Shown: positions 1 through 64,000, counted from the stretch's first letter. The stretch is DNA of 64,000 nucleotides from Holdemania massiliensis AP2 (GCF_000327285.1 NZ_HE998568.1:1-64000), one strand, 5' to 3'. Program-made: numbers and translations. Notes: a model not told the origin generated them from the letters alone.

Positions 1-728
1 CAGGTGTCTCCATCACTTGCATGGATCTTAAACGTCAAGTTCGCAGAAAACTGACAAAAAAGAAATCGATTGAATATTCCCCAAGGAAAGACCGATCTTA
101 CCTGAAGGGAAGGACTCACAAGGAATACACAGAATTTAAGGAAATGAATCCCGATGCCTCCGTTGTTGAAATGGACACGATTTACAACGACGGTTCCAAC
201 GGACCTTTCCTTCAAACATTCAAGTTCATGAAATATGATTTTCTGTTTTGCGTCTATCACCAGCAGAAGACTTCTCAAAACATGTTGGAAGGCATCCTGC
301 TTTTAGAGTCCATACTTGGAGAACAGATATTCAACGAAGAAGTGATGGTGCTCAAAACGGACAGAGGCAGCGAATTCATTTTAGCAGAGCAAGCAGAAAT
401 CAGGGATGATGGAACACGAAGAACAAGACTATTTTATTGCGATCCGATGGCCAGTTGGCAAAAGGGATCTCTCGAAAATATCCACATCCTCATCCGAGAT
501 ATTTGCCCGAAAGAAACGGATTTATATGCGCTTGGATTGGATTCGCAGGAAAAGGCGAATCGCATCTCGTCCCATATCAATTCTTACAGCAAAAAAAAGC
601 TGAACAACAAAACATCGTTCAGCGTTCTCAAGTTCTTCAATAAGGAGATGGCTAATCAACTATTTAGCTATGGATTGACTGATATCCAACCCGATCAAGT
701 CATCCTAAAACCCTACTTATTGAAGTAA
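1..728 (+). CDS. IS30-family transposase, C-terminal part (5' end outside window)
   Basis: This is the catalytic half of an IS30-type DDE transposase. The reading frame is open from the first bases of the window, so the helix-turn-helix N-terminus lies upstream; the ATG at 21 is internal. Seen: an Asp in VVEMDTIY, an Asp in LKTDRGSEF, and the family's closing motif CDPMASWQKGSLENIH with the catalytic Glu followed by LIRDICPK. The Ser-Trp-x-(K/R)-Gly-x-x-Glu-Asn pattern is diagnostic of the IS30 rve core. The protein ends normally at 728. I could not define the right inverted repeat in the AT-rich DNA that follows. Confidence 0.88.
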   Translation, partial: GVSITCMDLKRQVRRKLTKKKSIEYSPRKDRSYLKGRTHKEYTEFKEMNPDASVVEMDTIYNDGSNGPFLQTFKFMKYDFLFCVYHQQKTSQNMLEGILLLESILGEQIFNEEVMVLKTDRGSEFILAEQAEIRDDGTRRTRLFYCDPMASWQKGSLENIHILIRDICPKETDLYALGLDSQEKANRISSHINSYSKKKLNNKTSFSVLKFFNKEMANQLFSYGLTDIQPDQVILKPYLLK

Positions 729-1205
729 TATTCCAAGCATAAAAATAGGCAGCAAGAAGTCTGTAAAGACCAAAAACGAGGTGGAAATAACTCTTTCAGT
801 TGAAAAAAGTGTCTGTTTCCATTAGCTTTTAATGCGCTCATTTTTATGCCTTTTGACATCCATATTATAAATCAAATAGCTAAAACATCATAGATACAAA
901 GACCTAATTCCACAATTTTCGCCTTATTTTATCGCATTTGCAAGACTAAATTCAACTTTTTATTTTCGCCTTTCAGAAGTGGAACTTAACTTTTCAATTG
1001 AGCAAATAAACATAAGGCCAAGATAAATTCAAAGATATGAAGTTCAATTTAGCTATTTTTCATTGATTTGACTTTAATTCAATATTCTATTAGAAGTATA
1101 TTATTTTAAAATCCAACTTCTTACAATTTTCAGACGTTCAGAATTTTCCACCCCGTTTTTTTTCATTTTGTTGTATCATAGTACTATTCTTCAAGGAGGA
1201 ATCTC
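729..1205. other. AT-rich intergenic region without a recognisable gene
   Basis: About 480 bases of strongly AT-rich DNA lie between the transposase and the glycosidase. No reading frame with family resemblance was seen. The transposon's right end probably lies in the first part. The last bases carry the ribosome site AAGGAGG for the gene at 1206. No convincing promoter could be fixed. Confidence 0.5.
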
Positions 1206-3392
1206 ATGAAAAAACAGTTAATATCTTTGCTAGCCTTAATGTGTGTCATGACCGCCTGCACGCAGGCTGAAAATAAAACAACACCTGAACTCAGTTCCAA
1301 TCCCGTGATCAGTGTTGTCGATCTGCCGGAAACTCAGGCGCCAATTGCCCAGCCGGAATTTGAAACTACCTGGGCTTTGACTTCAACCGACGGCTATGGC
1401 GTACTCAAAAGTACGTTTTCCAAAATCAAAATTATTATGAATTCACCCGGCACTGAAATATTCGGTGTTCAAACATATCACGAAGGATTACCCTTAATCC
1501 ACGGAGTTACCTATCACCTCAGCTTTGATCTCAGTTCAACAATTGAGCGTCCGGTTGAAGTGTTTATCATGAACGTGGACAACAGTGCAATTGAATTCAA
1601 TCAAATGTTGTCTGCCAGTGAAAACAGTACACATTATGAATTTGACATTCAAATCCAAGGCAATACATCATGGAATGGCCGACTGGCTTTCAATACAGGC
1701 GCACCAACAGCTGAAACAACCTACGACTACCATGAAGTCACCATTTCCAATTTAATCTTCCAGGAGGCTTCTAACGGCCCAACAGAGCCCAATATCAAAA
1801 TCAATCAGACTGGTTACCTGCCGAGCAGTCAAAAAAAGGTGGTCTTCCCCTTCGATCAGGGAGATTGCTTCCAGGTTATCGATGTGAATACCAACACCGT
1901 TGTCTATACCGCACCGATCTTACGCAAGCTCTATAATGAAAGCACCAAGGAAACAACCTTCTACGGCGACTTCAGCGATTTTACAACACCGGGCCGTTAC
2001 CGCCTGCAGTCTCAGCTTAACGGAACTTCCTTTGAATTTGAAATTCAGGACAATCTGTACCATAGCTTGCTGGATCAGACCGTGAAAATGCTCTCTTTGC
2101 AGCGATGTGGGGCGGAATTGACAGAAGACTGGGCAGCCGCCTTCGCCCATGCCCAATGCCATACGCAGACGGCAACTCTCTACGGTACTGATCAAGAACT
2201 CGACGTCAGCGGGGGCTGGCATGATGCCGGCGACTATGGACGCTATGTTCCAACCGGTGCCAAAGCTGTCATTGATCTGATGCTCGCCTATCAAATCAAT
2301 CCTGATTTGTTTACTGACACTATCGGCATTCCAGAAAGCGGCAATGGCATCGCAGATATTCTGGATGAGGCTCGTGTCGAATTGGAATGGCTGCTTAAAA
2401 TGCAGAATGGCTGGGGCGGCGTTTATGACAAGGTCGTCACTGCCCAGTTCCCTGATTTCATCAAACCCGATCAGGACACGGCCCCTCTTTATGTCATGCA
2501 GGAAATGACCACATCCGCTGGGGATTTTGTCGGAGCAATGGCTTTAGCCTACTCGGTATTCAAAGATGTGGATGCGGATTTTGCACAGCGTTGTCTGGAT
2601 GCAGCCAAGCTTTCCTGGGATTATTTGCAGTCAGCCACACTTTCCGTCTACACCAACCCTGAAGGCTTCTCTGCCGGGCAATACAGTGACGACAACGATA
2701 CGGATGAGCGTTACCTTGCCTCTGCTGCCTTGTATGCTGCGACTGGTGAACAGAAATATCTTGATTCTGTAAAATCAATCTTCCAGGCCAGTGCCGATCA
2801 GCTGACTGGCGTTCAATGGAAGACCATGGGCTCTTACGGCACCTATCTGATGCTGAAGCTGTCGGATGTTCAGAATACAGACGCGGCGTTTTATCAGCAA
2901 CTGCTTTCCAAACTGATTTCCGACGCAGAACATGTTCTCAACGCGACTTCCAATGATGGCTACTTTGTTTCGTTATACTCCGCCTATGCCTGGGGGAGCA
3001 ATGCGGATATCGCCAATAACGGCATGCTTTTAGCGCTGGCCAACGATATCCGAGCAAATATCAATTACGCCAACAGTTCAGCCGATCACCTGCATTATTT
3101 ATTAGGCCGCAACAGTCTGAATATTTCCTTCGTCACCAATACCGGAACACTTTCCCCACAGCATCTGCATCATCGCCCAGCCTCAGCAGCGAAAGCGCTG
3201 CTACCCGGCGCTTTGGTGGGCGGACCCGATTCTGCGCTGGAGGATCCGATTACGCAGTCCATGTTCAATGGCGAAACGGCTCCGGCCAAATGTTATGTCG
3301 ATGATGCTGAAAGCTATTCAACCAATGAAGTTGCGATTTATTGGAATTCGCCGCTCGTCGCCTTGATCAGCGCGGTCGAAAAAGCCAACTGA
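1206..3392 (+). CDS. Lipoprotein glycoside hydrolase family 9 (cellulase/glucosaminidase-like)
   Basis: A surface-anchored GH9 glycosidase of 728 residues. A lipoprotein signal ends in the lipobox VMTAC, with the lipidated Cys at residue 18. Residues about 50-190 form a carbohydrate-binding, CBM4/9-like beta domain. Residues about 196-282 form the Ig-like CelD N-terminal domain (IKINQTGYLP). The (alpha/alpha)6 catalytic barrel follows. Catalytic signatures are present: GGWHDAGDYG with Asp340 and Asp343 (nucleophile activation), HHRPA near residue 660, and the acid Glu708 in STNEVAIYWNSPLV. The start at 1206 follows AAGGAGG. GH9 enzymes invert beta-1,4-glucan links, but some lipoprotein members with this domain order are exo-glucosaminidases, so the substrate is open. 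The gene is monocistronic, with a terminator directly after it. Confidence 0.9.
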   Translation: MKKQLISLLALMCVMTACTQAENKTTPELSSNPVISVVDLPETQAPIAQPEFETTWALTSTDGYGVLKSTFSKIKIIMNSPGTEIFGVQTYHEGLPLIHGVTYHLSFDLSSTIERPVEVFIMNVDNSAIEFNQMLSASENSTHYEFDIQIQGNTSWNGRLAFNTGAPTAETTYDYHEVTISNLIFQEASNGPTEPNIKINQTGYLPSSQKKVVFPFDQGDCFQVIDVNTNTVVYTAPILRKLYNESTKETTFYGDFSDFTTPGRYRLQSQLNGTSFEFEIQDNLYHSLLDQTVKMLSLQRCGAELTEDWAAAFAHAQCHTQTATLYGTDQELDVSGGWHDAGDYGRYVPTGAKAVIDLMLAYQINPDLFTDTIGIPESGNGIADILDEARVELEWLLKMQNGWGGVYDKVVTAQFPDFIKPDQDTAPLYVMQEMTTSAGDFVGAMALAYSVFKDVDADFAQRCLDAAKLSWDYLQSATLSVYTNPEGFSAGQYSDDNDTDERYLASAALYAATGEQKYLDSVKSIFQASADQLTGVQWKTMGSYGTYLMLKLSDVQNTDAAFYQQLLSKLISDAEHVLNATSNDGYFVSLYSAYAWGSNADIANNGMLLALANDIRANINYANSSADHLHYLLGRNSLNISFVTNTGTLSPQHLHHRPASAAKALLPGALVGGPDSALEDPITQSMFNGETAPAKCYVDDAESYSTNEVAIYWNSPLVALISAVEKAN

Positions 3393-3413
3393 TTTCAGAC
3401 TTGTATAACTATG

Positions 3414-3460
3414 AAAAAAGATCAGAGTTCCCATTACTTTAAGGGAATCTGATCTTTTTT
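3414..3460. terminator. Bidirectional intrinsic terminator
   Basis: A hairpin pairs AAAAAAGATCAGA with TCTGATCTTTTTT, with GTTCCC and GGGAA also pairing inside. It has A and T runs on both sides, so it can end the GH9 transcript and also transcription from the opposite strand. Confidence 0.85.
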
Positions 3461-3495
3461 ACTCTTGGATGTCAGCGTTTCTAACCAAAATCAAA

Positions 3496-4038
3496 TTATC
3501 TGCAAGGATTCGCTGACGGTAGACTTTCCTGTTGATTGATTTGAAAGTAAGGTGAATCTGATTTTGTAATCGCCACGATTCCGTCTACCGATTCATACAA
3601 AACCATCATTTCGCTCAGCATTTTCTGCTGATTGAGATTGAGACCTTGCTGAGGCTCTTCGATGATTAATTTCGCCCCAGTTTCAAACACGGTCATATAA
3701 TATAACAAAGTAACCAACCAGGCAGTACCCTCTAATGAAGTTTCTTTTAACAGTACCCGCTGATCACCATTGACCAGCTAGTCTTCACCATTATTCCAAA
3801 CTAAGTAGCCGCCTAAGATTGCTTTTGCCCGAGCCAAGGATGCACGATATACATAGGGATTGAACAGGCCACGTTCTGCCATCCGCTTTTCTGCAATACC
3901 GGCAAATCCTCTTTTTAATAATGGCCTCAGTTTTTCCTGAATCGCTTTTAAAGCACTGTCTTCGCTTAAACGATCTTCCAGGACAACGAAGGTCTCACGT
4001 CTTTCACCTTGCATTTCTTCATTGTTAAATTCAACCAC
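3496..4038 (-). pseudogene. Remnant of an AAA/ABC-type ATPase gene with in-frame amber stop
   Basis: Two short frames (4038-3778 and 3777-3496) are in the same phase and are interrupted only by a TAG at 3778-3780. Read through, they give about 181 residues. The second half contains GAKLIIEEPQQGLNLNQQK, which resembles the Walker-B and D-loop region of OLD/SMC-like AAA ATPases (usually EEPE.xLHP..Q). The N-terminal P-loop domain is missing. The first half starts at a GTG with a fair AGAGGGA ribosome site. I read it as a truncated pseudogene. The ATPase link rests on one motif only. Confidence 0.5.
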
Positions 4039-4210
4039 AATATTCCCTCTCTTTCACTCAAAAACGTGAACTTCCTCATCTTACCGCACTCTTGAATTAA
4101 AGACAAGAGGAGAATTCGGAGTTCAGAAAAAAATAGATCAAAGAATGGAAAAAATGTTAAACTTACCCACCGTTCAGGAATTCTTTTACCTCTTTTTCGC
4201 TTCTTTTTAC

Positions 4211-4241
4211 AAAAATAAAGACCCGAATTTCTTCGAGCCTT
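4211..4241 (-). terminator. Possible terminator of pheST
   Basis: Downstream of pheT on the minus strand, AAGGCTCGAA can pair imperfectly with TTCGGGTCTT, followed by TATTTTTG. The stem has mismatches, so this is tentative. Confidence 0.35.
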
Positions 4242-4262
4242 CATCCTTAATCAAAATGGAAA

Positions 4263-6656
4263 TCAACCGCGCAGAACAGCCTGGCAGTCTTTTTCCAGAC
4301 GAGCTAAAACTGTCTGATGAACTTCCTGAATTTCCTGATCGGTCAAGGTATGGTCTTCCGACTGATAGACAATGGACAGCGCTATCGATTTTTTCCCACT
4401 TTCCACATGTTCCCCCTGATAGACATCGAAGACTTCAACCTGTTTCACCATCCGCTTACCCGCCGCTTTAATCGTTTTCATCAGCTGCTCAGCTTTGATG
4501 TTTTCCTCAACCACTAAGGCAATATCACGATGAACGGCTGGGAATCGGTTAATCGCTGAGAACTTCACTTTACTGGCTTTGCTTTCCAACAGTAAATCCA
4601 GCTTCAATTCGCCATAAACGGCTTTGCCAATTCCCAGCTCTTTCGCCAGCACCGGATGAATCTCGCCCAGTACGCCTAAGCACTGATTGCCCAGCATGAC
4701 ACAGGCGCTGCGATACGGATGGAAATGCTCCTGATCTATGTTGTTCTCCTGGAAGCTGATGCGTTCTGCCGCAAAGCCCAATTTGCGCAGAGTCTCCGTG
4801 AGCACGCCTTTAGCCGTGAAGAAATCACTGCGGATATCGATTCGATTCAATTTGGAATTTTGCAGTGAATCAGACAGAACCATCGCAAAGCGTTCCTGCT
4901 GCTGATCAACGGCATAGACACTGGAAATTTCAAATAGATTGACATGTTCATTTTTGTGATTTTGATTGTAAGCCAGACATTCCAGCAGGCTCATCATCAG
5001 TGACGTCCGGACATATTTGCGCTCTTCACTCATTGGGGCCGCCAAGGCAACAGCCTCGCCCAGCGGCATCAGCGCGTTATCAATAAATTTCTGGGATACC
5101 AAAGTATAGGTGACGACTTCAGACAGACCCAAACCGGTCAGCGATGTGCGAAGACTGCGGCGCATTTGCTGACGATCCGTCAGCTCACCGACTGTGGCTT
5201 CCATGGTTGGCAGCGTTGTCTTCAGATCTTCATAGCCCAAAAGCCGGATAATTTCCTCATCGATATCCTCGCGAATATTCAAATCTGTTCGATAAGAAGG
5301 AATGGTGCAGGTGAAGCTGTCACCCTCGACAATCGGATTGAGATCCAAATCCTTCAAGACACCGACGACCTGATCCATTGTGAATGCCGTGCCTAGCAGC
5401 GTGTTGCAGTGGGTCAACGTTTCCGTCACAGTTTTCACGGAGTCCTCAATCGTACCGACCATGACGTTTTCCTCAAAGTCCTCCGCTTCCGCCAGTTCTT
5501 TTAATAACTGAACGGAGCGATCCACAGCCTTAATCGGCGCCATCGGCTCAATGCCTTTGGTGAAGTGCATGGCTGCTTCTGTGCTCAGTCCCAACCGACG
5601 GGCTGTATTCCGGATCGAAACCGCGTTGAAGACCGCAGCTTCAATAAAGATACTCGTCGTAGACTCGTCGATCTTGCTTTCCTCGCCGCCCATAATTCCG
5701 GCAATGCCTGTTGGCTGTCCGCCCGTCGTGATCAACAGATCGCCTTTTTTGATTTCGTAGTCCTGACCATCCAGTGCCTGCATCGTCATTTCCACATCAT
5801 CAACAACGGTAATTTCATGATGCGGCAGCTTGCTCAGATCGTAGTAATGCAGCGGCTGACCGGTTTCCACCATGACAAAATTGGAAATATCAACAACATT
5901 GTTAATCGATTTAATTCCGTACGCATGCAGATAGTTTGCCAGCCATTTCGGTGAGGGTCCAACCTTAACATGATTGACAACCTTGCCGACAAAGACCGGG
6001 CATTTCTCAGTCTTACTCGCAATTTTGAAGCTGCCGGCCGTTCCGATCTTGCTTGCCGCTTGGCAAGAAGGCCAGGTTACCTTACGGTGCAGCACCGCGC
6101 CGACTTCCTTGGCCAGATTCCACATCGCGTTGCAATCCGCGCGGTTTGGCGTTAAGCCGATATCAAGGATCGTATCATCCAGCCCCAGATATTCCAGAAC
6201 CCGAGTTTCCCCAACCGGTGCTTCCTCATCAAATACATAAATACCGCTCAGCTGTTCTTCAGTCTGGGCTTTTTTATCCACGCCCAGCTCTGAAAGACTG
6301 CAGATCATTCCATTGGATTCGACGCCGCGCACCTTAGCTGGTTTAATCTGAAACCCACCTGCCAAAACAGCACCGACTTTGGAAACGATGACTTTCTGGC
6401 CGGCTTTGACATTCGGAGCGCCGCAGACAATGTTCAACACTTCATCACCGACATCTACAGTTGTTACATGCAGATGATCACTGTCTGGATGATTCTCACA
6501 GGTTAAAACCTTGCCGATGACCAAATTTGTGCCCTCGGCCATTTTTTCAATGCCTTCTACCTCAAGTCCGGCAATCGTTAATTTTTCAGCTAAGACCTCC
6601 GGTGTCACGCCATCTAAATTGACGTACTCCTTCAGCCAATTCATACTCATTCTCAT
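4263..6656 (-). CDS. pheT: Phenylalanyl-tRNA synthetase beta subunit
   Basis: Beta subunit (797 residues, the usual bacterial length) of the (alpha-beta)2 enzyme that charges tRNA-Phe. Domains in order: an EMAP-like tRNA-binding fold at residues about 40-150 (GKVLTCENHPDSDHLHV), the B3/B4 region at about 200-400 that holds the editing site, the B5 domain at about 410-480, a catalytic-like core, and the C-terminal FDX-ACB anticodon-binding domain from about 705 (FSAINRFPAVHRDIALVV). It follows pheS by 23 bases behind the ribosome site AAAGGAGG, so the two are one operon under the T-box at 7741-7992. Confidence 0.98.
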   Translation of the reverse strand: MRMSMNWLKEYVNLDGVTPEVLAEKLTIAGLEVEGIEKMAEGTNLVIGKVLTCENHPDSDHLHVTTVDVGDEVLNIVCGAPNVKAGQKVIVSKVGAVLAGGFQIKPAKVRGVESNGMICSLSELGVDKKAQTEEQLSGIYVFDEEAPVGETRVLEYLGLDDTILDIGLTPNRADCNAMWNLAKEVGAVLHRKVTWPSCQAASKIGTAGSFKIASKTEKCPVFVGKVVNHVKVGPSPKWLANYLHAYGIKSINNVVDISNFVMVETGQPLHYYDLSKLPHHEITVVDDVEMTMQALDGQDYEIKKGDLLITTGGQPTGIAGIMGGEESKIDESTTSIFIEAAVFNAVSIRNTARRLGLSTEAAMHFTKGIEPMAPIKAVDRSVQLLKELAEAEDFEENVMVGTIEDSVKTVTETLTHCNTLLGTAFTMDQVVGVLKDLDLNPIVEGDSFTCTIPSYRTDLNIREDIDEEIIRLLGYEDLKTTLPTMEATVGELTDRQQMRRSLRTSLTGLGLSEVVTYTLVSQKFIDNALMPLGEAVALAAPMSEERKYVRTSLMMSLLECLAYNQNHKNEHVNLFEISSVYAVDQQQERFAMVLSDSLQNSKLNRIDIRSDFFTAKGVLTETLRKLGFAAERISFQENNIDQEHFHPYRSACVMLGNQCLGVLGEIHPVLAKELGIGKAVYGELKLDLLLESKASKVKFSAINRFPAVHRDIALVVEENIKAEQLMKTIKAAGKRMVKQVEVFDVYQGEHVESGKKSIALSIVYQSEDHTLTDQEIQEVHQTVLARLEKDCQAVLRG

Positions 6657-6679
6657 TTTCTTTTTTCCTCCTTTAACGA

Positions 6680-7714
6680 TTAATCAAAACGATCGAACAT
6701 TTTGAGGAATCGGGTATCGTTGATGTAGAAATTACGAATATCGTCAACGCCATATTTCAGCATGGCTACCCGTTCAATCCCCACGCCGAAAGCAAAACCG
6801 GAGCATTGGGTAGAATCAAAGCCAGCCATTTCCAGAACGTTAGGATGCACCATTCCCGCTCCCAGCACTTCAATCCAGCCGGTACCCTTGCAGACAGGAC
6901 AGCCCTTGCCGCCGCAGATATGGCAGCTGACATCCACTTCTACGCTCGGCTCGGTGAACTGGAAATAAGAAGGACGGAAACGAATCTGACGGCCTTTGCC
7001 AAACATCCGGTCAGCCAAAAACTGCAGCGTTCCCTTTAAGTCTGTCAGCGTGATATTCTTATCAACAACTAATCCTTCGGCCTGCATGAACTGATGAGAA
7101 TGGGTCGCATCATCATCGTCACGACGGTAAACTTTGCCAGGACAGATGACCTTAATTGGCAGCTGACCCTGCGCCTTTTCCAATTCACGCATCTGAATTG
7201 CCGTCGTATGCGTGCGCAGTAATTCCTTCGGATTGATGTAGAATGTATCCTGCATATCGCGAGCCGGATGATCCGCTGGAATATTGGCGCGTTCAAAGTT
7301 ATAGAAATCCAGCTCCACTTCCGGCCCTTCAGCAACCGTATAGCCCATTCCGATGAACAAATCTTCAATTTCCTGACTGATGAGCGTCAGCGGATGCAGC
7401 GTACCCGTGCGAAAGGACACACCTGGCAGCGTGATATCAATTTTTTCTTCCTGCAGCTTTTGATTCATTGCGATTTTTTCCAGGACTGCCATTTTTTCTT
7501 CAATCGCAGCTGCGACTGCTTTCTTGCATTCGTTGACTTCCTGGCCAAAGGTTGGTTTTTCTTCTGGCGAAAGATCCTTCATCATCGTCATCAATGACTG
7601 AATCGGTCCTTTCTTCCCTAAGGTTGTAATCCGGATCTGCTGCAGCTGCTGCAGATCCTGGCAGGCTTGAATGTCTTCCAGCGCCTGAGCCTGGACTTGC
7701 TGAACTTTTTCCAT
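6680..7714 (-). CDS. pheS: Phenylalanyl-tRNA synthetase alpha subunit
   Basis: Catalytic alpha subunit of class II phenylalanyl-tRNA synthetase. An N-terminal coiled coil (residues about 1-90) that grips tRNA precedes the class II core. Motif 2 lies around FRPSYFPQ-like [17 protein letters not shown], and motif 3 is [15 protein letters not shown] Cys-rich insert ([14 protein letters not shown]) between them is common in Bacillota PheS. I chose the ATG at 7714 because AAGGAG sits 9 bases before it. A longer start at 7735 would lie inside the leader without a ribosome site. It is the first gene of pheST. Confidence 0.97.
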
Positions 7715-7740
7715 AAACTTGTTCTCCTTCATCATTCAAC

Positions 7741-7992
7741 AAAAAAACGTCGTCCCTAATTCAGGAACGACGGCTCGCGGTACCATCCTGATTTATCTTC
7801 TTGTCTTCATAAAGACACTCTAAAGATACACCTTAATTTTCCCGTAACGTGAGGAAAGACGGGGATCATTACTCCCACTATAAAGGTGAATTCGCAGAAA
7901 CCTTCCGGGCAGAATGGCTCTCAGCGGGTCACCATCCCTCTCTTTTCCCAGGTTCTTCTGTTACTAGTCCTTTAGTTAAACCGCTTTCTAGT
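7741..7992 (-). promoter_or_regulatory. T-box leader (Phe specifier) with attenuator
   Basis: The leader contains the T-box signature AGGATGGTACCGCG (complement at about 7774-7787), which binds the NCCA end of uncharged tRNA. A strong terminator directly follows: CGTCGTTCC pairs with GGGACGACG, then a T run, at 7741-7772. Upstream lies a long stem I region with an AGTAA element. A TTC (Phe) codon in GAATTCACC is a plausible specifier, which fits the downstream pheST genes. By family knowledge, uncharged tRNA-Phe allows read-through. Confidence 0.92.
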
Positions 7993-7996
7993 TGTT

Positions 7997-8025
7997 ATTA
8001 TAGCCAGATGAAAATTTTTTTGCAA
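7997..8025 (-). promoter_or_regulatory. Promoter of the pheST T-box operon
   Basis: TTGCAA (-35) at 8020-8025 and TATAAT (-10) at 7997-8002 on the minus strand are separated by exactly 17 bases, just upstream of the T-box leader. Confidence 0.85.
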
Positions 8026-8063
8026 GCTTTGATTCAAAATGTTCCTTTTTTTCATGCGAACCT

Positions 8064-9227
8064 TCAAAAAAGTGGACGTACGCGCAGAATATCCTCCTGC
8101 TCCTGTAACTCTGCTGCAATCCTTTCCACCTCAGCAGTATCCACATCCAACAATGTATAGGCATAATCACCTTGAGAACGATTCACCAGATTCTCGATAT
8201 TGATGCCCTTTTTGGAAAACATCCCTGAGATATGCGCCAACATGTTGGGAACATTGCGGTGAAAGCAACAAATTCGTGCCTGACCACTGCGTTCCATAAC
8301 GACATCCGGTAGATTGACAGAATGACGGATATTTCCATTTTCCAAATAATCGATCAGCTCTTGGACCGCCATCACTGCGCAATTTTCTTCCGCTTCTTCC
8401 GTTGAAGCCCCCAGATGTGGAATGATGGTCACCCCTGATTGACCCGCCAGCTGCGGACTTGGGAAGTCTGTAATATATCCCCGCAGCTGTTTTTCTGCCA
8501 AAGCGGTTACAACTGCGGATTCCTCAACCAATCCACCTCTTGCGAAATTCAACAACACAGCATTGTTCTTCATCAAAGCCAATGCTTCAGCATTGATCAA
8601 ATTCTGCGTCTTCGCATTCAGCGGTACATGCAAAGTGACAAAGTCTGCCTTTTTCAATACTGATTCCAATTTCTCTTCATGCTGGACTTCACGCGACAGT
8701 TTCCAAGCGGCGTCCACAGAAATATAAGGATCATAGCCGATGACCCGCATCTCCAAAGCCACTGCCAGATTGGCGATTTGAATGCCGATTGCGCCTAAAC
8801 CAATAACGCCCAGTGTCTTCCCTTTCAACTCGGTTCCGACAAATCGACTTTTTTCTTTCTCTGTCCGCTGAGTGATCTGCGGATCTATGCCAAGCGAAGC
8901 AATCCAATTGACCGCAGGAATCACCGGTCGACACGACAATACCAACGCACCCAATACAAGTTCTTTAACCGCATTCGCATTAGCACCTGGGGTATTGAAA
9001 ACAACAATCCCCGCTTCACTGCATCGGGAAATCGGGATGTTATTCGTCCCCGCACCCGCTCGCGCGATCGCTTTTAAATTAGCAGGAAAAACCAATTCTT
9101 TTAAATCAGCGCTGCGGACTAAAATCGCATCGGCATCCGCAGTTTGATCTGTCAGCTGATAACGATCCGATGGAAGCTGAGCTAACCCAGACTCCGCAAT
9201 TTTATTCAAACATTGAATATTTAACAT
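8064..9227 (-). CDS. serA: D-3-phosphoglycerate dehydrogenase
   Basis: Oxidises 3-phosphoglycerate to 3-phosphohydroxypyruvate with NAD+, the first step of serine synthesis. At 387 residues it is a short-type SerA. Seen: the Rossmann motif GVIGLGAIGIQIA around residue 140, the catalytic Arg in LNFARGGLVEE, and the catalytic His in IPHLGASTEEAEENCA. A C-terminal ACT domain (residues about 315-387, RICCFHRNVPNMLAHIS) is the usual serine feedback site. The start overlaps the end of serC by seven bases, so the two are translationally coupled. Confidence 0.96.
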   Translation of the reverse strand: MLNIQCLNKIAESGLAQLPSDRYQLTDQTADADAILVRSADLKELVFPANLKAIARAGAGTNNIPISRCSEAGIVVFNTPGANANAVKELVLGALVLSCRPVIPAVNWIASLGIDPQITQRTEKEKSRFVGTELKGKTLGVIGLGAIGIQIANLAVALEMRVIGYDPYISVDAAWKLSREVQHEEKLESVLKKADFVTLHVPLNAKTQNLINAEALALMKNNAVLLNFARGGLVEESAVVTALAEKQLRGYITDFPSPQLAGQSGVTIIPHLGASTEEAEENCAVMAVQELIDYLENGNIRHSVNLPDVVMERSGQARICCFHRNVPNMLAHISGMFSKKGINIENLVNRSQGDYAYTLLDVDTAEVERIAAELQEQEDILRVRPLF

Positions 9228-10303
9228 ATCGCCTGAGCCTCCTCAAACCGTTTCATGACTTCAACAAGTTTTTCAACACCCTCTATCGGCATGCCATTAT
9301 AAATCGAAGCACGCATTCCACCGACTGAACGATGACCTTTCAGATTCACTAACCCTTCAGCTTGGGCATAGGCGATAAACTTGGCGTCCAGCTGCGGATC
9401 TTCCGTCATAAACGGTACGTTCATCATCGAACGATCTTCTTTTTTGACTTCATTCTTAAACAAGGCTGAACTATCAAGATAATCATAAAGCAGCGCGGCC
9501 TTGCGTTGATTATAGCTCTGCAGCGCTTTAAGATCCTGAAATTCCGTTTCAATCCATTCCAGCACCAGACCTAACATATAGATCGCAAACGTCGGCGGGG
9601 TATTGAACATCGAAGCCTGTTTTGCCTGAACGGCATAGCTCATCATTGAAGGCAGCTCCGGCCGTTCTTCGATTAAATCATCACGCACAATCACCACGGT
9701 CAATCCAGCAATCCCCATATTTTTCTGCGCTCCCGCAAAAATCAAACCATAGTGGGAAACGTCCATGGGCTCGCTTAAAATACAGCTGGAACAATCCGCA
9801 ACTAACGGAACATGACCACATTCTGGTAAACTTTTATACTTAGTTCCAATGATCGTGTTGTTTTCACAGAGATAAACATAGTCTAAATCCTGCGGTACTA
9901 TCACATCTTTTGGAATAGAATGAAAATGATCAGCTTCGCCGCTGGCCAGCTCAACACATTCGCCGAACTTGCGGCATTCCTCAATCGCTTTTTTCGTCCA
10001 TGTTCCAGTGTGAATTATTCCTGCTTTCCCTTTAGGTTTCAGTAAATTCATCGGTACCATCGAAAATTGCAGCGAAGCTCCGCCCTGCAGAAACAGAACT
10101 TGATAATTTTGCGGAATCTGCAGCAATGAGCGCAGCCGCCGCTCAGTTTCGCGGACGATTTCCAAAAAGGTGGAGGATCGATGACTCATCTCCATAACAG
10201 ACTGTCCGGAAGTTCCATACTCCAATAATTGAGCTGCCGCTTTCTGAACGACCGCCAAAGGCAGCTGGCTTGGACCAGCGCTGAAATTAAGTACTCTTGT
10301 CAT
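9221..10303 (-). CDS. serC: Phosphoserine aminotransferase
   Basis: PLP enzyme that converts 3-phosphohydroxypyruvate and glutamate to phosphoserine. It begins with the family signature TRVLNFSAGPSQLP. The PLP-lysine region is GAQKNMGIAGLTVVIV, and the C-terminus is SVGGMRASIYNGMP. I chose the ATG at 10303, preceded by GAGG, rather than the longer frame from 10333, because SerC normally starts directly before the FSAGP motif. It forms a two-gene operon with serA. No serB-like phosphatase is adjacent. Confidence 0.96.
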   Translation of the reverse strand: MTRVLNFSAGPSQLPLAVVQKAAAQLLEYGTSGQSVMEMSHRSSTFLEIVRETERRLRSLLQIPQNYQVLFLQGGASLQFSMVPMNLLKPKGKAGIIHTGTWTKKAIEECRKFGECVELASGEADHFHSIPKDVIVPQDLDYVYLCENNTIIGTKYKSLPECGHVPLVADCSSCILSEPMDVSHYGLIFAGAQKNMGIAGLTVVIVRDDLIEERPELPSMMSYAVQAKQASMFNTPPTFAIYMLGLVLEWIETEFQDLKALQSYNQRKAALLYDYLDSSALFKNEVKKEDRSMMNVPFMTEDPQLDAKFIAYAQAEGLVNLKGHRSVGGMRASIYNGMPIEGVEKLVEVMKRFEEAQAIC

Positions 10304-10331
10304 AACTCCATCCTCTTTTCTAATACTTCTC

Positions 10332-10360
10332 ATTCTAGCACTACTGGTTTATGCTCGCAA
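10332..10360 (-). promoter_or_regulatory. Promoter of serC-serA
   Basis: On the minus strand TTGCGA (10355-10360) and TAGAAT (10332-10337) are spaced by 17 bases, about 30 bases upstream of the serC start. Confidence 0.65.
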
Positions 10361-10374
10361 CGCAATTTTCAGTA

Positions 10375-10746
10375 TTATTTCAGTTTTTGTTTCATTATTT
10401 CATGTAACAAACATGAAATAAAACTATTGGAGTGTTTTATATCTCCACACAAAAAGAGCCGATTGCACAAAGCACCAAGAATCGGCAGAAGCAGCTTGCT
10501 ATTCCACAGATTGTGGACAATACGATTCAGATAAAAATTTCGTTTAATCAGAGGTTTCACCTTGAACTTGCGATATTTGCGTCGTAAGTTCGAGGTGAAG
10601 AGAGTTTGATTCAATTCCGTAAAGGAAGAAAGCGATGTGAAAATTCTTATTGCATGGCTTCTACCATCAATGAATCTGTTTTCCTCTGGTAAGCGGGTAT
10701 CGGAAATATAGTCATCGCCGCAATGAATATAGTCCAGTTCTTACAT
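10375..10746 (-). pseudogene. Degraded small transposon gene (TnpV-like), start codon followed by stop
   Basis: A good ribosome site (GGAGG, 8 bases before) precedes ATG at 10746, but the second codon is TAA. One C-to-T change from CAA would restore an open frame of about 123 residues. The restored N-terminus (ELDYIHCGDDYISD..LPEENR) resembles TnpV proteins carried by Bacillota conjugative elements, and the length also fits. The middle does not match in this phase; part of it looks more TnpV-like one frame over, suggesting frameshifts too. The identification is tentative; that the frame is broken is seen directly. Confidence 0.45.
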
Positions 10747-10791
10747 CGTATGTACCTCCAGTAAAGTTCCAACAATTCAGATAGAGATAAG

Positions 10792-10831
10792 AAAAAGGCG
10801 ATACCTGGTTGCTAAAACCAAACATCGCCAA
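10792..10831 (-). terminator. Terminator of the Wadjet operon
   Basis: On the minus strand GGCGAT..TTGGTT pairs with AACCA..ATCGCC around a TTAGC loop and is followed by TTTTTCTT, about 90 bases after the jetD stop codon. Confidence 0.75.
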
Positions 10832-10919
10832 TTTTCTTGTCGCACTCCTATACTGCCGTTACCCTATGCCAGTATTTTTCTTATACTATCTTATTGGAAG
10901 CTATCCTTCGCAAACGCTT

Positions 10920-12185
10920 TTATTCTAAATCCCATTGCAAATAATCTTCCAATAGTTTTTCTTGATATCCGCACCGCAGCGATTCCATCATGCGATCTCG
11001 GATTTGCGCAAGTCCTTCATGTGTACAGCTTTCCAAAATCCGCCGCCGGCGCTCATCAAAGTGTTTCTCACTGATCGCTTTGTCATAATCCTGTACGGTG
11101 TAATGCCAGAGCTTAAGCCCAGGCACCTGATCGAGCATTCGCTGAGCCATCTGTAACCCTTCCGGATCAAAATCACCGCAGTACCAGATCTGGACGGTCC
11201 GCCTATCCAAGCGTTGAAGCAGCTGCCAAACACACTGCGCCGGCTGCCCTTCACTGCACAATAGACTGACCGCATGACTTGAATCACCCTTCAACACACT
11301 GGCCAGATGTTCAAACACAGAAGGATTCTCAAGGATGACCAGACGTGCTTCACTGCGAATTTGTTTTACTTCCAAGATATTGATCAGTGTAGCACTGAAA
11401 GGTTCACCCTGTTTCACAAACCCTGCCCAGCCTGGATGTTCCGTGCCCTCCGATAATATGCCGGTTAAACCATACGTCAGACAATGATTGGAAACCTGAT
11501 CGCGCAAGAGTCCGCCCTGTTCCAGAATCCAGCTATCCGCTTTGGATACATCCCGATTTCCTTCCTGCAGCAGCTGCCAGCGCAGCGCCTGAACCAAAAG
11601 GCGCTTCACCCGTCCTTGATCCAACGCATGGGGATCCTGCAGTACCCGTCCGGCAAAAACAGAGGTCAATTCAACTTGATGTCGGCGCATGGGCAAGGCA
11701 TTAAATGCCTCTGCAAATTTGCATAACGTTTCCGTTGTTTCATTGCAGCAAGATGTATACAATGCGCCTTGTTCCTGTTTCAGCCAGCGCAGCCAAAGCC
11801 CCGCCGGACTTTCTCCTTCACTTTCCAAAATCTGTTGAAAGCGCGCCTGATTTTGATGAAGCTGCTGCTGCCGCAGCGTTTTTCGGCTTTCGATCTTCTG
11901 ACCGAAGACCAAGCTCAATGTCTGTCCCAGATCACAATCCTCAAAGCGCGTTTTGGATAAAGCCTTTCGCCATTGCCCAGCAGTGACGGTGATCGTGGAT
12001 TGTCCCCAATACGAACCGCCCAACAATTCAGCCATCGCTTCCTGCAGTGCGGGACTGCAGTCTTCCAACACAATTTTTCCACGCCAGACACCCGCCTGTT
12101 CAAAACGGTGTTTCAATGCCTGCAAAAATGGCTCCAAGGCAGGTTTACTTCGCAGATAATCCGCAAATCCCTGTTCCGCACTCAT
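10920..12185 (-). CDS. jetD: Wadjet nuclease subunit JetD (TIGR02679-like, DUF2220/TOPRIM)
   Basis: Fourth gene of a Wadjet plasmid-defence operon. JetD proteins carry a topoisomerase VI-like TOPRIM fold and cleave the circular DNA that the JetABC SMC motor has extruded. Seen: an acidic TOPRIM-like strand QIWYCGDFDPEGLQMAQRM near residue 340 (Asp-x-Asp) and an upstream VILENPSVFEHL strand carrying the conserved Glu. Length 421 fits. Its ATG overlaps the jetC stop by four bases (ATGA). The four-gene order and sizes match the TIGR02677-02680 cassette, which corresponds to a Wadjet type other than the DUF3375 form. Confidence 0.85.
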   Translation of the reverse strand: MSAEQGFADYLRSKPALEPFLQALKHRFEQAGVWRGKIVLEDCSPALQEAMAELLGGSYWGQSTITVTAGQWRKALSKTRFEDCDLGQTLSLVFGQKIESRKTLRQQQLHQNQARFQQILESEGESPAGLWLRWLKQEQGALYTSCCNETTETLCKFAEAFNALPMRRHQVELTSVFAGRVLQDPHALDQGRVKRLLVQALRWQLLQEGNRDVSKADSWILEQGGLLRDQVSNHCLTYGLTGILSEGTEHPGWAGFVKQGEPFSATLINILEVKQIRSEARLVILENPSVFEHLASVLKGDSSHAVSLLCSEGQPAQCVWQLLQRLDRRTVQIWYCGDFDPEGLQMAQRMLDQVPGLKLWHYTVQDYDKAISEKHFDERRRRILESCTHEGLAQIRDRMMESLRCGYQEKLLEDYLQWDLE

Positions 12186-15100
12186 TCACTCACCCAGTTT
12201 CGTACGCTTCCGTTCCATTGATAGTTCATCACTGTGACATAATGAGCGCCATCCGGCCGATACAACTCAGCAATCCTTAAATTTTTCACGGATGGATAAT
12301 CGCCCCACAGAACTTGCGAATTCATGATGTAGTCAAAACGGAAGTTTTCAATTAAGCCAAACAGACCGTCGATGTTATTTTCATCCACACCCGCAAACGC
12401 CTCATCCAAGGCAATGATCTGCGGTGCATCCGAGCGCGCCATCGAATACTTAGCCGAGACTGCTGAGAATAACGGCACATACATCGCAATCGCCTTTTCG
12501 CCGCCGCTGAAGGAGTAAAACGCGGCATTGGTCAACTCTTTCTTCTTTTCATCGGCTTTTTGATAGAGAATCGCAAACTCAAACCAGCGCCGATAATCCA
12601 TAATCTCCTGCATGATCTGATGGAAGCTCTGTTGATTCTCCGCCTTTTCCGCTTCTTTGCGGGCGGCGGCTAAGCGGGCGCGGAAATGACTGGACAACCG
12701 CTCAAAATCTTGCGGCTTTAAAATCTGCGCATCGGTTTCCAATAATGCAATCAATTCCCGACTGTCGAGTTCCTGCTCAGTTTCTGCTTTCCGGCCTTTC
12801 CACTGCAGTGACAGCCGCAAGGCAGAGCTGGTATTCATCGCACTCATCGCGGTGTTCATTCGCTGCACCCACTCTCGGCTCGTCCGAATATGCCGGCGGA
12901 TGTTCTTTGCAATCGTATTGATCATAATCTCTTCAAACAGCTGCCGCTCCTGATCCTGAATCAGCTGTTCAATCTCCGCGATCGCCGCGGCGATATGTTC
13001 CACTAGCTCCACAAAACCCGCGCGTCGCCCCTGAATGCGAGCCAACAGTTCCAACCGACCAGAAATATCCGGCAGTTCTTCTTCCTGCAGTACTGAACGG
13101 TAGCTTGGTGAATAATCCTGCAGAATAATTCGGTGATTGAGAAATTGGGTCTGTAAGTCCAGCTGCAGATCATCCATCCGCCGGCCAAAGCCTTCTGTTT
13201 TCTCCAGCTGTCTCAGCATGGTTTTCCACGGTGTCTGCGGATCAAGCTCCCGACTGAGATACCCGCTGGTCAATTCACGCACGACAACCTGATCATATTG
13301 CCGGCAGCGCTCCTGCTGCACGCTCAGCTCGCTTTCCAATTCCACTAGACCTGCGGTTTTGTTTTGGATATCCTTCTGCATTGAACCGAGATCATGGCTT
13401 AGTGCGGTGATGATCTCCGGCAGCTGTTCCAATTGATTTAAAATCAGAGTTAACCGCTCGCGCAGCTGATCGGCATGACTTTCCTGCAGCTGTTTTTCAA
13501 TTTGTTCCAACAGTTGTTGGCGGGCATGGATTTGCGAGCGAAGCTGATCGCAGTCGGCCTGCATTTCATCGAGGTCCCACTGCAGTTCTTCCTGCTGCCG
13601 TTGGGCGTCACGCTGTTGTTCTGAAGTCGTTTCCAGCTGATGCTGGATCAGCTGCAGCTGATGCAGCTGCTTCTGATATTCCTCATAACCTTCTTTTTTA
13701 TTCAGGAAAACATGCTCATCCGCCGCAATTGCCAGTTGTTCTGCGACCTGGCGGATCCGCTGATCGATTTCGCCGATCTGCATGCGAATCTGATCCCAGC
13801 GCTGCTGTGCCCGAACAATCCGTTCCTGCTGCTGCATCATTGCCTGTTCTGCTTCCTGCACCTGATGCAGGGCTTCACTCAGGTCATCTTCCTTCGGAAT
13901 CCGCTGCAATTCCACTTCCAGATCCGCCAGATTCTGCAGGGCTTTTTCGACTTCCTGCTGGTCTTCAAGCAACCATGCTTCAATCTCATCCAGGACTTGC
14001 TGGCAGCGCTGGATCTGCTGTTGACGATAGGCTTCGCGGGCAGCCTGGCCAATCAAAACCTGCGGCTGCCGCTGGCTGCTGATTCCTAAAATCGAACCCC
14101 ATTGATACCCCGTCGGCGTCAAGTTCAAGGTTGCCAGGGAACATTCAAAATGCGCTTCCAACTGCTCGATTCCCCCGCTTTCCAGAATTGACGCGTCCAG
14201 TTTCAGCGCAGGCAGATCCGCAACCGCAGCCTGACTGATTAAAAGCTTGTCCGCCTGTCCCAGTTCCGCTTCAAGGCACCGCTCACGATCCGCTTCGCTG
14301 ATCAAAATACAATCCAGAATTCCTGACCGACGCAGACTTTCCTCAATCCGCTGACGGTCTTCTTCACGGCAATCAGATTGGAATTCCAGTTTTTCATAGA
14401 GCGGACAAAATGGGATATTCCGGGCCTTGAGCGCTTGGTGATGTTGATCTGTCGCTTCATCCCAAGTCCAAACCGGCTCGCTCTGTGTCTGCCATTGCTT
14501 CAATTCCGCTGCCTGCTGGCGTTTTTGTTCTAAATGTTCGCTTTGCTGCGCAGTCCACTGACTCAGCTGTCCCTGCAGAACATTCCACTGGCGGTGATAA
14601 TGATCGGTCAACATTTGGGTAATTTTATAGTATTGGCGTTCTTGATCATAAGCTAAAAGCCGCTGCACAATCTGTGCAAACTCACTTTCGGTTAATTTCA
14701 GCCATGTGTTTTCCTCGCTGAAATGATAGAACCGGCTCTTCATTTCCTCAACAATTCCAGTGTACTGCTCCTCAGCCTCATCTACCGCTTTCTGCAGTCC
14801 CGCTTGTTCATCCTGCAGCCGCAGAATCTCATCCTGCTGCTGTTGTGCCAGCTGGACTTTCTGACGGCGCTCATCCACCGTCGCCAAACCTTCCTTTAAT
14901 AGCCGCAGACGCTGGTCAATTAAGCTTTCCGTCGCGTTTAAATTCAGCGGTGCCGCCGGTTCTTCCTTCAGCTGCTGCACTATCAACAGATGATCTTCAA
15001 ATTGCAGATTTTCCTGAATACCTTCCATTTCCGCCAGCGTTTGCTGCTGCTTGCGCAAGCCTTGATCATAACGATCAGAAAACTGCTTGACGTCAGTTTT

Positions 15101-16195
15101 GACTTCCTGCAGACGATTCTGTTTCCGTGAAAGCGCCTCTTGTTTATGTTGGCTGTCTTTCTGCAGCTGGTTTAAGTGTTCGCGATGATTCTGCTGCTGT
15201 TCGATTAACCGAACCCATTGCGAGTCTTGAATTTGATTTTTTTCTTCACTCAGACTGCGCTGCAGAGCCTGATTTTCCTGCATCTGGCGTGTTTTTTCTT
15301 GCACAGCTTCCTGCAGCTGACGCCGATCCGCCTCTTCCTGAGCTAGCTGCTGCTTCAAGTCCTGCAGCCGCTGCTGCTGCGTCAAGGCCTTGCGCAGCTT
15401 ATCGGCCAGCACCGCCCGATTGTATTGCTGATAGACCTGATTCACCTGGGCGGCCGAGCGCTGAGCTTTGATCAGACCGTCCAATTCATCCTTCTGCCGG
15501 TCCATGCTCGCAATCGCCTCGCTCATTGGCCGCAGTTCTTCCTCACTCAACGGCTGCAGCGAATTCTGCAGCAGCTCATTTAATAACGTCGGCTTCAGAG
15601 AATTGCTGAGCTTGGGTGAACGCAGCTGAACCAATAACGAAATTAACTCTCCATATTGTTCTAAATTTTCGAATCCATACAGCTCCTGATTCACCCGCTG
15701 CATGTACTCCGAACGTGAATTCATCACGCATTTTGCGCCAAGCAGATTTTTCAATTCCTGCGCAGTCAGCGCGAGGTGATTGCGAATCAAACTTAAGTCC
15801 TGATTGATCCGGCGGTTGTCGTCGATGACAAAATACCAGGCGTCGGTTTTCTTGTTCAGCCGGGCGTGCAGCCCCATTCCGATCGTCTTGTAGATCGCTT
15901 CATTTTCACGTTGAAATTCCATCCACAGATAGCCGATCCGATCCGTTCGGGCACTGTCTTCCTCCAACAGATAATTTTCAATTTTACGGGAGCGCGTCCC
16001 AAAAGCATCTAAGCGCTCACTGTTTTTATTCCCGTCTAAAAGCAATGGAATAAAACTTTGCATCGTTACTGACTTTCCACTTCCATTACTGCCCCGCAGC
16101 AGCAAATGTCCATGATCAAATTCAAATTCCTGGTTTTCATAATACCAGAAATCAATTAATCCCATCCGTGATGGATGCCATCGTTCAGTCAACAT
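12182..16195 (-). CDS. jetC: Wadjet SMC-like ATPase JetC (TIGR02680-like)
   Basis: Large SMC/MukB-type motor of 1337 residues that extrudes DNA loops in Wadjet systems. Walker A is GSNGSGKS at residues 35-42. The ABC signature FYSFSGGEKAIA and Walker B QIIALDEAFAG are in the last 100 residues. Between them are two long Gln/Glu-rich coiled-coil arms around a hinge at about residues 560-680. I chose the ATG at 16195, one base after the jetB stop behind AAAGGGGG, rather than the longer frame from 16240, which would overlap jetB. High Gln-Leu content comes from CTGCAG-rich coiled-coil codons. Confidence 0.93.
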   Translation of the reverse strand: MLTERWHPSRMGLIDFWYYENQEFEFDHGHLLLRGSNGSGKSVTMQSFIPLLLDGNKNSERLDAFGTRSRKIENYLLEEDSARTDRIGYLWMEFQRENEAIYKTIGMGLHARLNKKTDAWYFVIDDNRRINQDLSLIRNHLALTAQELKNLLGAKCVMNSRSEYMQRVNQELYGFENLEQYGELISLLVQLRSPKLSNSLKPTLLNELLQNSLQPLSEEELRPMSEAIASMDRQKDELDGLIKAQRSAAQVNQVYQQYNRAVLADKLRKALTQQQRLQDLKQQLAQEEADRRQLQEAVQEKTRQMQENQALQRSLSEEKNQIQDSQWVRLIEQQQNHREHLNQLQKDSQHKQEALSRKQNRLQEVKTDVKQFSDRYDQGLRKQQQTLAEMEGIQENLQFEDHLLIVQQLKEEPAAPLNLNATESLIDQRLRLLKEGLATVDERRQKVQLAQQQQDEILRLQDEQAGLQKAVDEAEEQYTGIVEEMKSRFYHFSEENTWLKLTESEFAQIVQRLLAYDQERQYYKITQMLTDHYHRQWNVLQGQLSQWTAQQSEHLEQKRQQAAELKQWQTQSEPVWTWDEATDQHHQALKARNIPFCPLYEKLEFQSDCREEDRQRIEESLRRSGILDCILISEADRERCLEAELGQADKLLISQAAVADLPALKLDASILESGGIEQLEAHFECSLATLNLTPTGYQWGSILGISSQRQPQVLIGQAAREAYRQQQIQRCQQVLDEIEAWLLEDQQEVEKALQNLADLEVELQRIPKEDDLSEALHQVQEAEQAMMQQQERIVRAQQRWDQIRMQIGEIDQRIRQVAEQLAIAADEHVFLNKKEGYEEYQKQLHQLQLIQHQLETTSEQQRDAQRQQEELQWDLDEMQADCDQLRSQIHARQQLLEQIEKQLQESHADQLRERLTLILNQLEQLPEIITALSHDLGSMQKDIQNKTAGLVELESELSVQQERCRQYDQVVVRELTSGYLSRELDPQTPWKTMLRQLEKTEGFGRRMDDLQLDLQTQFLNHRIILQDYSPSYRSVLQEEELPDISGRLELLARIQGRRAGFVELVEHIAAAIAEIEQLIQDQERQLFEEIMINTIAKNIRRHIRTSREWVQRMNTAMSAMNTSSALRLSLQWKGRKAETEQELDSRELIALLETDAQILKPQDFERLSSHFRARLAAARKEAEKAENQQSFHQIMQEIMDYRRWFEFAILYQKADEKKKELTNAAFYSFSGGEKAIAMYVPLFSAVSAKYSMARSDAPQIIALDEAFAGVDENNIDGLFGLIENFRFDYIMNSQVLWGDYPSVKNLRIAELYRPDGAHYVTVMNYQWNGSVRNWVSE

Positions 16196-16196
16196 C

Positions 16197-17324
16197 TTAT
16201 TCCCCCTTTGCCGCGGTATAATCTCCCGCCAGTTTGCCAAATATCGGCATCAAGTGGATTTGATCATCGTGTCTTTCAATAAACCCGAGATTCTCCATTT
16301 CCGTCAGCGTCTGCTTCACCGCGGTTTCCGCGCCCTCACCTTGAAGATACTTCGGCAAGTAATCCTGGCGCTGACTCACAATCTTTTTAAGCAGCCGAAT
16401 CAAGGAATCTTCCGGTAAGTGGATCTCCTCCATTCCCTGCAGTTCATATTGAGCCTGATGTTTTTTAATCCGCTGCTGAATCGCTTGAGCGAAAATCAGG
16501 ATCAGATCCTGCACCGCCTTGTTGCCGGGAAACACCCGACCGGCAGAACAGGCTTCATCCAGCACAAGATACGCGCTGGAACGATGCAGATGCAGATCAC
16601 AGTCAAACAAGGCCTGAAAGTCCCGTTCAACCTGACTGCGCTGATTGCGCAGATAAGTGAAATCCTCATCCTGCGCCGTTTGCCGGTACACCCCTGGGCT
16701 CAATAACAAGCGCCGATAAACACGCTGCCGCCGCACGATCCCACGATCCTGATCGATATCGATCCAATCACTTTCAATGAAATCTTCCGGGCTGGTATAT
16801 TCCATTAAATCCCGCGCAAAGTTACGCAGGAAGAAGCGCGATATTCCGGTGTTCTCAAACAGGACTTCAGCCTGTTCATCACGCAGAAACAACTCATCGC
16901 TGCCATCAATTTTCTTCATTATACCCTGCTCTTCACAAAAACGAAGTACCCGCACCAGCTGCCGGCGCCGGGCATATTGCGTCCAGTCCAGGTTTTCTTC
17001 GATTCCCTGGCTCTGCAGATATTCCGTCAACATCGTAAAATCAAATTGTTCTTCTTTCTCGCGGGTTTCCAAAAACATCAGCACCTGACACAACATCGCA
17101 TAATCACCAGGTTCTTCAAACGTATTGATCCCCATCCACGGTTCTGGCTGTCCTGGAATTTTATCGAGTTTAACTAAGGCCGGTGTGATCAGAACCGTAT
17201 AGCCAAACTTTTCCATCAAGATGCGGCGATAACGACCGATCTCATCTTTTATCTGATAATACAAATCAGGCTGATTCGCCCGCAGAACCCATCGCTGGCT
17301 CAACAGAATTTCCACCGCATTCAT
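16197..17324 (-). CDS. jetB: Wadjet subunit JetB (TIGR02678/DUF4194-like, KITE role)
   Basis: 375-residue accessory subunit of the Jet SMC complex. Family knowledge assigns this position a winged-helix (MukE/KITE-like) role at the SMC heads. The start chosen is ATG 17324, which overlaps the jetA stop in TGATG and has GGAGG upstream; the open frame from 17372 extends into jetA. No catalytic motif is seen. The assignment rests on position, size and resemblance to TIGR02678 proteins (RWVLRANQPDLYYQI near the start). Confidence 0.82.
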   Translation of the reverse strand: MNAVEILLSQRWVLRANQPDLYYQIKDEIGRYRRILMEKFGYTVLITPALVKLDKIPGQPEPWMGINTFEEPGDYAMLCQVLMFLETREKEEQFDFTMLTEYLQSQGIEENLDWTQYARRRQLVRVLRFCEEQGIMKKIDGSDELFLRDEQAEVLFENTGISRFFLRNFARDLMEYTSPEDFIESDWIDIDQDRGIVRRQRVYRRLLLSPGVYRQTAQDEDFTYLRNQRSQVERDFQALFDCDLHLHRSSAYLVLDEACSAGRVFPGNKAVQDLILIFAQAIQQRIKKHQAQYELQGMEEIHLPEDSLIRLLKKIVSQRQDYLPKYLQGEGAETAVKQTLTEMENLGFIERHDDQIHLMPIFGKLAGDYTAAKGE

Positions 17325-18805
17325 CAATAGTCCCCCTCCATTTCCAAAACGAAATTCGGCATCACAAAGCAACCGTCCTCACAACGTAAAACACAGGTTT
17401 GATCAGCCTTATCCAGATTCACATGGAAGTAAACGCCTTCCTCTGTCCGGGCCCGCTTTGAGGCGCTGGCCAGCGCACGGCTCAGCCAGTTCAGCAGGAT
17501 TTTGCGTACCGCCGGAGAAAGGATGGGCAATGTGGCAAAGTCGATCTTTCGCTGATGGATAAGGCTGCGCAGACTTTCGCGTTTCTTGCGTTGCTGCTCT
17601 TCCACCGCCAACCGCTGCATCTGCCGCTCCAGACGATAATCCGGATGCGGCAGGCGGCTCGCCTTTTGACGCATTTTGCGGCTGCGGCTGTCCAGATCGT
17701 AATAAGCCGCCGCTTCCTCATAGACGCCGCTGTCGATCGATTCGGTCACCCGGTCAGGCAGTCCCTTAAGATGCAGCATCATTTCCGGTCCAAAGACCAT
17801 AGCGCTTAAATTGTGTGCTTCGCTCAGTGTTTGACATTGCTGAAAGACCTGCGCCAAATGTCGGTAATCCTCCATGCGGCTGGCACCTTGCAGGTAGCGT
17901 TCACTGATCTGCTGGGCATAGCGGGTCATCCGGCGAATGATTTCATTGGTCGAATCATACAGATGACTGATTTCACTTTCCCCATTTTCCGCTACAAACC
18001 AGAGCTTTAGACTCAGCCAGCGCCCATGACAGGTTTCAATCAGCTGCTGGGCAGTTTGTTTTTTCTCAATTCGCGGAATCGAAAGCTCATAGCGCGCGAC
18101 TTTCTCAAACAAGCTGTCCAATGTCGCCTGCGGTAAATCCCGAATGTATTCTTCCAATACCATCGCATGTTCCTGCAGCGCTTTGACAAACGTTCGCAGA
18201 TACATTAACAGCTGATCCTTGAATACCAGAAATTGTTCCGTTTTCATCATTTCCTCAGCATGCGCACTGTTGAGCGTTCGGATGTAATCCTGATAGTTGC
18301 GGTTAAGCCGAATAAAATCATTGTTCAGTGCCGACCAGGCTTCAGCCGCTTCCTCATCCGTTTTCTCAAGCAAAGATGGCAGCGATAAGATCTGTCTGCG
18401 AATCCGTTCGATCAGACTCGGCTGCAGCGAAGCCCCTTCGACCTCAAGATTTTCAAGCCGCAATGTCAGCCGTTCAATTTCCACGCTGTACTCGCTCATC
18501 TGATAGCGAAATTTTTTGTTTTTGAATTCTTTATAAGTCGTGGCTTTTCCGCTGTCCTGCATCGCCGTCAGATTTCCCCAATCCAGCAAAGCCTGTAAAT
18601 CCAACTGACATTGATTCAATGTATAGTCTGGAAACAAGCCCGTCTGCATCATCATCGCAAACACATCTTCTTTATTTAACCAATAATGGATTTTTTCATA
18701 TTCTTCATAGAAATAACGAAGGATAACGCGGTATCGATCGGCATTGATTGCCGTCAGATAACTCGTCTCCATGATTTTCTTCGTCAGTGCTTCATTGATT
18801 TGCAT
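17324..18805 (-). CDS. jetA: Wadjet subunit JetA (TIGR02677-like, kleisin role)
   Basis: First gene of the Jet operon, 493 residues from the ATG at 18805 (AGGG five bases before). The protein is mostly helical. Its N-terminal part (YLTAINADRYRVILRYFYEEYEKIHYWL) resembles TIGR02677 members. In Wadjet systems this subunit is the kleisin that bridges the SMC heads. Another in-frame ATG at 18823 is possible. The four genes overlap or nearly touch throughout, which implies one transcript and fixed stoichiometry. Confidence 0.82.
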   Translation of the reverse strand: MQINEALTKKIMETSYLTAINADRYRVILRYFYEEYEKIHYWLNKEDVFAMMMQTGLFPDYTLNQCQLDLQALLDWGNLTAMQDSGKATTYKEFKNKKFRYQMSEYSVEIERLTLRLENLEVEGASLQPSLIERIRRQILSLPSLLEKTDEEAAEAWSALNNDFIRLNRNYQDYIRTLNSAHAEEMMKTEQFLVFKDQLLMYLRTFVKALQEHAMVLEEYIRDLPQATLDSLFEKVARYELSIPRIEKKQTAQQLIETCHGRWLSLKLWFVAENGESEISHLYDSTNEIIRRMTRYAQQISERYLQGASRMEDYRHLAQVFQQCQTLSEAHNLSAMVFGPEMMLHLKGLPDRVTESIDSGVYEEAAAYYDLDSRSRKMRQKASRLPHPDYRLERQMQRLAVEEQQRKKRESLRSLIHQRKIDFATLPILSPAVRKILLNWLSRALASASKRARTEEGVYFHVNLDKADQTCVLRCEDGCFVMPNFVLEMEGDY

Positions 18806-18826
18806 GTTATCCCTCATTTCCACTTT

Positions 18827-18855
18827 ATTTTACACCCTTTGACCTTGTTCCCCAA
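18827..18855 (-). promoter_or_regulatory. Probable promoter of jetABCD
   Basis: TTGGGG at 18850-18855 and TAAAAT at 18827-18832 on the minus strand are 17 bases apart, 22 bases before the jetA start. About 45 bases further upstream, AATCTCA (18899-18905) and TGAGATT (18923-18929) form an inverted repeat that could be an operator. Confidence 0.5.
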
Positions 18856-19049
18856 TCTGAAATTCACAATGGCTTGTCGATTTCACATTGATACTTCTAA
18901 TCTCACAACCTTTGATTTCTTTTGAGATTGTATTGTAAAGCTCGTTTTCTTTCCTTGAATAAGCTTAGTTTAACAGCTAAAGTGTACAAAAAACCTGACA
19001 GCTCTATGTTTTTACTGCTTTTTCGTGAAATTCAAAGGCAAAATCACAA

Positions 19050-19103
19050 AAAAAGAATCCGCTTTTCGCCTTTATCGATCAAAGGGAAAAACCGATTCCT
19101 TTT
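19050..19103 (-). terminator. Terminator of the P-type ATPase gene
   Basis: On the minus strand GAATCGGTTTTTCCCTTT folds with AAAGGCGAAAAGCGGATTC and is followed by a T7 run, 14 bases after the stop codon. Confidence 0.85.
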
Positions 19104-19116
19104 GTTTTAAAACAGA

Positions 19117-21729
19117 TTAATGCTGCGACAGCCGATGAACCAGCTTCGTGATTTCCACAACGATCACCGGAACAAAAGCCAATCCGACCGCAATCATCAG
19201 ATGACTTGGATCCAAAGCTGCCATTGAGAAGGCCTTGGCCAAAAACGGAACATACATCACCAACAGCTGCAGTATAACACCGACCGCAAAGGCTCCCCAC
19301 AAATATTTGTTGGAGAAGATCTGACGCGAGAAGATACTGTGTTCACTTTTGACATTGAAGGCATGGAACAGCTGCGACAGCGCCAAAGTCACAAACGCCA
19401 TTGTCATGCCGATCTCATGCGCATCCCGATTACCTAAAACATACGAAATTAACGTTAGCAGGCCGATCATGATGCCCTGCCATGCGATCGTAAAGCCTAA
19501 TCCGTGGGCAAAGAAGCTTTCATCCTTCCTGCGCGGCTTGCGGTTCATGATGTCCGGCTCCGGTTCCTCCATGCCGATCGCAAAAGCCGGCAAGGAATCG
19601 GTGATCAGGTTGATCCACAACAGATGCACTGGCATTAACGGGACGCCAAGATTCCAGCCAGGAATCAACGACAGGCAGGAAGCACCGAATATTGTCAGCA
19701 CTTCGCCGATGTTGCTGGAAAGCAAGAACTGAACGTCCTTGCGGATGTTGTCATAAATTCCGCGTCCCTGCCGCACCGCATGGATGATCGTCGCAAAGTT
19801 ATCATCAGTCAGCACCATATCCGCAGCCCCCTTGGCAACGTCCGTGCCGGTAATCCCCATCGCACAGCCGATATCCGCAGCTTTAAGCGCTGGGGAATCA
19901 TTGACGCCGTCGCCCGTCATCGCTACAACATGACCTTGATCCTGCCAGGCTTTTACGATCCGCACCTTATGCTCCGGTGCTACCCGGGCATAGACAGAAA
20001 TGTTTTCGATCTGCGCTTCTAATTCAGCGTCGCTCATCGCACTCAATTCCGGACCGGAAATGGCTTTTTGTCCTTCTTCGAGAATTCCTAAATTTTTGGC
20101 AATCGCCATGGCTGTAACCACATGGTCACCAGTGATCATAATCGTTCGAATACCACCCTGCTTGGCCTGCGCGATCGCATCCCGCACCTCATCCCGCGGC
20201 GGATCGATCATCCCGCACAAGCCGACAAAGGTCAGATGATTTTCCACTTCTTCACTATCCAAGGTTTCCGGAATCGCATCCCAATGACGAACCGCTACTG
20301 CCAAAACGCGCAGCGCTTCCTTCGCCATCGTTTCATTGGCTTTGATCGACGCTTCTTTAAGTGCAAAATCCTCACACCGGCCCAATACGATATCCGGTGC
20401 CCCTTTGGTCATCGCCAGATATCCGTCTTGCGTCTGATAGAATACCGTCATCATTTTCCGCGTGGAATCAAACGCCAGCTCCTCGCTGCGGACATAGGTT
20501 TTTGCCAGCTCGGCTTTGGTTTCACCCATTTTATAGCTGGCTTCGACCAAAGCGGTTTCGGTCGGATCGCCGATCATTTTCAGCTTTCCGCCTTCTGGAA
20601 TGACTTCGCCATCCGAGCATAAAGTAAACCAGCGCATCAGCTCTTTGACCTCATTGTCCGCCGCTTCCGCTTTGAAATCCTGAATTCCAGTCTGCGGAAG
20701 ATAGGTCTTAACGACCGTCATCTTGTTTTGCGTCAAGGTGCCGGTTTTATCGGAACAGACAATGCTGGCCGAACCCAAGGTCTCCACGGCCGGCAGCTTT
20801 CTGACGATCGCATTGCATTTGACCATCTTATTGACACCCAAGGCTAAAACGATCGTTACAACGGTTGCCAAGCCTTCCGGAATGGCCGCCACCGCTAACG
20901 CCACAGCGGTTTTGAAGGCTTCCAGAATCCCCATCCCGCTGAACATTTCCATCGCAAATACAATCACGCAGATGATCAGGCAAAGCATGCCGATCGTCTT
21001 GGAAATCTGCGCTAATTTATTCTGCAGCGGTGTTGTTTCCTTGCCGCCGCTCATCAGCATGCCGGCGATCTTGCCGACTTCATTTTCCATCCCCGTTGCC
21101 GTCACGATCATCGTGCCGCGTCCATAGGTGACCACCGTGCTGGAAAAAGCCATGTTTTTGCGATCTCCTAACGGCAGATCTTCACTTTCCATCGCTGCAC
21201 TGGTCTTATTGACTGGAACCGATTCACCCGTCAAAGCGGATTCATCAATCTGCAGATTAAACGACTCAACAATCCGGCCATCACTAGGAATGAAATCCCC
21301 AGCTTCCAGCAGCACAATATCGCCCACCGTCAATTCTCGGGACGGAATCACTTTGCGCTGCCCTTCTCGGATCACCTTGGCCTGCGGCGCACTCATCTTT
21401 TTTAACGCTTCTAATGATTTTTCTGCGTTGTTTTCCTGCACGACGCCCAAGATCGCGTTGAACAGGACGACGATCACAATGATCAGACTGTCGATCCATT
21501 CGCCAGGATCCACGACAATCGAGATCAGCGCTGCCAGGATCAAAACAACAATTAACGGATCGGTAAACTGCAGTAAAAAGCGCTTCAGCAGCGAATCCTT
21601 TTGAACTTCCTGCAGTTCGTTATAACCATAGCGCTCAATGCGCTGCTGAACTTGCGGCTCGGACAGACCCGCGGACAGATCACTGCCCAATTCCTCGATC
21701 ACTTCCGACGCGGTTTGATTGATTTTCAT
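19117..21729 (-). CDS. P-type IIA cation-transporting ATPase, probable Mn2+ (or Ca2+) exporter
   Basis: 870-residue P2A ATPase. Seen: an N-terminal cation-ATPase domain, the M4 ion-site motif AAIPEGLATVV, the phosphorylation loop CSDKTGTLTQNKM, the hinge motif TGDGVNDSPALKAADIG, and a C-terminal cation-ATPase domain with four or more membrane helices. By sequence alone it would be called a Ca2+ pump. A yybP-ykoY leader directly upstream makes Mn2+ export likely, as for the riboswitch-controlled P-type ATPase YoaB of Lactococcus. The start at 21729 has AAGGAGG 8 bases upstream; ATG 21735 is too close to it. Confidence 0.93.
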   Translation of the reverse strand: MKINQTASEVIEELGSDLSAGLSEPQVQQRIERYGYNELQEVQKDSLLKRFLLQFTDPLIVVLILAALISIVVDPGEWIDSLIIVIVVLFNAILGVVQENNAEKSLEALKKMSAPQAKVIREGQRKVIPSRELTVGDIVLLEAGDFIPSDGRIVESFNLQIDESALTGESVPVNKTSAAMESEDLPLGDRKNMAFSSTVVTYGRGTMIVTATGMENEVGKIAGMLMSGGKETTPLQNKLAQISKTIGMLCLIICVIVFAMEMFSGMGILEAFKTAVALAVAAIPEGLATVVTIVLALGVNKMVKCNAIVRKLPAVETLGSASIVCSDKTGTLTQNKMTVVKTYLPQTGIQDFKAEAADNEVKELMRWFTLCSDGEVIPEGGKLKMIGDPTETALVEASYKMGETKAELAKTYVRSEELAFDSTRKMMTVFYQTQDGYLAMTKGAPDIVLGRCEDFALKEASIKANETMAKEALRVLAVAVRHWDAIPETLDSEEVENHLTFVGLCGMIDPPRDEVRDAIAQAKQGGIRTIMITGDHVVTAMAIAKNLGILEEGQKAISGPELSAMSDAELEAQIENISVYARVAPEHKVRIVKAWQDQGHVVAMTGDGVNDSPALKAADIGCAMGITGTDVAKGAADMVLTDDNFATIIHAVRQGRGIYDNIRKDVQFLLSSNIGEVLTIFGASCLSLIPGWNLGVPLMPVHLLWINLITDSLPAFAIGMEEPEPDIMNRKPRRKDESFFAHGLGFTIAWQGIMIGLLTLISYVLGNRDAHEIGMTMAFVTLALSQLFHAFNVKSEHSIFSRQIFSNKYLWGAFAVGVILQLLVMYVPFLAKAFSMAALDPSHLMIAVGLAFVPVIVVEITKLVHRLSQH

Positions 21730-21756
21730 ACCCATTTCCTCCTTCGCTGCCTTCAT

Positions 21757-21905
21757 TAAAAAAAGGCAAGCCTACCTTCATAACCTGAAGATAACGGTCT
21801 TGCCCATCATTTCTGATCGCTGCATCCGGATCTGACAGAAGCAGATCGTGATGACGAATACAGCACGCATCGCTGCGCAGCTACTCCCCACTATTCCAAT
21901 GGCAA
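21757..21905 (-). promoter_or_regulatory. yybP-ykoY manganese riboswitch with terminator
   Basis: The minus-strand leader carries GGGGAGTAGC (complement at 21880-21889), CGTCATC, an ATCCGGATG loop, and the closing GGGCAAGACC (21796-21805). These are the conserved blocks of the yybP-ykoY aptamer, in order. The last block also starts a strong terminator stem ending in CTTGCC plus eight T's at 21757-21804. Metal binding to the aptamer is expected to free the gene from termination. Confidence 0.9.
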
Positions 21906-21909
21906 GCGT

Positions 21910-21938
21910 AATATATCATTCAGTTGAAGAACTGTCAA
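21910..21938 (-). promoter_or_regulatory. Consensus promoter of the riboswitch-ATPase transcript
   Basis: TTGACA (21933-21938) and TATATT (21910-21915) on the minus strand, spacer 17, directly before the riboswitch. Confidence 0.85.
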
Positions 21939-22065
21939 GATTCCCTCACTCAGTTTTAGACATTTAACCACAAGTGTAGCCCGGGGATTTTAATGTCTCT
22001 CTTCTATTGTAACCCAAAATGACCAATTCATCATCAATTATAGTGTTTCTTTACCGGAACTCTTC

Positions 22066-22095
22066 TGGACAGGATATGTTCTTCTGCGTTACAAT
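22066..22095 (+). promoter_or_regulatory. Promoter of acylphosphatase gene
   Basis: TGGACA (22066-22071) and TACAAT (22090-22095), spacer 18, about 30 bases before the start codon. Confidence 0.55.
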
Positions 22096-22126
22096 AAAAG
22101 AACAAAAGGACAAGGAGGAGCAAGTC

Positions 22127-22399
22127 ATGGAAAGAATATATGCCGTTGTTGAAGGTCAGGTTCAAGGCGTCGGCTTTCGCTGGTTTGTTCAATCTCTGGC
22201 CAATTCTCTGCACCTTACCGGCTGGATCAAAAATATGGAAAATGGCATGGTGGAAATGGAGCTGCAGGGTGAAACTGCCAGTTTGCACCAATTGATCAGC
22301 CGCATCCGCACCGGTGATCGTTTCATTCAGGTAGAAAACATCAGCTGCAAAACGATTGCGATTGATCCTCGAGAAAAGCGGTTCACAGTGCGATATTAA
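22127..22399 (+). CDS. acyP: Acylphosphatase
   Basis: Small cytosolic enzyme (90 residues) that hydrolyses acyl phosphates. The signature is complete: the phosphate-binding loop EGQVQGVGFRWF with the catalytic Arg, and the Asn of GWIKNMENG. The start at 22127 follows AAGGAGGA; the open frame reaches further back to 22019, but the upstream part has no family match. It is a single gene, convergent with the cas operon. Confidence 0.95.
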   Translation: MERIYAVVEGQVQGVGFRWFVQSLANSLHLTGWIKNMENGMVEMELQGETASLHQLISRIRTGDRFIQVENISCKTIAIDPREKRFTVRY

Positions 22400-22487
22400 T
22401 CATTATGAACGAGAAAGACGGAAGCCGTTTGCTAAACCGTTTTTCTTTTTGTTTGACGTTATCAAAGCTTGCTTCTATCCTCCAGTT

Positions 22488-24581
22488 TCACTTGGTTTCA
22501 GCCTGAACCATCGTTTTCATCAAACCTAAAATTGAATCATACTGTCCTTCTTCTGCCAAGATCACTTCCTCATCTGGCCAATGATACAGTTTAAGCAGTC
22601 TACGCTGAACTCGCACACTAGCGAGCTGGAGCTCCTTTAACTTAACAGTCTGTTGAAGCTTTAATTTTTCAGCAATTTTGGCATTAACAACCACCAAAAT
22701 TTGCTCAGGAATTTCTTGTTTAAATTGCTTTTCTACATCCACAAATGCACGAAGTTGTTCGGCTTTTAAAAGGTTCTTAACGATCTTGTCCTCATAAGCT
22801 TTTTTACTGCTGCTAACAAACGCTTCGGTTAACGCTTCACTTGAGATCAGACATTGACTTTTGATTCTCTGTTTAAAATCTTCGATATCTACGCGATCTT
22901 TCGCATCCGTGACAAAGCGATCCTCTACAATCGTAAAAACCCATTGTTCTTGTTTTATAATGGAACTAAGCTGCAGATAACTCGCCAAAGAATGAAGTTG
23001 ACAAAATCCATATTGAAACAGCCCTTCGATTCCAAAATCAAAATCACCGCAAGTAACCAATGTCCAATCCGCCCGCTTGCTTTTCATGCGTTTATGAATC
23101 TCCGCAATGACTTTTTTTTGATCCTTAATCAGCAAGGCATTGGAGTAATACTGAACATTCATGCCATTTTTTCTCATCTGATCCGCAGCGATTGCAGCTG
23201 TCAATTCATTATTAAAAACGGCAATCTTGGATCCACGATAGCTGCAAATCCAGTCAACCCAACTTGTTAAGCCCTGAAAATGCGGAATTTCTCCCTTCTC
23301 CAAGTTTAGTTTTACATGGGGAAAGAAGGTGGTCAAATCTTTGTGTTCGCACAGAAACAACGCGCATGGCGTAAGCCATTTAGCATTTTGAAAAACGGGT
23401 GCTTCCCAAAAATGAAAGGGTATCTCGGAAGTCAGCCAGAGCCAACAATTCCAATCCTGAGCTAACTCGTTCATCCAGCGCCAGGCTAGAGGCAGCTGCT
23501 TCGCATGTAAACCAAAATACCCTTTTTCCCAAATTATCGCACTACTTGGAAGCTGATGTAATTTGTACAATTCATTTGGATGATTGCTGGCTAGTGTTTC
23601 AAAGAAAAGTGCTTCCGACATAACTAAAATTGGTACACGCCACGAAATTGAAGTTATATTTTTTGAATCCTTATCTGAAGCTAACTTGAACTCCGTTGGC
23701 AAATAAATTCCGTTGACAATTTCATCTGGATTTTCTTTATCCAAGATCAGCATTTGCTGGATGAGATTGAGTACAGAATTAATCAGACTACTATAAGGCA
23801 ACAAGATTATAATATGCCTCAGCTTTTGTTTTTCAGCCACCCGTAGAGCGGATGAAAGTAAACCATAAAACCTTTCCATCCCCGGCGGTGTTTCACAATA
23901 AACCAACGGTGAAGAAATTTCAGCCTGACAACAGTTCTGATAGAAAACTGATTCGTCGCTAACCCTTTCACTTAGCTGTTGAAGTCGTAGGTTCCACCGC
24001 GGATCCGACGAATTCACTGGTTTATTACCACTTGAATCCGCGTAATCCGCAGCCGCTAAACAACTTAATAAAATTCGATAAGTTAAGGCCGATAGATGGG
24101 TTGTTTGGGTAGGAGCAGGTAATGGTTCAAGCAGCGCTTCATGAATTGCTACATACTGCTCGCAATGAGCTTCACTATCCTTCATGGCTACTTGAAAGCG
24201 AAAAGGATATTTTGCAGCCTTTTCCGCAAGCATATTGGGAAGTCCTGGACGATGATGAGCATAGACCAGTGTAGCTTCAGAACTTTCTTTCTGATCTCCT
24301 AACAGCAGTTTGACAGCCGCATCGCGGTGTTCAATCGGCAAAGCTTCAAGATGCCCCTCCATTTTGTGCAGTTCTTCCTGATTGGATTGATTCAGCTTTC
24401 CTAAATCATGAGCTAAGGCTGCACATTTTAGAATGTGGTAATAATCTTGGTACCGTTGTTTTGATAATGCTTGTTTCATTCTATCCAAGTTCATTAAAAC
24501 ATGCTGCGTTACGCCTTGAATATGCTTAGTATAGGGCTGAGCCGGGCGACCGTTTTTGGGACTGTGAGCCAGATAAATCAC
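22488..24581 (-). CDS. cas3: Cas3-like protein (type I-C lineage): HD nuclease intact, helicase signatures lost
   Basis: 697 residues from GTG 24581, which overlaps the cas7 stop (GTGA); TTG 24587 is an alternative. The N-terminal HD nuclease has all expected metal ligands: His20, His58-Asp59 (AALAHDLGKL), His85, His109-His110 (YAHHRPGLPN) and Asp179 (LAAADYADS). The SF2 helicase fold is still traceable, but its motifs are replaced. Walker A reads CETPPGMERF (229-238, no GKT). The DExH box is IIWEKGY (349-355). SAT is TSE (384-386). The RAGRxNR region is LQLSSIIKQ (about 536-544). The C-terminus still resembles I-C Cas3. Canonical Cas3 unwinds and degrades target DNA with ATP; this one should be unable to hydrolyse ATP. 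It is the last gene of the operon. No stop or frameshift interrupts it. Confidence 0.86.
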   Translation of the reverse strand: MIYLAHSPKNGRPAQPYTKHIQGVTQHVLMNLDRMKQALSKQRYQDYYHILKCAALAHDLGKLNQSNQEELHKMEGHLEALPIEHRDAAVKLLLGDQKESSEATLVYAHHRPGLPNMLAEKAAKYPFRFQVAMKDSEAHCEQYVAIHEALLEPLPAPTQTTHLSALTYRILLSCLAAADYADSSGNKPVNSSDPRWNLRLQQLSERVSDESVFYQNCCQAEISSPLVYCETPPGMERFYGLLSSALRVAEKQKLRHIIILLPYSSLINSVLNLIQQMLILDKENPDEIVNGIYLPTEFKLASDKDSKNITSISWRVPILVMSEALFFETLASNHPNELYKLHQLPSSAIIWEKGYFGLHAKQLPLAWRWMNELAQDWNCWLWLTSEIPFHFWEAPVFQNAKWLTPCALFLCEHKDLTTFFPHVKLNLEKGEIPHFQGLTSWVDWICSYRGSKIAVFNNELTAAIAADQMRKNGMNVQYYSNALLIKDQKKVIAEIHKRMKSKRADWTLVTCGDFDFGIEGLFQYGFCQLHSLASYLQLSSIIKQEQWVFTIVEDRFVTDAKDRVDIEDFKQRIKSQCLISSEALTEAFVSSSKKAYEDKIVKNLLKAEQLRAFVDVEKQFKQEIPEQILVVVNAKIAEKLKLQQTVKLKELQLASVRVQRRLLKLYHWPDEEVILAEEGQYDSILGLMKTMVQAETK

Positions 24582-25450
24582 AGACAATCCATCAAATCCC
24601 GCACCGGGGCAGCCTTTCCCACCAACAATTGATTGAGCTCAGCGACACTAGCCGCTAAAGCTTCACTGTCATAATCATGCCAGGAAAGAGCGATTTCTGA
24701 AGTTGTATTTTTCTTATGTGGAGTAAGCATCTCAATAATTTTGAAATCATTAAACGTGCCGCGCGGACGCTGATGCTCCACATAGAAAGCATGCCGAAGA
24801 TCAACCTGACTGCGGATATAGGAAGCTGTTTCTTTATAAACATGCGGAATTAAGCGCAGCAGCAATTCAATGTCTTTCGCCGTACAATGAGTTTTTTGAG
24901 CTGCCGTAGCATTGATAAAAAATGGCATCGCATACAATCCGTAAGAAACAATCCGATAAGCCAACGGAGCCATTCCTTTACTTTTATCATCTTCGACCGG
25001 CATCACCTTCGTGGTCGTCATTCGCTCAACGCGAATCGGATCCAAGGAAACACCCAAGCCAAATTGAACAACACCGGTAGCAATGAATGTTTTACTCTCT
25101 TTCTTTTCACCTTCTAAGAAAGTGGTACCAAAGACGCGAACATCCCAATATTTTGCTAAAAGCTGATCTGATGTTAGTTTGCGCACCTCTTCCCGTTGAG
25201 TTCGCTTACTTTCCAATATCTCATAACCTTCCTGATCTAGTCCCAATTCTTCAGCCACTTCTTTCCACAGCCAGGATTCCTTATCATCCACTAAATCTCT
25301 TAATTTCCGTTTGAAAGAAACAGGTGAGATTTCCCCACGCTTATCTTGTCGAATACGTGGATCACTATCGCGATCCGGGTCTCCATTAGGATTAGAATTG
25401 GTAACATCAATCAGCAGCAGTCCAGTTCCTCGGTTGATCATTTCATTCAT
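24578..25450 (-). CDS. cas7: Cas7 backbone protein, Csd2/Csh2 family
   Basis: 290-residue RAMP protein that would form the repeated backbone of a Cascade-type complex along the guide RNA. Diagnostic N-terminus: GTGLLLIDVTNSNPNGDPD, the Csd2/Csh2 signature, followed by DPRIRQDKRGEISPVSFKRK. A central ATGVVQFG and a C-terminal RPRGTFNDFKIIEM also fit. I chose ATG 25450 (AAGGAGG 9 bases before, eight-base overlap with the gene upstream) instead of the longer frame from 25519. It lies between the second cas8 fragment and cas3 in one operon. Confidence 0.88.
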   Translation of the reverse strand: MNEMINRGTGLLLIDVTNSNPNGDPDRDSDPRIRQDKRGEISPVSFKRKLRDLVDDKESWLWKEVAEELGLDQEGYEILESKRTQREEVRKLTSDQLLAKYWDVRVFGTTFLEGEKKESKTFIATGVVQFGLGVSLDPIRVERMTTTKVMPVEDDKSKGMAPLAYRIVSYGLYAMPFFINATAAQKTHCTAKDIELLLRLIPHVYKETASYIRSQVDLRHAFYVEHQRPRGTFNDFKIIEMLTPHKKNTTSEIALSWHDYDSEALAASVAELNQLLVGKAAPVRDLMDCL

Positions 25451-26408
25451 GCTTTGTTTCCTCCTTATTATTTGTATTTGCCTGCGGGCGAGTATTCTCA
25501 ATCCGCGCATAATAGCCAATCATCAGCTGTGCTTTTTGAGCAGGATCTAAGGTTTCGGAAATCTCTCCAAGTGCGATTTGACTGTTAACATCCTCTAATC
25601 GACTGAGAATCCATTTTACCCAATTTTCACGTTCACCTTGATAAGTATAAGCCCAAGCCCAATAAATCCTCAGCCGTTCAGCTAAGCGCTGATAACCGTC
25701 AAGCGGATTGTCCGCCATCACAAATAACAGATCATTGCCGATCAGCTGTGCCGGATAAGATTTATTTTGTTCTTTATTTCGTACGATAAAGCAGTATTCT
25801 TTGTGCAGCATATCACTAAGTTTCAGCATCTGCCCTAGTTGAAAAGGAACATCTTTCATATAATTCTCCTTCTTGATTTCTAATAACGCTAAAAGTATGC
25901 CAAACAAACCCAACCATCGCGCTGCAGTCTCAGCTTGATTTCGAGATGTTTTATCCACGGCTATCTGATCATTAACCATCCGCTCTCCAAATACAACTGA
26001 CAGAAATGGCATGCTTTTGGCTAAAGCGATCTCTAATAGATGAAAGATCAAATCCGCTTGATCTGCGGTCTGGGGATTTTGCGGCATATAAAGATCATAA
26101 ATTTCATTTATTGTTACAACACTGGTACTTGAACTTGTTAATCCCAGACTACTGTAATTCATCTTAAACAACTGGCAGATTTCCGCAGGTTCCACACATT
26201 TCACTTCCAAATACTGAACTTTTCGCTTTTTTATCATGGGAAGATCCAACACTGGAGCATTTTTGGAAGCATCCAGCCATCGCAACAAATTTGAGCAAAA
26301 TAGTTCAGTCTGCCAAACTTGTTCATATACAACCTGCTTTCTTCCGAGATCCAGCTCGCCTAATAGCATTAAATGAATTTGTGAATCTTTATTTTTATCA
26401 CGGATCAA
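25443..26408 (-). CDS. C-terminal half of a split Cas8c (Csd1), including the Cas11-like helical part
   Basis: 321 residues. The N-terminus (IHLMLLGELDLGRKQVVYEQ) looks like the middle of Csd1, where a Leu-Gly-Leu-x-x-x-x-x-Arg-x-x-Val strand precedes a long helix. The last third (LGLFGILLALLEIKK, LGQMLKLSDMLHKEY, DNPLDGYQRLAERLRIYWAW, QLMIGYYAR) matches the helical C-terminus of Cas8c, from which Cas11c arises in I-C systems. It starts at TTG 26408, two bases after the TAA of the previous gene and in a different frame, with AGGA seven bases before, so re-initiation is plausible. Together with its neighbour it gives about 707 residues, longer than the roughly 600 of a usual Cas8c. Confidence 0.68.
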   Translation of the reverse strand: MIRDKNKDSQIHLMLLGELDLGRKQVVYEQVWQTELFCSNLLRWLDASKNAPVLDLPMIKKRKVQYLEVKCVEPAEICQLFKMNYSSLGLTSSSTSVVTINEIYDLYMPQNPQTADQADLIFHLLEIALAKSMPFLSVVFGERMVNDQIAVDKTSRNQAETAARWLGLFGILLALLEIKKENYMKDVPFQLGQMLKLSDMLHKEYCFIVRNKEQNKSYPAQLIGNDLLFVMADNPLDGYQRLAERLRIYWAWAYTYQGERENWVKWILSRLEDVNSQIALGEISETLDPAQKAQLMIGYYARIENTRPQANTNNKEETKHE

Positions 26409-26410
26409 TT

Positions 26411-27571
26411 TTAATTCCTGCAGAATTTGCGCACAAAGTGCTTCATAAGCTCCAGCACTTCAGCCTGAAAGTCTTCACTTATCTCATACTCTGACAGATC
26501 TCCTAAAATCTGAGCTAAACAAGCATCATTCTGCGGATCTTGTGCAACATAGGCTAATAACAAAGCCGGTTTGTTTCGATGGGCATCGGTCATTCTTCGC
26601 CAGGTTTTATTCTCTCTTTCAGCGGCCGTCAAAAACGCCAGTGCATTGTTCATTTTATCGACTTCTTCCCGCCCTGCCTGAAATGCTTGTGAGCCTGAAA
26701 GCTGATAACGCTCTAGACACGTTGTTGTTTCTTTTTTTGAATAGAGATATGTCTGCCCCAGAACAGGCAGCACTGGATTCGGATATTTTCTGCCAATTCC
26801 TTTCACCAGCTGTGTCTCAAAGGGAGAAACCACAGTATCTGTTTGCTCTTGCTTTTCTTGAAGCAGATCAATTAAACTTCGCCGGGTCACATCTGAACCC
26901 ACTAAATTAGCATAGAGATGAGCTTCCCTAACTTCAAAATAAGTCATGACTTTGCATATATAGGGTTTCTTCTCGCGCTGCTTTTCATTCGGATTGAGCT
27001 GTCCGACAAACAGTTCCTTGAACAAATCAACCAAGGCCTCATCATCGCATCGCTCCAGCTGTTCTTTGATTAAATCTAAAAGCTGTTGCCCAAATCCAAC
27101 GGCTTTATCAGCACGCGGAAAAACATTCAGCAATTGACGCAGTGCGGCCAGTTGAGGTTGTGTACTGCTTTTGACTTCAGCTAGCTGCTCTTGCGTCCAA
27201 GTCCCAATTTGAAACGGACAATTCGCATTCTTGTCCAGTTTTAAATCCAAAGCGCTCAGCGTCTTAATCTTTTCCAATAGCTTCGATTTTTTCCACTTAT
27301 TCCGATCAAAATAATCACAAATTTCCAATGGCAATAACGGCGTATGTACACAAATTGCAGGAAAACTGTTGTGGTTCCCTTTGCTGTGTTTCCATAACCT
27401 TCCCATTTCTTCTTTTTCTAAGTACCGTACCCCAACGGGAACCCCATGCTGATCGATCTCAATCAACAATCCTATCTGTTTGCCAACGCTGCTGATATCT
27501 GGATGCACAGTTGGCTGCAGTAATCCCTGATGTTCAAGCGCCTGACTCAAGGCATAGAGTTCATTCAGCAT
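26411..27571 (-). CDS. N-terminal half of a split Cas8c (Csd1)
   Basis: 386 residues from ATG 27571, which has AAGGTG nine bases upstream and overlaps the cas5 end by 11 bases; the open frame from 27610 is longer but lacks a site. The beginning (MLNELYALSQALEHQGLLQP..HPDISSVG, then LLIEIDQHG) follows the Csd1 pattern of an N-terminal helix and an I-x-x-x-I-x-I-D-x-x-G strand. The end (MNNALAFLTAAER..WRRM..NKPALLLAYVAQDP) corresponds to the Csd1 segment just before its central strand. Cas8c recognises PAM and recruits Cas3 in I-C systems. Assigned by pattern and by position between cas5 and cas7. Confidence 0.66.
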   Translation of the reverse strand: MLNELYALSQALEHQGLLQPTVHPDISSVGKQIGLLIEIDQHGVPVGVRYLEKEEMGRLWKHSKGNHNSFPAICVHTPLLPLEICDYFDRNKWKKSKLLEKIKTLSALDLKLDKNANCPFQIGTWTQEQLAEVKSSTQPQLAALRQLLNVFPRADKAVGFGQQLLDLIKEQLERCDDEALVDLFKELFVGQLNPNEKQREKKPYICKVMTYFEVREAHLYANLVGSDVTRRSLIDLLQEKQEQTDTVVSPFETQLVKGIGRKYPNPVLPVLGQTYLYSKKETTTCLERYQLSGSQAFQAGREEVDKMNNALAFLTAAERENKTWRRMTDAHRNKPALLLAYVAQDPQNDACLAQILGDLSEYEISEDFQAEVLELMKHFVRKFCRN

Positions 27572-28166
27572 AAAGAAGGACACCTTTCTGAATTTGGACC
27601 GACGAAACAAAAATCGGAGCTACCTGTCCCTCTGTAGGTCGGGTATACATTTTTAACAACATGGAAGGGATCGTTAAATTGATTGATCTATCAACTTGGG
27701 TAGAGGAACGCAGAGGACCAAAATAAGTTGGCGTAAACTCTTTCCAGCCTAAAAATGGGGTTGTATAAAATTGTCCTGACGTTAAGCGACGCAGAAATAC
27801 TTCCTGAAGCTGATGTTGAGCATTAATCTCATGAGTAGTTGGGTAATAAGCCAGGATTTCCCCATAGACCTTATAACAAACATTTTCTAAAACCGTCGCA
27901 AAGAATTGAAAGTTACTGGTTCCACTTTTACGCAAGGGTCCACCATAATTGGTAGTGTATCGAGAATAAACAACAGGTAGACACAATTCTACTTTTCGCG
28001 GCATAAAATAAGCCTGTTTTGACATAACCACGGACTCAAAAATACTCTTTAGTGCAGATTGGGTAGGAGCGGGATAAGAAATCGGTGCCGAACCCGTATC
28101 AGGACGTGAAAACATCGCGACAGGGCCAGCAATTTCAAAGGCCACAGGATAACTTTTTTCAATCAT
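27561..28166 (-). CDS. cas5: Cas5 (Cas5d-like), probably lacking the processing site
   Basis: 201 residues, somewhat short for Cas5d (about 220-240). It starts at ATG 28166 behind AAGGAG. The N-terminal RAMP strand (VAFEIAGPVAMFSRPDT), SYPAPTQSALKSIFESVV, and the later block FLRRLTSGQFYTTPFLGWKEF match Cas5d well. In I-C systems Cas5d replaces Cas6 and cuts the repeat RNA with a Tyr and a Lys-His pair. Anchoring on the RR..GQ..Y..P.LG.KEF block, the Lys-His positions are Gln119-Leu120 here, and the ESIYW-type Tyr is Val. The alignment is from memory of the family. First gene of the operon. Confidence 0.8.
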   Translation of the reverse strand: MIEKSYPVAFEIAGPVAMFSRPDTGSAPISYPAPTQSALKSIFESVVMSKQAYFMPRKVELCLPVVYSRYTTNYGGPLRKSGTSNFQFFATVLENVCYKVYGEILAYYPTTHEINAQHQLQEVFLRRLTSGQFYTTPFLGWKEFTPTYFGPLRSSTQVDRSINLTIPSMLLKMYTRPTEGQVAPIFVSSVQIQKGVLLYAE

Positions 28167-28428
28167 TAAATACTCCTTTCTTTATTATATTATCAGAGTT
28201 AAATTTTCAGGTTACAGCCTGCTGTTAACTCAATTTTAAACCGGACACAAGGGAAAGTAAATTCTTATTAAGTTTATCTTTCGCAACAAGTAAAAATTAT
28301 TTTAAGCTTTAAAGGTCACATCTAGAATCTGTTGTTCATTGATCAGCAAGTCTGTTTCAACCTTTGCAGCTTAACCATGATGAACTTCGATCTCAAATAC
28401 AAGATAAACATAGAAAGAATATACAACA
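28167..28428. other. Gap upstream of the cas operon, no CRISPR array
   Basis: No repeated unit, direct repeat pair or reading frame of note is seen here or at 22400-22487, the other flank of the operon. A TATAAT-like box lies just before the cas5 ribosome site on the minus strand, but the -35 is weak. Confidence 0.6.
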
Positions 28429-28464
28429 AAAATTCACGGTATCGCCACCGACACCGTGAATTTT
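28429..28464 (-). terminator. Terminator of the peptidoglycan-binding protein gene
   Basis: A perfect 12-base stem (AAAATTCACGGT with ACCGTGAATTTT) with a 12-base loop, 16 bases after the stop codon. Confidence 0.8.
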
Positions 28465-28479
28465 AGACTCAATTTTTGA

Positions 28480-30399
28480 TTACAGATTTGGCTGATGGTT
28501 GTCCATCGCATACATCAGACTTGTATAATTCTCATACAGAAAACGATACAATTCAAAGTTCTGTTCCGATAAAGCTACCGCATTGTTGGTCGCAATGCTG
28601 TACTGTTCTGACATTGCATTCCATGTTTGCCGTCCGACAACACCATCGGCAGTCAAACCGACTCGTCTTTGGAAAGCGATGACCGCCGCTTCGGTACCGG
28701 AACCAAAAATACCGTCAACACTCAGCTGGTTCGTTACGCCCCAGCCCTGATTGATAATGTTCAGCGACCATTGAATGATGCTAACATTTTCACCTCGGCT
28801 GCCCAAACGCAGCGCTGTCCCCGGATAAGGAGGGATCATCTGAGCACTCGGCGGTTGAATCGCCTGGGTTTCACGATAAGCCCGGACTAAAATATCCCAG
28901 GTCTGACGCCCGACAATGCCATCCGCGCTGATTCCCGCCAAGCGTTGAAAAGCCACAACAGCGGCTTTGGTCGTTGCCCCGAAGCTGCTGTCAATCTTCA
29001 CTGTGGGTACCCTTGAGGTAAACAAGGCAATCTTCTGCAGATAAAACTGGATTTCCTGCACATAAACATTGCGGTCGCCCTGGCGGATAGCCCGGCCTGG
29101 ATAAACGCCCGGCAGCCGTTCCTCGACTCCTTCGGAGGTCAGCTCCGCTAATTTTTTAACAGCCACGTAAATATAGGAAATCTTATACCAGGTCGCCTTG
29201 CCGACAATGCCGTCCGCGGTCAGTGAAAACTGGCGCTGGAAAGCCTTAACCGCATTTTCTGTGCCGCTGCCGAATATACCGTCTACCGGATAGGTCGGCG
29301 TAATATTCGGATAATTCACCGCAATGCGGTTGAGCTGATTCTGAATGATCGCTACGCTGTCGCTGCGGACCCCACGCTGAAGATTCAGTCCCGGGAAAGA
29401 TCCGCTGACTCCTTCGATGCGGTTGGTATCGATCAATTCGATATCCTGACCATAATAGTTCTGCAGAATTTCAAAGGCATTGTAGCCCTTATTCGCCAGG
29501 TCCACCGTTCCCCATTGCTTCAAACCTTTGCACCAAACCTGCCGTCCGTCACAATACTCCGCATAATACGGATTCACGGTGTTAACCTTACGGATATATT
29601 CGTTGAAAATATCATCGACGACCTTGCTGATACTTGTAAAAATATCCCGGCCGTAAACAAAATACTGATCAAACGCCGTGCTGTTGGTGATATCAAACGA
29701 ATAACCCCGGCTGCGGTACCATTCCGTATACACCCGGTTTAAGCACAAAGAAATTTGGCAATAGATATTGGCACGCAGACTTTGTTCAGGCCAGGTTGGA
29801 TAAATTTCGCTGGACGCTACATTTTTAATGTAGTCCTTGAAGGTTACGGTTACATTCTGCGCGCTGGCTGTCGGCCGGCCTAAATGAACCGTCACATATT
29901 TGGGAATGATTGGATAATCCAATACATAAGGAGCGATGGATTCCTCCGCATCCCCCGCACTGACGCTGTCGCTGAAACCGCAGCATCCCCCGCGCGAACA
30001 ACCGCAGGAACGAGCCATGGCCCGGGTTAACGCATGCTCCGGAATTTCAAGATACTCCTCAAACTGCGCAGCCAGTTCCTCATCTGTGCTTAACAGATCA
30101 ACTTGAAGCAGCGCTTCCTCCTGAGCGAAAATCTGAACGTTGCGAAACGTTCGAGTCGCAAAGCCGGCTTTGGCCACCGTTACATGAACCTTGGCATACG
30201 GGATATCCTGATTGTTTGGATTCAAGCTCAATTCCCGATCCGGCGCTTCAATCCGGATCACAGGACTTTTACCATTCGCTCCGCTGCTTAGATGCAGATC
30301 AACGGACTGATCATCATTCGTTACGATAATCTCAGCCCCTTCAATCGGCAACGCCTGCTGAGCGACAGTTACTTCAACAATTAAAGTACCATACTGCAT
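28480..30399 (-). CDS. SpoIID-like protein with three peptidoglycan-binding repeats
   Basis: 639 residues from ATG 30399 (GGAGG eight bases before; the longer frame from 30456 has none). Residues 1-110 form beta-sandwich-like domains of carboxypeptidase-regulatory type. A Cys-rich stretch (CGCSRGGCCGF, near 165) follows. The central block (WPEQSLRANIYCQISLCLNRVYTEWY, up to about 360) resembles the SpoIID/LytB amidase-enhancer fold, in which WPEEALKAQA is typical. Three PG_binding_1 repeats follow, each ending VDGIFGSGT..AVKAFQR and ADGIVGR.TW. No signal peptide is seen. Such proteins occur in spore-forming Bacillota; a cortex or spore-coat role is an inference. Monocistronic. Confidence 0.78.
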   Translation of the reverse strand: MQYGTLIVEVTVAQQALPIEGAEIIVTNDDQSVDLHLSSGANGKSPVIRIEAPDRELSLNPNNQDIPYAKVHVTVAKAGFATRTFRNVQIFAQEEALLQVDLLSTDEELAAQFEEYLEIPEHALTRAMARSCGCSRGGCCGFSDSVSAGDAEESIAPYVLDYPIIPKYVTVHLGRPTASAQNVTVTFKDYIKNVASSEIYPTWPEQSLRANIYCQISLCLNRVYTEWYRSRGYSFDITNSTAFDQYFVYGRDIFTSISKVVDDIFNEYIRKVNTVNPYYAEYCDGRQVWCKGLKQWGTVDLANKGYNAFEILQNYYGQDIELIDTNRIEGVSGSFPGLNLQRGVRSDSVAIIQNQLNRIAVNYPNITPTYPVDGIFGSGTENAVKAFQRQFSLTADGIVGKATWYKISYIYVAVKKLAELTSEGVEERLPGVYPGRAIRQGDRNVYVQEIQFYLQKIALFTSRVPTVKIDSSFGATTKAAVVAFQRLAGISADGIVGRQTWDILVRAYRETQAIQPPSAQMIPPYPGTALRLGSRGENVSIIQWSLNIINQGWGVTNQLSVDGIFGSGTEAAVIAFQRRVGLTADGVVGRQTWNAMSEQYSIATNNAVALSEQNFELYRFLYENYTSLMYAMDNHQPNL

Positions 30400-30559
30400 C
30401 GCTGTCACCTCCATTGCTACAATATGCAAACAACCGTTTTTCAACTGGGCGGGCACGCTTAAAATAGCCTCTTTTCCAAGGTTTTCTGATGTAAGCGCAT
30501 ACGCAAAAACTTTTTTTTAGATGTAACCGTTTACTTGTGAAAATGTTGTCATTACCCTA

Positions 30560-30588
30560 TTGTCAGACAAAATTCAGCATGTTATAAT
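30560..30588 (+). promoter_or_regulatory. adhE promoter
   Basis: TTGTCA at 30560-30565 and TATAAT at 30583-30588, spacer 17. Confidence 0.8.
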
Positions 30589-30602
30589 CACATCCGTAAG
30601 TG

Positions 30603-30619
30603 AGTGAAAGATTTCACAA
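30603..30619 (+). promoter_or_regulatory. Probable Rex operator in the adhE leader
   Basis: AGTGAAAGATTTCACAA reads on the other strand as TTGTGAAATCTTTCACT, one base from the Rex palindrome TTGTGAAnnnnTTCACAA. It lies between the transcription start and the ribosome site, where bound Rex would block the transcript until NADH rises. Confidence 0.7.
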
Positions 30620-30634
30620 TAGGAGGAAATTCAG

Positions 30635-33262
30635 ATGGAAGAAAAACTTAGCCCCGCTCAGGAAGAAGTCAATCTGTTAGTTGAAAACGGCTTGAAGGCT
30701 CTGGATGATTTTTTGAAACTGGATCAGGACCAAGTCGATTACATTGTCGCTAAATGTTCTGTCGCGGCTTTGGATAAACATGGCGAACTAGCCAAGCTGG
30801 CGATCGAAGAAACCAAGCGCGGCGTCTTTGAAGACAAAGCCACTAAGAATCTGTTTGCCTGCGAATATGTCGTGAACCACATGCGGCATCTGAAATCCGT
30901 CGGCGTGATCAAGGAAGATGAAGTTCAGGGTCTGACCTATGTGGCTGAACCGGTCGGCGTTGTCGCCGGCGTTACCCCGGTTACCAACCCAACCTCAACC
31001 GCGATTTTCAAAAGCTTAATCTGCCTGAAAACCCGCAACCCGATCATCTTCGGCTTTCATCCCAATGCCCAGCAGTGCTCCATCGCTGCCGCCAAAGTCG
31101 TCTATGAAGCGGCGGTCAAAGCCGGAGCTCCGAAAAACTGCATTCAGTGGATCGAACATCCAAGCATGGAAGCTACTTCCGCGCTGATGAATCATCCGGG
31201 TGTCGCAACGATCTTAGCAACCGGCGGCAACGCGATGGTCAAAGCCGCTTACAGCTGCGGCAAGCCAGCCTTAGGTGTCGGTGCCGGCAACGTTCCGGCC
31301 TATATTGAAACGACGGCCGATATTAAGCAGGCGGTGAATGACATCGCCTTATCCAAAGCCTTCGACAACGGCATGATCTGCGCTTCGGAACAGGCGGTCA
31401 TCGTTGACAAGGAAATCTATGACGACGTCAAAGATCAGTTCAAGAATTACAACGTCCACTATGCCAATAAAAAAGAAAAAGAAATGCTCGAACAATACAT
31501 GTTCGGTGTCAAAGCCTTCTCCAAAAATGTCGGTGCGGCGAAGCTGAATCCGGATATCGTCGGCAAGTCGGCGGCCTGGATTGCCCAGCAGGCAGGCTTC
31601 ACGGTCAATCCGCGCACCAGCATCATTATTGCAGAATGCAAGGAAGTCGGACCGAACGAACCGCTGACACGGGAAAAATTATCCCCGGTTCTGGCAATGC
31701 TGAAAGCAGATTCCGTGGATGACGGCTTCGATAAAGCGGAAGCGATGGTCATGTTCAACGGCATCGGTCACAGCGCCGCCATCCATACCGCCAACGCCGA
31801 TCTGGCGAAACGGTTCGGCGAACGGATCAAAGCCTGCCGGATTATCTGGAACTCGCCGAGTACCTTCGGGGGTATCGGCAATGTCTACAATGCTTTCATT
31901 CCTTCCCTGACATTAGGCTGCGGTTCGTATGGCCATAACTCCGTTTCGGATAACGTCAGCGCGATCAATCTGCTGAATATCAAGAAGATCGGCAAGAGGA
32001 GAAACAATATGCAATGGTTTAAAGTTCCGTCCAAGATCTACTTTGAGAGAGATTCCATCGAATATCTGCACAGCATGCGAGATGTTGAGCGGGTCTTCAT
32101 CGTCACTGACCGTTCGATGGTTGATCTGGGCTATGTCACCCGCGTGACCGATCAGCTGGAACAGCGCCGCAACAAAGTTCAGGTTCAGCTGTTCTGCGAC
32201 GTAGAACCGGATCCTTCCATTCAGACCGTTAAGAAAGGCTTGGGCTTGATGCAGGCATTCCGGCCGGATACGATCATTGCGATTGGCGGCGGATCTTCCA
32301 TGGACGCTGCGAAAGGCATGTGGTTATTCTATGAACAGCCGGACGTGAACTTCGATGATCTGAAACAGAAATTTATGGATATCCGCAAGCGGGCCTTCCG
32401 TTATCCGGAACTGGGCAAAAAATCCAAGCTCGTCTGCATTCCGACCACCTCAGGTACAGGCTCCGAAGTAACGCCGTTCGCCGTCATTACGGATAAAGAA
32501 GAAAATAAGAAATATCCGCTGACCGATTACTCGCTGACACCGACAGTAGCGATCGTGGATCCAGCCTTGACGATGAGCCTGCCGGCTTCGATCACCGCCG
32601 ATACCGGCATGGACGTTTTAACTCACGCCACAGAAGCCTTCGTTTCCACGTTAGCTTCCGACTTCACCGACGGCTTAGCCTTGCAGGCGGTGAAAATGGT
32701 CTTTGAATATCTGCCGCGGGCTGTCGCTAACGGCAAAAACGATCCGGAAGCCCGTGAGAAAATGCATAACGCCGCCACGCTGGCGGGCATGGCCTTTGCC
32801 AATGCCTTCTTAGGCATGAATCATTCCCTGGCCCACAAGATCGGCGCCGAATTCCATGTGCCGCACGGCCGCACCAATGCGATCTTACTGCCATACGTCA
32901 TTCGCTATAACGGCACTAAACCGGAAAAACCGGGTGTCTGGCCAAAGTACAACTATTACAAAGCCGACGAAAAATATGCTGAACTTGCACGTTTGATCGG
33001 CTTGAAATTCAACACCGTAGAAGAAGGCGTAGTCGCTTATGCCAAAGCTTGTGCTGAGCTGGGTGCTGACTGCGGCATCAAGATGAGCTTCAAGGAACAG
33101 GGCTTAGACAGCAGTGCCTGGATGGCTGCCCGCGAAAAAATCGCATACCTGGCTTATGAGGATCAGTGTTCCCCAGCTAACCCGCGTGTACCGATGGTTC
33201 AGGACATGGTTGAAATCCTGACGGCTTCTTACGAAGGCGACGCCGGCTACTATACAAAATAA
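30635..33262 (+). CDS. adhE: Bifunctional acetaldehyde-CoA / alcohol dehydrogenase
   Basis: 875 residues, full length. The N-terminal half (to about 445) is a CoA-acylating aldehyde dehydrogenase with catalytic Cys in FDNGMICASEQAV. The C-terminal half is an iron-dependent alcohol dehydrogenase, with GGGSSMDAAKGMW for NAD and the metal-binding His residues in MNHSLAHKIGAEFHVPHGR. It reduces acetyl-CoA to ethanol and regenerates two NAD+, and in many species it forms long spirosome filaments. The start follows AGGAGGAAATTCAG. Single gene with its own promoter, Rex-like site and terminator. Confidence 0.97.
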   Translation: MEEKLSPAQEEVNLLVENGLKALDDFLKLDQDQVDYIVAKCSVAALDKHGELAKLAIEETKRGVFEDKATKNLFACEYVVNHMRHLKSVGVIKEDEVQGLTYVAEPVGVVAGVTPVTNPTSTAIFKSLICLKTRNPIIFGFHPNAQQCSIAAAKVVYEAAVKAGAPKNCIQWIEHPSMEATSALMNHPGVATILATGGNAMVKAAYSCGKPALGVGAGNVPAYIETTADIKQAVNDIALSKAFDNGMICASEQAVIVDKEIYDDVKDQFKNYNVHYANKKEKEMLEQYMFGVKAFSKNVGAAKLNPDIVGKSAAWIAQQAGFTVNPRTSIIIAECKEVGPNEPLTREKLSPVLAMLKADSVDDGFDKAEAMVMFNGIGHSAAIHTANADLAKRFGERIKACRIIWNSPSTFGGIGNVYNAFIPSLTLGCGSYGHNSVSDNVSAINLLNIKKIGKRRNNMQWFKVPSKIYFERDSIEYLHSMRDVERVFIVTDRSMVDLGYVTRVTDQLEQRRNKVQVQLFCDVEPDPSIQTVKKGLGLMQAFRPDTIIAIGGGSSMDAAKGMWLFYEQPDVNFDDLKQKFMDIRKRAFRYPELGKKSKLVCIPTTSGTGSEVTPFAVITDKEENKKYPLTDYSLTPTVAIVDPALTMSLPASITADTGMDVLTHATEAFVSTLASDFTDGLALQAVKMVFEYLPRAVANGKNDPEAREKMHNAATLAGMAFANAFLGMNHSLAHKIGAEFHVPHGRTNAILLPYVIRYNGTKPEKPGVWPKYNYYKADEKYAELARLIGLKFNTVEEGVVAYAKACAELGADCGIKMSFKEQGLDSSAWMAAREKIAYLAYEDQCSPANPRVPMVQDMVEILTASYEGDAGYYTK

Positions 33263-33352
33263 GACCACAACTCCGTTTCAGAACTGATTCAATCTCCATT
33301 TCCATCCTAGCTCAACAAAGAAGCTTGGGACATTCCGCAGCCTTTCCTGCAT

Positions 33353-33391
33353 CCCGATTCAGCGCCGCTTCGCTGGATCGGGGTTTTTTTT
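33353..33391 (+). terminator. adhE terminator
   Basis: CCCGATTCAGCG pairs with CGCTGGATCGGG and is followed by GTTTTTTTT. Confidence 0.85.
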
Positions 33392-33683
33392 AAAGCCTTA
33401 ATTTTTACACTCAGGAATAAGATCATTCCGTCCTTCTCAGTGTCAGCATGAACTGTAAACCTCATCTTGCCTTTTAATCTGAACTTTCACGTGGAGAACT
33501 AAAAAAGACAAGGTTTCCCCTGTCGGTTCTTATTCAGCTAAGGGTATAGTTAAAGACTATTATAAAAAGAAACAGTAAGATTATGCAGTCCTCTGCGCAT
33601 GATTTCGCTGTTTCTCTTTTTTATTGATTATGATTCACCCAAATTCGAGTATTGACCTTTCCACAGTATGATGCTTTTTCGTT
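33392..33683. terminator. Intergenic region with a long hairpin (33565-33624)
   Basis: AAAGAAACAG pairs with CTGTTTCTCTTT, and inside it ATTATGCAG pairs with CTGCGCATGAT around a TCCT loop. T-rich tails on both sides suggest a bidirectional terminator, mainly for the EIIC-EAL gene. Nothing else is seen in this gap. Confidence 0.7.
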
Positions 33684-35744
33684 CTATTTCTTTTCCTCAA
33701 TTTTTCTGATGACTGTCCTCAGTTGTTTCAACGGTACGGCCGGGCTGTATAAATATCCCTGATAGTGCGTACAGCCGAGGTCTTTTAATAAATCGCGCGC
33801 CGCCTCATTTTCGACATATTCTGCAATCACAGTAAAATTCATCGACTGAGCGAGATACAGAATGGATTGAATGATTTGCCGGCCGCTGGCATTTTCCTGA
33901 GCGTTTTTTACCAAACTGCCGTCCAGCTTCACAATGTCAAACTGGCTGCTCTGCAAATATTTCAGCGAGGTGCTGCCCATGGAAAAGTCATCCACCGCCA
34001 GCGCATAACCTAAATCTTTAAACTCTTTCAATCGCTGCCGCATCGCTTCATTCAGAAGTAGCGTATTTTGTTCTGTAACCTCGATACAATACCGTCCCTG
34101 CGCAACCGGATGCGCACGCAGAAAATCCGCAAACGCCTCAGACTTTAACGTATCGACGGTAACGTTCATCGAGATCATCGCTTCAATTCCGCTGAAATCC
34201 GCCTGCAGCACCTGCTCAAAGACAGCCAGCTCCAAAGTTTGCAGCTGATCGGTTTCCTTCGCCAGATCAATAATCAGCGGCGGCGGGACTTTGCCATAGC
34301 GCGGATGGGTATACCGCAGCAGCGCTTCAACACCAAAGCAGCGATTCTGCCCGTCAAACTGCGGCTGATATCCCATTTCAATCGGTTTCTGAAGCAGATC
34401 ATTTTTAATCTCTGCCGCCAAGAGCTTTGCGAAATTTCCCAAGCGGCCATGCGCCCCGATCAAATTCAGCGGTTTTCCTTGTTCAATCTGTTCATCCAGC
34501 AATTCCGCAAGCTCACTCATCTGATGCTGCGACTGCCGAATCAGGATCTTATCATAAAGCAGAACAAACGGCGCATAGATTCCCACGCCGATCCCGATAT
34601 TGACAATCTGCAGCAGCGCTCCGGTCCACGAACCGGTTGCCAGATAGCCGCTGATCAGCGCCGGCGTCGTCCATTCCACACTCTTCACGCACAGGGGCAC
34701 CCAACCCAAGCCCATTGCCAGAGAAGAGGTAAACAGGCAAACTAAGGGTGTCAGTAAAAAGGGGATCACAAACACCGGATTGAATACCACCGGCAAGCCG
34801 AAAATCATCAACTCATTAATATTGAACAACATCGGGATCACCGCGGTTTTCGCCAGCGTCCGATTAACACGCTGACGGCTGAACAGCATCAACGCGATCA
34901 AAAGACAGATCAGCGTTCCGCAGCCGCCGATAAAAACAAAGTTATCGAGAAACGTTTTGGTGAAGATTTCCGTCGGCGCCAGGCCTGCCGCTGAAGCGGC
35001 AGCATTGATCTGCATGCCTTCCTGAAACAAAGTCCGCGATACATTCTCCAGAACATTGGATCCATGAATTCCCAACAGCCACAGCCCAGAGGAAAGAAAA
35101 ACAAACAGCGCGGAACTGGCAAATCCCCGTCCCATATGCCGAAACAGAGTATTGGACAATAGGACAAACACATCCTGAAAGCTCTCGATATGGAAAAGCA
35201 GCCGGATTCCCTCATTGAACACCGCCGCTGTCAACAGCACCGCCAGCAAAGGCACAATCGCTGTCAGCGCCTGATTAAAATTATAGTCGGCCCCCGGTGT
35301 GAAAAACTGTTCATCCTTCAGTTTGCGCCGCAGCCAACAATAGGTAAAACTTGTAAATAAGGCTGCGCAGACCGCGGTGAAGGTACCGACGGCCCCGGCC
35401 GAATCCAGCTTCAGGCCGCCGTTGAGAATAATAAACACCATGATCGCAGCCGGGGGAACGATCCAGTCTCCGGCCAGCGGCTGATCCTGCGTCTGCAGCG
35501 CACCCCAGGCCAGACAGCCGGTCAATAGTAAAGACAGGATGCCGAACGTGCATTGATAAAGCAGCTCTGCCAATTCCTGAATTCCCGCCAGCATTGGAAA
35601 ATAACCGGCAAACGTTTTGATTAACAACGAAAAAGAGCCGATCATTAAAATCGGAATTGCAATCGTTAATCCCGTTCTGACCGCACGAATCAGCCGATAT
35701 GATTCCAGCTTGACCAGGCTGGCACTGAGCTTTTCTATCTGCAT
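33684..35744 (-). CDS. PTS EIIC membrane domain fused to an EAL c-di-GMP phosphodiesterase
   Basis: 686 residues. Residues about 1-400 are a lactose/cellobiose-type PTS EIIC domain of roughly ten membrane helices, with the IHGSN..(E/N)N region (GLWLLGIHGSNVLENVS) and NINELMIFGLPVVFNP. After a short linker, residues about 435-686 are an EAL domain with every catalytic element: GVEALLRY, the Asn of ISMNVTVD, the Glu of CIEVTEQN, AVDDFSMGS, IVKLDGS, IAEYVEN and YQGYL. No EIIB or EIIA is fused or adjacent. It could couple sugar sensing or binding to breakdown of c-di-GMP. The start follows GGGGAG. Confidence 0.9.
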   Translation of the reverse strand: MQIEKLSASLVKLESYRLIRAVRTGLTIAIPILMIGSFSLLIKTFAGYFPMLAGIQELAELLYQCTFGILSLLLTGCLAWGALQTQDQPLAGDWIVPPAAIMVFIILNGGLKLDSAGAVGTFTAVCAALFTSFTYCWLRRKLKDEQFFTPGADYNFNQALTAIVPLLAVLLTAAVFNEGIRLLFHIESFQDVFVLLSNTLFRHMGRGFASSALFVFLSSGLWLLGIHGSNVLENVSRTLFQEGMQINAAASAAGLAPTEIFTKTFLDNFVFIGGCGTLICLLIALMLFSRQRVNRTLAKTAVIPMLFNINELMIFGLPVVFNPVFVIPFLLTPLVCLFTSSLAMGLGWVPLCVKSVEWTTPALISGYLATGSWTGALLQIVNIGIGVGIYAPFVLLYDKILIRQSQHQMSELAELLDEQIEQGKPLNLIGAHGRLGNFAKLLAAEIKNDLLQKPIEMGYQPQFDGQNRCFGVEALLRYTHPRYGKVPPPLIIDLAKETDQLQTLELAVFEQVLQADFSGIEAMISMNVTVDTLKSEAFADFLRAHPVAQGRYCIEVTEQNTLLLNEAMRQRLKEFKDLGYALAVDDFSMGSTSLKYLQSSQFDIVKLDGSLVKNAQENASGRQIIQSILYLAQSMNFTVIAEYVENEAARDLLKDLGCTHYQGYLYSPAVPLKQLRTVIRKIEEKK

Positions 35745-35811
35745 GCTTTTCTCCCCAATTTTCTTCTATTATACCGCATTTCGCTGAGAAAGGCGGGGTT
35801 ATTTGTCCGAA

Positions 35812-36552
35812 TTACGAACGGCCCTGAGAAACAGAGGGCGCCTGTCCCCAACGATCATCCATAAACTGCCGAATCAGACTGTACGCATCCTGCCGGCAGC
35901 TCTCATTTTCCAGCAGCTCATGACCGCAGGCCTCAAAACAGACGAGCTGTTTACGCTGGCTCTGAATCTGATGATAAGCATATTGCGAAGAAGACAGCGG
36001 CACAAATTCATCCTGCAGGCCCTGCAGGATCAACGTCGGACAGCTCACCTTCCTGACGGCCGGCTTCAGTTTTTTCACCAGCTCAAAAAACTGCGGAAAA
36101 TATTCATATTCCAACAACCGCTCCTCCATATAAGCCTTAAACTGCGATTCGCTTTGCTTGAGGATCGCAGCGTATTTGGGAATCAGCCGGCTGACTGTTT
36201 CTAAGCTCATATACTCAAATGCCGGTGCGACTAAAATCAGCTTGTCCACCGCCAGAAAAGAAGCCAGAAATGCCGCAATGACGCCGCCCATGGAAAATCC
36301 TAACAAGGTTACTTCATAGCCTTTTTCCAGATAGGCAGTAACCTCCTGATTGGCCCGGGCCACCCAGACAAGCCATTCCTTTTCATTTTTATCTTCATCA
36401 TACAGATCAAAACAGCGATATTCCAATCCCGGATCCGCCTCACACATCTCTTTCAGATAATGAAAATCTTCCTGTTTGCGCCGTCCAAAGCCATGAATGG
36501 CAATCAGAACCCGCTTCTTGCGCCGCGGAGCAAACAGGCCATGACGGATCAA
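35812..36552 (-). CDS. Alpha/beta hydrolase (serine hydrolase)
   Basis: 246 residues. The nucleophile elbow is GFSMGG. The acid is the Asp in LQGLQDEFVPLSS, and the His is in EACGHELLEN. The oxyanion region is IAIHGFGRR. The pattern fits carboxylesterase/monoglyceride-lipase-like proteins; the substrate is unknown. I prefer the TTG at 36552, which overlaps the stop of the upstream methylase (TTGA) with GGAGG five bases before, over the TTG at 36579, whose site is too close. Confidence 0.85.
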   Translation of the reverse strand: MIRHGLFAPRRKKRVLIAIHGFGRRKQEDFHYLKEMCEADPGLEYRCFDLYDEDKNEKEWLVWVARANQEVTAYLEKGYEVTLLGFSMGGVIAAFLASFLAVDKLILVAPAFEYMSLETVSRLIPKYAAILKQSESQFKAYMEERLLEYEYFPQFFELVKKLKPAVRKVSCPTLILQGLQDEFVPLSSSQYAYHQIQSQRKQLVCFEACGHELLENESCRQDAYSLIRQFMDDRWGQAPSVSQGRS

Positions 36553-37286
36553 GCTTCCCTCCGGTACCGATACAGACAAATTCCTGCCGCAACCGCGACG
36601 TTCAGCGATTCAAAGCTGAACATTTCAATCAAGGCCCGCTGATCACAGATTTCCAGCGTTTCCGGACGGATGCCCTGTCCCTCATTGCCCAACACAATCG
36701 CCACCTTTTCAACCACGGGCAGCTGAGCCAGCGGCTGAGCCTTATGCAAAGCCGTTCCGATCACCATGACGCCGGCTTCCTTCAAAGCGCCCAGAGCTTC
36801 AAGCAGCTCCGTTCTTTGAATTGCGATATGAAACAATGCTCCCTGGGTGGAGCGGACGCATTTTTCATTGTAAACATCAGCACAGTCAGGGGAAAGCAAG
36901 ACTTGATCAAATCCGAACGCGACGGCTGTGCGGATAATCGTGCCCACGTTGCCGGGATCCTGCACGCCATCCAGAACCACTGTCCGCAATCCGCTTTGAG
37001 CGGGTACTGACTTCTGCGAACAGACGGCAATCAGCCACGCCCCGGAAACATTCGTGCTGAGCTTGCGCATTACGATCTCACTGCACACAATGGCTTCACA
37101 TTGACTGGCAAACGGATTGATCCGTCCGGCTTCCATCAACAGATGCTCAACTACGCCGGCCTGCAATGCCTCGCCGATCAAATGTTCACCCTCAATCAGA
37201 AACTGACCACTCTGATCCCGATATTTTTTCTGCTGGAGCTTTGCCCAGTTTTTTATTCTTTCATTGGTTGGGGAATTGATTTCCAT
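36549..37286 (-). CDS. TrmH/SpoU-family RNA 2'-O-methyltransferase
   Basis: 245 residues with the SpoU knot motifs: motif 1 DPGNVGTIIRTAVAFG, motif 2 IVLGNEGQGI, and motif 3 SLNVAVAAGICLYRYRR. The N-terminal substrate-binding domain (SPTNERIKNWAKLQQKKYRDQ..FLIEGEHL) is the form found in 23S rRNA methylases of the YsgA/RlmB group. It uses S-adenosylmethionine to methylate a ribose in rRNA; the exact nucleotide cannot be read from sequence. Operon partner of the hydrolase downstream. Confidence 0.92.
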   Translation of the reverse strand: MEINSPTNERIKNWAKLQQKKYRDQSGQFLIEGEHLIGEALQAGVVEHLLMEAGRINPFASQCEAIVCSEIVMRKLSTNVSGAWLIAVCSQKSVPAQSGLRTVVLDGVQDPGNVGTIIRTAVAFGFDQVLLSPDCADVYNEKCVRSTQGALFHIAIQRTELLEALGALKEAGVMVIGTALHKAQPLAQLPVVEKVAIVLGNEGQGIRPETLEICDQRALIEMFSFESLNVAVAAGICLYRYRREA

Positions 37287-37332
37287 AAAATCGTCCTCCT
37301 GTTTTCTACCCTTATGATAATCAATCAGCGCG

Positions 37333-37373
37333 GAAAAAACCAGAATCTTTTCGATTCCGGCTCCGTTTTTTTA
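37333..37373 (-). terminator. Terminator of the polysaccharide deacetylase gene
   Basis: On the minus strand CCGGAATC pairs with GATTCTGG around a GAAAA loop, followed by six T's. Confidence 0.8.
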
Positions 37374-37385
37374 TCCTGCTTCCGC

Positions 37386-38765
37386 TTAATGGGCCTTTGT
37401 TGGATAAGCACAGTTGTAAGTTTTGCCCGGTTCCAGCTGAATGCCGCGCGCCTCAAACAGTTCGCTGACCGTAACCAGCTGATACCCCTGTTCGCTCAGC
37501 CACTCGATGACCCGAACACTGGCCTGGGCCGTCGGTTCATACATGTCATGCATCAGGATGATATCCCCGTCCTGCACCTCGCGCATCACCTCATCCACGG
37601 ATTTATCCGCGTTTTGATGGGCCCAGTCGCGCGTATCAATGGACCATAGAATCAAAGGATACGGCGAAGTCTTCTTCAAGGTATCGTTATAAGCGCCATA
37701 AGTGGGCCGAACTAATAGTTCCTGATGATCCAGCGAACCTGCTTCCTGAATAGCCTCCCAGGTTGCCGCCAGCTGATCCAGTATGCCCTGACTGCTTTGC
37801 TTTGTCAGATCCACATGACCGAAAGTATGATTGCCGACTTCACTTCCCTCATCGAGCATCCGCTTGACAATGTCCTGATGATTCGCCATCCGGCTTCCCA
37901 GAACGAAGAACGTGGCCGCTCCATTGTGTTCTTTCAGCGCATCCAGTATGACCGGAGTTACCTGACGATTTGGCCCGTCATCATAAGTCATCGCCACCAT
38001 CGGGCGGGTGGGATCGATAATCCGGCCATGCGTCTGCAGTCCCAGCAGATTGCGGGTGTCCTCGGCAACATAACCGATGACTTTGTTCAGCGGGATCACG
38101 GCGATCAATTCTTCCTTCTGCGCTTTTAAGGTCTGCGGGGGCAGAACAACGCGCAGCTCATCCTCGCCTAGATACAGTTCAGCCTTGTTGTTGATCAAGA
38201 CATTTTCATCCATTTCATAGTCCTGATTTTCCTGACCTGGTGCCAGAGTGGTCAGAAAACTGCGGGTTAAAAACGCCAGATGCTTCATTCCTTCCGCTGA
38301 GAACAGGTCGCTGAATCGAATCAGGCGGTCCTGCTGCAAGTCAAACGTCCAGGCCCGCACTTCTTTCATATTCACTGCACCGGTCCGCTCAAAGCTGATC
38401 TGAACGGATCCGTAGCGTTCATTCAGTTCATAGGATTCATAATCCGCATACAGCGTACATAATCCTTCCACCCCCTGATTTTCCTGTTCAAATTTTTCAA
38501 TCGCTTCCGCGATGGCGGATTCGATATTGGCATCCACTTCCGCACTGCCCAAATGGGGGTAATAAATGGCAATGGCCTGGTGGCCTGAAACCTTGATCTT
38601 CTGCTTCATCTTCCCTATTCGATGATTCTCTTCGATGGTCTGACGCATCGCCTCCGGCAGATGTTTTCTCTGACTTTCCCGCTGCCAGGACAGACCGATC
38701 ACAACACAGATCGCCGCGAAAAGAAGCAGGTAAATCCCTAATCGTAATTTTGTTTTTGTTTTCAC
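37386..38765 (-). CDS. Membrane-anchored polysaccharide (peptidoglycan) deacetylase, PdaC-like
   Basis: 459 residues. One N-terminal membrane helix (LRLGIYLLLFAAICVVIGLSW) anchors the protein outside. Residues about 55-240 are a DUF4163/DUF3298-like pair, as in PdaC. A NodB domain follows: TYDDGPNR (catalytic Asp), the metal His pair HTFGHVDL, RPTYGAYN, and a closing LMHDMY. It is expected to N-deacetylate cell-wall glycan, which raises lysozyme resistance. The GTG at 38765 with AAGGTG six bases upstream is preferred to the GTG at 38786. Confidence 0.9.
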   Translation of the reverse strand: MKTKTKLRLGIYLLLFAAICVVIGLSWQRESQRKHLPEAMRQTIEENHRIGKMKQKIKVSGHQAIAIYYPHLGSAEVDANIESAIAEAIEKFEQENQGVEGLCTLYADYESYELNERYGSVQISFERTGAVNMKEVRAWTFDLQQDRLIRFSDLFSAEGMKHLAFLTRSFLTTLAPGQENQDYEMDENVLINNKAELYLGEDELRVVLPPQTLKAQKEELIAVIPLNKVIGYVAEDTRNLLGLQTHGRIIDPTRPMVAMTYDDGPNRQVTPVILDALKEHNGAATFFVLGSRMANHQDIVKRMLDEGSEVGNHTFGHVDLTKQSSQGILDQLAATWEAIQEAGSLDHQELLVRPTYGAYNDTLKKTSPYPLILWSIDTRDWAHQNADKSVDEVMREVQDGDIILMHDMYEPTAQASVRVIEWLSEQGYQLVTVSELFEARGIQLEPGKTYNCAYPTKAH

Positions 38766-38786
38766 GCTTCTCACCTTCGTTATCAC

Positions 38787-39153
38787 TGTATGCCCTCTGC
38801 CTAAGAAAAAGACGCGGCATTGACTCGCTTAAGCTCAAAGCCGTGAGTCTTGGCAAAAACTCGAGCCCTGTAAAATCATATGGGATCGCCGTGAATGGAC
38901 ACCGCATGTCGGCGCAGCTTAAGTGAGAAATCAGCTTCAGAAAGTGGAAAACAGGAAACAGAGGATGAGAGGAATGATGATCATTGCGCAGAACTTAGGA
39001 TCATTCAGCCCTTTTAGAACAAGAAAAAAGGATCGATGAAAGAATCAAAATACGGGGAATTCCTCTTCGACATCCTTTTTTCTTTGTGCTTCTTCGCTTT
39101 TTAAGCCTGTACTGTGAAACTTTGTTTATCCCCGGTTTGGGCAGCTGGACTTA
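38787..39153. other. Intergenic region with a bidirectional terminator at 39021-39084
   Basis: AAGAAAAAAGGAT..GA pairs with TCGACATCCTTTTTTCTT over a long imperfect stem with T runs both ways; it would end the MerR transcript. The rest (38800-38990) contains short dyads but no gene or known riboswitch that I recognise. Confidence 0.6.
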
Positions 39154-39963
39154 TTAAAGACGAATGGGAAACTGAACTTCGGTCAGCCAATCCTCTTCGG
39201 ATTCTTTATTCCAGATTCCATCGATAAAGCTTTCACGGGGTTCACCAATGATTTCCGCCTGATTGTCTTCGATCCACTGCATCAAAGCGGCATACACCTC
39301 GCCAAAGTGGTCATAGCTGCCCTGAAACAGAGCACAGGCCGCAGTGACCTGGGGTTCCTTGCGGAATTCGACGTCATCAAAATTAGATTCTAATGTTTCA
39401 ACAGCCTGGCAGATTTCGACATGGATATCCTTTTCCCGATATTCGCCATCCAGTTCCTTAACAAAGCAATATTCCGGCTGGGTGCATTTCAGATCCGGAT
39501 ACTGTTGTCCAACCTTAGCTCCGGTCGCGGGAATTTCACGAAGCAGATCCCGATAGTGCGGCAAAGCTGCCTTGCGGGCCATGACAATACAGGCCGGCAG
39601 TTCTTTAACAATAACATTGATTTTCATAATTCTCTCCTTTGTGTCTGTCGTAAGGACACGCTCAATGCGGCGAAGCTGATACTGCATCATGTCAAGATCC
39701 GTGCTGATCTGTTGCCGGCGCTGATCCAGCACCGCACTTTCACTCGCTTCACCGCGCAGAATTTTGCCGATCATTTCCACACTGATGCCCAACTGACGCC
39801 ATTGCTGAATCTGATACAGGGCAATCAGCTGATCTGTAGCATACCAGCGGTATCCGTTATCCGCATCAATCTGCTTCGGCCGCAGCAGTCCGATCGAATC
39901 ATAATACCGCAACGTTTTGACCGTTGTTTTACCCATCTTTGAAAAATCTCCAATTTTCAGCAT
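39154..39963 (-). CDS. MerR-family regulator with GyrI-like effector-binding domain
   Basis: 269 residues. The N-terminal winged helix is classic (KIGDFSKMGKTTVKTLRYYDSIGLLRP), followed by a dimerising coiled coil (about 75-115). The C-terminal domain (about 118-269) is of the GyrI/BmrR type that binds small, often cationic, molecules. There is no metal-binding Cys pattern. It is divergent from the rhodanese operon, about 190 bases away, so it might act on that region, but its ligand is unknown. Confidence 0.9.
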   Translation of the reverse strand: MLKIGDFSKMGKTTVKTLRYYDSIGLLRPKQIDADNGYRWYATDQLIALYQIQQWRQLGISVEMIGKILRGEASESAVLDQRRQQISTDLDMMQYQLRRIERVLTTDTKERIMKINVIVKELPACIVMARKAALPHYRDLLREIPATGAKVGQQYPDLKCTQPEYCFVKELDGEYREKDIHVEICQAVETLESNFDDVEFRKEPQVTAACALFQGSYDHFGEVYAALMQWIEDNQAEIIGEPRESFIDGIWNKESEEDWLTEVQFPIRL

Positions 39964-40085
39964 TGTATTTCCTCCTCCGCATTGGAATCATAGGTCCTCC
40001 CTTAACGGGAGAGTCAAGGCTTTTTCTTCGATTTTTTTATCTTATCACGAAATTCCGGTTTTGTTTTTATATTTGAGCATCAAGG

Positions 40086-40121
40086 TTGACAAAGAAAACT
40101 GTAACCTTTATGATTACAGTA
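40086..40121 (+). promoter_or_regulatory. Promoter with overlapping operator dyad (probable Rrf2/HypR-like site)
   Basis: TTGACA (40086-40091) and TATGAT (40109-40114) have a 17-base spacer. A perfect 7-base inverted repeat, ACTGTAA (40099-40105) and TTACAGT (40115-40121), flanks the -10 box. Its position suggests autorepression by the Rrf2 protein encoded in the same operon. Confidence 0.75.
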
Positions 40122-40153
40122 TCAAAAGAACATTTGTTCTTGCGGAGGAAATT

Positions 40154-40516
40154 ATGTTTTCATTCTTATCTTGCTTTAAAACTCGAACCCAGAAAAAGCC
40201 GGTCATCCGCTTAACCCCGGCAGAGGCTAAGCAGAAAATGGAAAGTGAACAGGTGATCGTGATCGATGTCCGCCGGCCTGATGAATTCGCACAGGGACAC
40301 ATTCCCAATGCGATCAATCTGCCCAATGAAACGATCGTTCACACGGCTTTATCCGAGCTGAAGAAGGAAGACGCTGTCTTGTTAGTGTACTGCCGCTCCG
40401 GTCATCGCAGCGCTCAGGCAGCCAATAAACTAGTTCAGCTTGGCTATAAGCAGGTTAACGACTTCGGCGGTCTGCTTCAATGGCCTTACGAAATCACGAA
40501 GGAGGAAGAGAAATGA
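40154..40516 (+). CDS. Rhodanese-domain protein
   Basis: 120-residue single-domain rhodanese. The active loop VYCRSGHRS carries the persulfide-forming Cys, preceded by the substrate motif VIDVRRPDEFAQGHIPNAINLP. Start at ATG 40154 behind GCGGAGG. First gene of a three-gene redox operon; its stop overlaps the next start by four bases. By context it may handle sulfane sulfur or low-molecular-weight thiols during oxidant stress. Confidence 0.93.
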   Translation: MFSFLSCFKTRTQKKPVIRLTPAEAKQKMESEQVIVIDVRRPDEFAQGHIPNAINLPNETIVHTALSELKKEDAVLLVYCRSGHRSAQAANKLVQLGYKQVNDFGGLLQWPYEITKEEEK

Positions 40517-40983
40517 CCAGCGATCTGACCGTTGCGATTCATGCCGCAGTGTATCTGGCGCATAAAAACGCTCCCCAGTCCAGTGATGAGCTGGCTGCCA
40601 ATATCTGCACGCATCCGGTACGCGTCCGAAAATTGATGGCGGCACTGTGCCGAGCCGGAATCGCGGTTTCCCAAGAAGGCAGCGAAGGCGGCTACCGTTT
40701 GAACCAGGATCCGCGTCGAATCACGCTGCGGCAAATCGCCGAAGCTCTCCACGTTGCCTTGGTTGAAAGCAAATGGCGAAGCGGAGATCCGGAAATGGCC
40801 TGTCTGGTCGCTTCCGGTATGGCTGAGGAAATGGATAAAATCTATCGGCAGTTAAATGAACAATGTCTGGAAAGCTTAAATCGGCTGACGCTTTGGGATC
40901 TGCTTCAAAATCTCTTCGCTTCGCAGCCGCACAATATCATCATGAAGAAAAAGGAGGAACAATCTCATGAGAACATTCGATAA
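40513..40983 (+). CDS. Rrf2-family redox regulator, HypR-like
   Basis: 156 residues with the Rrf2 winged helix (SSDELAANICTHPVRVRKLMAALCRAG, then EGSEGGYRL). The Fe-S Cys cluster of IscR/NsrR is absent. Instead Cys32 and Cys97 stand at the positions of the two redox cysteines (Cys33/Cys99) known from HypR of Staphylococcus aureus, which forms an intersubunit disulfide with hypochlorite. HypR controls a flavin disulfide reductase there, and the same type of reductase follows here. Position-based comparison from memory. Confidence 0.82.
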   Translation: MTSDLTVAIHAAVYLAHKNAPQSSDELAANICTHPVRVRKLMAALCRAGIAVSQEGSEGGYRLNQDPRRITLRQIAEALHVALVESKWRSGDPEMACLVASGMAEEMDKIYRQLNEQCLESLNRLTLWDLLQNLFASQPHNIIMKKKEEQSHENIR

Positions 40984-42364
40984 TCTGATCATTGGCTTCG
41001 GCAAAGGCGGAAAAACACTGGCAGCCCAGCTGGCCAAGCAAGGACAAAGCACGCTTATGGCCGAGAAATCCCCAAGGATGTACGGCGGCACCTGCATCAA
41101 CGTTGCGTGTCTGCCAACCAAATCGCTGGAAAACAGCGCCCGGCAGTCTGTAATTCAGGGCGGTGACGAACAGGCCCGGCAGCTTCATTTTTACCAGGCG
41201 ATTGAGGAAAAGCGCCGTTTAACTTCAATGTTAAGAAAAAAGAATTATGATAAGCTGACCTCTGTTGGTGTTGAAGTCATCGATGGTGAAGCTTCTTTTA
41301 TGGATGATCATCATGTCCGCATTAACACAGGGGATAAAGAAGAAATCATCGAAGCCCAGCGGATCTTCATTAATACCGGAGCGAAACCCTTTGTCCCTGA
41401 CATTGCAGGATTAAAGGAAAGCCGCCGTGTTTATCTCAGCGAAAGCCTCATGGAGCTGGAAACGCTGCCGAAGCGACTGGTGATCTTAGGCGGCGGTTAT
41501 ATCGGTCTGGAATTTGCGTCGATGTTTGCCAACTTTGGTTCTCAGGTTACCCTGCTGCAGCCCGGTGAGCGCTTTCTGCCGCGGGAAGATGCTGAAATCG
41601 CCGCTGCCGTTGAGGCCAGCTTAAACCGCCGCGGCGTGCGTTTGATGCGCAATACTGCGCTGACGGAAGTCCGCGATGAAGCGGAAGAAACGGTTCTCCA
41701 TTTAATGGAAAAAGAAACTGCCAGCGAATTGCGCTGTGATGCGCTGTTAGTGGCGACCGGACGCCGGCCGCAGTTAGACGCGCTGCATCCGGAAGCCGCC
41801 GGGATCGCCTTAACCGCACGCGGTGCCATCGCCGTGGATGAGCATTTAAAGACCTCCGTCGATCATATCTGGGCGATGGGCGATGTAACCGGTGGTCTGC
41901 AGTTCACCTATATCTCGCTGGATGATTCACGGATTGTCCATGACGCTTTAACCGGCGGCTCACGCACGACCGCGAATCGGGGCGCCGTACCGTACAGCGT
42001 GTTTATGGACCCGCCGTTCTCCCGCGTTGGGATGAGTGAAGAAGAGGCCCGCAAAGCCGGCTATGAAATCAAAATTGCCAAAATTCCAGCCGCCGCAATC
42101 CCGAAAGCTCAGGTTCTGCGCAAGACTGAAGGCCTGCTGAAAGCCATCATTGATGCGAAAACCGATCAGATCCTCGGCGCTCATCTCTTCTGTGAAGAAT
42201 CCCATGAAATGATCAATCTGGTTAAGCTGGTTATGGATGCCCAGCTGCCGTATACCGTTCTGCGGGATGGCATTTATACCCATCCGACAATGAGCGAAAG
42301 CTTCAACGATCTGTTCGCAGCGGTCAATCCTGCTAAATTTCTTCTGTTTTCCCTGATCCTATAA
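40967..42364 (+). CDS. RclA/MerA-type flavin disulfide reductase, probable hypothiocyanite reductase
   Basis: 465-residue pyridine nucleotide-disulfide oxidoreductase. FAD motif IIGFGKGGKTLAAQLAKQG, redox pair GGTCINVACLPTK, NAD(P) motif VILGGGYIGLEFASMF, second FAD motif IWAMGDVTG, and the dimer-interface YTHPTMSE. The N-terminus is closer to E. coli RclA and streptococcal Har than to lipoamide dehydrogenase or mercuric reductase (no C-terminal Cys pair). Members reduce hypothiocyanous acid or counter HOCl. It starts inside the end of the Rrf2 gene with GGAGG upstream. Confidence 0.88.
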   Translation: MRTFDNLIIGFGKGGKTLAAQLAKQGQSTLMAEKSPRMYGGTCINVACLPTKSLENSARQSVIQGGDEQARQLHFYQAIEEKRRLTSMLRKKNYDKLTSVGVEVIDGEASFMDDHHVRINTGDKEEIIEAQRIFINTGAKPFVPDIAGLKESRRVYLSESLMELETLPKRLVILGGGYIGLEFASMFANFGSQVTLLQPGERFLPREDAEIAAAVEASLNRRGVRLMRNTALTEVRDEAEETVLHLMEKETASELRCDALLVATGRRPQLDALHPEAAGIALTARGAIAVDEHLKTSVDHIWAMGDVTGGLQFTYISLDDSRIVHDALTGGSRTTANRGAVPYSVFMDPPFSRVGMSEEEARKAGYEIKIAKIPAAAIPKAQVLRKTEGLLKAIIDAKTDQILGAHLFCEESHEMINLVKLVMDAQLPYTVLRDGIYTHPTMSESFNDLFAAVNPAKFLLFSLIL

Positions 42365-42398
42365 AAACGTCGGCTCTGTGAAGAACCGACGCTTTTTA
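42364..42398 (+). terminator. Terminator of the rhodanese-Rrf2-RclA operon
   Basis: AAAAACGTCGG pairs with CCGACGCTTTTT directly at the stop codon. Confidence 0.85.
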
Positions 42399-42479
42399 CT
42401 CTTGTTTTTACTGGTGGCTGCAGATTCCGCTCATTTCTCCTAGACTTTCCTGTCAGAAAATAAATGCGAATCGCTTCCG

Positions 42480-44180
42480 TTATTTTTCACTGATTTTGGC
42501 AAGCAGTTCCTTCGCCGCAATTTCCAAGGCATTGCCGCCTTTTTCCGGTAAGCCCAGACCTGTATAGATTTCACCGAGGAAAATGTGCTGCTCCAAAAGC
42601 GCCGCGAACATCTGATCAATGATCTTCAAACATTCCAGCTGCTTCTGCATTGGACCGAACGGATTGGCAAAGAACGTTGTTGACAGTCCTTTTTCCTGAG
42701 TGGTACCCAAAGCAAACCGTTTGCCTTCGATAAAGGTGCGGACTGCTTCTTCCTTGCTGTCAAACGCCCGCAGACCACGCTGATCGGTATAATTGTTGGC
42801 ATACAGAAACAGATCGACTTTCTGATCCGTAATGATCGTATCATACGGCGCCGCCGGGATGACCACGCGGGCATTGGCACTTTCCGGATTAAAGAAGATC
42901 GACCGATCCATATCCCGGTAAGCACTGCCCTTGTCCAGATCATCGAGGCGGACAAACGCGCCGATTTCCGTTCCCTGCGCGCGGATCTGTCCCTGGGCAT
43001 CCAAGTGCAGCGAACCCATGTCGTCAAACACAATTTCCCGGCTGACAATCACATCTTCGCTCAAATTCGTCAGCGCCTCAATCGTTTCTGATTTGCCGGC
43101 TCCGGAATCCCCAATCATGATCACGCCTTTCTTCGTTCCATCCTGAAGCGTCAGGTTGATCATTGCCCCGTGCAGCGGCAGCCAGCCCTTTTCAATCATG
43201 GCCAGATTATGCAGTGTCAGAATCATCTTTTTCAAATAACCGAAGTATTCAATGACATCGGCATAAGAGACCTTGCCCACCCACATCGCATTAGCCTGAT
43301 CATGATAAAAGACCGTATCATTTTGACCGTCAGGATTGCCGAACAATAAAAGCAGATCCGGCTTGGCCCCGATGCAGTCCTCATCCGAAGCCAATTCAAA
43401 CAGATTCGCCAGCGCCACAGCCCCGGCAGTAAAATCACGATGAAAATACGTATAGCATAACAGCGATCCCACTTTCAGCGGAAAGCACATCCATTCTTCC
43501 TCACCCTTGACCCACTGCGCCATCGGATTGACGTCCACCTCCGTGAACATGCCTAAGCGCTTGTTGCTGCGGGGATGGATGATCAGCGGCGTGCGCATCA
43601 TGATGGTATGCACAAACGGAATATCGCCTAATTCGCGATAGCCTTCCGGCATCGGCCATGGATAGTCCCGCAGCAGCAGACTGGCATTGGTGCCGGCCTG
43701 AAGCTGACGGTAAACACGGTTGCGGGAACCCTGTGTTTTCTGCTGAACCGTGCGGTAAAAATCCAGGATCATCTGATGGAATTGGGCATCGGCTTCCATA
43801 AAATTAGCCAGCTGCAGTCCTTCCTCATTGCGTGTATAAATAATCGAATACCGCTGCATATTCCGCCAGAAATGATAACAATCTTCAATCACTGCCAACA
43901 TTTTCTGGCGTTCACGGAAATACGGATGGGCGATCTCTTCAACCTCCAGCACCTGCATCACCTTTAATAAACGGATTAAATCTTTTTTTACTTCTTCGAT
44001 GGGAAGTCCGCGCCGCAGCCAATCGAACAGCTGCGGATCTGTATGGGAACAATAATTCAGATACAAATCAAGAAATAAGGAAAAGCTTTCGCTTGACAAC
44101 AGCTCCTCCGCCGTCGTGTAGTACGCCTTGGTGTAATTAATCAACGCCATATTGCGTTTGAGATAAATCGCTTCTTTCAT
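42480..44180 (-). CDS. PEPCK/HPr-kinase-like P-loop protein of unknown function
   Basis: 566 residues. A P-loop of the HprK/PEPCK kind (GVIMIGDSGAGKSETIEAL, near residue 355) is followed by FDDMGSLHLD and by a segment (RDMDRSIFFNPESANARVVIPAAPYD) like that of ATP-dependent phosphoenolpyruvate carboxykinases. The N-terminal 300 residues are helical and unlike PEPCK. Such proteins are often annotated as PEP carboxykinase in Bacillota, but the metabolic active site cannot be confirmed. The start follows AAGGAGG. The promoter region carries a large inverted repeat at 44225-44257. Confidence 0.7.
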   Translation of the reverse strand: MKEAIYLKRNMALINYTKAYYTTAEELLSSESFSLFLDLYLNYCSHTDPQLFDWLRRGLPIEEVKKDLIRLLKVMQVLEVEEIAHPYFRERQKMLAVIEDCYHFWRNMQRYSIIYTRNEEGLQLANFMEADAQFHQMILDFYRTVQQKTQGSRNRVYRQLQAGTNASLLLRDYPWPMPEGYRELGDIPFVHTIMMRTPLIIHPRSNKRLGMFTEVDVNPMAQWVKGEEEWMCFPLKVGSLLCYTYFHRDFTAGAVALANLFELASDEDCIGAKPDLLLLFGNPDGQNDTVFYHDQANAMWVGKVSYADVIEYFGYLKKMILTLHNLAMIEKGWLPLHGAMINLTLQDGTKKGVIMIGDSGAGKSETIEALTNLSEDVIVSREIVFDDMGSLHLDAQGQIRAQGTEIGAFVRLDDLDKGSAYRDMDRSIFFNPESANARVVIPAAPYDTIITDQKVDLFLYANNYTDQRGLRAFDSKEEAVRTFIEGKRFALGTTQEKGLSTTFFANPFGPMQKQLECLKIIDQMFAALLEQHIFLGEIYTGLGLPEKGGNALEIAAKELLAKISEK

Positions 44181-44205
44181 GCCGGGCCTCCTTCAACACC
44201 AGTCC

Positions 44206-44257
44206 ATTATATCACTTTCAAAAAGAAATGAAAGATTTTCTTTAGATCTTTCATTTC
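44206..44257 (-). promoter_or_regulatory. Promoter with a 12-base inverted-repeat operator
   Basis: TATAAT on the minus strand (44206-44211) is followed upstream, where the -35 should lie, by GAAATGAAAGAT and ATCTTTCATTTC (44225-44257): perfect 12-base arms with a 9-base spacer. This is a strong candidate repressor site for the PEPCK-like gene. Confidence 0.65.
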
Positions 44258-44495
44258 TTTCATTGTTTTTGTTCTGTTTTCTTGTTTGATTGGGAGCTTG
44301 TTTATTTTTAAAGAATAAGACTGGTTTTTTTATTTAGCTTCAAGCAGCGAAATTGAATCCTGACCGTTGACTTCTCCGCGATGTTCTGAGTCTAGGTCAA
44401 TCCGGATGCATAGCCGCTTCACTTTAGTCTATGCACAAGCCCTGTTCCCTGCGCGGCTTTTTTTATGATGATCGGCAGGAAAAGTTCCGCCTGAA
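44258..44495. other. Intergenic region with competing dyads
   Basis: No gene is seen. TGCATAG (44409 on) can pair with CTATGCA about 15 bases later, and the overlapping AGCCGC can pair with GCGGCT before a T7 run near 44455-44465 on the plus strand. This could be an attenuator-like or small-RNA terminator; no plus-strand gene follows it. Confidence 0.35.
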
Positions 44496-45215
44496 TTACC
44501 GGCGCTGCCGAACAACCTCAAAACTGATCGCCGCGACGGCACTGGTGCCGTTGAGCGCACTGCGGACCGGCCGGGCATACGGAATCACGATATTCTGATC
44601 GCTTTGTTTAAGAATATCGCGGCTCAGCCCGCGCAGTTCCCCGCCGATGGCCAAGACCAGCGGTTGATTGAAATCCGCGTCGTAATAATCAATCGCATCA
44701 CTGCGCTGCGCGCAGTACAGGACGCAGCCGGCCCGACGGCATTGCCGGACAGCTTCGCCGATGTCCTCGCACAGACACCAGGGCAGCTGTTCGCTCGCTC
44801 CCGCACTGGATTTCACAATCGTTGCCTGCGCGTTCTGCCAATCCCGGCTGCCCATTAAAACTCCGCTGCAGCCGGCGGCATACAACGTCCGAAAAGCGTA
44901 ACCGAGATTAAACGGATCTTCGATCCCTTCCAAGACTGCGACAAACGGCTTGGGATCCTTCAGACAGTCTTCCACCATTTGATATTGCCGTTCCCCTGCC
45001 AGCGCTAAAATTCCGCCATGCGTCCGTCCGGATGCCTGCTGATCAATCGCTTCACGCTCCCAGCGTTCAACCGGAATTTCGCGTTGGGCAGCCTGGCGCA
45101 GAATAAAAGCGGTGTCTTTATCTTTTTTCCGCTGATCAACGATGAGCTTAGCCACCGTCCGGCGGCCTGAGAGCATCACGGCTTTTACGCTTAACGCCCC
45201 TTCAAACCAGATCAT
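44496..45215 (-). CDS. SpoU-family RNA methyltransferase
   Basis: 239 residues. Knot motifs: DPFNLGYAFRTLYAAG, LAIGGELRGLSR and NGTSAVAAISFEVVRQRR. The short N-terminal domain differs from the other SpoU protein at 36549. The catalytic Arg of motif 1 is present. The target RNA is not known; it may act on 23S rRNA or tRNA. Its start overlaps the stop of the U32 gene upstream (TAATG), so it is the third gene of an RNA-modification operon. Confidence 0.87.
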   Translation of the reverse strand: MIWFEGALSVKAVMLSGRRTVAKLIVDQRKKDKDTAFILRQAAQREIPVERWEREAIDQQASGRTHGGILALAGERQYQMVEDCLKDPKPFVAVLEGIEDPFNLGYAFRTLYAAGCSGVLMGSRDWQNAQATIVKSSAGASEQLPWCLCEDIGEAVRQCRRAGCVLYCAQRSDAIDYYDADFNQPLVLAIGGELRGLSRDILKQSDQNIVIPYARPVRSALNGTSAVAAISFEVVRQRR

Positions 45216-46429
45216 TACTTACGCTCCTTTCGCCGAATCAGATCATAAGAATGGAAGACTGCCGGCGCATTGATCCAGCAGCGCTGCAGCGGTTTATTGG
45301 CCACGGCAACGAGTTCTCCTTCCTCATCCTCCATGGTTTCTAAAACAAATGGAGTATTCTTTAAATGCGGCCCAAATGCTTCCAGCGTTTCACCAATTTC
45401 AAAATGATTGCGCACCTCGATCAGCGCCTGTCCGCGCGCTGGGTCATAATCCAGAACCTGCGCTAAAAAATCATGCGTCACCCGTGACGGGGCATTGTCA
45501 TACAAATGATCCTGCGGCCCCGGAATTCCAGCCAGAAAACCCGTGCAGGCAGGCCGATTCTCCGCCCGCATCAATTCCTGCTGCGCGGCCTGCACCGCTG
45601 CGCTTGGATCTTCATCCGGATGCGCTCTCAGCCAATCGATCAGCTGTCGATAGGCCCGCACGACAACGGCAATATAATAGGCGGATTTCATGCGGCCTTC
45701 AATTTTTAGGCTGGCGACACCAGCCTCCATCATATCCTTAACATATTCGGCAGCCATCAGATCTTTGGAGCCCATTGAAAACAACAGATCATCCGCGCTC
45801 AGTTTCGTCGAATCCTGATAGAGATGATAGCGCCACCGGCACGATTGCGCGCATCCGCCGCGGTTGGCATCGCGCAGGGTCATCGCGTTGCTCAGCGTAC
45901 AGCGTCCAGAATAGTTCACACACATGCCGCCATGGATAAACGTTTCAATCGGTGCTTCACTGTGCGCACAGAGGGAACGAATCTGTTCCATTGTGCATTC
46001 CCGGGCCAGCACAACCCGATCCGCGCCCAGGTTTCGGTAAAACTGAACTGCCAGAGAATTGGTACTGGACATCTGCGTGCTGAGATGAACTTCCAGCTTC
46101 GGCGCCACGGTTTTCACACGCTTAACGATCGATGGCGAAGCGACAATCACGGCATGCACACCGATGCTTTCCAGCTGCCGCAGATAATCGTTAAGACCAT
46201 CAAAATCTTCTTCATGCGGAATAATATTGACGGTCACATGGACATGGGCGCCATACTCACGAGCAAATTGAACGCCCTCCGCAATATCCGCAATTTCAAA
46301 ATTGCTGGCACGGGACCGCAGCGAAAAACGCTTACCGCCTAAATAGACCGCGTCTGCGCCATACCGAACCGCCGTTTTTAAACGCGCCAAGTCTCCAGCC
46401 GGCGCCAACAGTTCAATCGCTCTATTCAT
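45215..46429 (-). CDS. U32-family protein, TrhP/YrrO-like tRNA U34 hydroxylation factor
   Basis: 404 residues with the U32 signature EAPIETFIHGGMCVNYSGRC (metal-binding Cys and His), then RGGCAQSCRWRY, and a C-terminal beta-barrel from about 320. Family knowledge: two adjacent U32 proteins (YrrN and YrrO in Bacillus) carry out prephenate-dependent 5-hydroxylation of U34 in tRNA; they were formerly annotated as peptidases. It overlaps the second U32 gene by four bases. Confidence 0.88.
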   Translation of the reverse strand: MNRAIELLAPAGDLARLKTAVRYGADAVYLGGKRFSLRSRASNFEIADIAEGVQFAREYGAHVHVTVNIIPHEEDFDGLNDYLRQLESIGVHAVIVASPSIVKRVKTVAPKLEVHLSTQMSSTNSLAVQFYRNLGADRVVLARECTMEQIRSLCAHSEAPIETFIHGGMCVNYSGRCTLSNAMTLRDANRGGCAQSCRWRYHLYQDSTKLSADDLLFSMGSKDLMAAEYVKDMMEAGVASLKIEGRMKSAYYIAVVVRAYRQLIDWLRAHPDEDPSAAVQAAQQELMRAENRPACTGFLAGIPGPQDHLYDNAPSRVTHDFLAQVLDYDPARGQALIEVRNHFEIGETLEAFGPHLKNTPFVLETMEDEEGELVAVANKPLQRCWINAPAVFHSYDLIRRKERK

Positions 46430-47340
46430 GCGGCATCCTCCTTGGTTAAATTGGTCTTCATGGCATAATAACCTGATCCGTAATTCATTTGGGGCCAGCG
46501 TTCTGTCAGCTGCGCCTGCATTTCCATTGGATCGGCCCCTCCAAGAACAGCGGCATATGCCTGACGAGCTTCAATCAGCTGCTGATCACAGGAAAACAGA
46601 CTGTCCAGCGCAAAATTGCCGATGCCGCTGGCTGCCAGCTGCCGGATCTGAGCGAAGGAACACAGCGTACTTTCCATATAAACAGCTGCCCCGGCCGCCT
46701 CTTCCAGAATCGGCATTTTGCCGCTGCGGGTGGCCTCAATCAGATAGAGTCCGCGCTGATGCGGCAGATCTTCAACGGTTTTATGAATCATCTGTAAATA
46801 GTTGGACACTAACGGACGGCGGGAATACGCCATAACCTGCCGGCCATGAATCTGCAGCTCCAGTCTGGAACCTTCCACTTTCTCAGCGATCTGCAGTATT
46901 TCTTCCAGCGTAATCTCAGCCGCCAGCACAACGCGGCCCACCCCCATGTCCAGCATCAGCTGAATATCCTGAGAATTGGTCGTCAGTGTATCCGGAGCAT
47001 AGATCAGCCGATCCTGGATACCCAAGACTTTCGCCAGCATGAATACTGCCGGATCCATATAGACAATGCCATCCGGATTCCAACTTTGAATTTGCTTCAG
47101 CTTGGCTTCCATTTCCGGCAGCTCTTCTTCCATCCACAATCGATTGAAAACAATTTCCCACCGCAGCCCCAGGTTTTGGCAGGCAGCGGCAATCACCGCC
47201 GCTTCTTCACTTGAAAAAAGCCGGGCTGCGCGGACTGAATAGCCTTCAACCCCGATTCGGATCGTTGTTATTCCACTTTCTTTCAATGCCGGCAACGCCG
47301 CTGTCTGCTGCAGTGCCGCAATCCAATTGATTTGTTTCAT
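46426..47340 (-). CDS. U32-family protein, TrhP/YrrN-like partner
   Basis: 304 residues and a paralogue of the downstream protein. It retains the U32 core (VGRVVLAAEITLEEI, LELQIHGRQVMAYSRRPL), but the Cys residues of the HGGMC motif are changed to HGRQVM, as in the small partner of this pair in other Bacillota. ATG 47340 is preferred to 47346 because GAGGGGG lies seven bases before it. First gene of the U32-U32-SpoU operon. Confidence 0.85.
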   Translation of the reverse strand: MKQINWIAALQQTAALPALKESGITTIRIGVEGYSVRAARLFSSEEAAVIAAACQNLGLRWEIVFNRLWMEEELPEMEAKLKQIQSWNPDGIVYMDPAVFMLAKVLGIQDRLIYAPDTLTTNSQDIQLMLDMGVGRVVLAAEITLEEILQIAEKVEGSRLELQIHGRQVMAYSRRPLVSNYLQMIHKTVEDLPHQRGLYLIEATRSGKMPILEEAAGAAVYMESTLCSFAQIRQLAASGIGNFALDSLFSCDQQLIEARQAYAAVLGGADPMEMQAQLTERWPQMNYGSGYYAMKTNLTKEDAA

Positions 47341-47457
47341 TCGCATCCCCCTCTTCCATTGTTATTCGTTGGGCAGCTTGCGCTTTAATTATACGGTCGG
47401 AGGCTGAAAAGTCAATCGTTCCGCAGATTTCTGCATAGCTCTATGATGATTTAACGA

Positions 47458-47486
47458 TTGACTGCCGTACATTCTTTTGATAGAAT
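47458..47486 (+). promoter_or_regulatory. Promoter of riboswitch-CaCA exchanger transcript
   Basis: TTGACT (47458-47463) and TAGAAT (47481-47486), spacer 17. Confidence 0.75.
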
Positions 47487-47497
47487 ATCAAAGATTG

Positions 47498-47632
47498 ATA
47501 AGGGAGTAGTCACCGCAGATCCATTCTGCGTTGCTAAGTCAACAGAATGACGGAGCTTTCCGTCTGGCTTAGAGGTAATTGACAAGACTTGTCTGGCGCT
47601 TACGGGAAAGTGCAGACAGGTCTTCTTTTTTT
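47498..47632 (+). promoter_or_regulatory. Second yybP-ykoY manganese riboswitch with terminator
   Basis: AGGGAGTAG (47501-47509), GTCAACAGAATGACGGAG, CTGGCTTAG and TTGACAAGACTT (47579-47590) recur in the order of the yybP-ykoY aptamer. AAGACTTGTCTGGCGCTT then forms a strong stem with AAGTGCAGACAGGTCTT and a T7 run (47584-47632). The aptamer shares its 3' block with the terminator stem, the same design as at 21757-21905. Confidence 0.82.
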
Positions 47633-47669
47633 GTCATCATCGTTAATTTGAAGAAGAGGAGTTTGCATA

Positions 47670-48608
47670 ATGAGTATTGAAGTCGCAGTTATTCTGTTTC
47701 TTGCCGGCGTCTTTCTGGTGGTCAAAGGCGGCGATCTGTTTGTCGAGGCCGCCAGCTGGATCGCAAAAGCTTCCGGTATCCCATCCTTTATCGTCGGCGC
47801 CACGATCGTCAGCCTGGCAACCACATTGCCGGAAATGATTGTGTCCGTTATCGCGGCGCTGCAGGGGAAAACGGAAATGGCCATTGGCAATGCCGTCGGT
47901 TCCGTCATTGCGAATACCGGTTTAATCTTAGCGGTTGCCATGGTTTTCATGACCATTGCCATTCAGCGCAAAGACTACATCAAGCATTGCGTCTTGTTGA
48001 TTACCGCGGCCGCTGTTCTATTTCTGTTCAGTTTATCCGGCGCCCTGAGTTTCATCGGCAGTCTGATTCTGATCGGCATCTTTTTGATTTCAATGGTTTT
48101 GAATGTCCGCAACGCAATGCAGCAGCAGGAGGATACGGAAAGAATTCAAACAACGCGCAAAGAAATCATCCGACGCATTGTCATGTTTTTATTTGGTGCT
48201 TTAGGTATCGTTGCCGGATCCCAGCTGTTAGTCAACAGCGGCAGTGCGCTGGCGGCCTTCTTCGGGGTTCCGGAACGCATCGTCGCTGTCACCATGATTG
48301 CGATCGGCACTTCGCTGCCGGAACTGGTCACGACAGTGACCGCCATCATCAAAAAAGAATCCAGTCTGTCCATCGGCAATCTGATCGGCGCCAATATCCT
48401 CGATTTGACTCTAATCCTGCCGATCTGTTCGTTTGTATCCGGACAGGCACTGCCGGTTTCCGCACAAAGTCTGGCATTGGATATGCCGGCCTGTCTGTTG
48501 ATTACTATCGTAGCGCTGCTTCCGTTATTGATGAAAGAAAAAGGTTCTAAAATCCAAGGCTTAAGCTTAATCTTGAGCTACTCTCTCTATCTGTTCTTTG
48601 TTTTATAA
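47670..48608 (+). CDS. CaCA-family cation/proton or sodium antiporter, probable Mn2+ exporter
   Basis: 312 residues, about ten membrane helices in two inverted halves. Each half carries the alpha-repeat: GATIVSLATTLPEMIVSVIAA with GNAVGSVIANT, and AIGTSLPELVTTVTAI with GNLIGANILDL. These Glu residues bind the cation in the CaCA superfamily (YrbG/NCX type). The yybP-ykoY leader points to Mn2+ rather than Ca2+ as the physiological ion. Start at ATG 47670 with GGAG eight bases before. Confidence 0.93.
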   Translation: MSIEVAVILFLAGVFLVVKGGDLFVEAASWIAKASGIPSFIVGATIVSLATTLPEMIVSVIAALQGKTEMAIGNAVGSVIANTGLILAVAMVFMTIAIQRKDYIKHCVLLITAAAVLFLFSLSGALSFIGSLILIGIFLISMVLNVRNAMQQQEDTERIQTTRKEIIRRIVMFLFGALGIVAGSQLLVNSGSALAAFFGVPERIVAVTMIAIGTSLPELVTTVTAIIKKESSLSIGNLIGANILDLTLILPICSFVSGQALPVSAQSLALDMPACLLITIVALLPLLMKEKGSKIQGLSLILSYSLYLFFVL

Positions 48609-48615
48609 GTTTTAT

Positions 48616-48644
48616 TTGACATTCTGCTTATTTCGGGGTATATT
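48616..48644 (+). promoter_or_regulatory. Promoter of the THF riboswitch-folT transcript
   Basis: TTGACA (48616-48621) and TATATT (48639-48644), spacer 17, ten bases before the aptamer. Confidence 0.85.
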
Positions 48645-48652
48645 CTTCACAA

Positions 48653-48809
48653 ACAGAGTAGGTTCCTGCGCGTTAAGTGCTTTCTGAACGGGGAGTTGTC
48701 AGAAGGACGAAAAGATTTCTTGCGGTGCAGGTTCCGCATCCCGCTGACCCGAAAAATGAAGGCATGGCCTTCTCTTTTACCTGTCAGAGGGAAAAGAGGA
48801 GGTTTTTTT
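48653..48809 (+). promoter_or_regulatory. Tetrahydrofolate (THF) riboswitch with SD-containing terminator
   Basis: AGAGTAGG, GCGCGTTAAGTG, GGGGAGTTG, GACGAAA, TTGCGGTGC and GCATCCCGCT (48655-48753) are the conserved blocks of the folT/THF aptamer in order. The expression platform (48769-48809) is a 13-of-14-pair stem, CCTTCTCTTTTACC with GGGAAAAGAGGAGG, followed by seven T's. The 3' arm contains the ribosome site GAGGAGG of the next gene, so the same hairpin can both terminate and hide the start. Confidence 0.92.
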
Positions 48810-49421
48810 ATGGCTCAGTTTTCCAAAGCTCTCTTTTCTCATCCGTTTTCCCGTGCTTACTGGAAAGAAGCGTCGGCAGAAACCCGGCGCGTCCGAATTC
48901 TGGCTGTCGCCGCTCTGTGCATGGGATTAAAAATGGCCATCGCTTCGTTTCGGATTCCGGTAGCTGACAATCTCTATATTTATTTCACCTATCTGATCAC
49001 GGCAGTACAATGTGCCGTAGCCGGTCCGGTGGTCGGCGTCCTGTGCGGCGGCATCGGCGATCTGATCGAATTTGCAATTCATCCTACCGGTCCCTTTTTC
49101 CCCGGCTACACTTTGTCCAGCATGGCCGGCGCCTTGATCTTCGCTTTATTTTTATACCGTACCAAAATTACAGTTTGGCGTCTGGCGCTCAGCCGGCTGC
49201 TGATCAACTTGTTTGTCAATGTCGGTTTGGGTTCCTTGTGGAGTTATATGTTGTATTCTAAAGGTTATTTGTATTACTTCGCCAAAAGCATCGTAAAAAA
49301 TACGATTATGCTGCCAATTGAAGTCATCCTGCTTGTGCTGTTTTTCCGCATGTTGATTCCTTACTTGGAAGGAAAGAACTGGATTGCACCCCAAGGTGAG
49401 AAAAAACTGCCATGGTGGTAA
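48810..49421 (+). CDS. folT: ECF transporter S component, folate type
   Basis: 203-residue membrane protein with about six helices. It is an S component of the folate (FolT) group: RILAVAALCMGLKMAIASFRIPV, then GPVVGVLCGGIGDLIEFAIHPTGPFFPGYTLS. It binds folate with high affinity and shares a general EcfAAT energising module encoded elsewhere. The THF riboswitch directly upstream supports the substrate call. ATG 48810 sits eight bases after GAGGAGG. Confidence 0.92.
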   Translation: MAQFSKALFSHPFSRAYWKEASAETRRVRILAVAALCMGLKMAIASFRIPVADNLYIYFTYLITAVQCAVAGPVVGVLCGGIGDLIEFAIHPTGPFFPGYTLSSMAGALIFALFLYRTKITVWRLALSRLLINLFVNVGLGSLWSYMLYSKGYLYYFAKSIVKNTIMLPIEVILLVLFFRMLIPYLEGKNWIAPQGEKKLPWW

Positions 49422-49445
49422 ACACACGCCTGACACTTCCTATCT

Positions 49446-49472
49446 AAAACACTCCTTTAGCGAGTGTTTTTA
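49446..49472 (+). terminator. folT terminator
   Basis: AAAACACTC pairs with GAGTGTTTTT around CTTTAGC. Confidence 0.85.
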
Positions 49473-49552
49473 ATTTCGCTTCGCTTTTTTGTTTCTGGAC
49501 CCATCACGATGTAAGTGGATACCCTCCTTATTTTTCAAGCCGTTTTATTCAA

Positions 49553-49620
49553 GGGATATCTCATCAATGATCCTCGTAAAAACGGTGCGCAAAATTCTGC
49601 GCACCGATCCGTGATATCCT
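49553..49620 (-). terminator. Terminator within an extended dyad
   Basis: On the minus strand CGGTGCGCA folds with TGCGCACCG (49583-49606), followed by TTTTTACG, ending the gene at 49673. Flanking GGATATC and GATATCC extend the symmetry outward. Confidence 0.75.
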
Positions 49621-49672
49621 CCTAGTCCTACGTTGCTGGCTGACGTATCAGAAGGCATCCTTAACAATTTCT

Positions 49673-50419
49673 TTATTCTTCACTCTGATGGGCAAGAATC
49701 CATGTCAGCCAATTGGTAAATTCTACTGCCAGATGTTTTTGATGTGCCTTGACGAGAAACTTAGGACACAAGCCAGGAAATTCCATACATAAAAGACATT
49801 CCAGCCCCTCCGTGGTATCCCGAAACTGATGGCGTACACCGCCGATTTCCGTTTGATCATTCAGTCTGGCTATCCCTGCCGATTGAAATGGGTAACGAGG
49901 ATCACGAGGTTCCATCAAGCCGGCTTCATCCCCAAACGTGATAAAGAACTGAGTAGGCAGCGGTGCATTTCCCGTTGTTTCAACGACTTCCAATGTCCCG
50001 TGCTTTGGTCTTAGAACGTAATGTTCAGGATAGACGGATAAATTAACTCGGCGATAATTCTGATCAGGCTCAATCATCAACGCCTCTAATCTTTTGCTGA
50101 AACGTTCGGCACTGATTCCCTGAGCTGTAATTCGCGTTTTAGCCATTCGCCGCCGCTTTCCTGAAAGTCCGCTGATCAGTTTCATGCCTAAACGGCTTAA
50201 CCCTAGCTTTCCTTTCAGCAAAGCAAGCATATCCTCGGTACTCATCTGGATTTTTCGTGTCGTTAATTGTTGTGCGATTTCCTCCGCGGATCCCTTGGAA
50301 TCCAATTTTAAGCGCAATGTTCGGCAAGCCTTTTTAACCCGCTTTGCTTTCCATTTTTCCAGTTCCTCCGGCAAAAAAGGGCTTCCTTCAATCTCAACTT
50401 TTATCGTCTGATTTTCCAT
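49673..50419 (-). CDS. Conserved hypothetical protein
   Basis: 248 residues, soluble, no signal peptide. The first 110 residues are basic and helical (EELEKWKAKRVKKACRTLRLKL). The second half is beta-rich with a hydrophobic C-terminus (LAVEFTNWLTWILAHQ). No family was recognised. It is preceded on the same strand by another unknown gene of the same length, 68 bases away, so the two may be co-transcribed. The start follows AGGAGGAAAATTGTT. Confidence 0.6.
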   Translation of the reverse strand: MENQTIKVEIEGSPFLPEELEKWKAKRVKKACRTLRLKLDSKGSAEEIAQQLTTRKIQMSTEDMLALLKGKLGLSRLGMKLISGLSGKRRRMAKTRITAQGISAERFSKRLEALMIEPDQNYRRVNLSVYPEHYVLRPKHGTLEVVETTGNAPLPTQFFITFGDEAGLMEPRDPRYPFQSAGIARLNDQTEIGGVRHQFRDTTEGLECLLCMEFPGLCPKFLVKAHQKHLAVEFTNWLTWILAHQSEE

Positions 50420-50487
50420 AACAATTTTCCTCCTAAGCTTTAATCTATATCTTCAATGAAACAAATGACAAAGCACGGCTTCACAGC

Positions 50488-51213
50488 TTAATTTGGGATA
50501 TAATCTGAAGTCATGCCTACAAATGAATAATCAAGAAGCTCAAGTCCATAACGGTCACAGAATTCAGAAATGATCTCTTCAAAATTTCCTTCGTAATCCT
50601 CTGCCTCAGGTGGATAATCATCTTCTGCCTGTACATACCGTTCAAAATCATCTGCTATACCTATTTTTATTTTTTGAGTATAGATTGTCAAAATACTCTC
50701 TGCGGTTATCCATGGATTCTCGTCCAGCTCCGCCTGGATTTCCGCTCTGATTTTTCGCTTATCGTCAACTCGAATATCGATCGTAATGCGGATCTCTGCA
50801 TCAACATGTACGCAGTAAGAATACCAGCTGCGTTCCAGTTCCAGATCAAAATGCCATGATTTCTCACAGAATTCATCCAAACCCGCATCCTTTTTACAGT
50901 TCCATCGCTTCCGATTTTCCGCACTCAGAAAGGCTGCATAAATTGCGGAAATCTCCTCTGCAATTTTTTCAGTCAAGCCACATTCTTCCTGAATCAAAGC
51001 CGTTATCGCCGTTTTATTATACTCAAGAAGTTCTGCTTTTTCCATAATCTTCGCTAATAATGTAATGAGGATCATCCGCGCTGTTTTCGGCTCAATCCAA
51101 TCTGTTTCAAGCATTTCTTGATAAACGGAATAGGCATCTCTGTTGAAATACAGAAGTCCTTTCTGATCAGCAATGACTTGCAAAAACTCGGCAATTCTCT
51201 CTTTGTTCTTCAT
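50488..51213 (-). CDS. Hypothetical acidic protein
   Basis: 241 residues from ATG 51213 (AAAGGAG before it). Acidic, helix-rich, with no membrane segment; the C-terminal part is dominated by Asp, Glu and Tyr (AEDDYPPEAEDYEGNFEE). No family was recognised. It could be an immunity- or antirestriction-like small protein by composition, but nothing seen supports that further. Confidence 0.55.
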   Translation of the reverse strand: MKNKERIAEFLQVIADQKGLLYFNRDAYSVYQEMLETDWIEPKTARMILITLLAKIMEKAELLEYNKTAITALIQEECGLTEKIAEEISAIYAAFLSAENRKRWNCKKDAGLDEFCEKSWHFDLELERSWYSYCVHVDAEIRITIDIRVDDKRKIRAEIQAELDENPWITAESILTIYTQKIKIGIADDFERYVQAEDDYPPEAEDYEGNFEEIISEFCDRYGLELLDYSFVGMTSDYIPN

Positions 51214-51321
51214 CGTATTTTCTCCTTTTTCCATGTTACTGCTTGATTCTCAGTTCATTAATAAGACAAATTCCACGCCTGTCTTTAATTCGGATCCATG
51301 CTTGTGATGCCTTGAGTATAA

Positions 51322-51352
51322 CAAAAGTGGTGTACAAAAATATGCACACCAC
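51322..51352 (-). terminator. Terminator of the vanZ-like gene
   Basis: On the minus strand GTGGTGTGCA pairs with TGTACACCAC around a T-rich loop, then TTTTGTT. Confidence 0.75.
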
Positions 51353-51429
51353 GGCTTATAATTCACAGAATTATTTTTTGAATTCGCTTCCGTTAAACCA
51401 ATCTGCTGCAAGTCTCCTTTTTTTGGAGT

Positions 51430-51890
51430 TTATACTTTCTCCGATTGTAATATACAGATCAAAAACAGACCAATTTGATAAATACAGTATCCCAGTCCGG
51501 TTCCCAAGCCATTCATCAAGACATCATCAATATCCACAACGCGGCAGCCATGCATAAACTGCAGAGATTCGATAAGGATAGAAAAAAGTAATCCAGCGGC
51601 TATCACCCGCTTTCCATTTCTAAAAGCAGGAAAAGCCAGCGGCATTAAAAATCCGGCAGGCGCAAACATCCAAAGATTGATTAACAGTCCTTTCATCACC
51701 AGCCGAACATAAAACAGAACAGCTCGGCCTGATTGAAAAATTTGAAACAGCTCTGCAATCCATAGAAAAGGAATTCCATTCACAATTCGCATCGCAATCG
51801 CATAGTTTTGGTTAAGCAAAGTGATCATAAAATAATGATTAACCAGATTCCCAACAACAAAATTGCCGCTTTTCTGATTTGACGATCCAT
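51430..51890 (-). pseudogene. VanZ-family membrane protein, frameshifted near its start
   Basis: The frame from 51828 gives 132 residues with three membrane helices and the VanZ signature RVVDIDDVLMNGLGTGLGY preceded by ESLQFM. The likely true start is ATG 51890, eight bases after GGAGG, which encodes a first membrane helix (AAILLLGIWLIII). That frame stops at a TGA overlapping the internal ATG. A single base lost in the T run ATTATTTTATG would join both. The internal ATG at 51828 has no ribosome site. A disrupted gene or a sequencing slip are both possible. Confidence 0.65.
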
Positions 51891-52011
51891 AATACGCCTC
51901 CGATCCTTTACTTTTTTAGACTCGCAAGTGTAAACAAAAAGACAGCGCGTCATGATTCACTCCCGAAGCCACTGTCCATTCTTTTGCCCTTTTTCCTGAT
52001 TGCCAGGAGGT

Positions 52012-53184
52012 TTATAACCCGCCTAACTGATCCACCGCGCCGCCATCGGTGACAATCTTTCCATACTGATCATATACACCCCAGACATCTTTTAGTTCGC
52101 TTTCTTCAATTTCATCAAAGAACTTCAGTTTGAAATTGTGGTATCCCTTCGTGTACTGCGTATACACCAGATCCGCACGCGGAGCACTGAGCTGAATGTG
52201 ACTTTGACCTTCAAAGGTGGTCTTGGTTATCGTTACTCCCGCCAACAATCCTATTCGTTTATAGGTTCCATCCTGAGCGGAGATCAAATTGCCTAATGAA
52301 TAAATACACAGCGTATCGTCGATCCACTCAATCGGCTGAACGACATGCGGATGACTGCCGATGATGATATCCACACCGGCATCCGCCAACAGCTGTGCAA
52401 GACGGCGCTGTTCTGATGTCGGTTCATGCGTATATTCCTCGCCCCAGTGCATCGCGACCATCAGGACATCCACTTCCCCACGGGCTTTGGCGATATCTTC
52501 CAGCAGCATCTCATCCGTATAGACGTTCACCAGATATTCTTTGCCTTTCGGCACGGCGATACCGTTGGTGCCATAGGTATAGGACAGCAGGGTATAGCTG
52601 ATGCCGTTGATCTGGCGAACACGCAGTTCTTCCCGATCATCAAAGGAACTGTAGGAACCGGCTGTCAAGGCATTTTGGTTTGACCAATAATCCAGAGAAT
52701 TCAGAATTGCCTGTTCCCCCCGATCCAAGGTATGATTATTCGCCAGTGATACCAGATTAAATCCCAGGTTCATCATCGTATCTCCAAATTCCTGCGGGGA
52801 ATTGAAGCAGGGATACGTGGATAAACCCAATTCCGTTCCGCCTAAAATTGTTTCCTGATTATAATACTTTAAATCATAATGATCCACTACACGGTTCAGC
52901 GTACTCATCATTTCAGTAAAATCATAGCCGCCCTCAGCCGTCTTGGCATCGGTATACACAGCACCGTGCAGCAAAGCGTCCCCAGCCATCAATAATTCCG
53001 CTTTTTCCACCATCGGCGTCGGCTGCGGAGTACTTGTTGTCTGCGGCGTAGCCGCAATTTGAACTTCGCCATCTTTTGGTTTCTGCAGCGTAATTACGGC
53101 CAGCACCATCAATAAAGCCCCCAGCAAGATCAACAGGGCGATCACCGTGCGCATCAGATTTTTCATCGTTTGTTTCTGATTCAT
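52012..53184 (-). CDS. CapA-family protein (PgsA/CapA metallophosphatase fold)
   Basis: 390 residues. One N-terminal membrane helix (VIALLILLGALLMVLAVITL) and a Pro/Thr linker place the catalytic domain outside. The metallophosphoesterase-like core is seen as LLMAGDALLHG, LVSLANNHTLDRG, VAMHWGEEY and IIIGSHPHVVQPIE. Family members take part in poly-gamma-glutamate or capsule formation. No PgsB or PgsC is nearby, so a stand-alone role is likely. Start behind GGGAG. Confidence 0.9.
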   Translation of the reverse strand: MNQKQTMKNLMRTVIALLILLGALLMVLAVITLQKPKDGEVQIAATPQTTSTPQPTPMVEKAELLMAGDALLHGAVYTDAKTAEGGYDFTEMMSTLNRVVDHYDLKYYNQETILGGTELGLSTYPCFNSPQEFGDTMMNLGFNLVSLANNHTLDRGEQAILNSLDYWSNQNALTAGSYSSFDDREELRVRQINGISYTLLSYTYGTNGIAVPKGKEYLVNVYTDEMLLEDIAKARGEVDVLMVAMHWGEEYTHEPTSEQRRLAQLLADAGVDIIIGSHPHVVQPIEWIDDTLCIYSLGNLISAQDGTYKRIGLLAGVTITKTTFEGQSHIQLSAPRADLVYTQYTKGYHNFKLKFFDEIEESELKDVWGVYDQYGKIVTDGGAVDQLGGL

Positions 53185-53272
53185 AACTTTTCTCCCATTC
53201 GCTGGTCTTATTATACCTTTTTTTCCGGATCAGCTCCCGTTTTTCACGGACAATTAAGATTTTTGTAAGGTT

Positions 53273-54382
53273 TTAACGCTTTAATTGCACGACATGAATC
53301 GGACAGACTTCCTGACAGCAGTAACAGCGAATACAGCGGCGGCGATCAATAACCGATTTCTGATTGACCAACGTAATCGCGTGAACCGGACAGTCCCGAA
53401 GGCATTCTCCACACCCCACACATCGCTTTAGATCCGGTTTGGGATAAGGGGCAAAAACATGGCGCAGTGCCTCAACAGGGGAAGGTATCAACTGAATCAG
53501 ACCTTTAACCGTTTCCGGCAGTCTGAAATCATGACGCGATAAAGCTTCCCAGGATTCTTCCAGCGCGCACAGTTCCACATTTTGCGGATCCACGAGCCCC
53601 AACACACAGGCCGCATGATGAATCGGCATCTGATTCGGATCCAGACCAAACAACTTCAGCGCTCCATAATCGAGCGCAAAGGGATCCTGGGCTGCCAGTA
53701 AGCGTTGGCCGTCATATCGATCTCCGCCGCTGGGGCCGTTGCCCTGCATCCCTTCAATCGCATCCATAATGCACAACTGCGGCTTGACCATTGCCGCCAG
53801 CTGGCAGAGGAAGCGGCAGAAATGCGCACGCTTAGGAAACCGGGCATGCATTTCAGCTTTTACCAGGCCGGGAATGACCCCGAACATGTTCTTCACTGCA
53901 CCGCTGGTCAGCGTATAACTGTGACTTTTAAACTTGCAGCAGTCAATGATCAGATCGGCATCCGCGACGCATTTTAAAATCGGCACGGCTTCACTCCCCA
54001 TTTTCAGTTCACTTTCAACGTTGTCCAGCGATTCATTGAGCTGACAGTTCTCCTGTTCAGCCAACGCCTTCAGTCCGGTCTTCTGATAAACCAAACGCAG
54101 GGAATCCAGTGTGAACCGGCCAGCCGGACTGTCCGCCAGCATCACCTGTGCGCCATGCCGTTGCACATAACGAACTAACGCCCGCAGAACCTCGGGATGG
54201 GTCGTAGTGAATTCTTCCGGATTTTTAGCAGACAATAAATTTGGTTTGATCAGAACCTTCATCCCCGGCTTGATCAAAGCCGCGGCATCGATCGCCTCCA
54301 TCAGTCGACTGAGCTGGCGTTCGACCTGATTTTCATCATAGCTCGCGCAGCGCACAGCTGCAACTTTTTCCTTTGCCTTCAT
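53273..54382 (-). CDS. DUF362 protein with two 4Fe-4S clusters
   Basis: 369 residues. Residues about 1-300 are a DUF362 domain (MKVLIKPNLLSAKNPEEFTTTHPEV, GAQVMLADSPAG, CKFKSHSYTLTSGAVKNMFG). The C-terminus is a 2x[4Fe-4S] ferredoxin: CVGCGECLRDCPVHA and CIRCYCCQEVCPIHV. DUF362 proteins are proposed redox or iron-sulfur enzymes of unknown substrate. It follows the amidohydrolase pair by 26 bases with an attenuating hairpin between. Confidence 0.9.
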   Translation of the reverse strand: MKAKEKVAAVRCASYDENQVERQLSRLMEAIDAAALIKPGMKVLIKPNLLSAKNPEEFTTTHPEVLRALVRYVQRHGAQVMLADSPAGRFTLDSLRLVYQKTGLKALAEQENCQLNESLDNVESELKMGSEAVPILKCVADADLIIDCCKFKSHSYTLTSGAVKNMFGVIPGLVKAEMHARFPKRAHFCRFLCQLAAMVKPQLCIMDAIEGMQGNGPSGGDRYDGQRLLAAQDPFALDYGALKLFGLDPNQMPIHHAACVLGLVDPQNVELCALEESWEALSRHDFRLPETVKGLIQLIPSPVEALRHVFAPYPKPDLKRCVGCGECLRDCPVHAITLVNQKSVIDRRRCIRCYCCQEVCPIHVVQLKR

Positions 54383-54402
54383 CGCTTCCTCCTCAAGAAG
54401 AA

Positions 54403-54420
54403 AAGGGCTTAGAAGCCCTT
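54403..54420 (-). terminator. Small hairpin at the end of the amidohydrolase gene
   Basis: AAGGGCTT and AAGCCCTT form a palindrome across the stop codon, followed on the minus strand by TTCTTCTT. It may act as a partial terminator before the DUF362 gene. Confidence 0.5.
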
Positions 54421-55575
54421 GCTTTGATACGCAATTTCTCCGTCGACCAGCGTCATCACAACCCCAGCTGCCGGATCGAGCGTCGGCATTCCGTTAAACA
54501 AAGCGATATCCGCATCCTTGCCGATTTCCAGCGAGCCAATTCGCTGATCGCAGCCGATCGTCTTGGCCGGGTTGATTGTCAGCATCGCAATCGCCCGTTC
54601 AACATCAGCGCCATACCGGACAACTTCGCCTGCCTGTTCCACAATCAGCCAAGGATGGTATACCGGACCGTCAGTCATGATGGAGCACAGTACCCCGCGC
54701 TTGTCCATTTCCACAACGCTGTCAATATCGATCTTAATCGATTCGCCGAAGCCTTTAGCCACGGCAATCGGACCAAAGATCACCGGGCAGCCGCTTTCGA
54801 CAATCGGTTCCATATAATCAGAAGCACCCCAGGCATGATCAAGGGTGAATTCGAAATCGAATTCCTTTGCCAGTTCAATAACGGTGATCATATCAAACTG
54901 CGTACAGTGCATCTTCACCGGCATTTCATGCCGCAGAACTTTGGCCCCATTCTCCATCGCCGGATCCCATTTCGGCATCTTTGCCGGATCGGCTTTGGCT
55001 TCTTCTTGTTTTTTCATGTATTCCTGAACATCACGGAAATACTGCCGCAGGATGCTGGCCACGCCCATCCGCGTCATCGGCATCTGATTGCGTTTGCCGT
55101 AAACACCCTTCGGATTGCCGCCCATCGCTGCTTTTAAAGCCACATGGCGGTTGATGCATCTGGACTCGATTGTCCCTTGCCCGGCGCTTTTCACCGCGCA
55201 GACGACACCGCCGATGACATTGCCGCTGCCCGGGGCAATCGCACTGCAGGTTACGCCTGCCGCCAGCGCCTCTTTAAACGACGGCGACCTCGGATCCAGT
55301 CCGTCAATCACTTCCACTTCCGCCGTCACATTCTTGACCATCTCATTGACGTCCTGGGCTCCCGTAGCAATCTCAAAACCGCCGATATGACTGTGCGCAT
55401 CAACAATTCCCGGAATTGCCGTCAGTCCTTTAGCATCAATGACTTCTGCTTCCAAAGCCTCCAAGCCTTCGCCGATCGCGGTGATTTTCCCATCTTCCAT
55501 CAGGATGTCGGCTTTTTCCAACGTTCCAAGCGCTCCCATTGTTATGATTTTTGCGCCTTTGATCAATCGTTTCAT
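54409..55575 (-). CDS. Amidohydrolase with intact metal site
   Basis: 388 residues, TIM-barrel metal-dependent hydrolase with imidazolonepropionase/prolidase-like order. Metal and catalytic residues present: HxH in GIVDAHSHIGG, His in VKMHCTQFD, His in FTLDHAWG, and Asp in MTDGPVYHPW. The C-terminal barrel-closing strand IGSLEIGKDADIALFNG is typical. The substrate is unknown; cyclic amides or dipeptides are possible. Its start overlaps the stop of the paralogue upstream by four bases (ATGA). Confidence 0.88.
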   Translation of the reverse strand: MKRLIKGAKIITMGALGTLEKADILMEDGKITAIGEGLEALEAEVIDAKGLTAIPGIVDAHSHIGGFEIATGAQDVNEMVKNVTAEVEVIDGLDPRSPSFKEALAAGVTCSAIAPGSGNVIGGVVCAVKSAGQGTIESRCINRHVALKAAMGGNPKGVYGKRNQMPMTRMGVASILRQYFRDVQEYMKKQEEAKADPAKMPKWDPAMENGAKVLRHEMPVKMHCTQFDMITVIELAKEFDFEFTLDHAWGASDYMEPIVESGCPVIFGPIAVAKGFGESIKIDIDSVVEMDKRGVLCSIMTDGPVYHPWLIVEQAGEVVRYGADVERAIAMLTINPAKTIGCDQRIGSLEIGKDADIALFNGMPTLDPAAGVVMTLVDGEIAYQSKGF

Positions 55576-56711
55576 GCCGCTTTTTCCCCCTTTACAATTT
55601 CCCCGGAAATTATAACTGTTTCCGGCAAGGCCCGGAAGGTTTCCAACGGATTTCCCGACCAGATTACGACATCAGCATCTTTGCCTTCGGTCAGGGAACC
55701 AATCCGATCAGCCACGCCTAACAACTGAGCCGGAACACTTGTCAGCATTTTCAGTACATCTTCACTGGTGATTTCAGCCCCCAGCCGCCGGGCCTGCGCC
55801 AGCAAACCATGCGCATTCCACATCAGAATTTCCCGGCCGGGTGAAACCGCATCGCCAAACGCACTCAACGCCACCGGTTTGCCAGCTTTGATCAAATCAA
55901 ACAGCGCCTTGTAGTCCACTGCGGCATGATACCGGTTAAATCCATCGGTCAGATCTCCAAGAATCAGGCCGCACGCTTTATCCTTCAGACTTTCATCGAG
56001 CTGATACATATTCGCCAAGATCAGCTGCACCGGTTCTTTTTCAAACAACGACAGCACGGCATCGGCTTCCGCTTTGGTATTGCAGTTCAGAATCAACGGC
56101 AGCCTGCCTTCCAAAACCGGCCGGAAAGCTTGAACCTTCAGATCTTTCTGATCTTCCGCTTTGTCCGAACGGCATTTTGCGATCAGTTCGCGCAAGGCTG
56201 AGAAAATTCCCATTTTGGTCATCGGCGCAATATTGCGCGGGCCATAGGTTTGTTTAACCTTTTCATCCACGGAGCCTTTTAATGCTGCCGGGGCTTTGAC
56301 GCACATCGCTTCAGCCGTTTTGCCATAAGCCTTGAACACGGCCGTACTGCCGCCGAGAATGTTGTTGCTGCTCGGCGCGACGCCGGCAGCCGTAATTCCA
56401 TAACCCCAAAGCTCCTGATACATCATGCTTTCCGGATCAAACGCATAATAAACATCCAGCTGCGGCGTCAGCGGATCGCTTGTTTCATCATTATCCCGCG
56501 CCTGTCCGCGGCCGGCAGCCGTTCCCCAGCCGCTCAACGGATCGATCCAGCCCGGCATGACACATTTTCCTTCGGCTTCTATCACCTGCGCCTGCGCCAC
56601 TTCCAAATGCTGCCCGATGCGAACAATTTTTCCGTTATCGATCAAAATATCCGTTTTCGCCAATACTTGGCCCAAACCATCATGTACGTTTCCGTTTCGT
56701 ATTAAGATCAA
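55572..56711 (-). CDS. Amidohydrolase-fold paralogue lacking metal ligands
   Basis: 379 residues from TTG 56711 with GGGGG seven bases before. It aligns along its length with the neighbour (PGWIDPLSGWG, PSSNNILGGSTAVFKAYG, ALRELIAKCRSD, IGSLTEGKDADVVIWSGNP). The HxH is Asp-Pro-Leu-Ser, the MHC His is LNCN, the LDHAWG His is ILANMY, and the catalytic Asp region reads ALSAFGDAV. So it should bind no metal, or bind it differently. A structural or regulatory partner of the active enzyme is the simplest reading. Confidence 0.85.
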   Translation of the reverse strand: MILIRNGNVHDGLGQVLAKTDILIDNGKIVRIGQHLEVAQAQVIEAEGKCVMPGWIDPLSGWGTAAGRGQARDNDETSDPLTPQLDVYYAFDPESMMYQELWGYGITAAGVAPSSNNILGGSTAVFKAYGKTAEAMCVKAPAALKGSVDEKVKQTYGPRNIAPMTKMGIFSALRELIAKCRSDKAEDQKDLKVQAFRPVLEGRLPLILNCNTKAEADAVLSLFEKEPVQLILANMYQLDESLKDKACGLILGDLTDGFNRYHAAVDYKALFDLIKAGKPVALSAFGDAVSPGREILMWNAHGLLAQARRLGAEITSEDVLKMLTSVPAQLLGVADRIGSLTEGKDADVVIWSGNPLETFRALPETVIISGEIVKGEKAA

Positions 56712-56794
56712 ATCAATACCCCCATTCTTTTTCTGTCTGCTTCCATTATAATGATTTCCGAGGCACATTCCTAGTCTGCAGCGAAATTTTTAAC

Positions 56795-56835
56795 AAAAAA
56801 GAAGATCTTCATCTCAGTTAGAAATGAAGATCTTC
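56795..56835 (-). terminator. Terminator of the PTS/GH4 operon
   Basis: GAAGATCTTCAT pairs with ATGAAGATCTTC, then six T's on the minus strand. Confidence 0.88.
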
Positions 56836-56845
56836 CTGTTTAACT

Positions 56846-57628
56846 TTAACGCATTGCACTCCGTTTTTGAAAGAAAACACCATAGGTCATTCCTGATACG
56901 ATAGCGATATAACTGACGACCAGCTGCATTCCCACACTTTGAATCATATAGCTTAAATTGGTGGAAAAATACGGATCGATCAGGGCCTCATTGATCTGAG
57001 TAGCGGCTTTCATCGCCGCGTCGATCTGCGGAGCATAGACAAACACATTCAGTGCCGTGACGGCGAAGCTGCCTAATAAAACTAAAAGGAAGGTTTTCAG
57101 CACAATATGCAGAATCAGCTTTTTCGACTGAAAGAACAGCCGCACTCCGTTATTGAATGCCGGCAGGGCTTTCTGCCCTTGATCAATCATCGCAAACAAC
57201 GTCAGATGATTGATGCAGTTAAGAAAGATAATGCTTAAAGTCAACACGGCCGGCAGCACAAGAATCACAGCCTGAATCCGTGACAACAGCTGTACGGCAA
57301 ACACACCTGCAATCAAAATTCCAAGATACAAAGCAAACAAAGGCAATAAGCGTTTGAAAAACTTCCCAAAGTACCCGAAATCCCGATAGGAATAGGCGGT
57401 CTGATTCAGCGCCTTCCACATCACGACATCCAACCCAAATAAGAAAATTAGGTTCAGAATTAACGTCGCGCTGAATGGAATCAGGTTGTTCTGAAACTGC
57501 TGCGCCGCCAGTGAAATCAACGAACAGCCTAACGCCACGATGAAGCAATACTTCATCAACGGTATTCGATGCTGCTGAATCAATTCACGCGACGATACTA
57601 AAATTCCATTCATCTCCGTCGACTTCAT
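56846..57628 (-). CDS. Integral membrane protein, unknown (YesL/DUF624-like layout)
   Basis: 260 residues with about six membrane helices: ILNLIFLFGLDVVMW, LLPLFALYLGILIAGVFAV, AVILVLPAVLTLSIIFL, ILHIVLKTFLLVLLGSFAV, and a C-terminal pair. The layout and position in a sugar operon resemble YesL-type proteins, but no clear signature is seen. Last gene of the PTS operon; its start overlaps the EIIA stop by four bases. Confidence 0.6.
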   Translation of the reverse strand: MKSTEMNGILVSSRELIQQHRIPLMKYCFIVALGCSLISLAAQQFQNNLIPFSATLILNLIFLFGLDVVMWKALNQTAYSYRDFGYFGKFFKRLLPLFALYLGILIAGVFAVQLLSRIQAVILVLPAVLTLSIIFLNCINHLTLFAMIDQGQKALPAFNNGVRLFFQSKKLILHIVLKTFLLVLLGSFAVTALNVFVYAPQIDAAMKAATQINEALIDPYFSTNLSYMIQSVGMQLVVSYIAIVSGMTYGVFFQKRSAMR

Positions 57629-58104
57629 GCCGTAATCGCAAGAAATTCCTTTTCCTGCAAGGCAACGACGCCTTCTTTCAAAAGACGAATCTTCCGGCTA
57701 TTGGCGTTGACGACCAGAATCGGACAGACCATAGAAACGTTATTTCTTAGGAAAAATTCCAGATCCACGTCCACTAGCAGATCACCCTGAGCCACCCGCT
57801 GATTCTGCTCGGCATGAACCGTAAATCCCTCGCCTTTATAGTTTACGGTATCCAATCCCAGATGAATCAGATATTCATTGCGGTCATCGGCCTTGATCCC
57901 GATGGCATGACCCGTCGGAAAGACGGCCACGATCGTTCCGGATACCGGCGACAGCACTTTTCCATTCTGCATTTCAATCGCAAAGCCATCCCCCATCGAT
58001 TTGCTTGCGAAAACTGGATCAGGTACGGCCTCCAGATTCATCAGCTTGCCTTCAAAAGGCGCTGCAAAATCCACCGGTTTGGGTCTGAACAGATGCTTAA
58101 ACAT
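57625..58104 (-). CDS. PTS glucose-family EIIA
   Basis: 159 residues from ATG 58104 (GAGGAG eight bases before). Fold and active site of Crr-type IIA: DPVFASKSMGDGFAI, GTIVAVFPTGHAIGI with the first His, and YLIHLGLDTV with the phosphorylated His. It passes phosphate from HPr to the EIIB domain of the EIIBC protein at 60646-62205, which has no IIA of its own. Confidence 0.95.
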   Translation of the reverse strand: MFKHLFRPKPVDFAAPFEGKLMNLEAVPDPVFASKSMGDGFAIEMQNGKVLSPVSGTIVAVFPTGHAIGIKADDRNEYLIHLGLDTVNYKGEGFTVHAEQNQRVAQGDLLVDVDLEFFLRNNVSMVCPILVVNANSRKIRLLKEGVVALQEKEFLAITA

Positions 58105-58109
58105 CAACA

Positions 58110-59312
58110 TCACTCCTCTAATATATATTTTTTGCCCATGCAGTAAGTGGCTTGAATTTCAAAGTTCGGATTCACGACCAGAATATCCGCATCTTTGCCA
58201 GCCTCCAGACTGCCCTTGCGGTCATCAACGCCGATATAGCGTGCCGGATTCTCCGCTGTGATCTTCATAATTTCATGCACTGACGGATGAACATTGGCAA
58301 TTAGGTTCCGAATCGATTTGATATAGCTGAGTTCCAAACTGCGCACAGCTTTGTAATCATGCAAGTCAATATGTTCTTCACTTCCGTCGTCATTGCGCAA
58401 AATCAATTCATCGCCATTGGGAATAAATGTCTGCTTTCGGATATAATGATACTTTTCTTTTTTCGTTAGCGCAATCCCTCCGCAGTCGGTAGTCATAATG
58501 ATTTTATCTTTGCTTTTTAACCGCCATGTCAGCGCAAAGACCTCAGGACGTACCGTCATGCCTGTTTGTTTGGCAAACTCGCAGTTCAGATCATCGAAAT
58601 ACAAGGCCGCCCCGGCAACTCCCGGTTCCCGATGATGCAGGCCGCGCATTCCGCTGAACATGTGCGTAACGCCGCCTAAACCGTATTCTTTTAAATCGCG
58701 GATACAGTCAAAGGTAGCGGCGCTGTGACCGATATTCATCTGAATCTGATTTTCATGACAGAACTGGATTAACGCTTTTGCCCCCGGCAACTCCGGCGCC
58801 AATGTCATCAGCCGGATGACATGCGGATGGGACTGAGCAGCCAAAAACTGATGCATGATCGCCATATCCGGATCGATGCAGCAATCCTCACGCTGCATTC
58901 CTTTGAATTCCTTATTGATAAACGGTCCTTCCAGATGGACACCCAGCAACGTAGCCCCATCTTCTTTTTGATGCTCAACTACCCAACTGGCATTCTTAAC
59001 GCCGTCAATCAGATCGGCAATCGGCTCGGCCCCTGAGGTGGCCAAGAAGCTGGTCACCCCTTCGTAAGGCAGATTCTTCTTCATTTCTTGAATGGAATGG
59101 ACCGACTTATCGTTATTGAAGCTTCCGGTTCCCCAGCCATGAATGTGCTGATCAATAAAACCGGGCAGAATCAGATTTTCACCCCAATCCTCAACAGGTG
59201 CACCCTCAGGAACTTCACTGCAGAAACCTTTGATTTTCTCACCCTGAATTTCCAAATACCCGCTGCGGCAGATCTGATTCGGAAAATAGATTTTTGTTGA
59301 TTTTAAATACAT
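58110..59312 (-). CDS. nagA: N-acetylglucosamine-6-phosphate deacetylase
   Basis: 400 residues. Metal site HxH in GFIDQHIHGWGTG, the Glu of GVHLEGPFIN, His in NIGHSAATFD, and the catalytic Asp in MTTDCGG. It converts GlcNAc-6-P to glucosamine-6-P and acetate. No nagB lies beside it. Its place between GH4 and EIIA suggests that the sugar imported by this operon contains GlcNAc. Overlaps the GH4 gene by ten bases. Confidence 0.93.
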   Translation of the reverse strand: MYLKSTKIYFPNQICRSGYLEIQGEKIKGFCSEVPEGAPVEDWGENLILPGFIDQHIHGWGTGSFNNDKSVHSIQEMKKNLPYEGVTSFLATSGAEPIADLIDGVKNASWVVEHQKEDGATLLGVHLEGPFINKEFKGMQREDCCIDPDMAIMHQFLAAQSHPHVIRLMTLAPELPGAKALIQFCHENQIQMNIGHSAATFDCIRDLKEYGLGGVTHMFSGMRGLHHREPGVAGAALYFDDLNCEFAKQTGMTVRPEVFALTWRLKSKDKIIMTTDCGGIALTKKEKYHYIRKQTFIPNGDELILRNDDGSEEHIDLHDYKAVRSLELSYIKSIRNLIANVHPSVHEIMKITAENPARYIGVDDRKGSLEAGKDADILVVNPNFEIQATYCMGKKYILEE

Positions 59313-60649
59313 GGTTCATCCCTCTTTTCCAGTGTCCAGTAAGCTTGATTAACCGCCATCAAATCATCCAAAACCGCCTTCGCCTTGTCAAAATCGTTGA
59401 CTGTTCGATTCAGCGCCAGCGCCTGAAGCGCTTTGGTGTAATCTTTTTCCATCCAAGCCTCGCAGGTCAACTCTTCATAGGCATATTGATTTTCCATCAA
59501 CCCCTTATAAAACGGCTTTATCTTTCCATATGGAATGCCTCGAACACCTTCTTTCCCCAGCGTCCCCGCAACTTCCACCACAGCTTCTGCCGGGAAATTA
59601 TCAATCAAACCTGTATTGCGAGTCATCACGATAAATTCTGCATTCAGATCATAAGCGATGGATTCTGCGACTTCCACCATCATTGAACCAAAGACCGGCG
59701 AACTTAACACCTGGATATTTCCCAATTCAGTTTTCCCTTTTGCCTGGACACAGACATCCCACACTTCTTTTTCACGCGTCAGAACAGTTTCGTCGGCGCG
59801 GGTGAAATGAGGATCACTTTCCTTCACGATCTCATCGGCATAAAAGTAATACTGCAGATAAGTCGTCGGAATGTATTCTGATATACAGTTCATCATTTTA
59901 TTGACGCGCAAATAGGTATCCAGCCAGGATTGTGTCCGCTGCTCAGCGTTGTATGGTTTAAAATCATGATTTTTCAGATAATCCCGAAGAGCGCCAAAAT
60001 AATCATGTCCATCTGTATCATAGAGTTCCGTGAACCATCCGAAATGATTCAAGCCAAAATATCGGGCGCGCAGCTTCTTGACATTGACGTTCAGGATTTT
60101 TGCGAAACTGACCATCATTGAATAGGGCTGATCACACATATTGATCAGACGATGATCGTCGGGATAAAGACGATCCAGAGCCAGACCCACAATCGCCGCC
60201 GGATTGGTATAATTGAGAATCCAGGTATCTTTGGAGTATTTACGGACACAATCTACCATTTCTTTCATCCCGCCGATCGATCGCATTCCATATGCAAATC
60301 CGCCCGGACCGCAGGTTTCCTGACCGACAAGTCCATGCTTCAGCGGAATTTTTTCATCATAGGAGCGCATTTTGTTCTGCCCTACCCGCATCTGACAAAA
60401 AACGAAATCGCAGGCACAGTAGGCTTCATCCATATCATCCGTGACTACCACCTCGGTTTCCGGACTGAAGGTGTGCAGCAGCAGCCGGCAATAATCTTCA
60501 ATCTTGGCAAAACGCTTCATATCCTTATCAAAGAATATCACTTTTTTGACCGGGAATCGTTCTTTCATCTGCATTAACGTACCGATCAGTGCCGGTGTCC
60601 GGCAGCTGCCGGCACCGGAGATCGTGATCGTCTGCGGCGCTCTCATCAT
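59303..60649 (-). CDS. Glycoside hydrolase family 4, 6-phospho-glycosidase
   Basis: 448 residues. NAD-binding N-terminus GAGSCRTPALIGTLM and DKDMKRFAKI; Mn2+ site Cys in NMCDQPYSM and His in GLNHFGWFTELYD. GH4 enzymes cleave 6-phospho-glycosides by a NAD-dependent redox mechanism and accept alpha or beta links. The MalX/GlvC-like transporter suggests an alpha-glucoside-type phosphate, while NagA suggests an amino sugar. Overlaps the EIIBC stop by four bases. Confidence 0.93.
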   Translation of the reverse strand: MMRAPQTITISGAGSCRTPALIGTLMQMKERFPVKKVIFFDKDMKRFAKIEDYCRLLLHTFSPETEVVVTDDMDEAYCACDFVFCQMRVGQNKMRSYDEKIPLKHGLVGQETCGPGGFAYGMRSIGGMKEMVDCVRKYSKDTWILNYTNPAAIVGLALDRLYPDDHRLINMCDQPYSMMVSFAKILNVNVKKLRARYFGLNHFGWFTELYDTDGHDYFGALRDYLKNHDFKPYNAEQRTQSWLDTYLRVNKMMNCISEYIPTTYLQYYFYADEIVKESDPHFTRADETVLTREKEVWDVCVQAKGKTELGNIQVLSSPVFGSMMVEVAESIAYDLNAEFIVMTRNTGLIDNFPAEAVVEVAGTLGKEGVRGIPYGKIKPFYKGLMENQYAYEELTCEAWMEKDYTKALQALALNRTVNDFDKAKAVLDDLMAVNQAYWTLEKRDEPCI

Positions 60650-62205
60650 GAATGCCGCCCCAATTCATCATCCACAGCATTGCGGACAAATTCGACTAAC
60701 GGTCCAAAAACAATGTGGATATGTTTGGTTGTCGGGAAGAAGATTCCGGCGCAGCCTGATTTTTTCAACAGATCTTTATCGATCTTTTTGTTATCAGTGA
60801 TATCAATGCGTAAACGGGTAATGCAGTTGTCCACTGTACCGATGTTGGAAGGACCTCCTAAAGCCTCAACCACAATTTTAGCAATTTCATCATAGCGCTT
60901 TTCTCGAATCAGGACATTGTCTGCCGACGGTTCATCTTCACGTCCCGGTGTTTTTACGTCAAACTTGACAATCCACCATTTAAACAGGAAATAGTAGATT
61001 ACGAAGCTGATCACGCCGACAATGACAATGTTGATCCAGTGTGAATTCTTATACATCACCCCAAAAATAATGAAGTCAAAGACTGTCCCTCGGATATAAC
61101 CAACCGCCGTCCCCATGAAGTACAAAGCCAGCGAACCCAGAGTTCCGATTAATGCGTACAGCACATAGAGCGCAGGGGCGATGAACAGGAAGGTAAATTC
61201 CAACGGCTCGGTCACATTGCCTAACGCCGCTGTGAGCACGGAAGTCAGGATCAGCGATTTGGCAATCGCTTTGTTTTCCGGATAAGCGGTTTTATACATC
61301 GCCAATCCGATAGCCGGGAAAACAAACATTGTACGAACCATCTGATTCTGAGCTCCGAAACGGGTCAATTCCGGCATCAGTGCCCAGTACTCGCTGTCAG
61401 GACCGAGATTAAACAAGATCTCATTCATGGCATCCAGATAACCGATGTACGTCTGACCGTTAATCACATACGTTCCACCCGCCTCCGTAAAGCGCAGCAT
61501 CGCATTCCAGACATGATGCAATCCGAATGGAATCATCATGCGGTTGACAAAACCAGATAAGACCGGACCGAGAATCTTATGCAATAACAAGCCCGACAAG
61601 CTGCTGCAGAAAGCGATGAAGTACTGCCAGAAAAACGGCAGAATCAAACCGATCACCACCGTGACGCCCATCGAGATCAACGGTACTGATTTCTTGCCTG
61701 AGAAGAAAGCGAAGGCAATCGGCAGTTCCAAATTATAGAACTTATCAGAAGCCCAAGCTGCAACCAGACCGGCAATAATGCCCCCCAGTACGTTGACATT
61801 CAGCGTCTGCATACCCAGAACCATGGCCTGACCGCCTACGGCAATGTTGCCCTCCGTGATCAGCTGACCGGTTGCCGATAACCAAATCTTCATCGTGATC
61901 AGCAGAATCAGATAGGCCATGACCGAAGAGAAGACCGCGATTCCCTTATCGCGCCTGGCCATGCCGTAGGCAACTCCCATTGCAAACATGATTGGGATAT
62001 TGCCAAAGATCAAATCGGAAATCTGACGGATGCTGGTAAAGATCAGCTTGACGGTTGGATTGCCCAAAAAGGGCAGCAGATCAATCATGTACGACTGGGT
62101 AAAAGCGCCGGACAGGCCCAGCAGCAATCCGACAGGCGCCATAACACCAATTGGCAGCAGCAATGATCGACCGAAGCGTTGAATCTGCTCACTATACTTT
62201 TTCAT
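60646..62205 (-). CDS. PTS EIIBC, glucose/maltose (MalX/GlvC) type
   Basis: 519 residues. EIIC of the glucose superfamily with about ten helices (LLLPIGVMAPVGLLLGLSGAF, RFGAQNQMVRTMFVFPAIG, GNVTEPLEFTFLFIAP). A C-terminal EIIB domain carries the phosphocysteine in NCITRLRIDI. It imports and phosphorylates a sugar using the EIIA at 57625-58104. First gene of a five-gene operon (EIIBC, GH4, nagA, EIIA, membrane protein). The start has AGGAGG just upstream. Confidence 0.95.
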   Translation of the reverse strand: MKKYSEQIQRFGRSLLLPIGVMAPVGLLLGLSGAFTQSYMIDLLPFLGNPTVKLIFTSIRQISDLIFGNIPIMFAMGVAYGMARRDKGIAVFSSVMAYLILLITMKIWLSATGQLITEGNIAVGGQAMVLGMQTLNVNVLGGIIAGLVAAWASDKFYNLELPIAFAFFSGKKSVPLISMGVTVVIGLILPFFWQYFIAFCSSLSGLLLHKILGPVLSGFVNRMMIPFGLHHVWNAMLRFTEAGGTYVINGQTYIGYLDAMNEILFNLGPDSEYWALMPELTRFGAQNQMVRTMFVFPAIGLAMYKTAYPENKAIAKSLILTSVLTAALGNVTEPLEFTFLFIAPALYVLYALIGTLGSLALYFMGTAVGYIRGTVFDFIIFGVMYKNSHWINIVIVGVISFVIYYFLFKWWIVKFDVKTPGREDEPSADNVLIREKRYDEIAKIVVEALGGPSNIGTVDNCITRLRIDITDNKKIDKDLLKKSGCAGIFFPTTKHIHIVFGPLVEFVRNAVDDELGRHS

Positions 62206-62239
62206 AGCAGTTCCTCCTGCCTAATAAATTACAGAAATC

Positions 62240-62253
62240 TGAAAGCGATTTCA
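62240..62253 (-). promoter_or_regulatory. cre site (CcpA) overlapping the operon promoter
   Basis: TGAAAGCGATTTCA fits the cre consensus TGWNANCGNTNWCA. On the minus strand it overlaps a candidate -35 (TTGAAA, 62250-62255) paired with TAATTT 17 bases on, so glucose repression is likely. Confidence 0.8.
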
Positions 62254-62290
62254 ATCAATCTTCCGGTTATTTCCGACAGTCTTTTTTACT

Positions 62291-62311
62291 CTGGTCATCA
62301 AAAGTGACCAG
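62291..62311. promoter_or_regulatory. Candidate RpiR operator
   Basis: CTGGTCA and TGACCAG, a perfect 7-base inverted repeat with 7-base spacer, lie about 40 bases upstream of the presumed -35 of the PTS operon and downstream of the RpiR gene. Confidence 0.6.
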
Positions 62312-62361
62312 CGTCACGAATCAAGCAAAAAGCTTAGAATTCTGACTAAAACAGCTAAATT

Positions 62362-62386
62362 AAAACACGGAAAATCTCCGTGCTTT
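62362..62386 (-). terminator. Terminator of the RpiR gene
   Basis: CACGGAGATTTTCCGTG hairpin followed by TTTT on the minus strand, about 30 bases after the stop. Confidence 0.75.
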
Positions 62387-62411
62387 GTTCATAACTCGTT
62401 CAGTTAGAAAT

Positions 62412-63170
62412 CTAAAATCCCGGCTTATTCTGTTTCAGCAATTCGACCTGAACATAATGCACTAACAAATCTGTCACAGCGAACATACCGATCCGTGTGA
62501 TAATATCATCCACTTTGGTATCCATGGAACTGGCAGAACAATACAAAGCTAAATCGCTGTATTGAACTAACGGACTGTTGGAAAAGGCCGTTAATGTAAT
62601 CAGTGAATTCCCATACGCTTTAACAATCTTAGCTGTTTCTACGATGATCGGCGTTTTTCCTGACAAAGAAATCGCAATCAGGACTTCCTCATGCGTCATC
62701 TGTCGGGCAATGATATTCAGCAAATTATAATCCGGGATGTTAATACATTTAACATTCAGCGTTAAAAGCAGATGTTCCAGATAATACCCTACCGGTTTGC
62801 TTGTGCCGCGGGATATGATATAGACACATTGTGAATTAACGATCGATCTGGCAGCTTTCTGAAGGATTTCCGGTCGGTTCAGCTGAATGGTTTTACTTAC
62901 GTTACCCGTAATCTCCGCTTCCACGGTTTCCGCTGAAGCCGGCATTGGTGCTACTTTCGCTCGATTTTTCAAGAAAAAGCGCAGATCATTGTATCCCTCA
63001 AAACCAAGCTTCTGCGACATATTGATCACGACGGTCTTGGACACTCCACATTGATCTGCCAGCTTCTGACAAGTCATTTTTTGAATCGTTTCCTGATGAT
63101 CCAAAATGTAATGTAGCAAGCTTCGTTCGCTCCCTGTTAACAGATCATAATTATTAAGCCAAAAATCCAT
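62412..63170 (-). CDS. MurR/RpiR-family transcriptional regulator
   Basis: 252 residues. The N-terminal HTH_6 domain (MTCQKLADQCGVSKTVVINMSQKLGF) and the C-terminal SIS sugar-phosphate-binding domain (VYIISRGTSKPVGYYLEH, VLIAISLSGKTPIIVETAK) are typical of GlvR-like regulators. It is expected to sense the phosphorylated sugar of the downstream operon and bind the palindrome at 62291-62311. Confidence 0.92.
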   Translation of the reverse strand: MDFWLNNYDLLTGSERSLLHYILDHQETIQKMTCQKLADQCGVSKTVVINMSQKLGFEGYNDLRFFLKNRAKVAPMPASAETVEAEITGNVSKTIQLNRPEILQKAARSIVNSQCVYIISRGTSKPVGYYLEHLLLTLNVKCINIPDYNLLNIIARQMTHEEVLIAISLSGKTPIIVETAKIVKAYGNSLITLTAFSNSPLVQYSDLALYCSASSMDTKVDDIITRIGMFAVTDLLVHYVQVELLKQNKPGF

Positions 63171-63365
63171 GCAGATTCCCCCTTAACATTGGAATGGAAT
63201 CATTATACCATGAGATAATCTTCGATAAATAGTCGGAAATGATTACAACTCCAATTTATATTAGGTTTTCTCACAAACTAAACTGTTGATTTTTTCTCCT
63301 TCCGTCTTTTTTCAATCATTCCTGCGCAGCGTGTGATAAAATAGACGATAGATGGGAGAGAAAGC

Positions 63366-64000
63366 ATGAAAAAAGTACAGATTCAAGATTTTATGGATTA
63401 TCGCTATCTGGGCAGCCTGCAGGTCAGCCCGGATCAGCAGCACGCAGTATTTACCGTTATCACCGCAGATCGGGAAGAGGATAAATATCCCGGCAACTTG
63501 TGGCTTCTGGATCTGCAAACAAAACGGACCCGTCAGCTGACGTCCGGCAACGAAGAAAAAAAAGCGATTTGGTGGAACAACGATACGCTTGTTTTCACCG
63601 GCTGCCGTGATCCGAAATTAAAGGAGAAAACCGCGGAAGGCGAAAGCATGACGGTTTTTTACAAGCTGAACATTCATGGCGGCGAAGCTACAGAATGGTT
63701 CCGGTTGGCCATGCCGGTCGGCAGTTTCCAGAAGGTCAATGACAATCAGCTGATTCTGTCTGTTGCTTACCGGGCGGACGGAATGAATGATTTTGAATGC
63801 AAGAACGATGATGAAAAAAAGAAATGGAAGGAAGAACGCGATTCTCACAAAGACTATGAATGGTTTGATGAAATCCCATTCTGGGCAAATGGACAGGGCA
63901 TCACCAATATGAAGCGGTCGCGCCTGTATTTGTTGGATCTGGACAGTCAGAAGACCACCCCGATCTCCGAGCCGTCAGCCAACGCCTCCATTTCGCACAT
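63366..64000 (+). CDS. S9-family peptidase (acylaminoacyl/dipeptidyl peptidase type), 5' part
   Basis: ATG 63366 (GGGAGAG before it) opens a frame that runs off the window: 211 codons visible. The visible part is the beta-propeller of S9 serine peptidases, with repeated blades such as LQVSPDQQHAVFTV, NLWLLDLQTKRTRQLT and RLYLLDLDSQKTTPIS. The catalytic Ser-Asp-His domain would lie outside. Family function: cleavage of short peptides in the cytosol. Confidence 0.88.
   Translation, partial: MKKVQIQDFMDYRYLGSLQVSPDQQHAVFTVITADREEDKYPGNLWLLDLQTKRTRQLTSGNEEKKAIWWNNDTLVFTGCRDPKLKEKTAEGESMTVFYKLNIHGGEATEWFRLAMPVGSFQKVNDNQLILSVAYRADGMNDFECKNDDEKKKWKEERDSHKDYEWFDEIPFWANGQGITNMKRSRLYLLDLDSQKTTPISEPSANASISH

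Follow-up and report, generated by a model that had tools for sequence, protein, structure and literature searches.

A solitary type I-C-derived cas operon in Holdemania massiliensis AP2 with a retained HD nuclease site and a substituted Cas3 helicase

What can a type I-C-derived effector operon do when it lies alone, with no array and no adaptation genes around it, and with the helicase motifs of its Cas3 substituted? This question is raised by a locus in the first 64,000 nucleotides of contig C2 of the Holdemania massiliensis AP2 assembly (3.81 Mb), a stretch that was analysed whole and is referred to here as the window. An original prediction, made from the sequence of the window alone, had proposed that the operon is kept by selection for a derived function.

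Gene content of the operon

On the minus strand, from 28166 to 22488, five ORFs are found in the order cas5, cas8 (in two parts), cas7 and cas3, with neighbours overlapping. Their predicted positions were exact and the PADLOC profile matches (Cas5c, Cas8c, Cas7 and Cas3c) agree with the predicted set of I-C-derived effector genes. The operon is also more AT-rich than its surroundings, as had been noticed, with a GC content of 41-44% versus ~50%. The gene set stands as cas5, cas8, cas7 and cas3, with two amendments: the cas8 "halves", taken before as two genes, are a single frameshifted one, and the likely starts were corrected to ATG 27571 for cas8, ATG 25450 for cas7 and, in the case of cas3, GTG 24581, which overlaps the stop of cas7. 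The features are as follows.

27561..28166, minus strand: cas5, 201 aa, I-C-derived; PADLOC Cas5c with E=1.4e-18; aligned with 4f3m and canonical Cas5c
26411..27571, minus strand: cas8 N-terminal part, 386 aa, from ATG 27571 to the frameshift stop; positions 1-363 of profile PDLC01562
26445..26470, minus strand: cas8 frameshift zone, a one-base shift; similarity to Dielma continues in the second frame
25443..26408, minus strand: cas8 C-terminal part, TTG start after the Shine-Dalgarno-like CAGGA; positions 368-657 of PDLC01562
25443..25859, minus strand: predicted internal cas11 within cas8, 138 aa; Shine-Dalgarno AAGGAG followed by TATATG; kept in relatives
24578..25450, minus strand: cas7, 290 aa, ATG 25450 with Shine-Dalgarno AAGGAGG; Pfam PF05107 (4.5e-54); 76% identical to Dielma
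22488..24581, minus strand: cas3, 697 aa from GTG 24581; HD site intact, helicase motifs I, II, III, V and VI substituted
28167..28479, minus strand: region upstream of the operon, with the terminator of the preceding gene (28464-28429) and no CreR-like solitary repeat
22400..28479, no strand assigned: whole species-specific insert; flanking genes adjacent in two congeners

Genomic setting and acquisition

The genes for an acylphosphatase and a peptidoglycan-binding protein that flank the operon are 6.1 kb apart in this genome and adjacent in two congeners, separated there by 196 and 235 bp. Among 273 genomes of the family, the variant operon was found in only one other, that of Dielma fastidiosa. 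The empty site in the congeners, the lower GC content and the rarity in the family together make a gain of the operon in this species the simplest reading of these comparisons. A search of phage and plasmid records for a mobile carrier gave no close relative; a viral contig (L054) contains a distant Cas7 relative, 27% identical. The variant operon adjoins a tmRNA gene and a tRNA pair in two of the related loci, L053 (4686-5033) and L052 (5557-5755), which are possible integration hot spots.

Relatives of the variant operon

We have compared the operon with nine related ones, from D. fastidiosa, from six Clostridia MAGs and, more distantly, from two further genomes of the order of one of these MAGs (L047-L053, L078 and L079). 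All nine share the solitary layout, with no cas1, cas2 or cas4 adjoining the operon, and like them the window has a Cas8 of the PDLC01562 type and the cas5-cas8-cas7-cas3 order without adjacent adaptation genes. Cas7 is 64-76% identical between the window and its near relatives. The clade is already present in the PADLOC profile library as I-C (PDLC01562). No paper describing it was found in the open-access literature; a prior description is possible in the subscription literature, which lay outside the search.

The window Cas5 has Q-L where B. halodurans Cas5d (4f3m) has the catalytic K-H, so the loss of the Lys-His pair that had been proposed is confirmed by alignment. None of the six variant Cas5 proteins compared has the pair, which the canonical Cas5 encoded in the Holdemania genome does have. 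Since the missing adaptation genes and the Cas5 without Lys-His are common to the relatives, both are traits of the clade, and the loss in Cas5 is not private to the window.

The relatives differ from the window in other respects. Wherever complete, their cas8 is unsplit, with about 690-720 codons. The helicase residues, checked one by one, are intact in Dielma and in five MAG Cas3 proteins, and the two distant relatives have GSGKTT and DEAH, with ASGS instead of SAT. Walker A and B are thus normal in every relative with a readable Cas3 and the window is the exception within its clade, indicating that the dead helicase and the split cas8 are peculiar to this copy. The comparison thus does not support a conserved subtype defined by the whole combination. 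The converse stated with the original prediction, that this copy might be a lone decayed outlier among homologues with normal Cas3 and adaptation genes, holds for Cas3 and does not for the adaptation genes, which the homologues also lack locally.

Arrays and guides in the genome

No direct-repeat array was found within the 64-kb window, which also contains no cas4-cas1-cas2 and no excess of sites resembling the I-C repeat (10 found versus 11 expected), in agreement with the prediction for this stretch. Neither side of the operon has a remnant of an array or of a CreR. Elsewhere, the single Cas1 of the genome is encoded on contig C1 within a complete canonical I-C operon (L002; cas3-cas5-cas8-cas7-cas4-cas1-cas2) flanked by one array per side. 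A pattern search of the genome, the kind of check that had been proposed, identified six I-C arrays on C1 that have the end GTGGATTGAAA(T) in common, indicating that guides are available in the cell though none are in the window, and that the suggested supply of crRNA from another locus exists. Furthermore, the GTGGATTGAAAT handle occurs both in the canonical I-C repeats of this genome and in the guides of the variant lineage.

Four of these arrays are away from the canonical operon (G000:C1:1190474-1191115, 1236641-1237008, 1415120-1415418 and 1467823-1468789); their repeats are slightly different, and in one array the repeat is two bases longer. Self-targeting of the operon promoter was also considered, and 0 of 61 spacers from the array loci examined match it.

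CreR-like guides in the relatives

In L052, L053 and Dielma alike, a single degenerate I-C repeat lies about 140-180 bp upstream of cas5, in the opposite orientation, and forms a short hairpin whose stem sequence is different in each (the elements are at L053 5900-6262, L052 5780-6146 and L047 5950-6283). The guide that follows the solitary repeat matches a site located 83-101 bp ahead of the start of cas5, beside a TTC PAM and near a TTGACA. Pairing within type I Cascade predicts an unpaired sixth base, and over the first 17 positions, with every sixth omitted, the guides match at 15/15, 14/15 and 14/15 (shuffle p 0.0002, 0.0002 and 0.0006; combined p ~8e-9). Over the first 18 positions, Dielma has mismatches at 6, 7, 12 and 18, and L052 at 6 and 10.

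CreRs have been described as a class of crRNA-like RNAs that repress cas operons (PMC12737573). A degenerate repeat with a guide to the operon's own cas promoter, beside a TTC PAM, fits this pattern, so that the three relatives would provide a further, I-C-derived example of cas operons under autoregulation, for which the prediction is a TTC PAM with every sixth base free. Unlike them, the window operon has no such repeat upstream, and no solitary copy was found elsewhere in its genome with the pattern used.

Cas3: nuclease site and helicase motifs

A residue-by-residue alignment of the window Cas3 (residues counted from the TTG at 24587) confirmed that the HD site is kept and the ATPase features are missing. 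All eight HD-nuclease residues are in place (H22, H60, D61, K64, H87, H111, H112 and D181). In the helicase, the Walker A Lys and Thr are R239 and F240, the DE of motif II is E354-K355, the SAT of motif III is S-E388-I389, the Asp of motif V is E521, and the Gly and both Arg of motif VI are S542, I543 and Q546. Of the canonical I-C combination of HD nuclease and ATP-dependent helicase, only the first is preserved, with motifs I, II, III, V and VI substituted. An AlphaFold model found its best matches in the I-C Cas3 structures 8zns and 8g9u; its mean pLDDT of 57 is low and it serves as fold support only.

The cas8 split and the internal Cas11

Both parts of cas8 match a single profile, PDLC01562, contiguously (positions 1-363 and 368-657, with 229.5 and 227.3 bits), and neither carries the canonical Cas8c signature, PDLC01562 being the only profile matched. 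The unsplit Cas8 of Dielma and L053 score 643 and 542 bits on it, and for the Cas8c of the canonical system in the Holdemania genome the scores are 406 bits on PDLC01647 and 27.7 bits on PDLC01562. Compared with Dielma, the second frame shows equal similarity on either side of the first frame's stop (SAGAYEALCAQILQELK versus AESAYKAICEKVLKDME). Such similarity, extending well upstream of the stop, indicates that the halves are one gene with a one-base frameshift; the two frames were joined for alignment and search purposes only. Inspection of the junction by eye gave no slippery heptamer, and programmed frameshifting was rejected. Translation of the C-terminal part could possibly re-initiate at the TTG adjoining the upstream stop.

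The small subunit of I-C systems is translated from inside cas8. One spacer match in the cas8 of the relatives corresponded to a shared Shine-Dalgarno and ATG sequence, through which an internal Cas11 start was recognised; in the window, this predicted start (AAGGAG...TATATG) opens a 138-aa frame inside cas8 and is conserved in the relatives.

Selection and decay

The domains of the operon have evolved at uneven rates. Branch lengths of the window and of Dielma were 1.40 and 1.29 for HD, 1.16 and 0.28 for RecA1, 1.19 and 0.71 for RecA2, 1.89 and 0.49 for the Cas3 CTD and 0.30 and 0.27 for cas5. RecA1 and the CTD are therefore ~4x faster on the window branch, HD and cas5 are about equal to Dielma, and cas7, cas8, cas11 and RecA2 are intermediate, with Cas7, Cas8 and Cas11 faster in the window. 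These lengths indicate an HD domain not relaxed relative to its intact homologue, in a comparison of few sequences with long noisy branches, a small sample that limits selection and decay arguments alike. The window cas3 has no stop or frameshift despite ~65% helicase divergence. In a neutral simulation of helicase plus CTD, stops appeared in 300 of 300 runs at at least 0.1 substitutions per site, from which it follows that selection has maintained the cas3 frame along most of the branch. The HD rate and the open cas3 favour, as far as such comparisons allow, a retained HD function over simple decay, with the cas8 frameshift pointing the other way. The claim that frames and HD site are maintained by selection gains from both results.

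The strongest competitor is that the operon is decaying: lacking an array, an autoregulatory guide and a helicase, it would have come under relaxed constraint, then suffered the cas8 frameshift, and would have no function today. This is a serious contender, if one we would not bet on. It accounts well for a dead helicase and a split cas8 that occur in the window copy only, for the absence of the promoter-targeting CreR-like guide of its lineage and for the general acceleration of cas7, cas8 and the CTD. In addition, cas8 is broken by one base and similarity persists to the junction in either frame, which suggests that the frameshift is recent. It accounts poorly for a cas3 that is free of stops and frameshifts at such divergence, for the retention of every HD residue together with the HD rate, for the unchanged rate of cas5 and for the Shine-Dalgarno start retained by Cas11, although decay may still have begun recently.

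The split might also be an error of the assembly, in which case cas8 would be intact and the change in Cas3 alone would be real. This explanation concerns cas8 only, overlaps the other readings and seems unlikely: a single-base shift with homology in frame on either side of the junction is what it would produce, but the junction has no homopolymer, and the C-terminal part has a Shine-Dalgarno-like site and a start adjoining the stop.

Proposed function

Our best reading, to which we give a probability of about 45%, is that of an I-C effector that borrows its guides and has been reduced to local, ATP-independent cutting. A solitary operon from an I-C-derived lineage, without adaptation genes and with a Cas5 devoid of known processing residues, would have been acquired horizontally. 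Cas5, the Cas8 parts, the internal Cas11 and Cas7 would assemble into a Cascade on mature crRNAs from the canonical I-C system of the cell; the GTGGATTGAAAT handle fits such loading, for which its sharing and the co-occurrence of both systems are the basis. Cas3 would act as a pseudo-helicase with an HD nuclease, and target recognition would lead to a local cut of the displaced strand with no ATP-driven translocation. We infer this borrowed-crRNA local cutting from the anatomy of the operon together with two precedents: I-C Cas3 cleaves ssDNA in vitro without ATP (PMC11417383), and a III-B module gained by horizontal transfer works with crRNAs from the I-F system resident in its host (PMC5576922). 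The motif states and domain rates support the predicted derived I-C effector with its HD site kept and its ATPase lost. Whether an HD-only Cas3 on a pseudo-helicase, a split Cas8, a Cas5 without processing residues and resident I-C crRNAs make up a natural ATP-independent guided local nuclease is more doubtful, and we propose it tentatively.

Alternatively, the complex could be a crRNA-guided DNA binder that silences transcription or replication, with Cas3 as a structural remnant whose HD activity is irrelevant. Binding is the mode of action of type IV-A and inactivated type V systems (PMC12669027), the guide of the relatives should direct their Cascade to bind a promoter, and the window helicase is dead; on the other hand, the HD residues are all retained and HD is the part of Cas3 that is not accelerated, making this explanation rather improbable. 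A complex guided by a non-CRISPR RNA or DNA, suggested by a window without array or guide, is very improbable given that the genome has six I-C arrays that carry the shared handle and that the relatives use I-C-type repeats.

Among known systems, canonical type I-C (L002, N. lactamica, B. halodurans Cas5d) has the same cas5-cas8-cas7-cas3 set, HD site, Cas3 fold (8zns, 8g9u) and internal small subunit, and differs from the window locus, which has no cas4-cas1-cas2 and no array, a Cas5 without Lys-His, another Cas8 profile and a dead helicase. The PDLC01562 variant is closer, with its solitary order, Cas5 without Lys-His, internal Cas11 start and Cas8 of about 690-720 aa; its other members have an intact helicase and an unsplit cas8, three have a CreR-like guide and Dielma has its own arrays. 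The III-B module of Marinomonas mediterranea (PMC5576922) is likewise an acquired effector module beside another CRISPR system with usable crRNAs, but it is type III, transcription-dependent and experimentally shown, whereas the window module is I-C-derived and its sharing is deduced. An incomplete I-C system with a Cas8-Cas5 fusion and no Cas3 (PMC10910872) is also an incomplete I-C derivative; in contrast, Cas3 is present in the window, with HD kept and helicase lost. The new element is the HD-only Cas3, the clade itself being already profiled as I-C.

A functional HD-only Cas3 would provide a natural example of a type I effector cutting at its target without shredding, which bears on the separation of Cas3 cutting from translocation. 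The clade as a whole suggests that I-C effector modules may be able to spread with neither memory nor guide-processing genes, relying on the guides of a host system, as previously shown for type III modules.

Guides in other genomes with the variant operon

A canonical-type Cas5 was found besides the variant in 5 of the 10 variant-bearing genomes searched (G000, G652, G656, G1003 and G1046), a raw count with no background rate. Another variant-bearing genome, G653, has canonical I-C genes with Cas1. No canonical Cas5 was detected in two variant-bearing genomes, Dielma and G655, indicating that guide sharing is not universal. The Dielma genome contains five arrays with I-C-like repeats of its own; an I-C cas1 is absent, and the sole Cas1 is with cas9. 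These arrays (G140:C1:474422, C2:335547, C3:68818, C3:94563 and C3:98266) carry variant I-C repeats, and neither the Cas1 of Dielma, which is type II, nor its Cas5, which lacks Lys-His, would account for the processing of their pre-crRNA and the acquisition of their spacers (L009/L047). Also in Dielma, a stand-alone HD-domain protein that resembles a Cas3 HD fragment is encoded beside a short array (L068 6576-7391).
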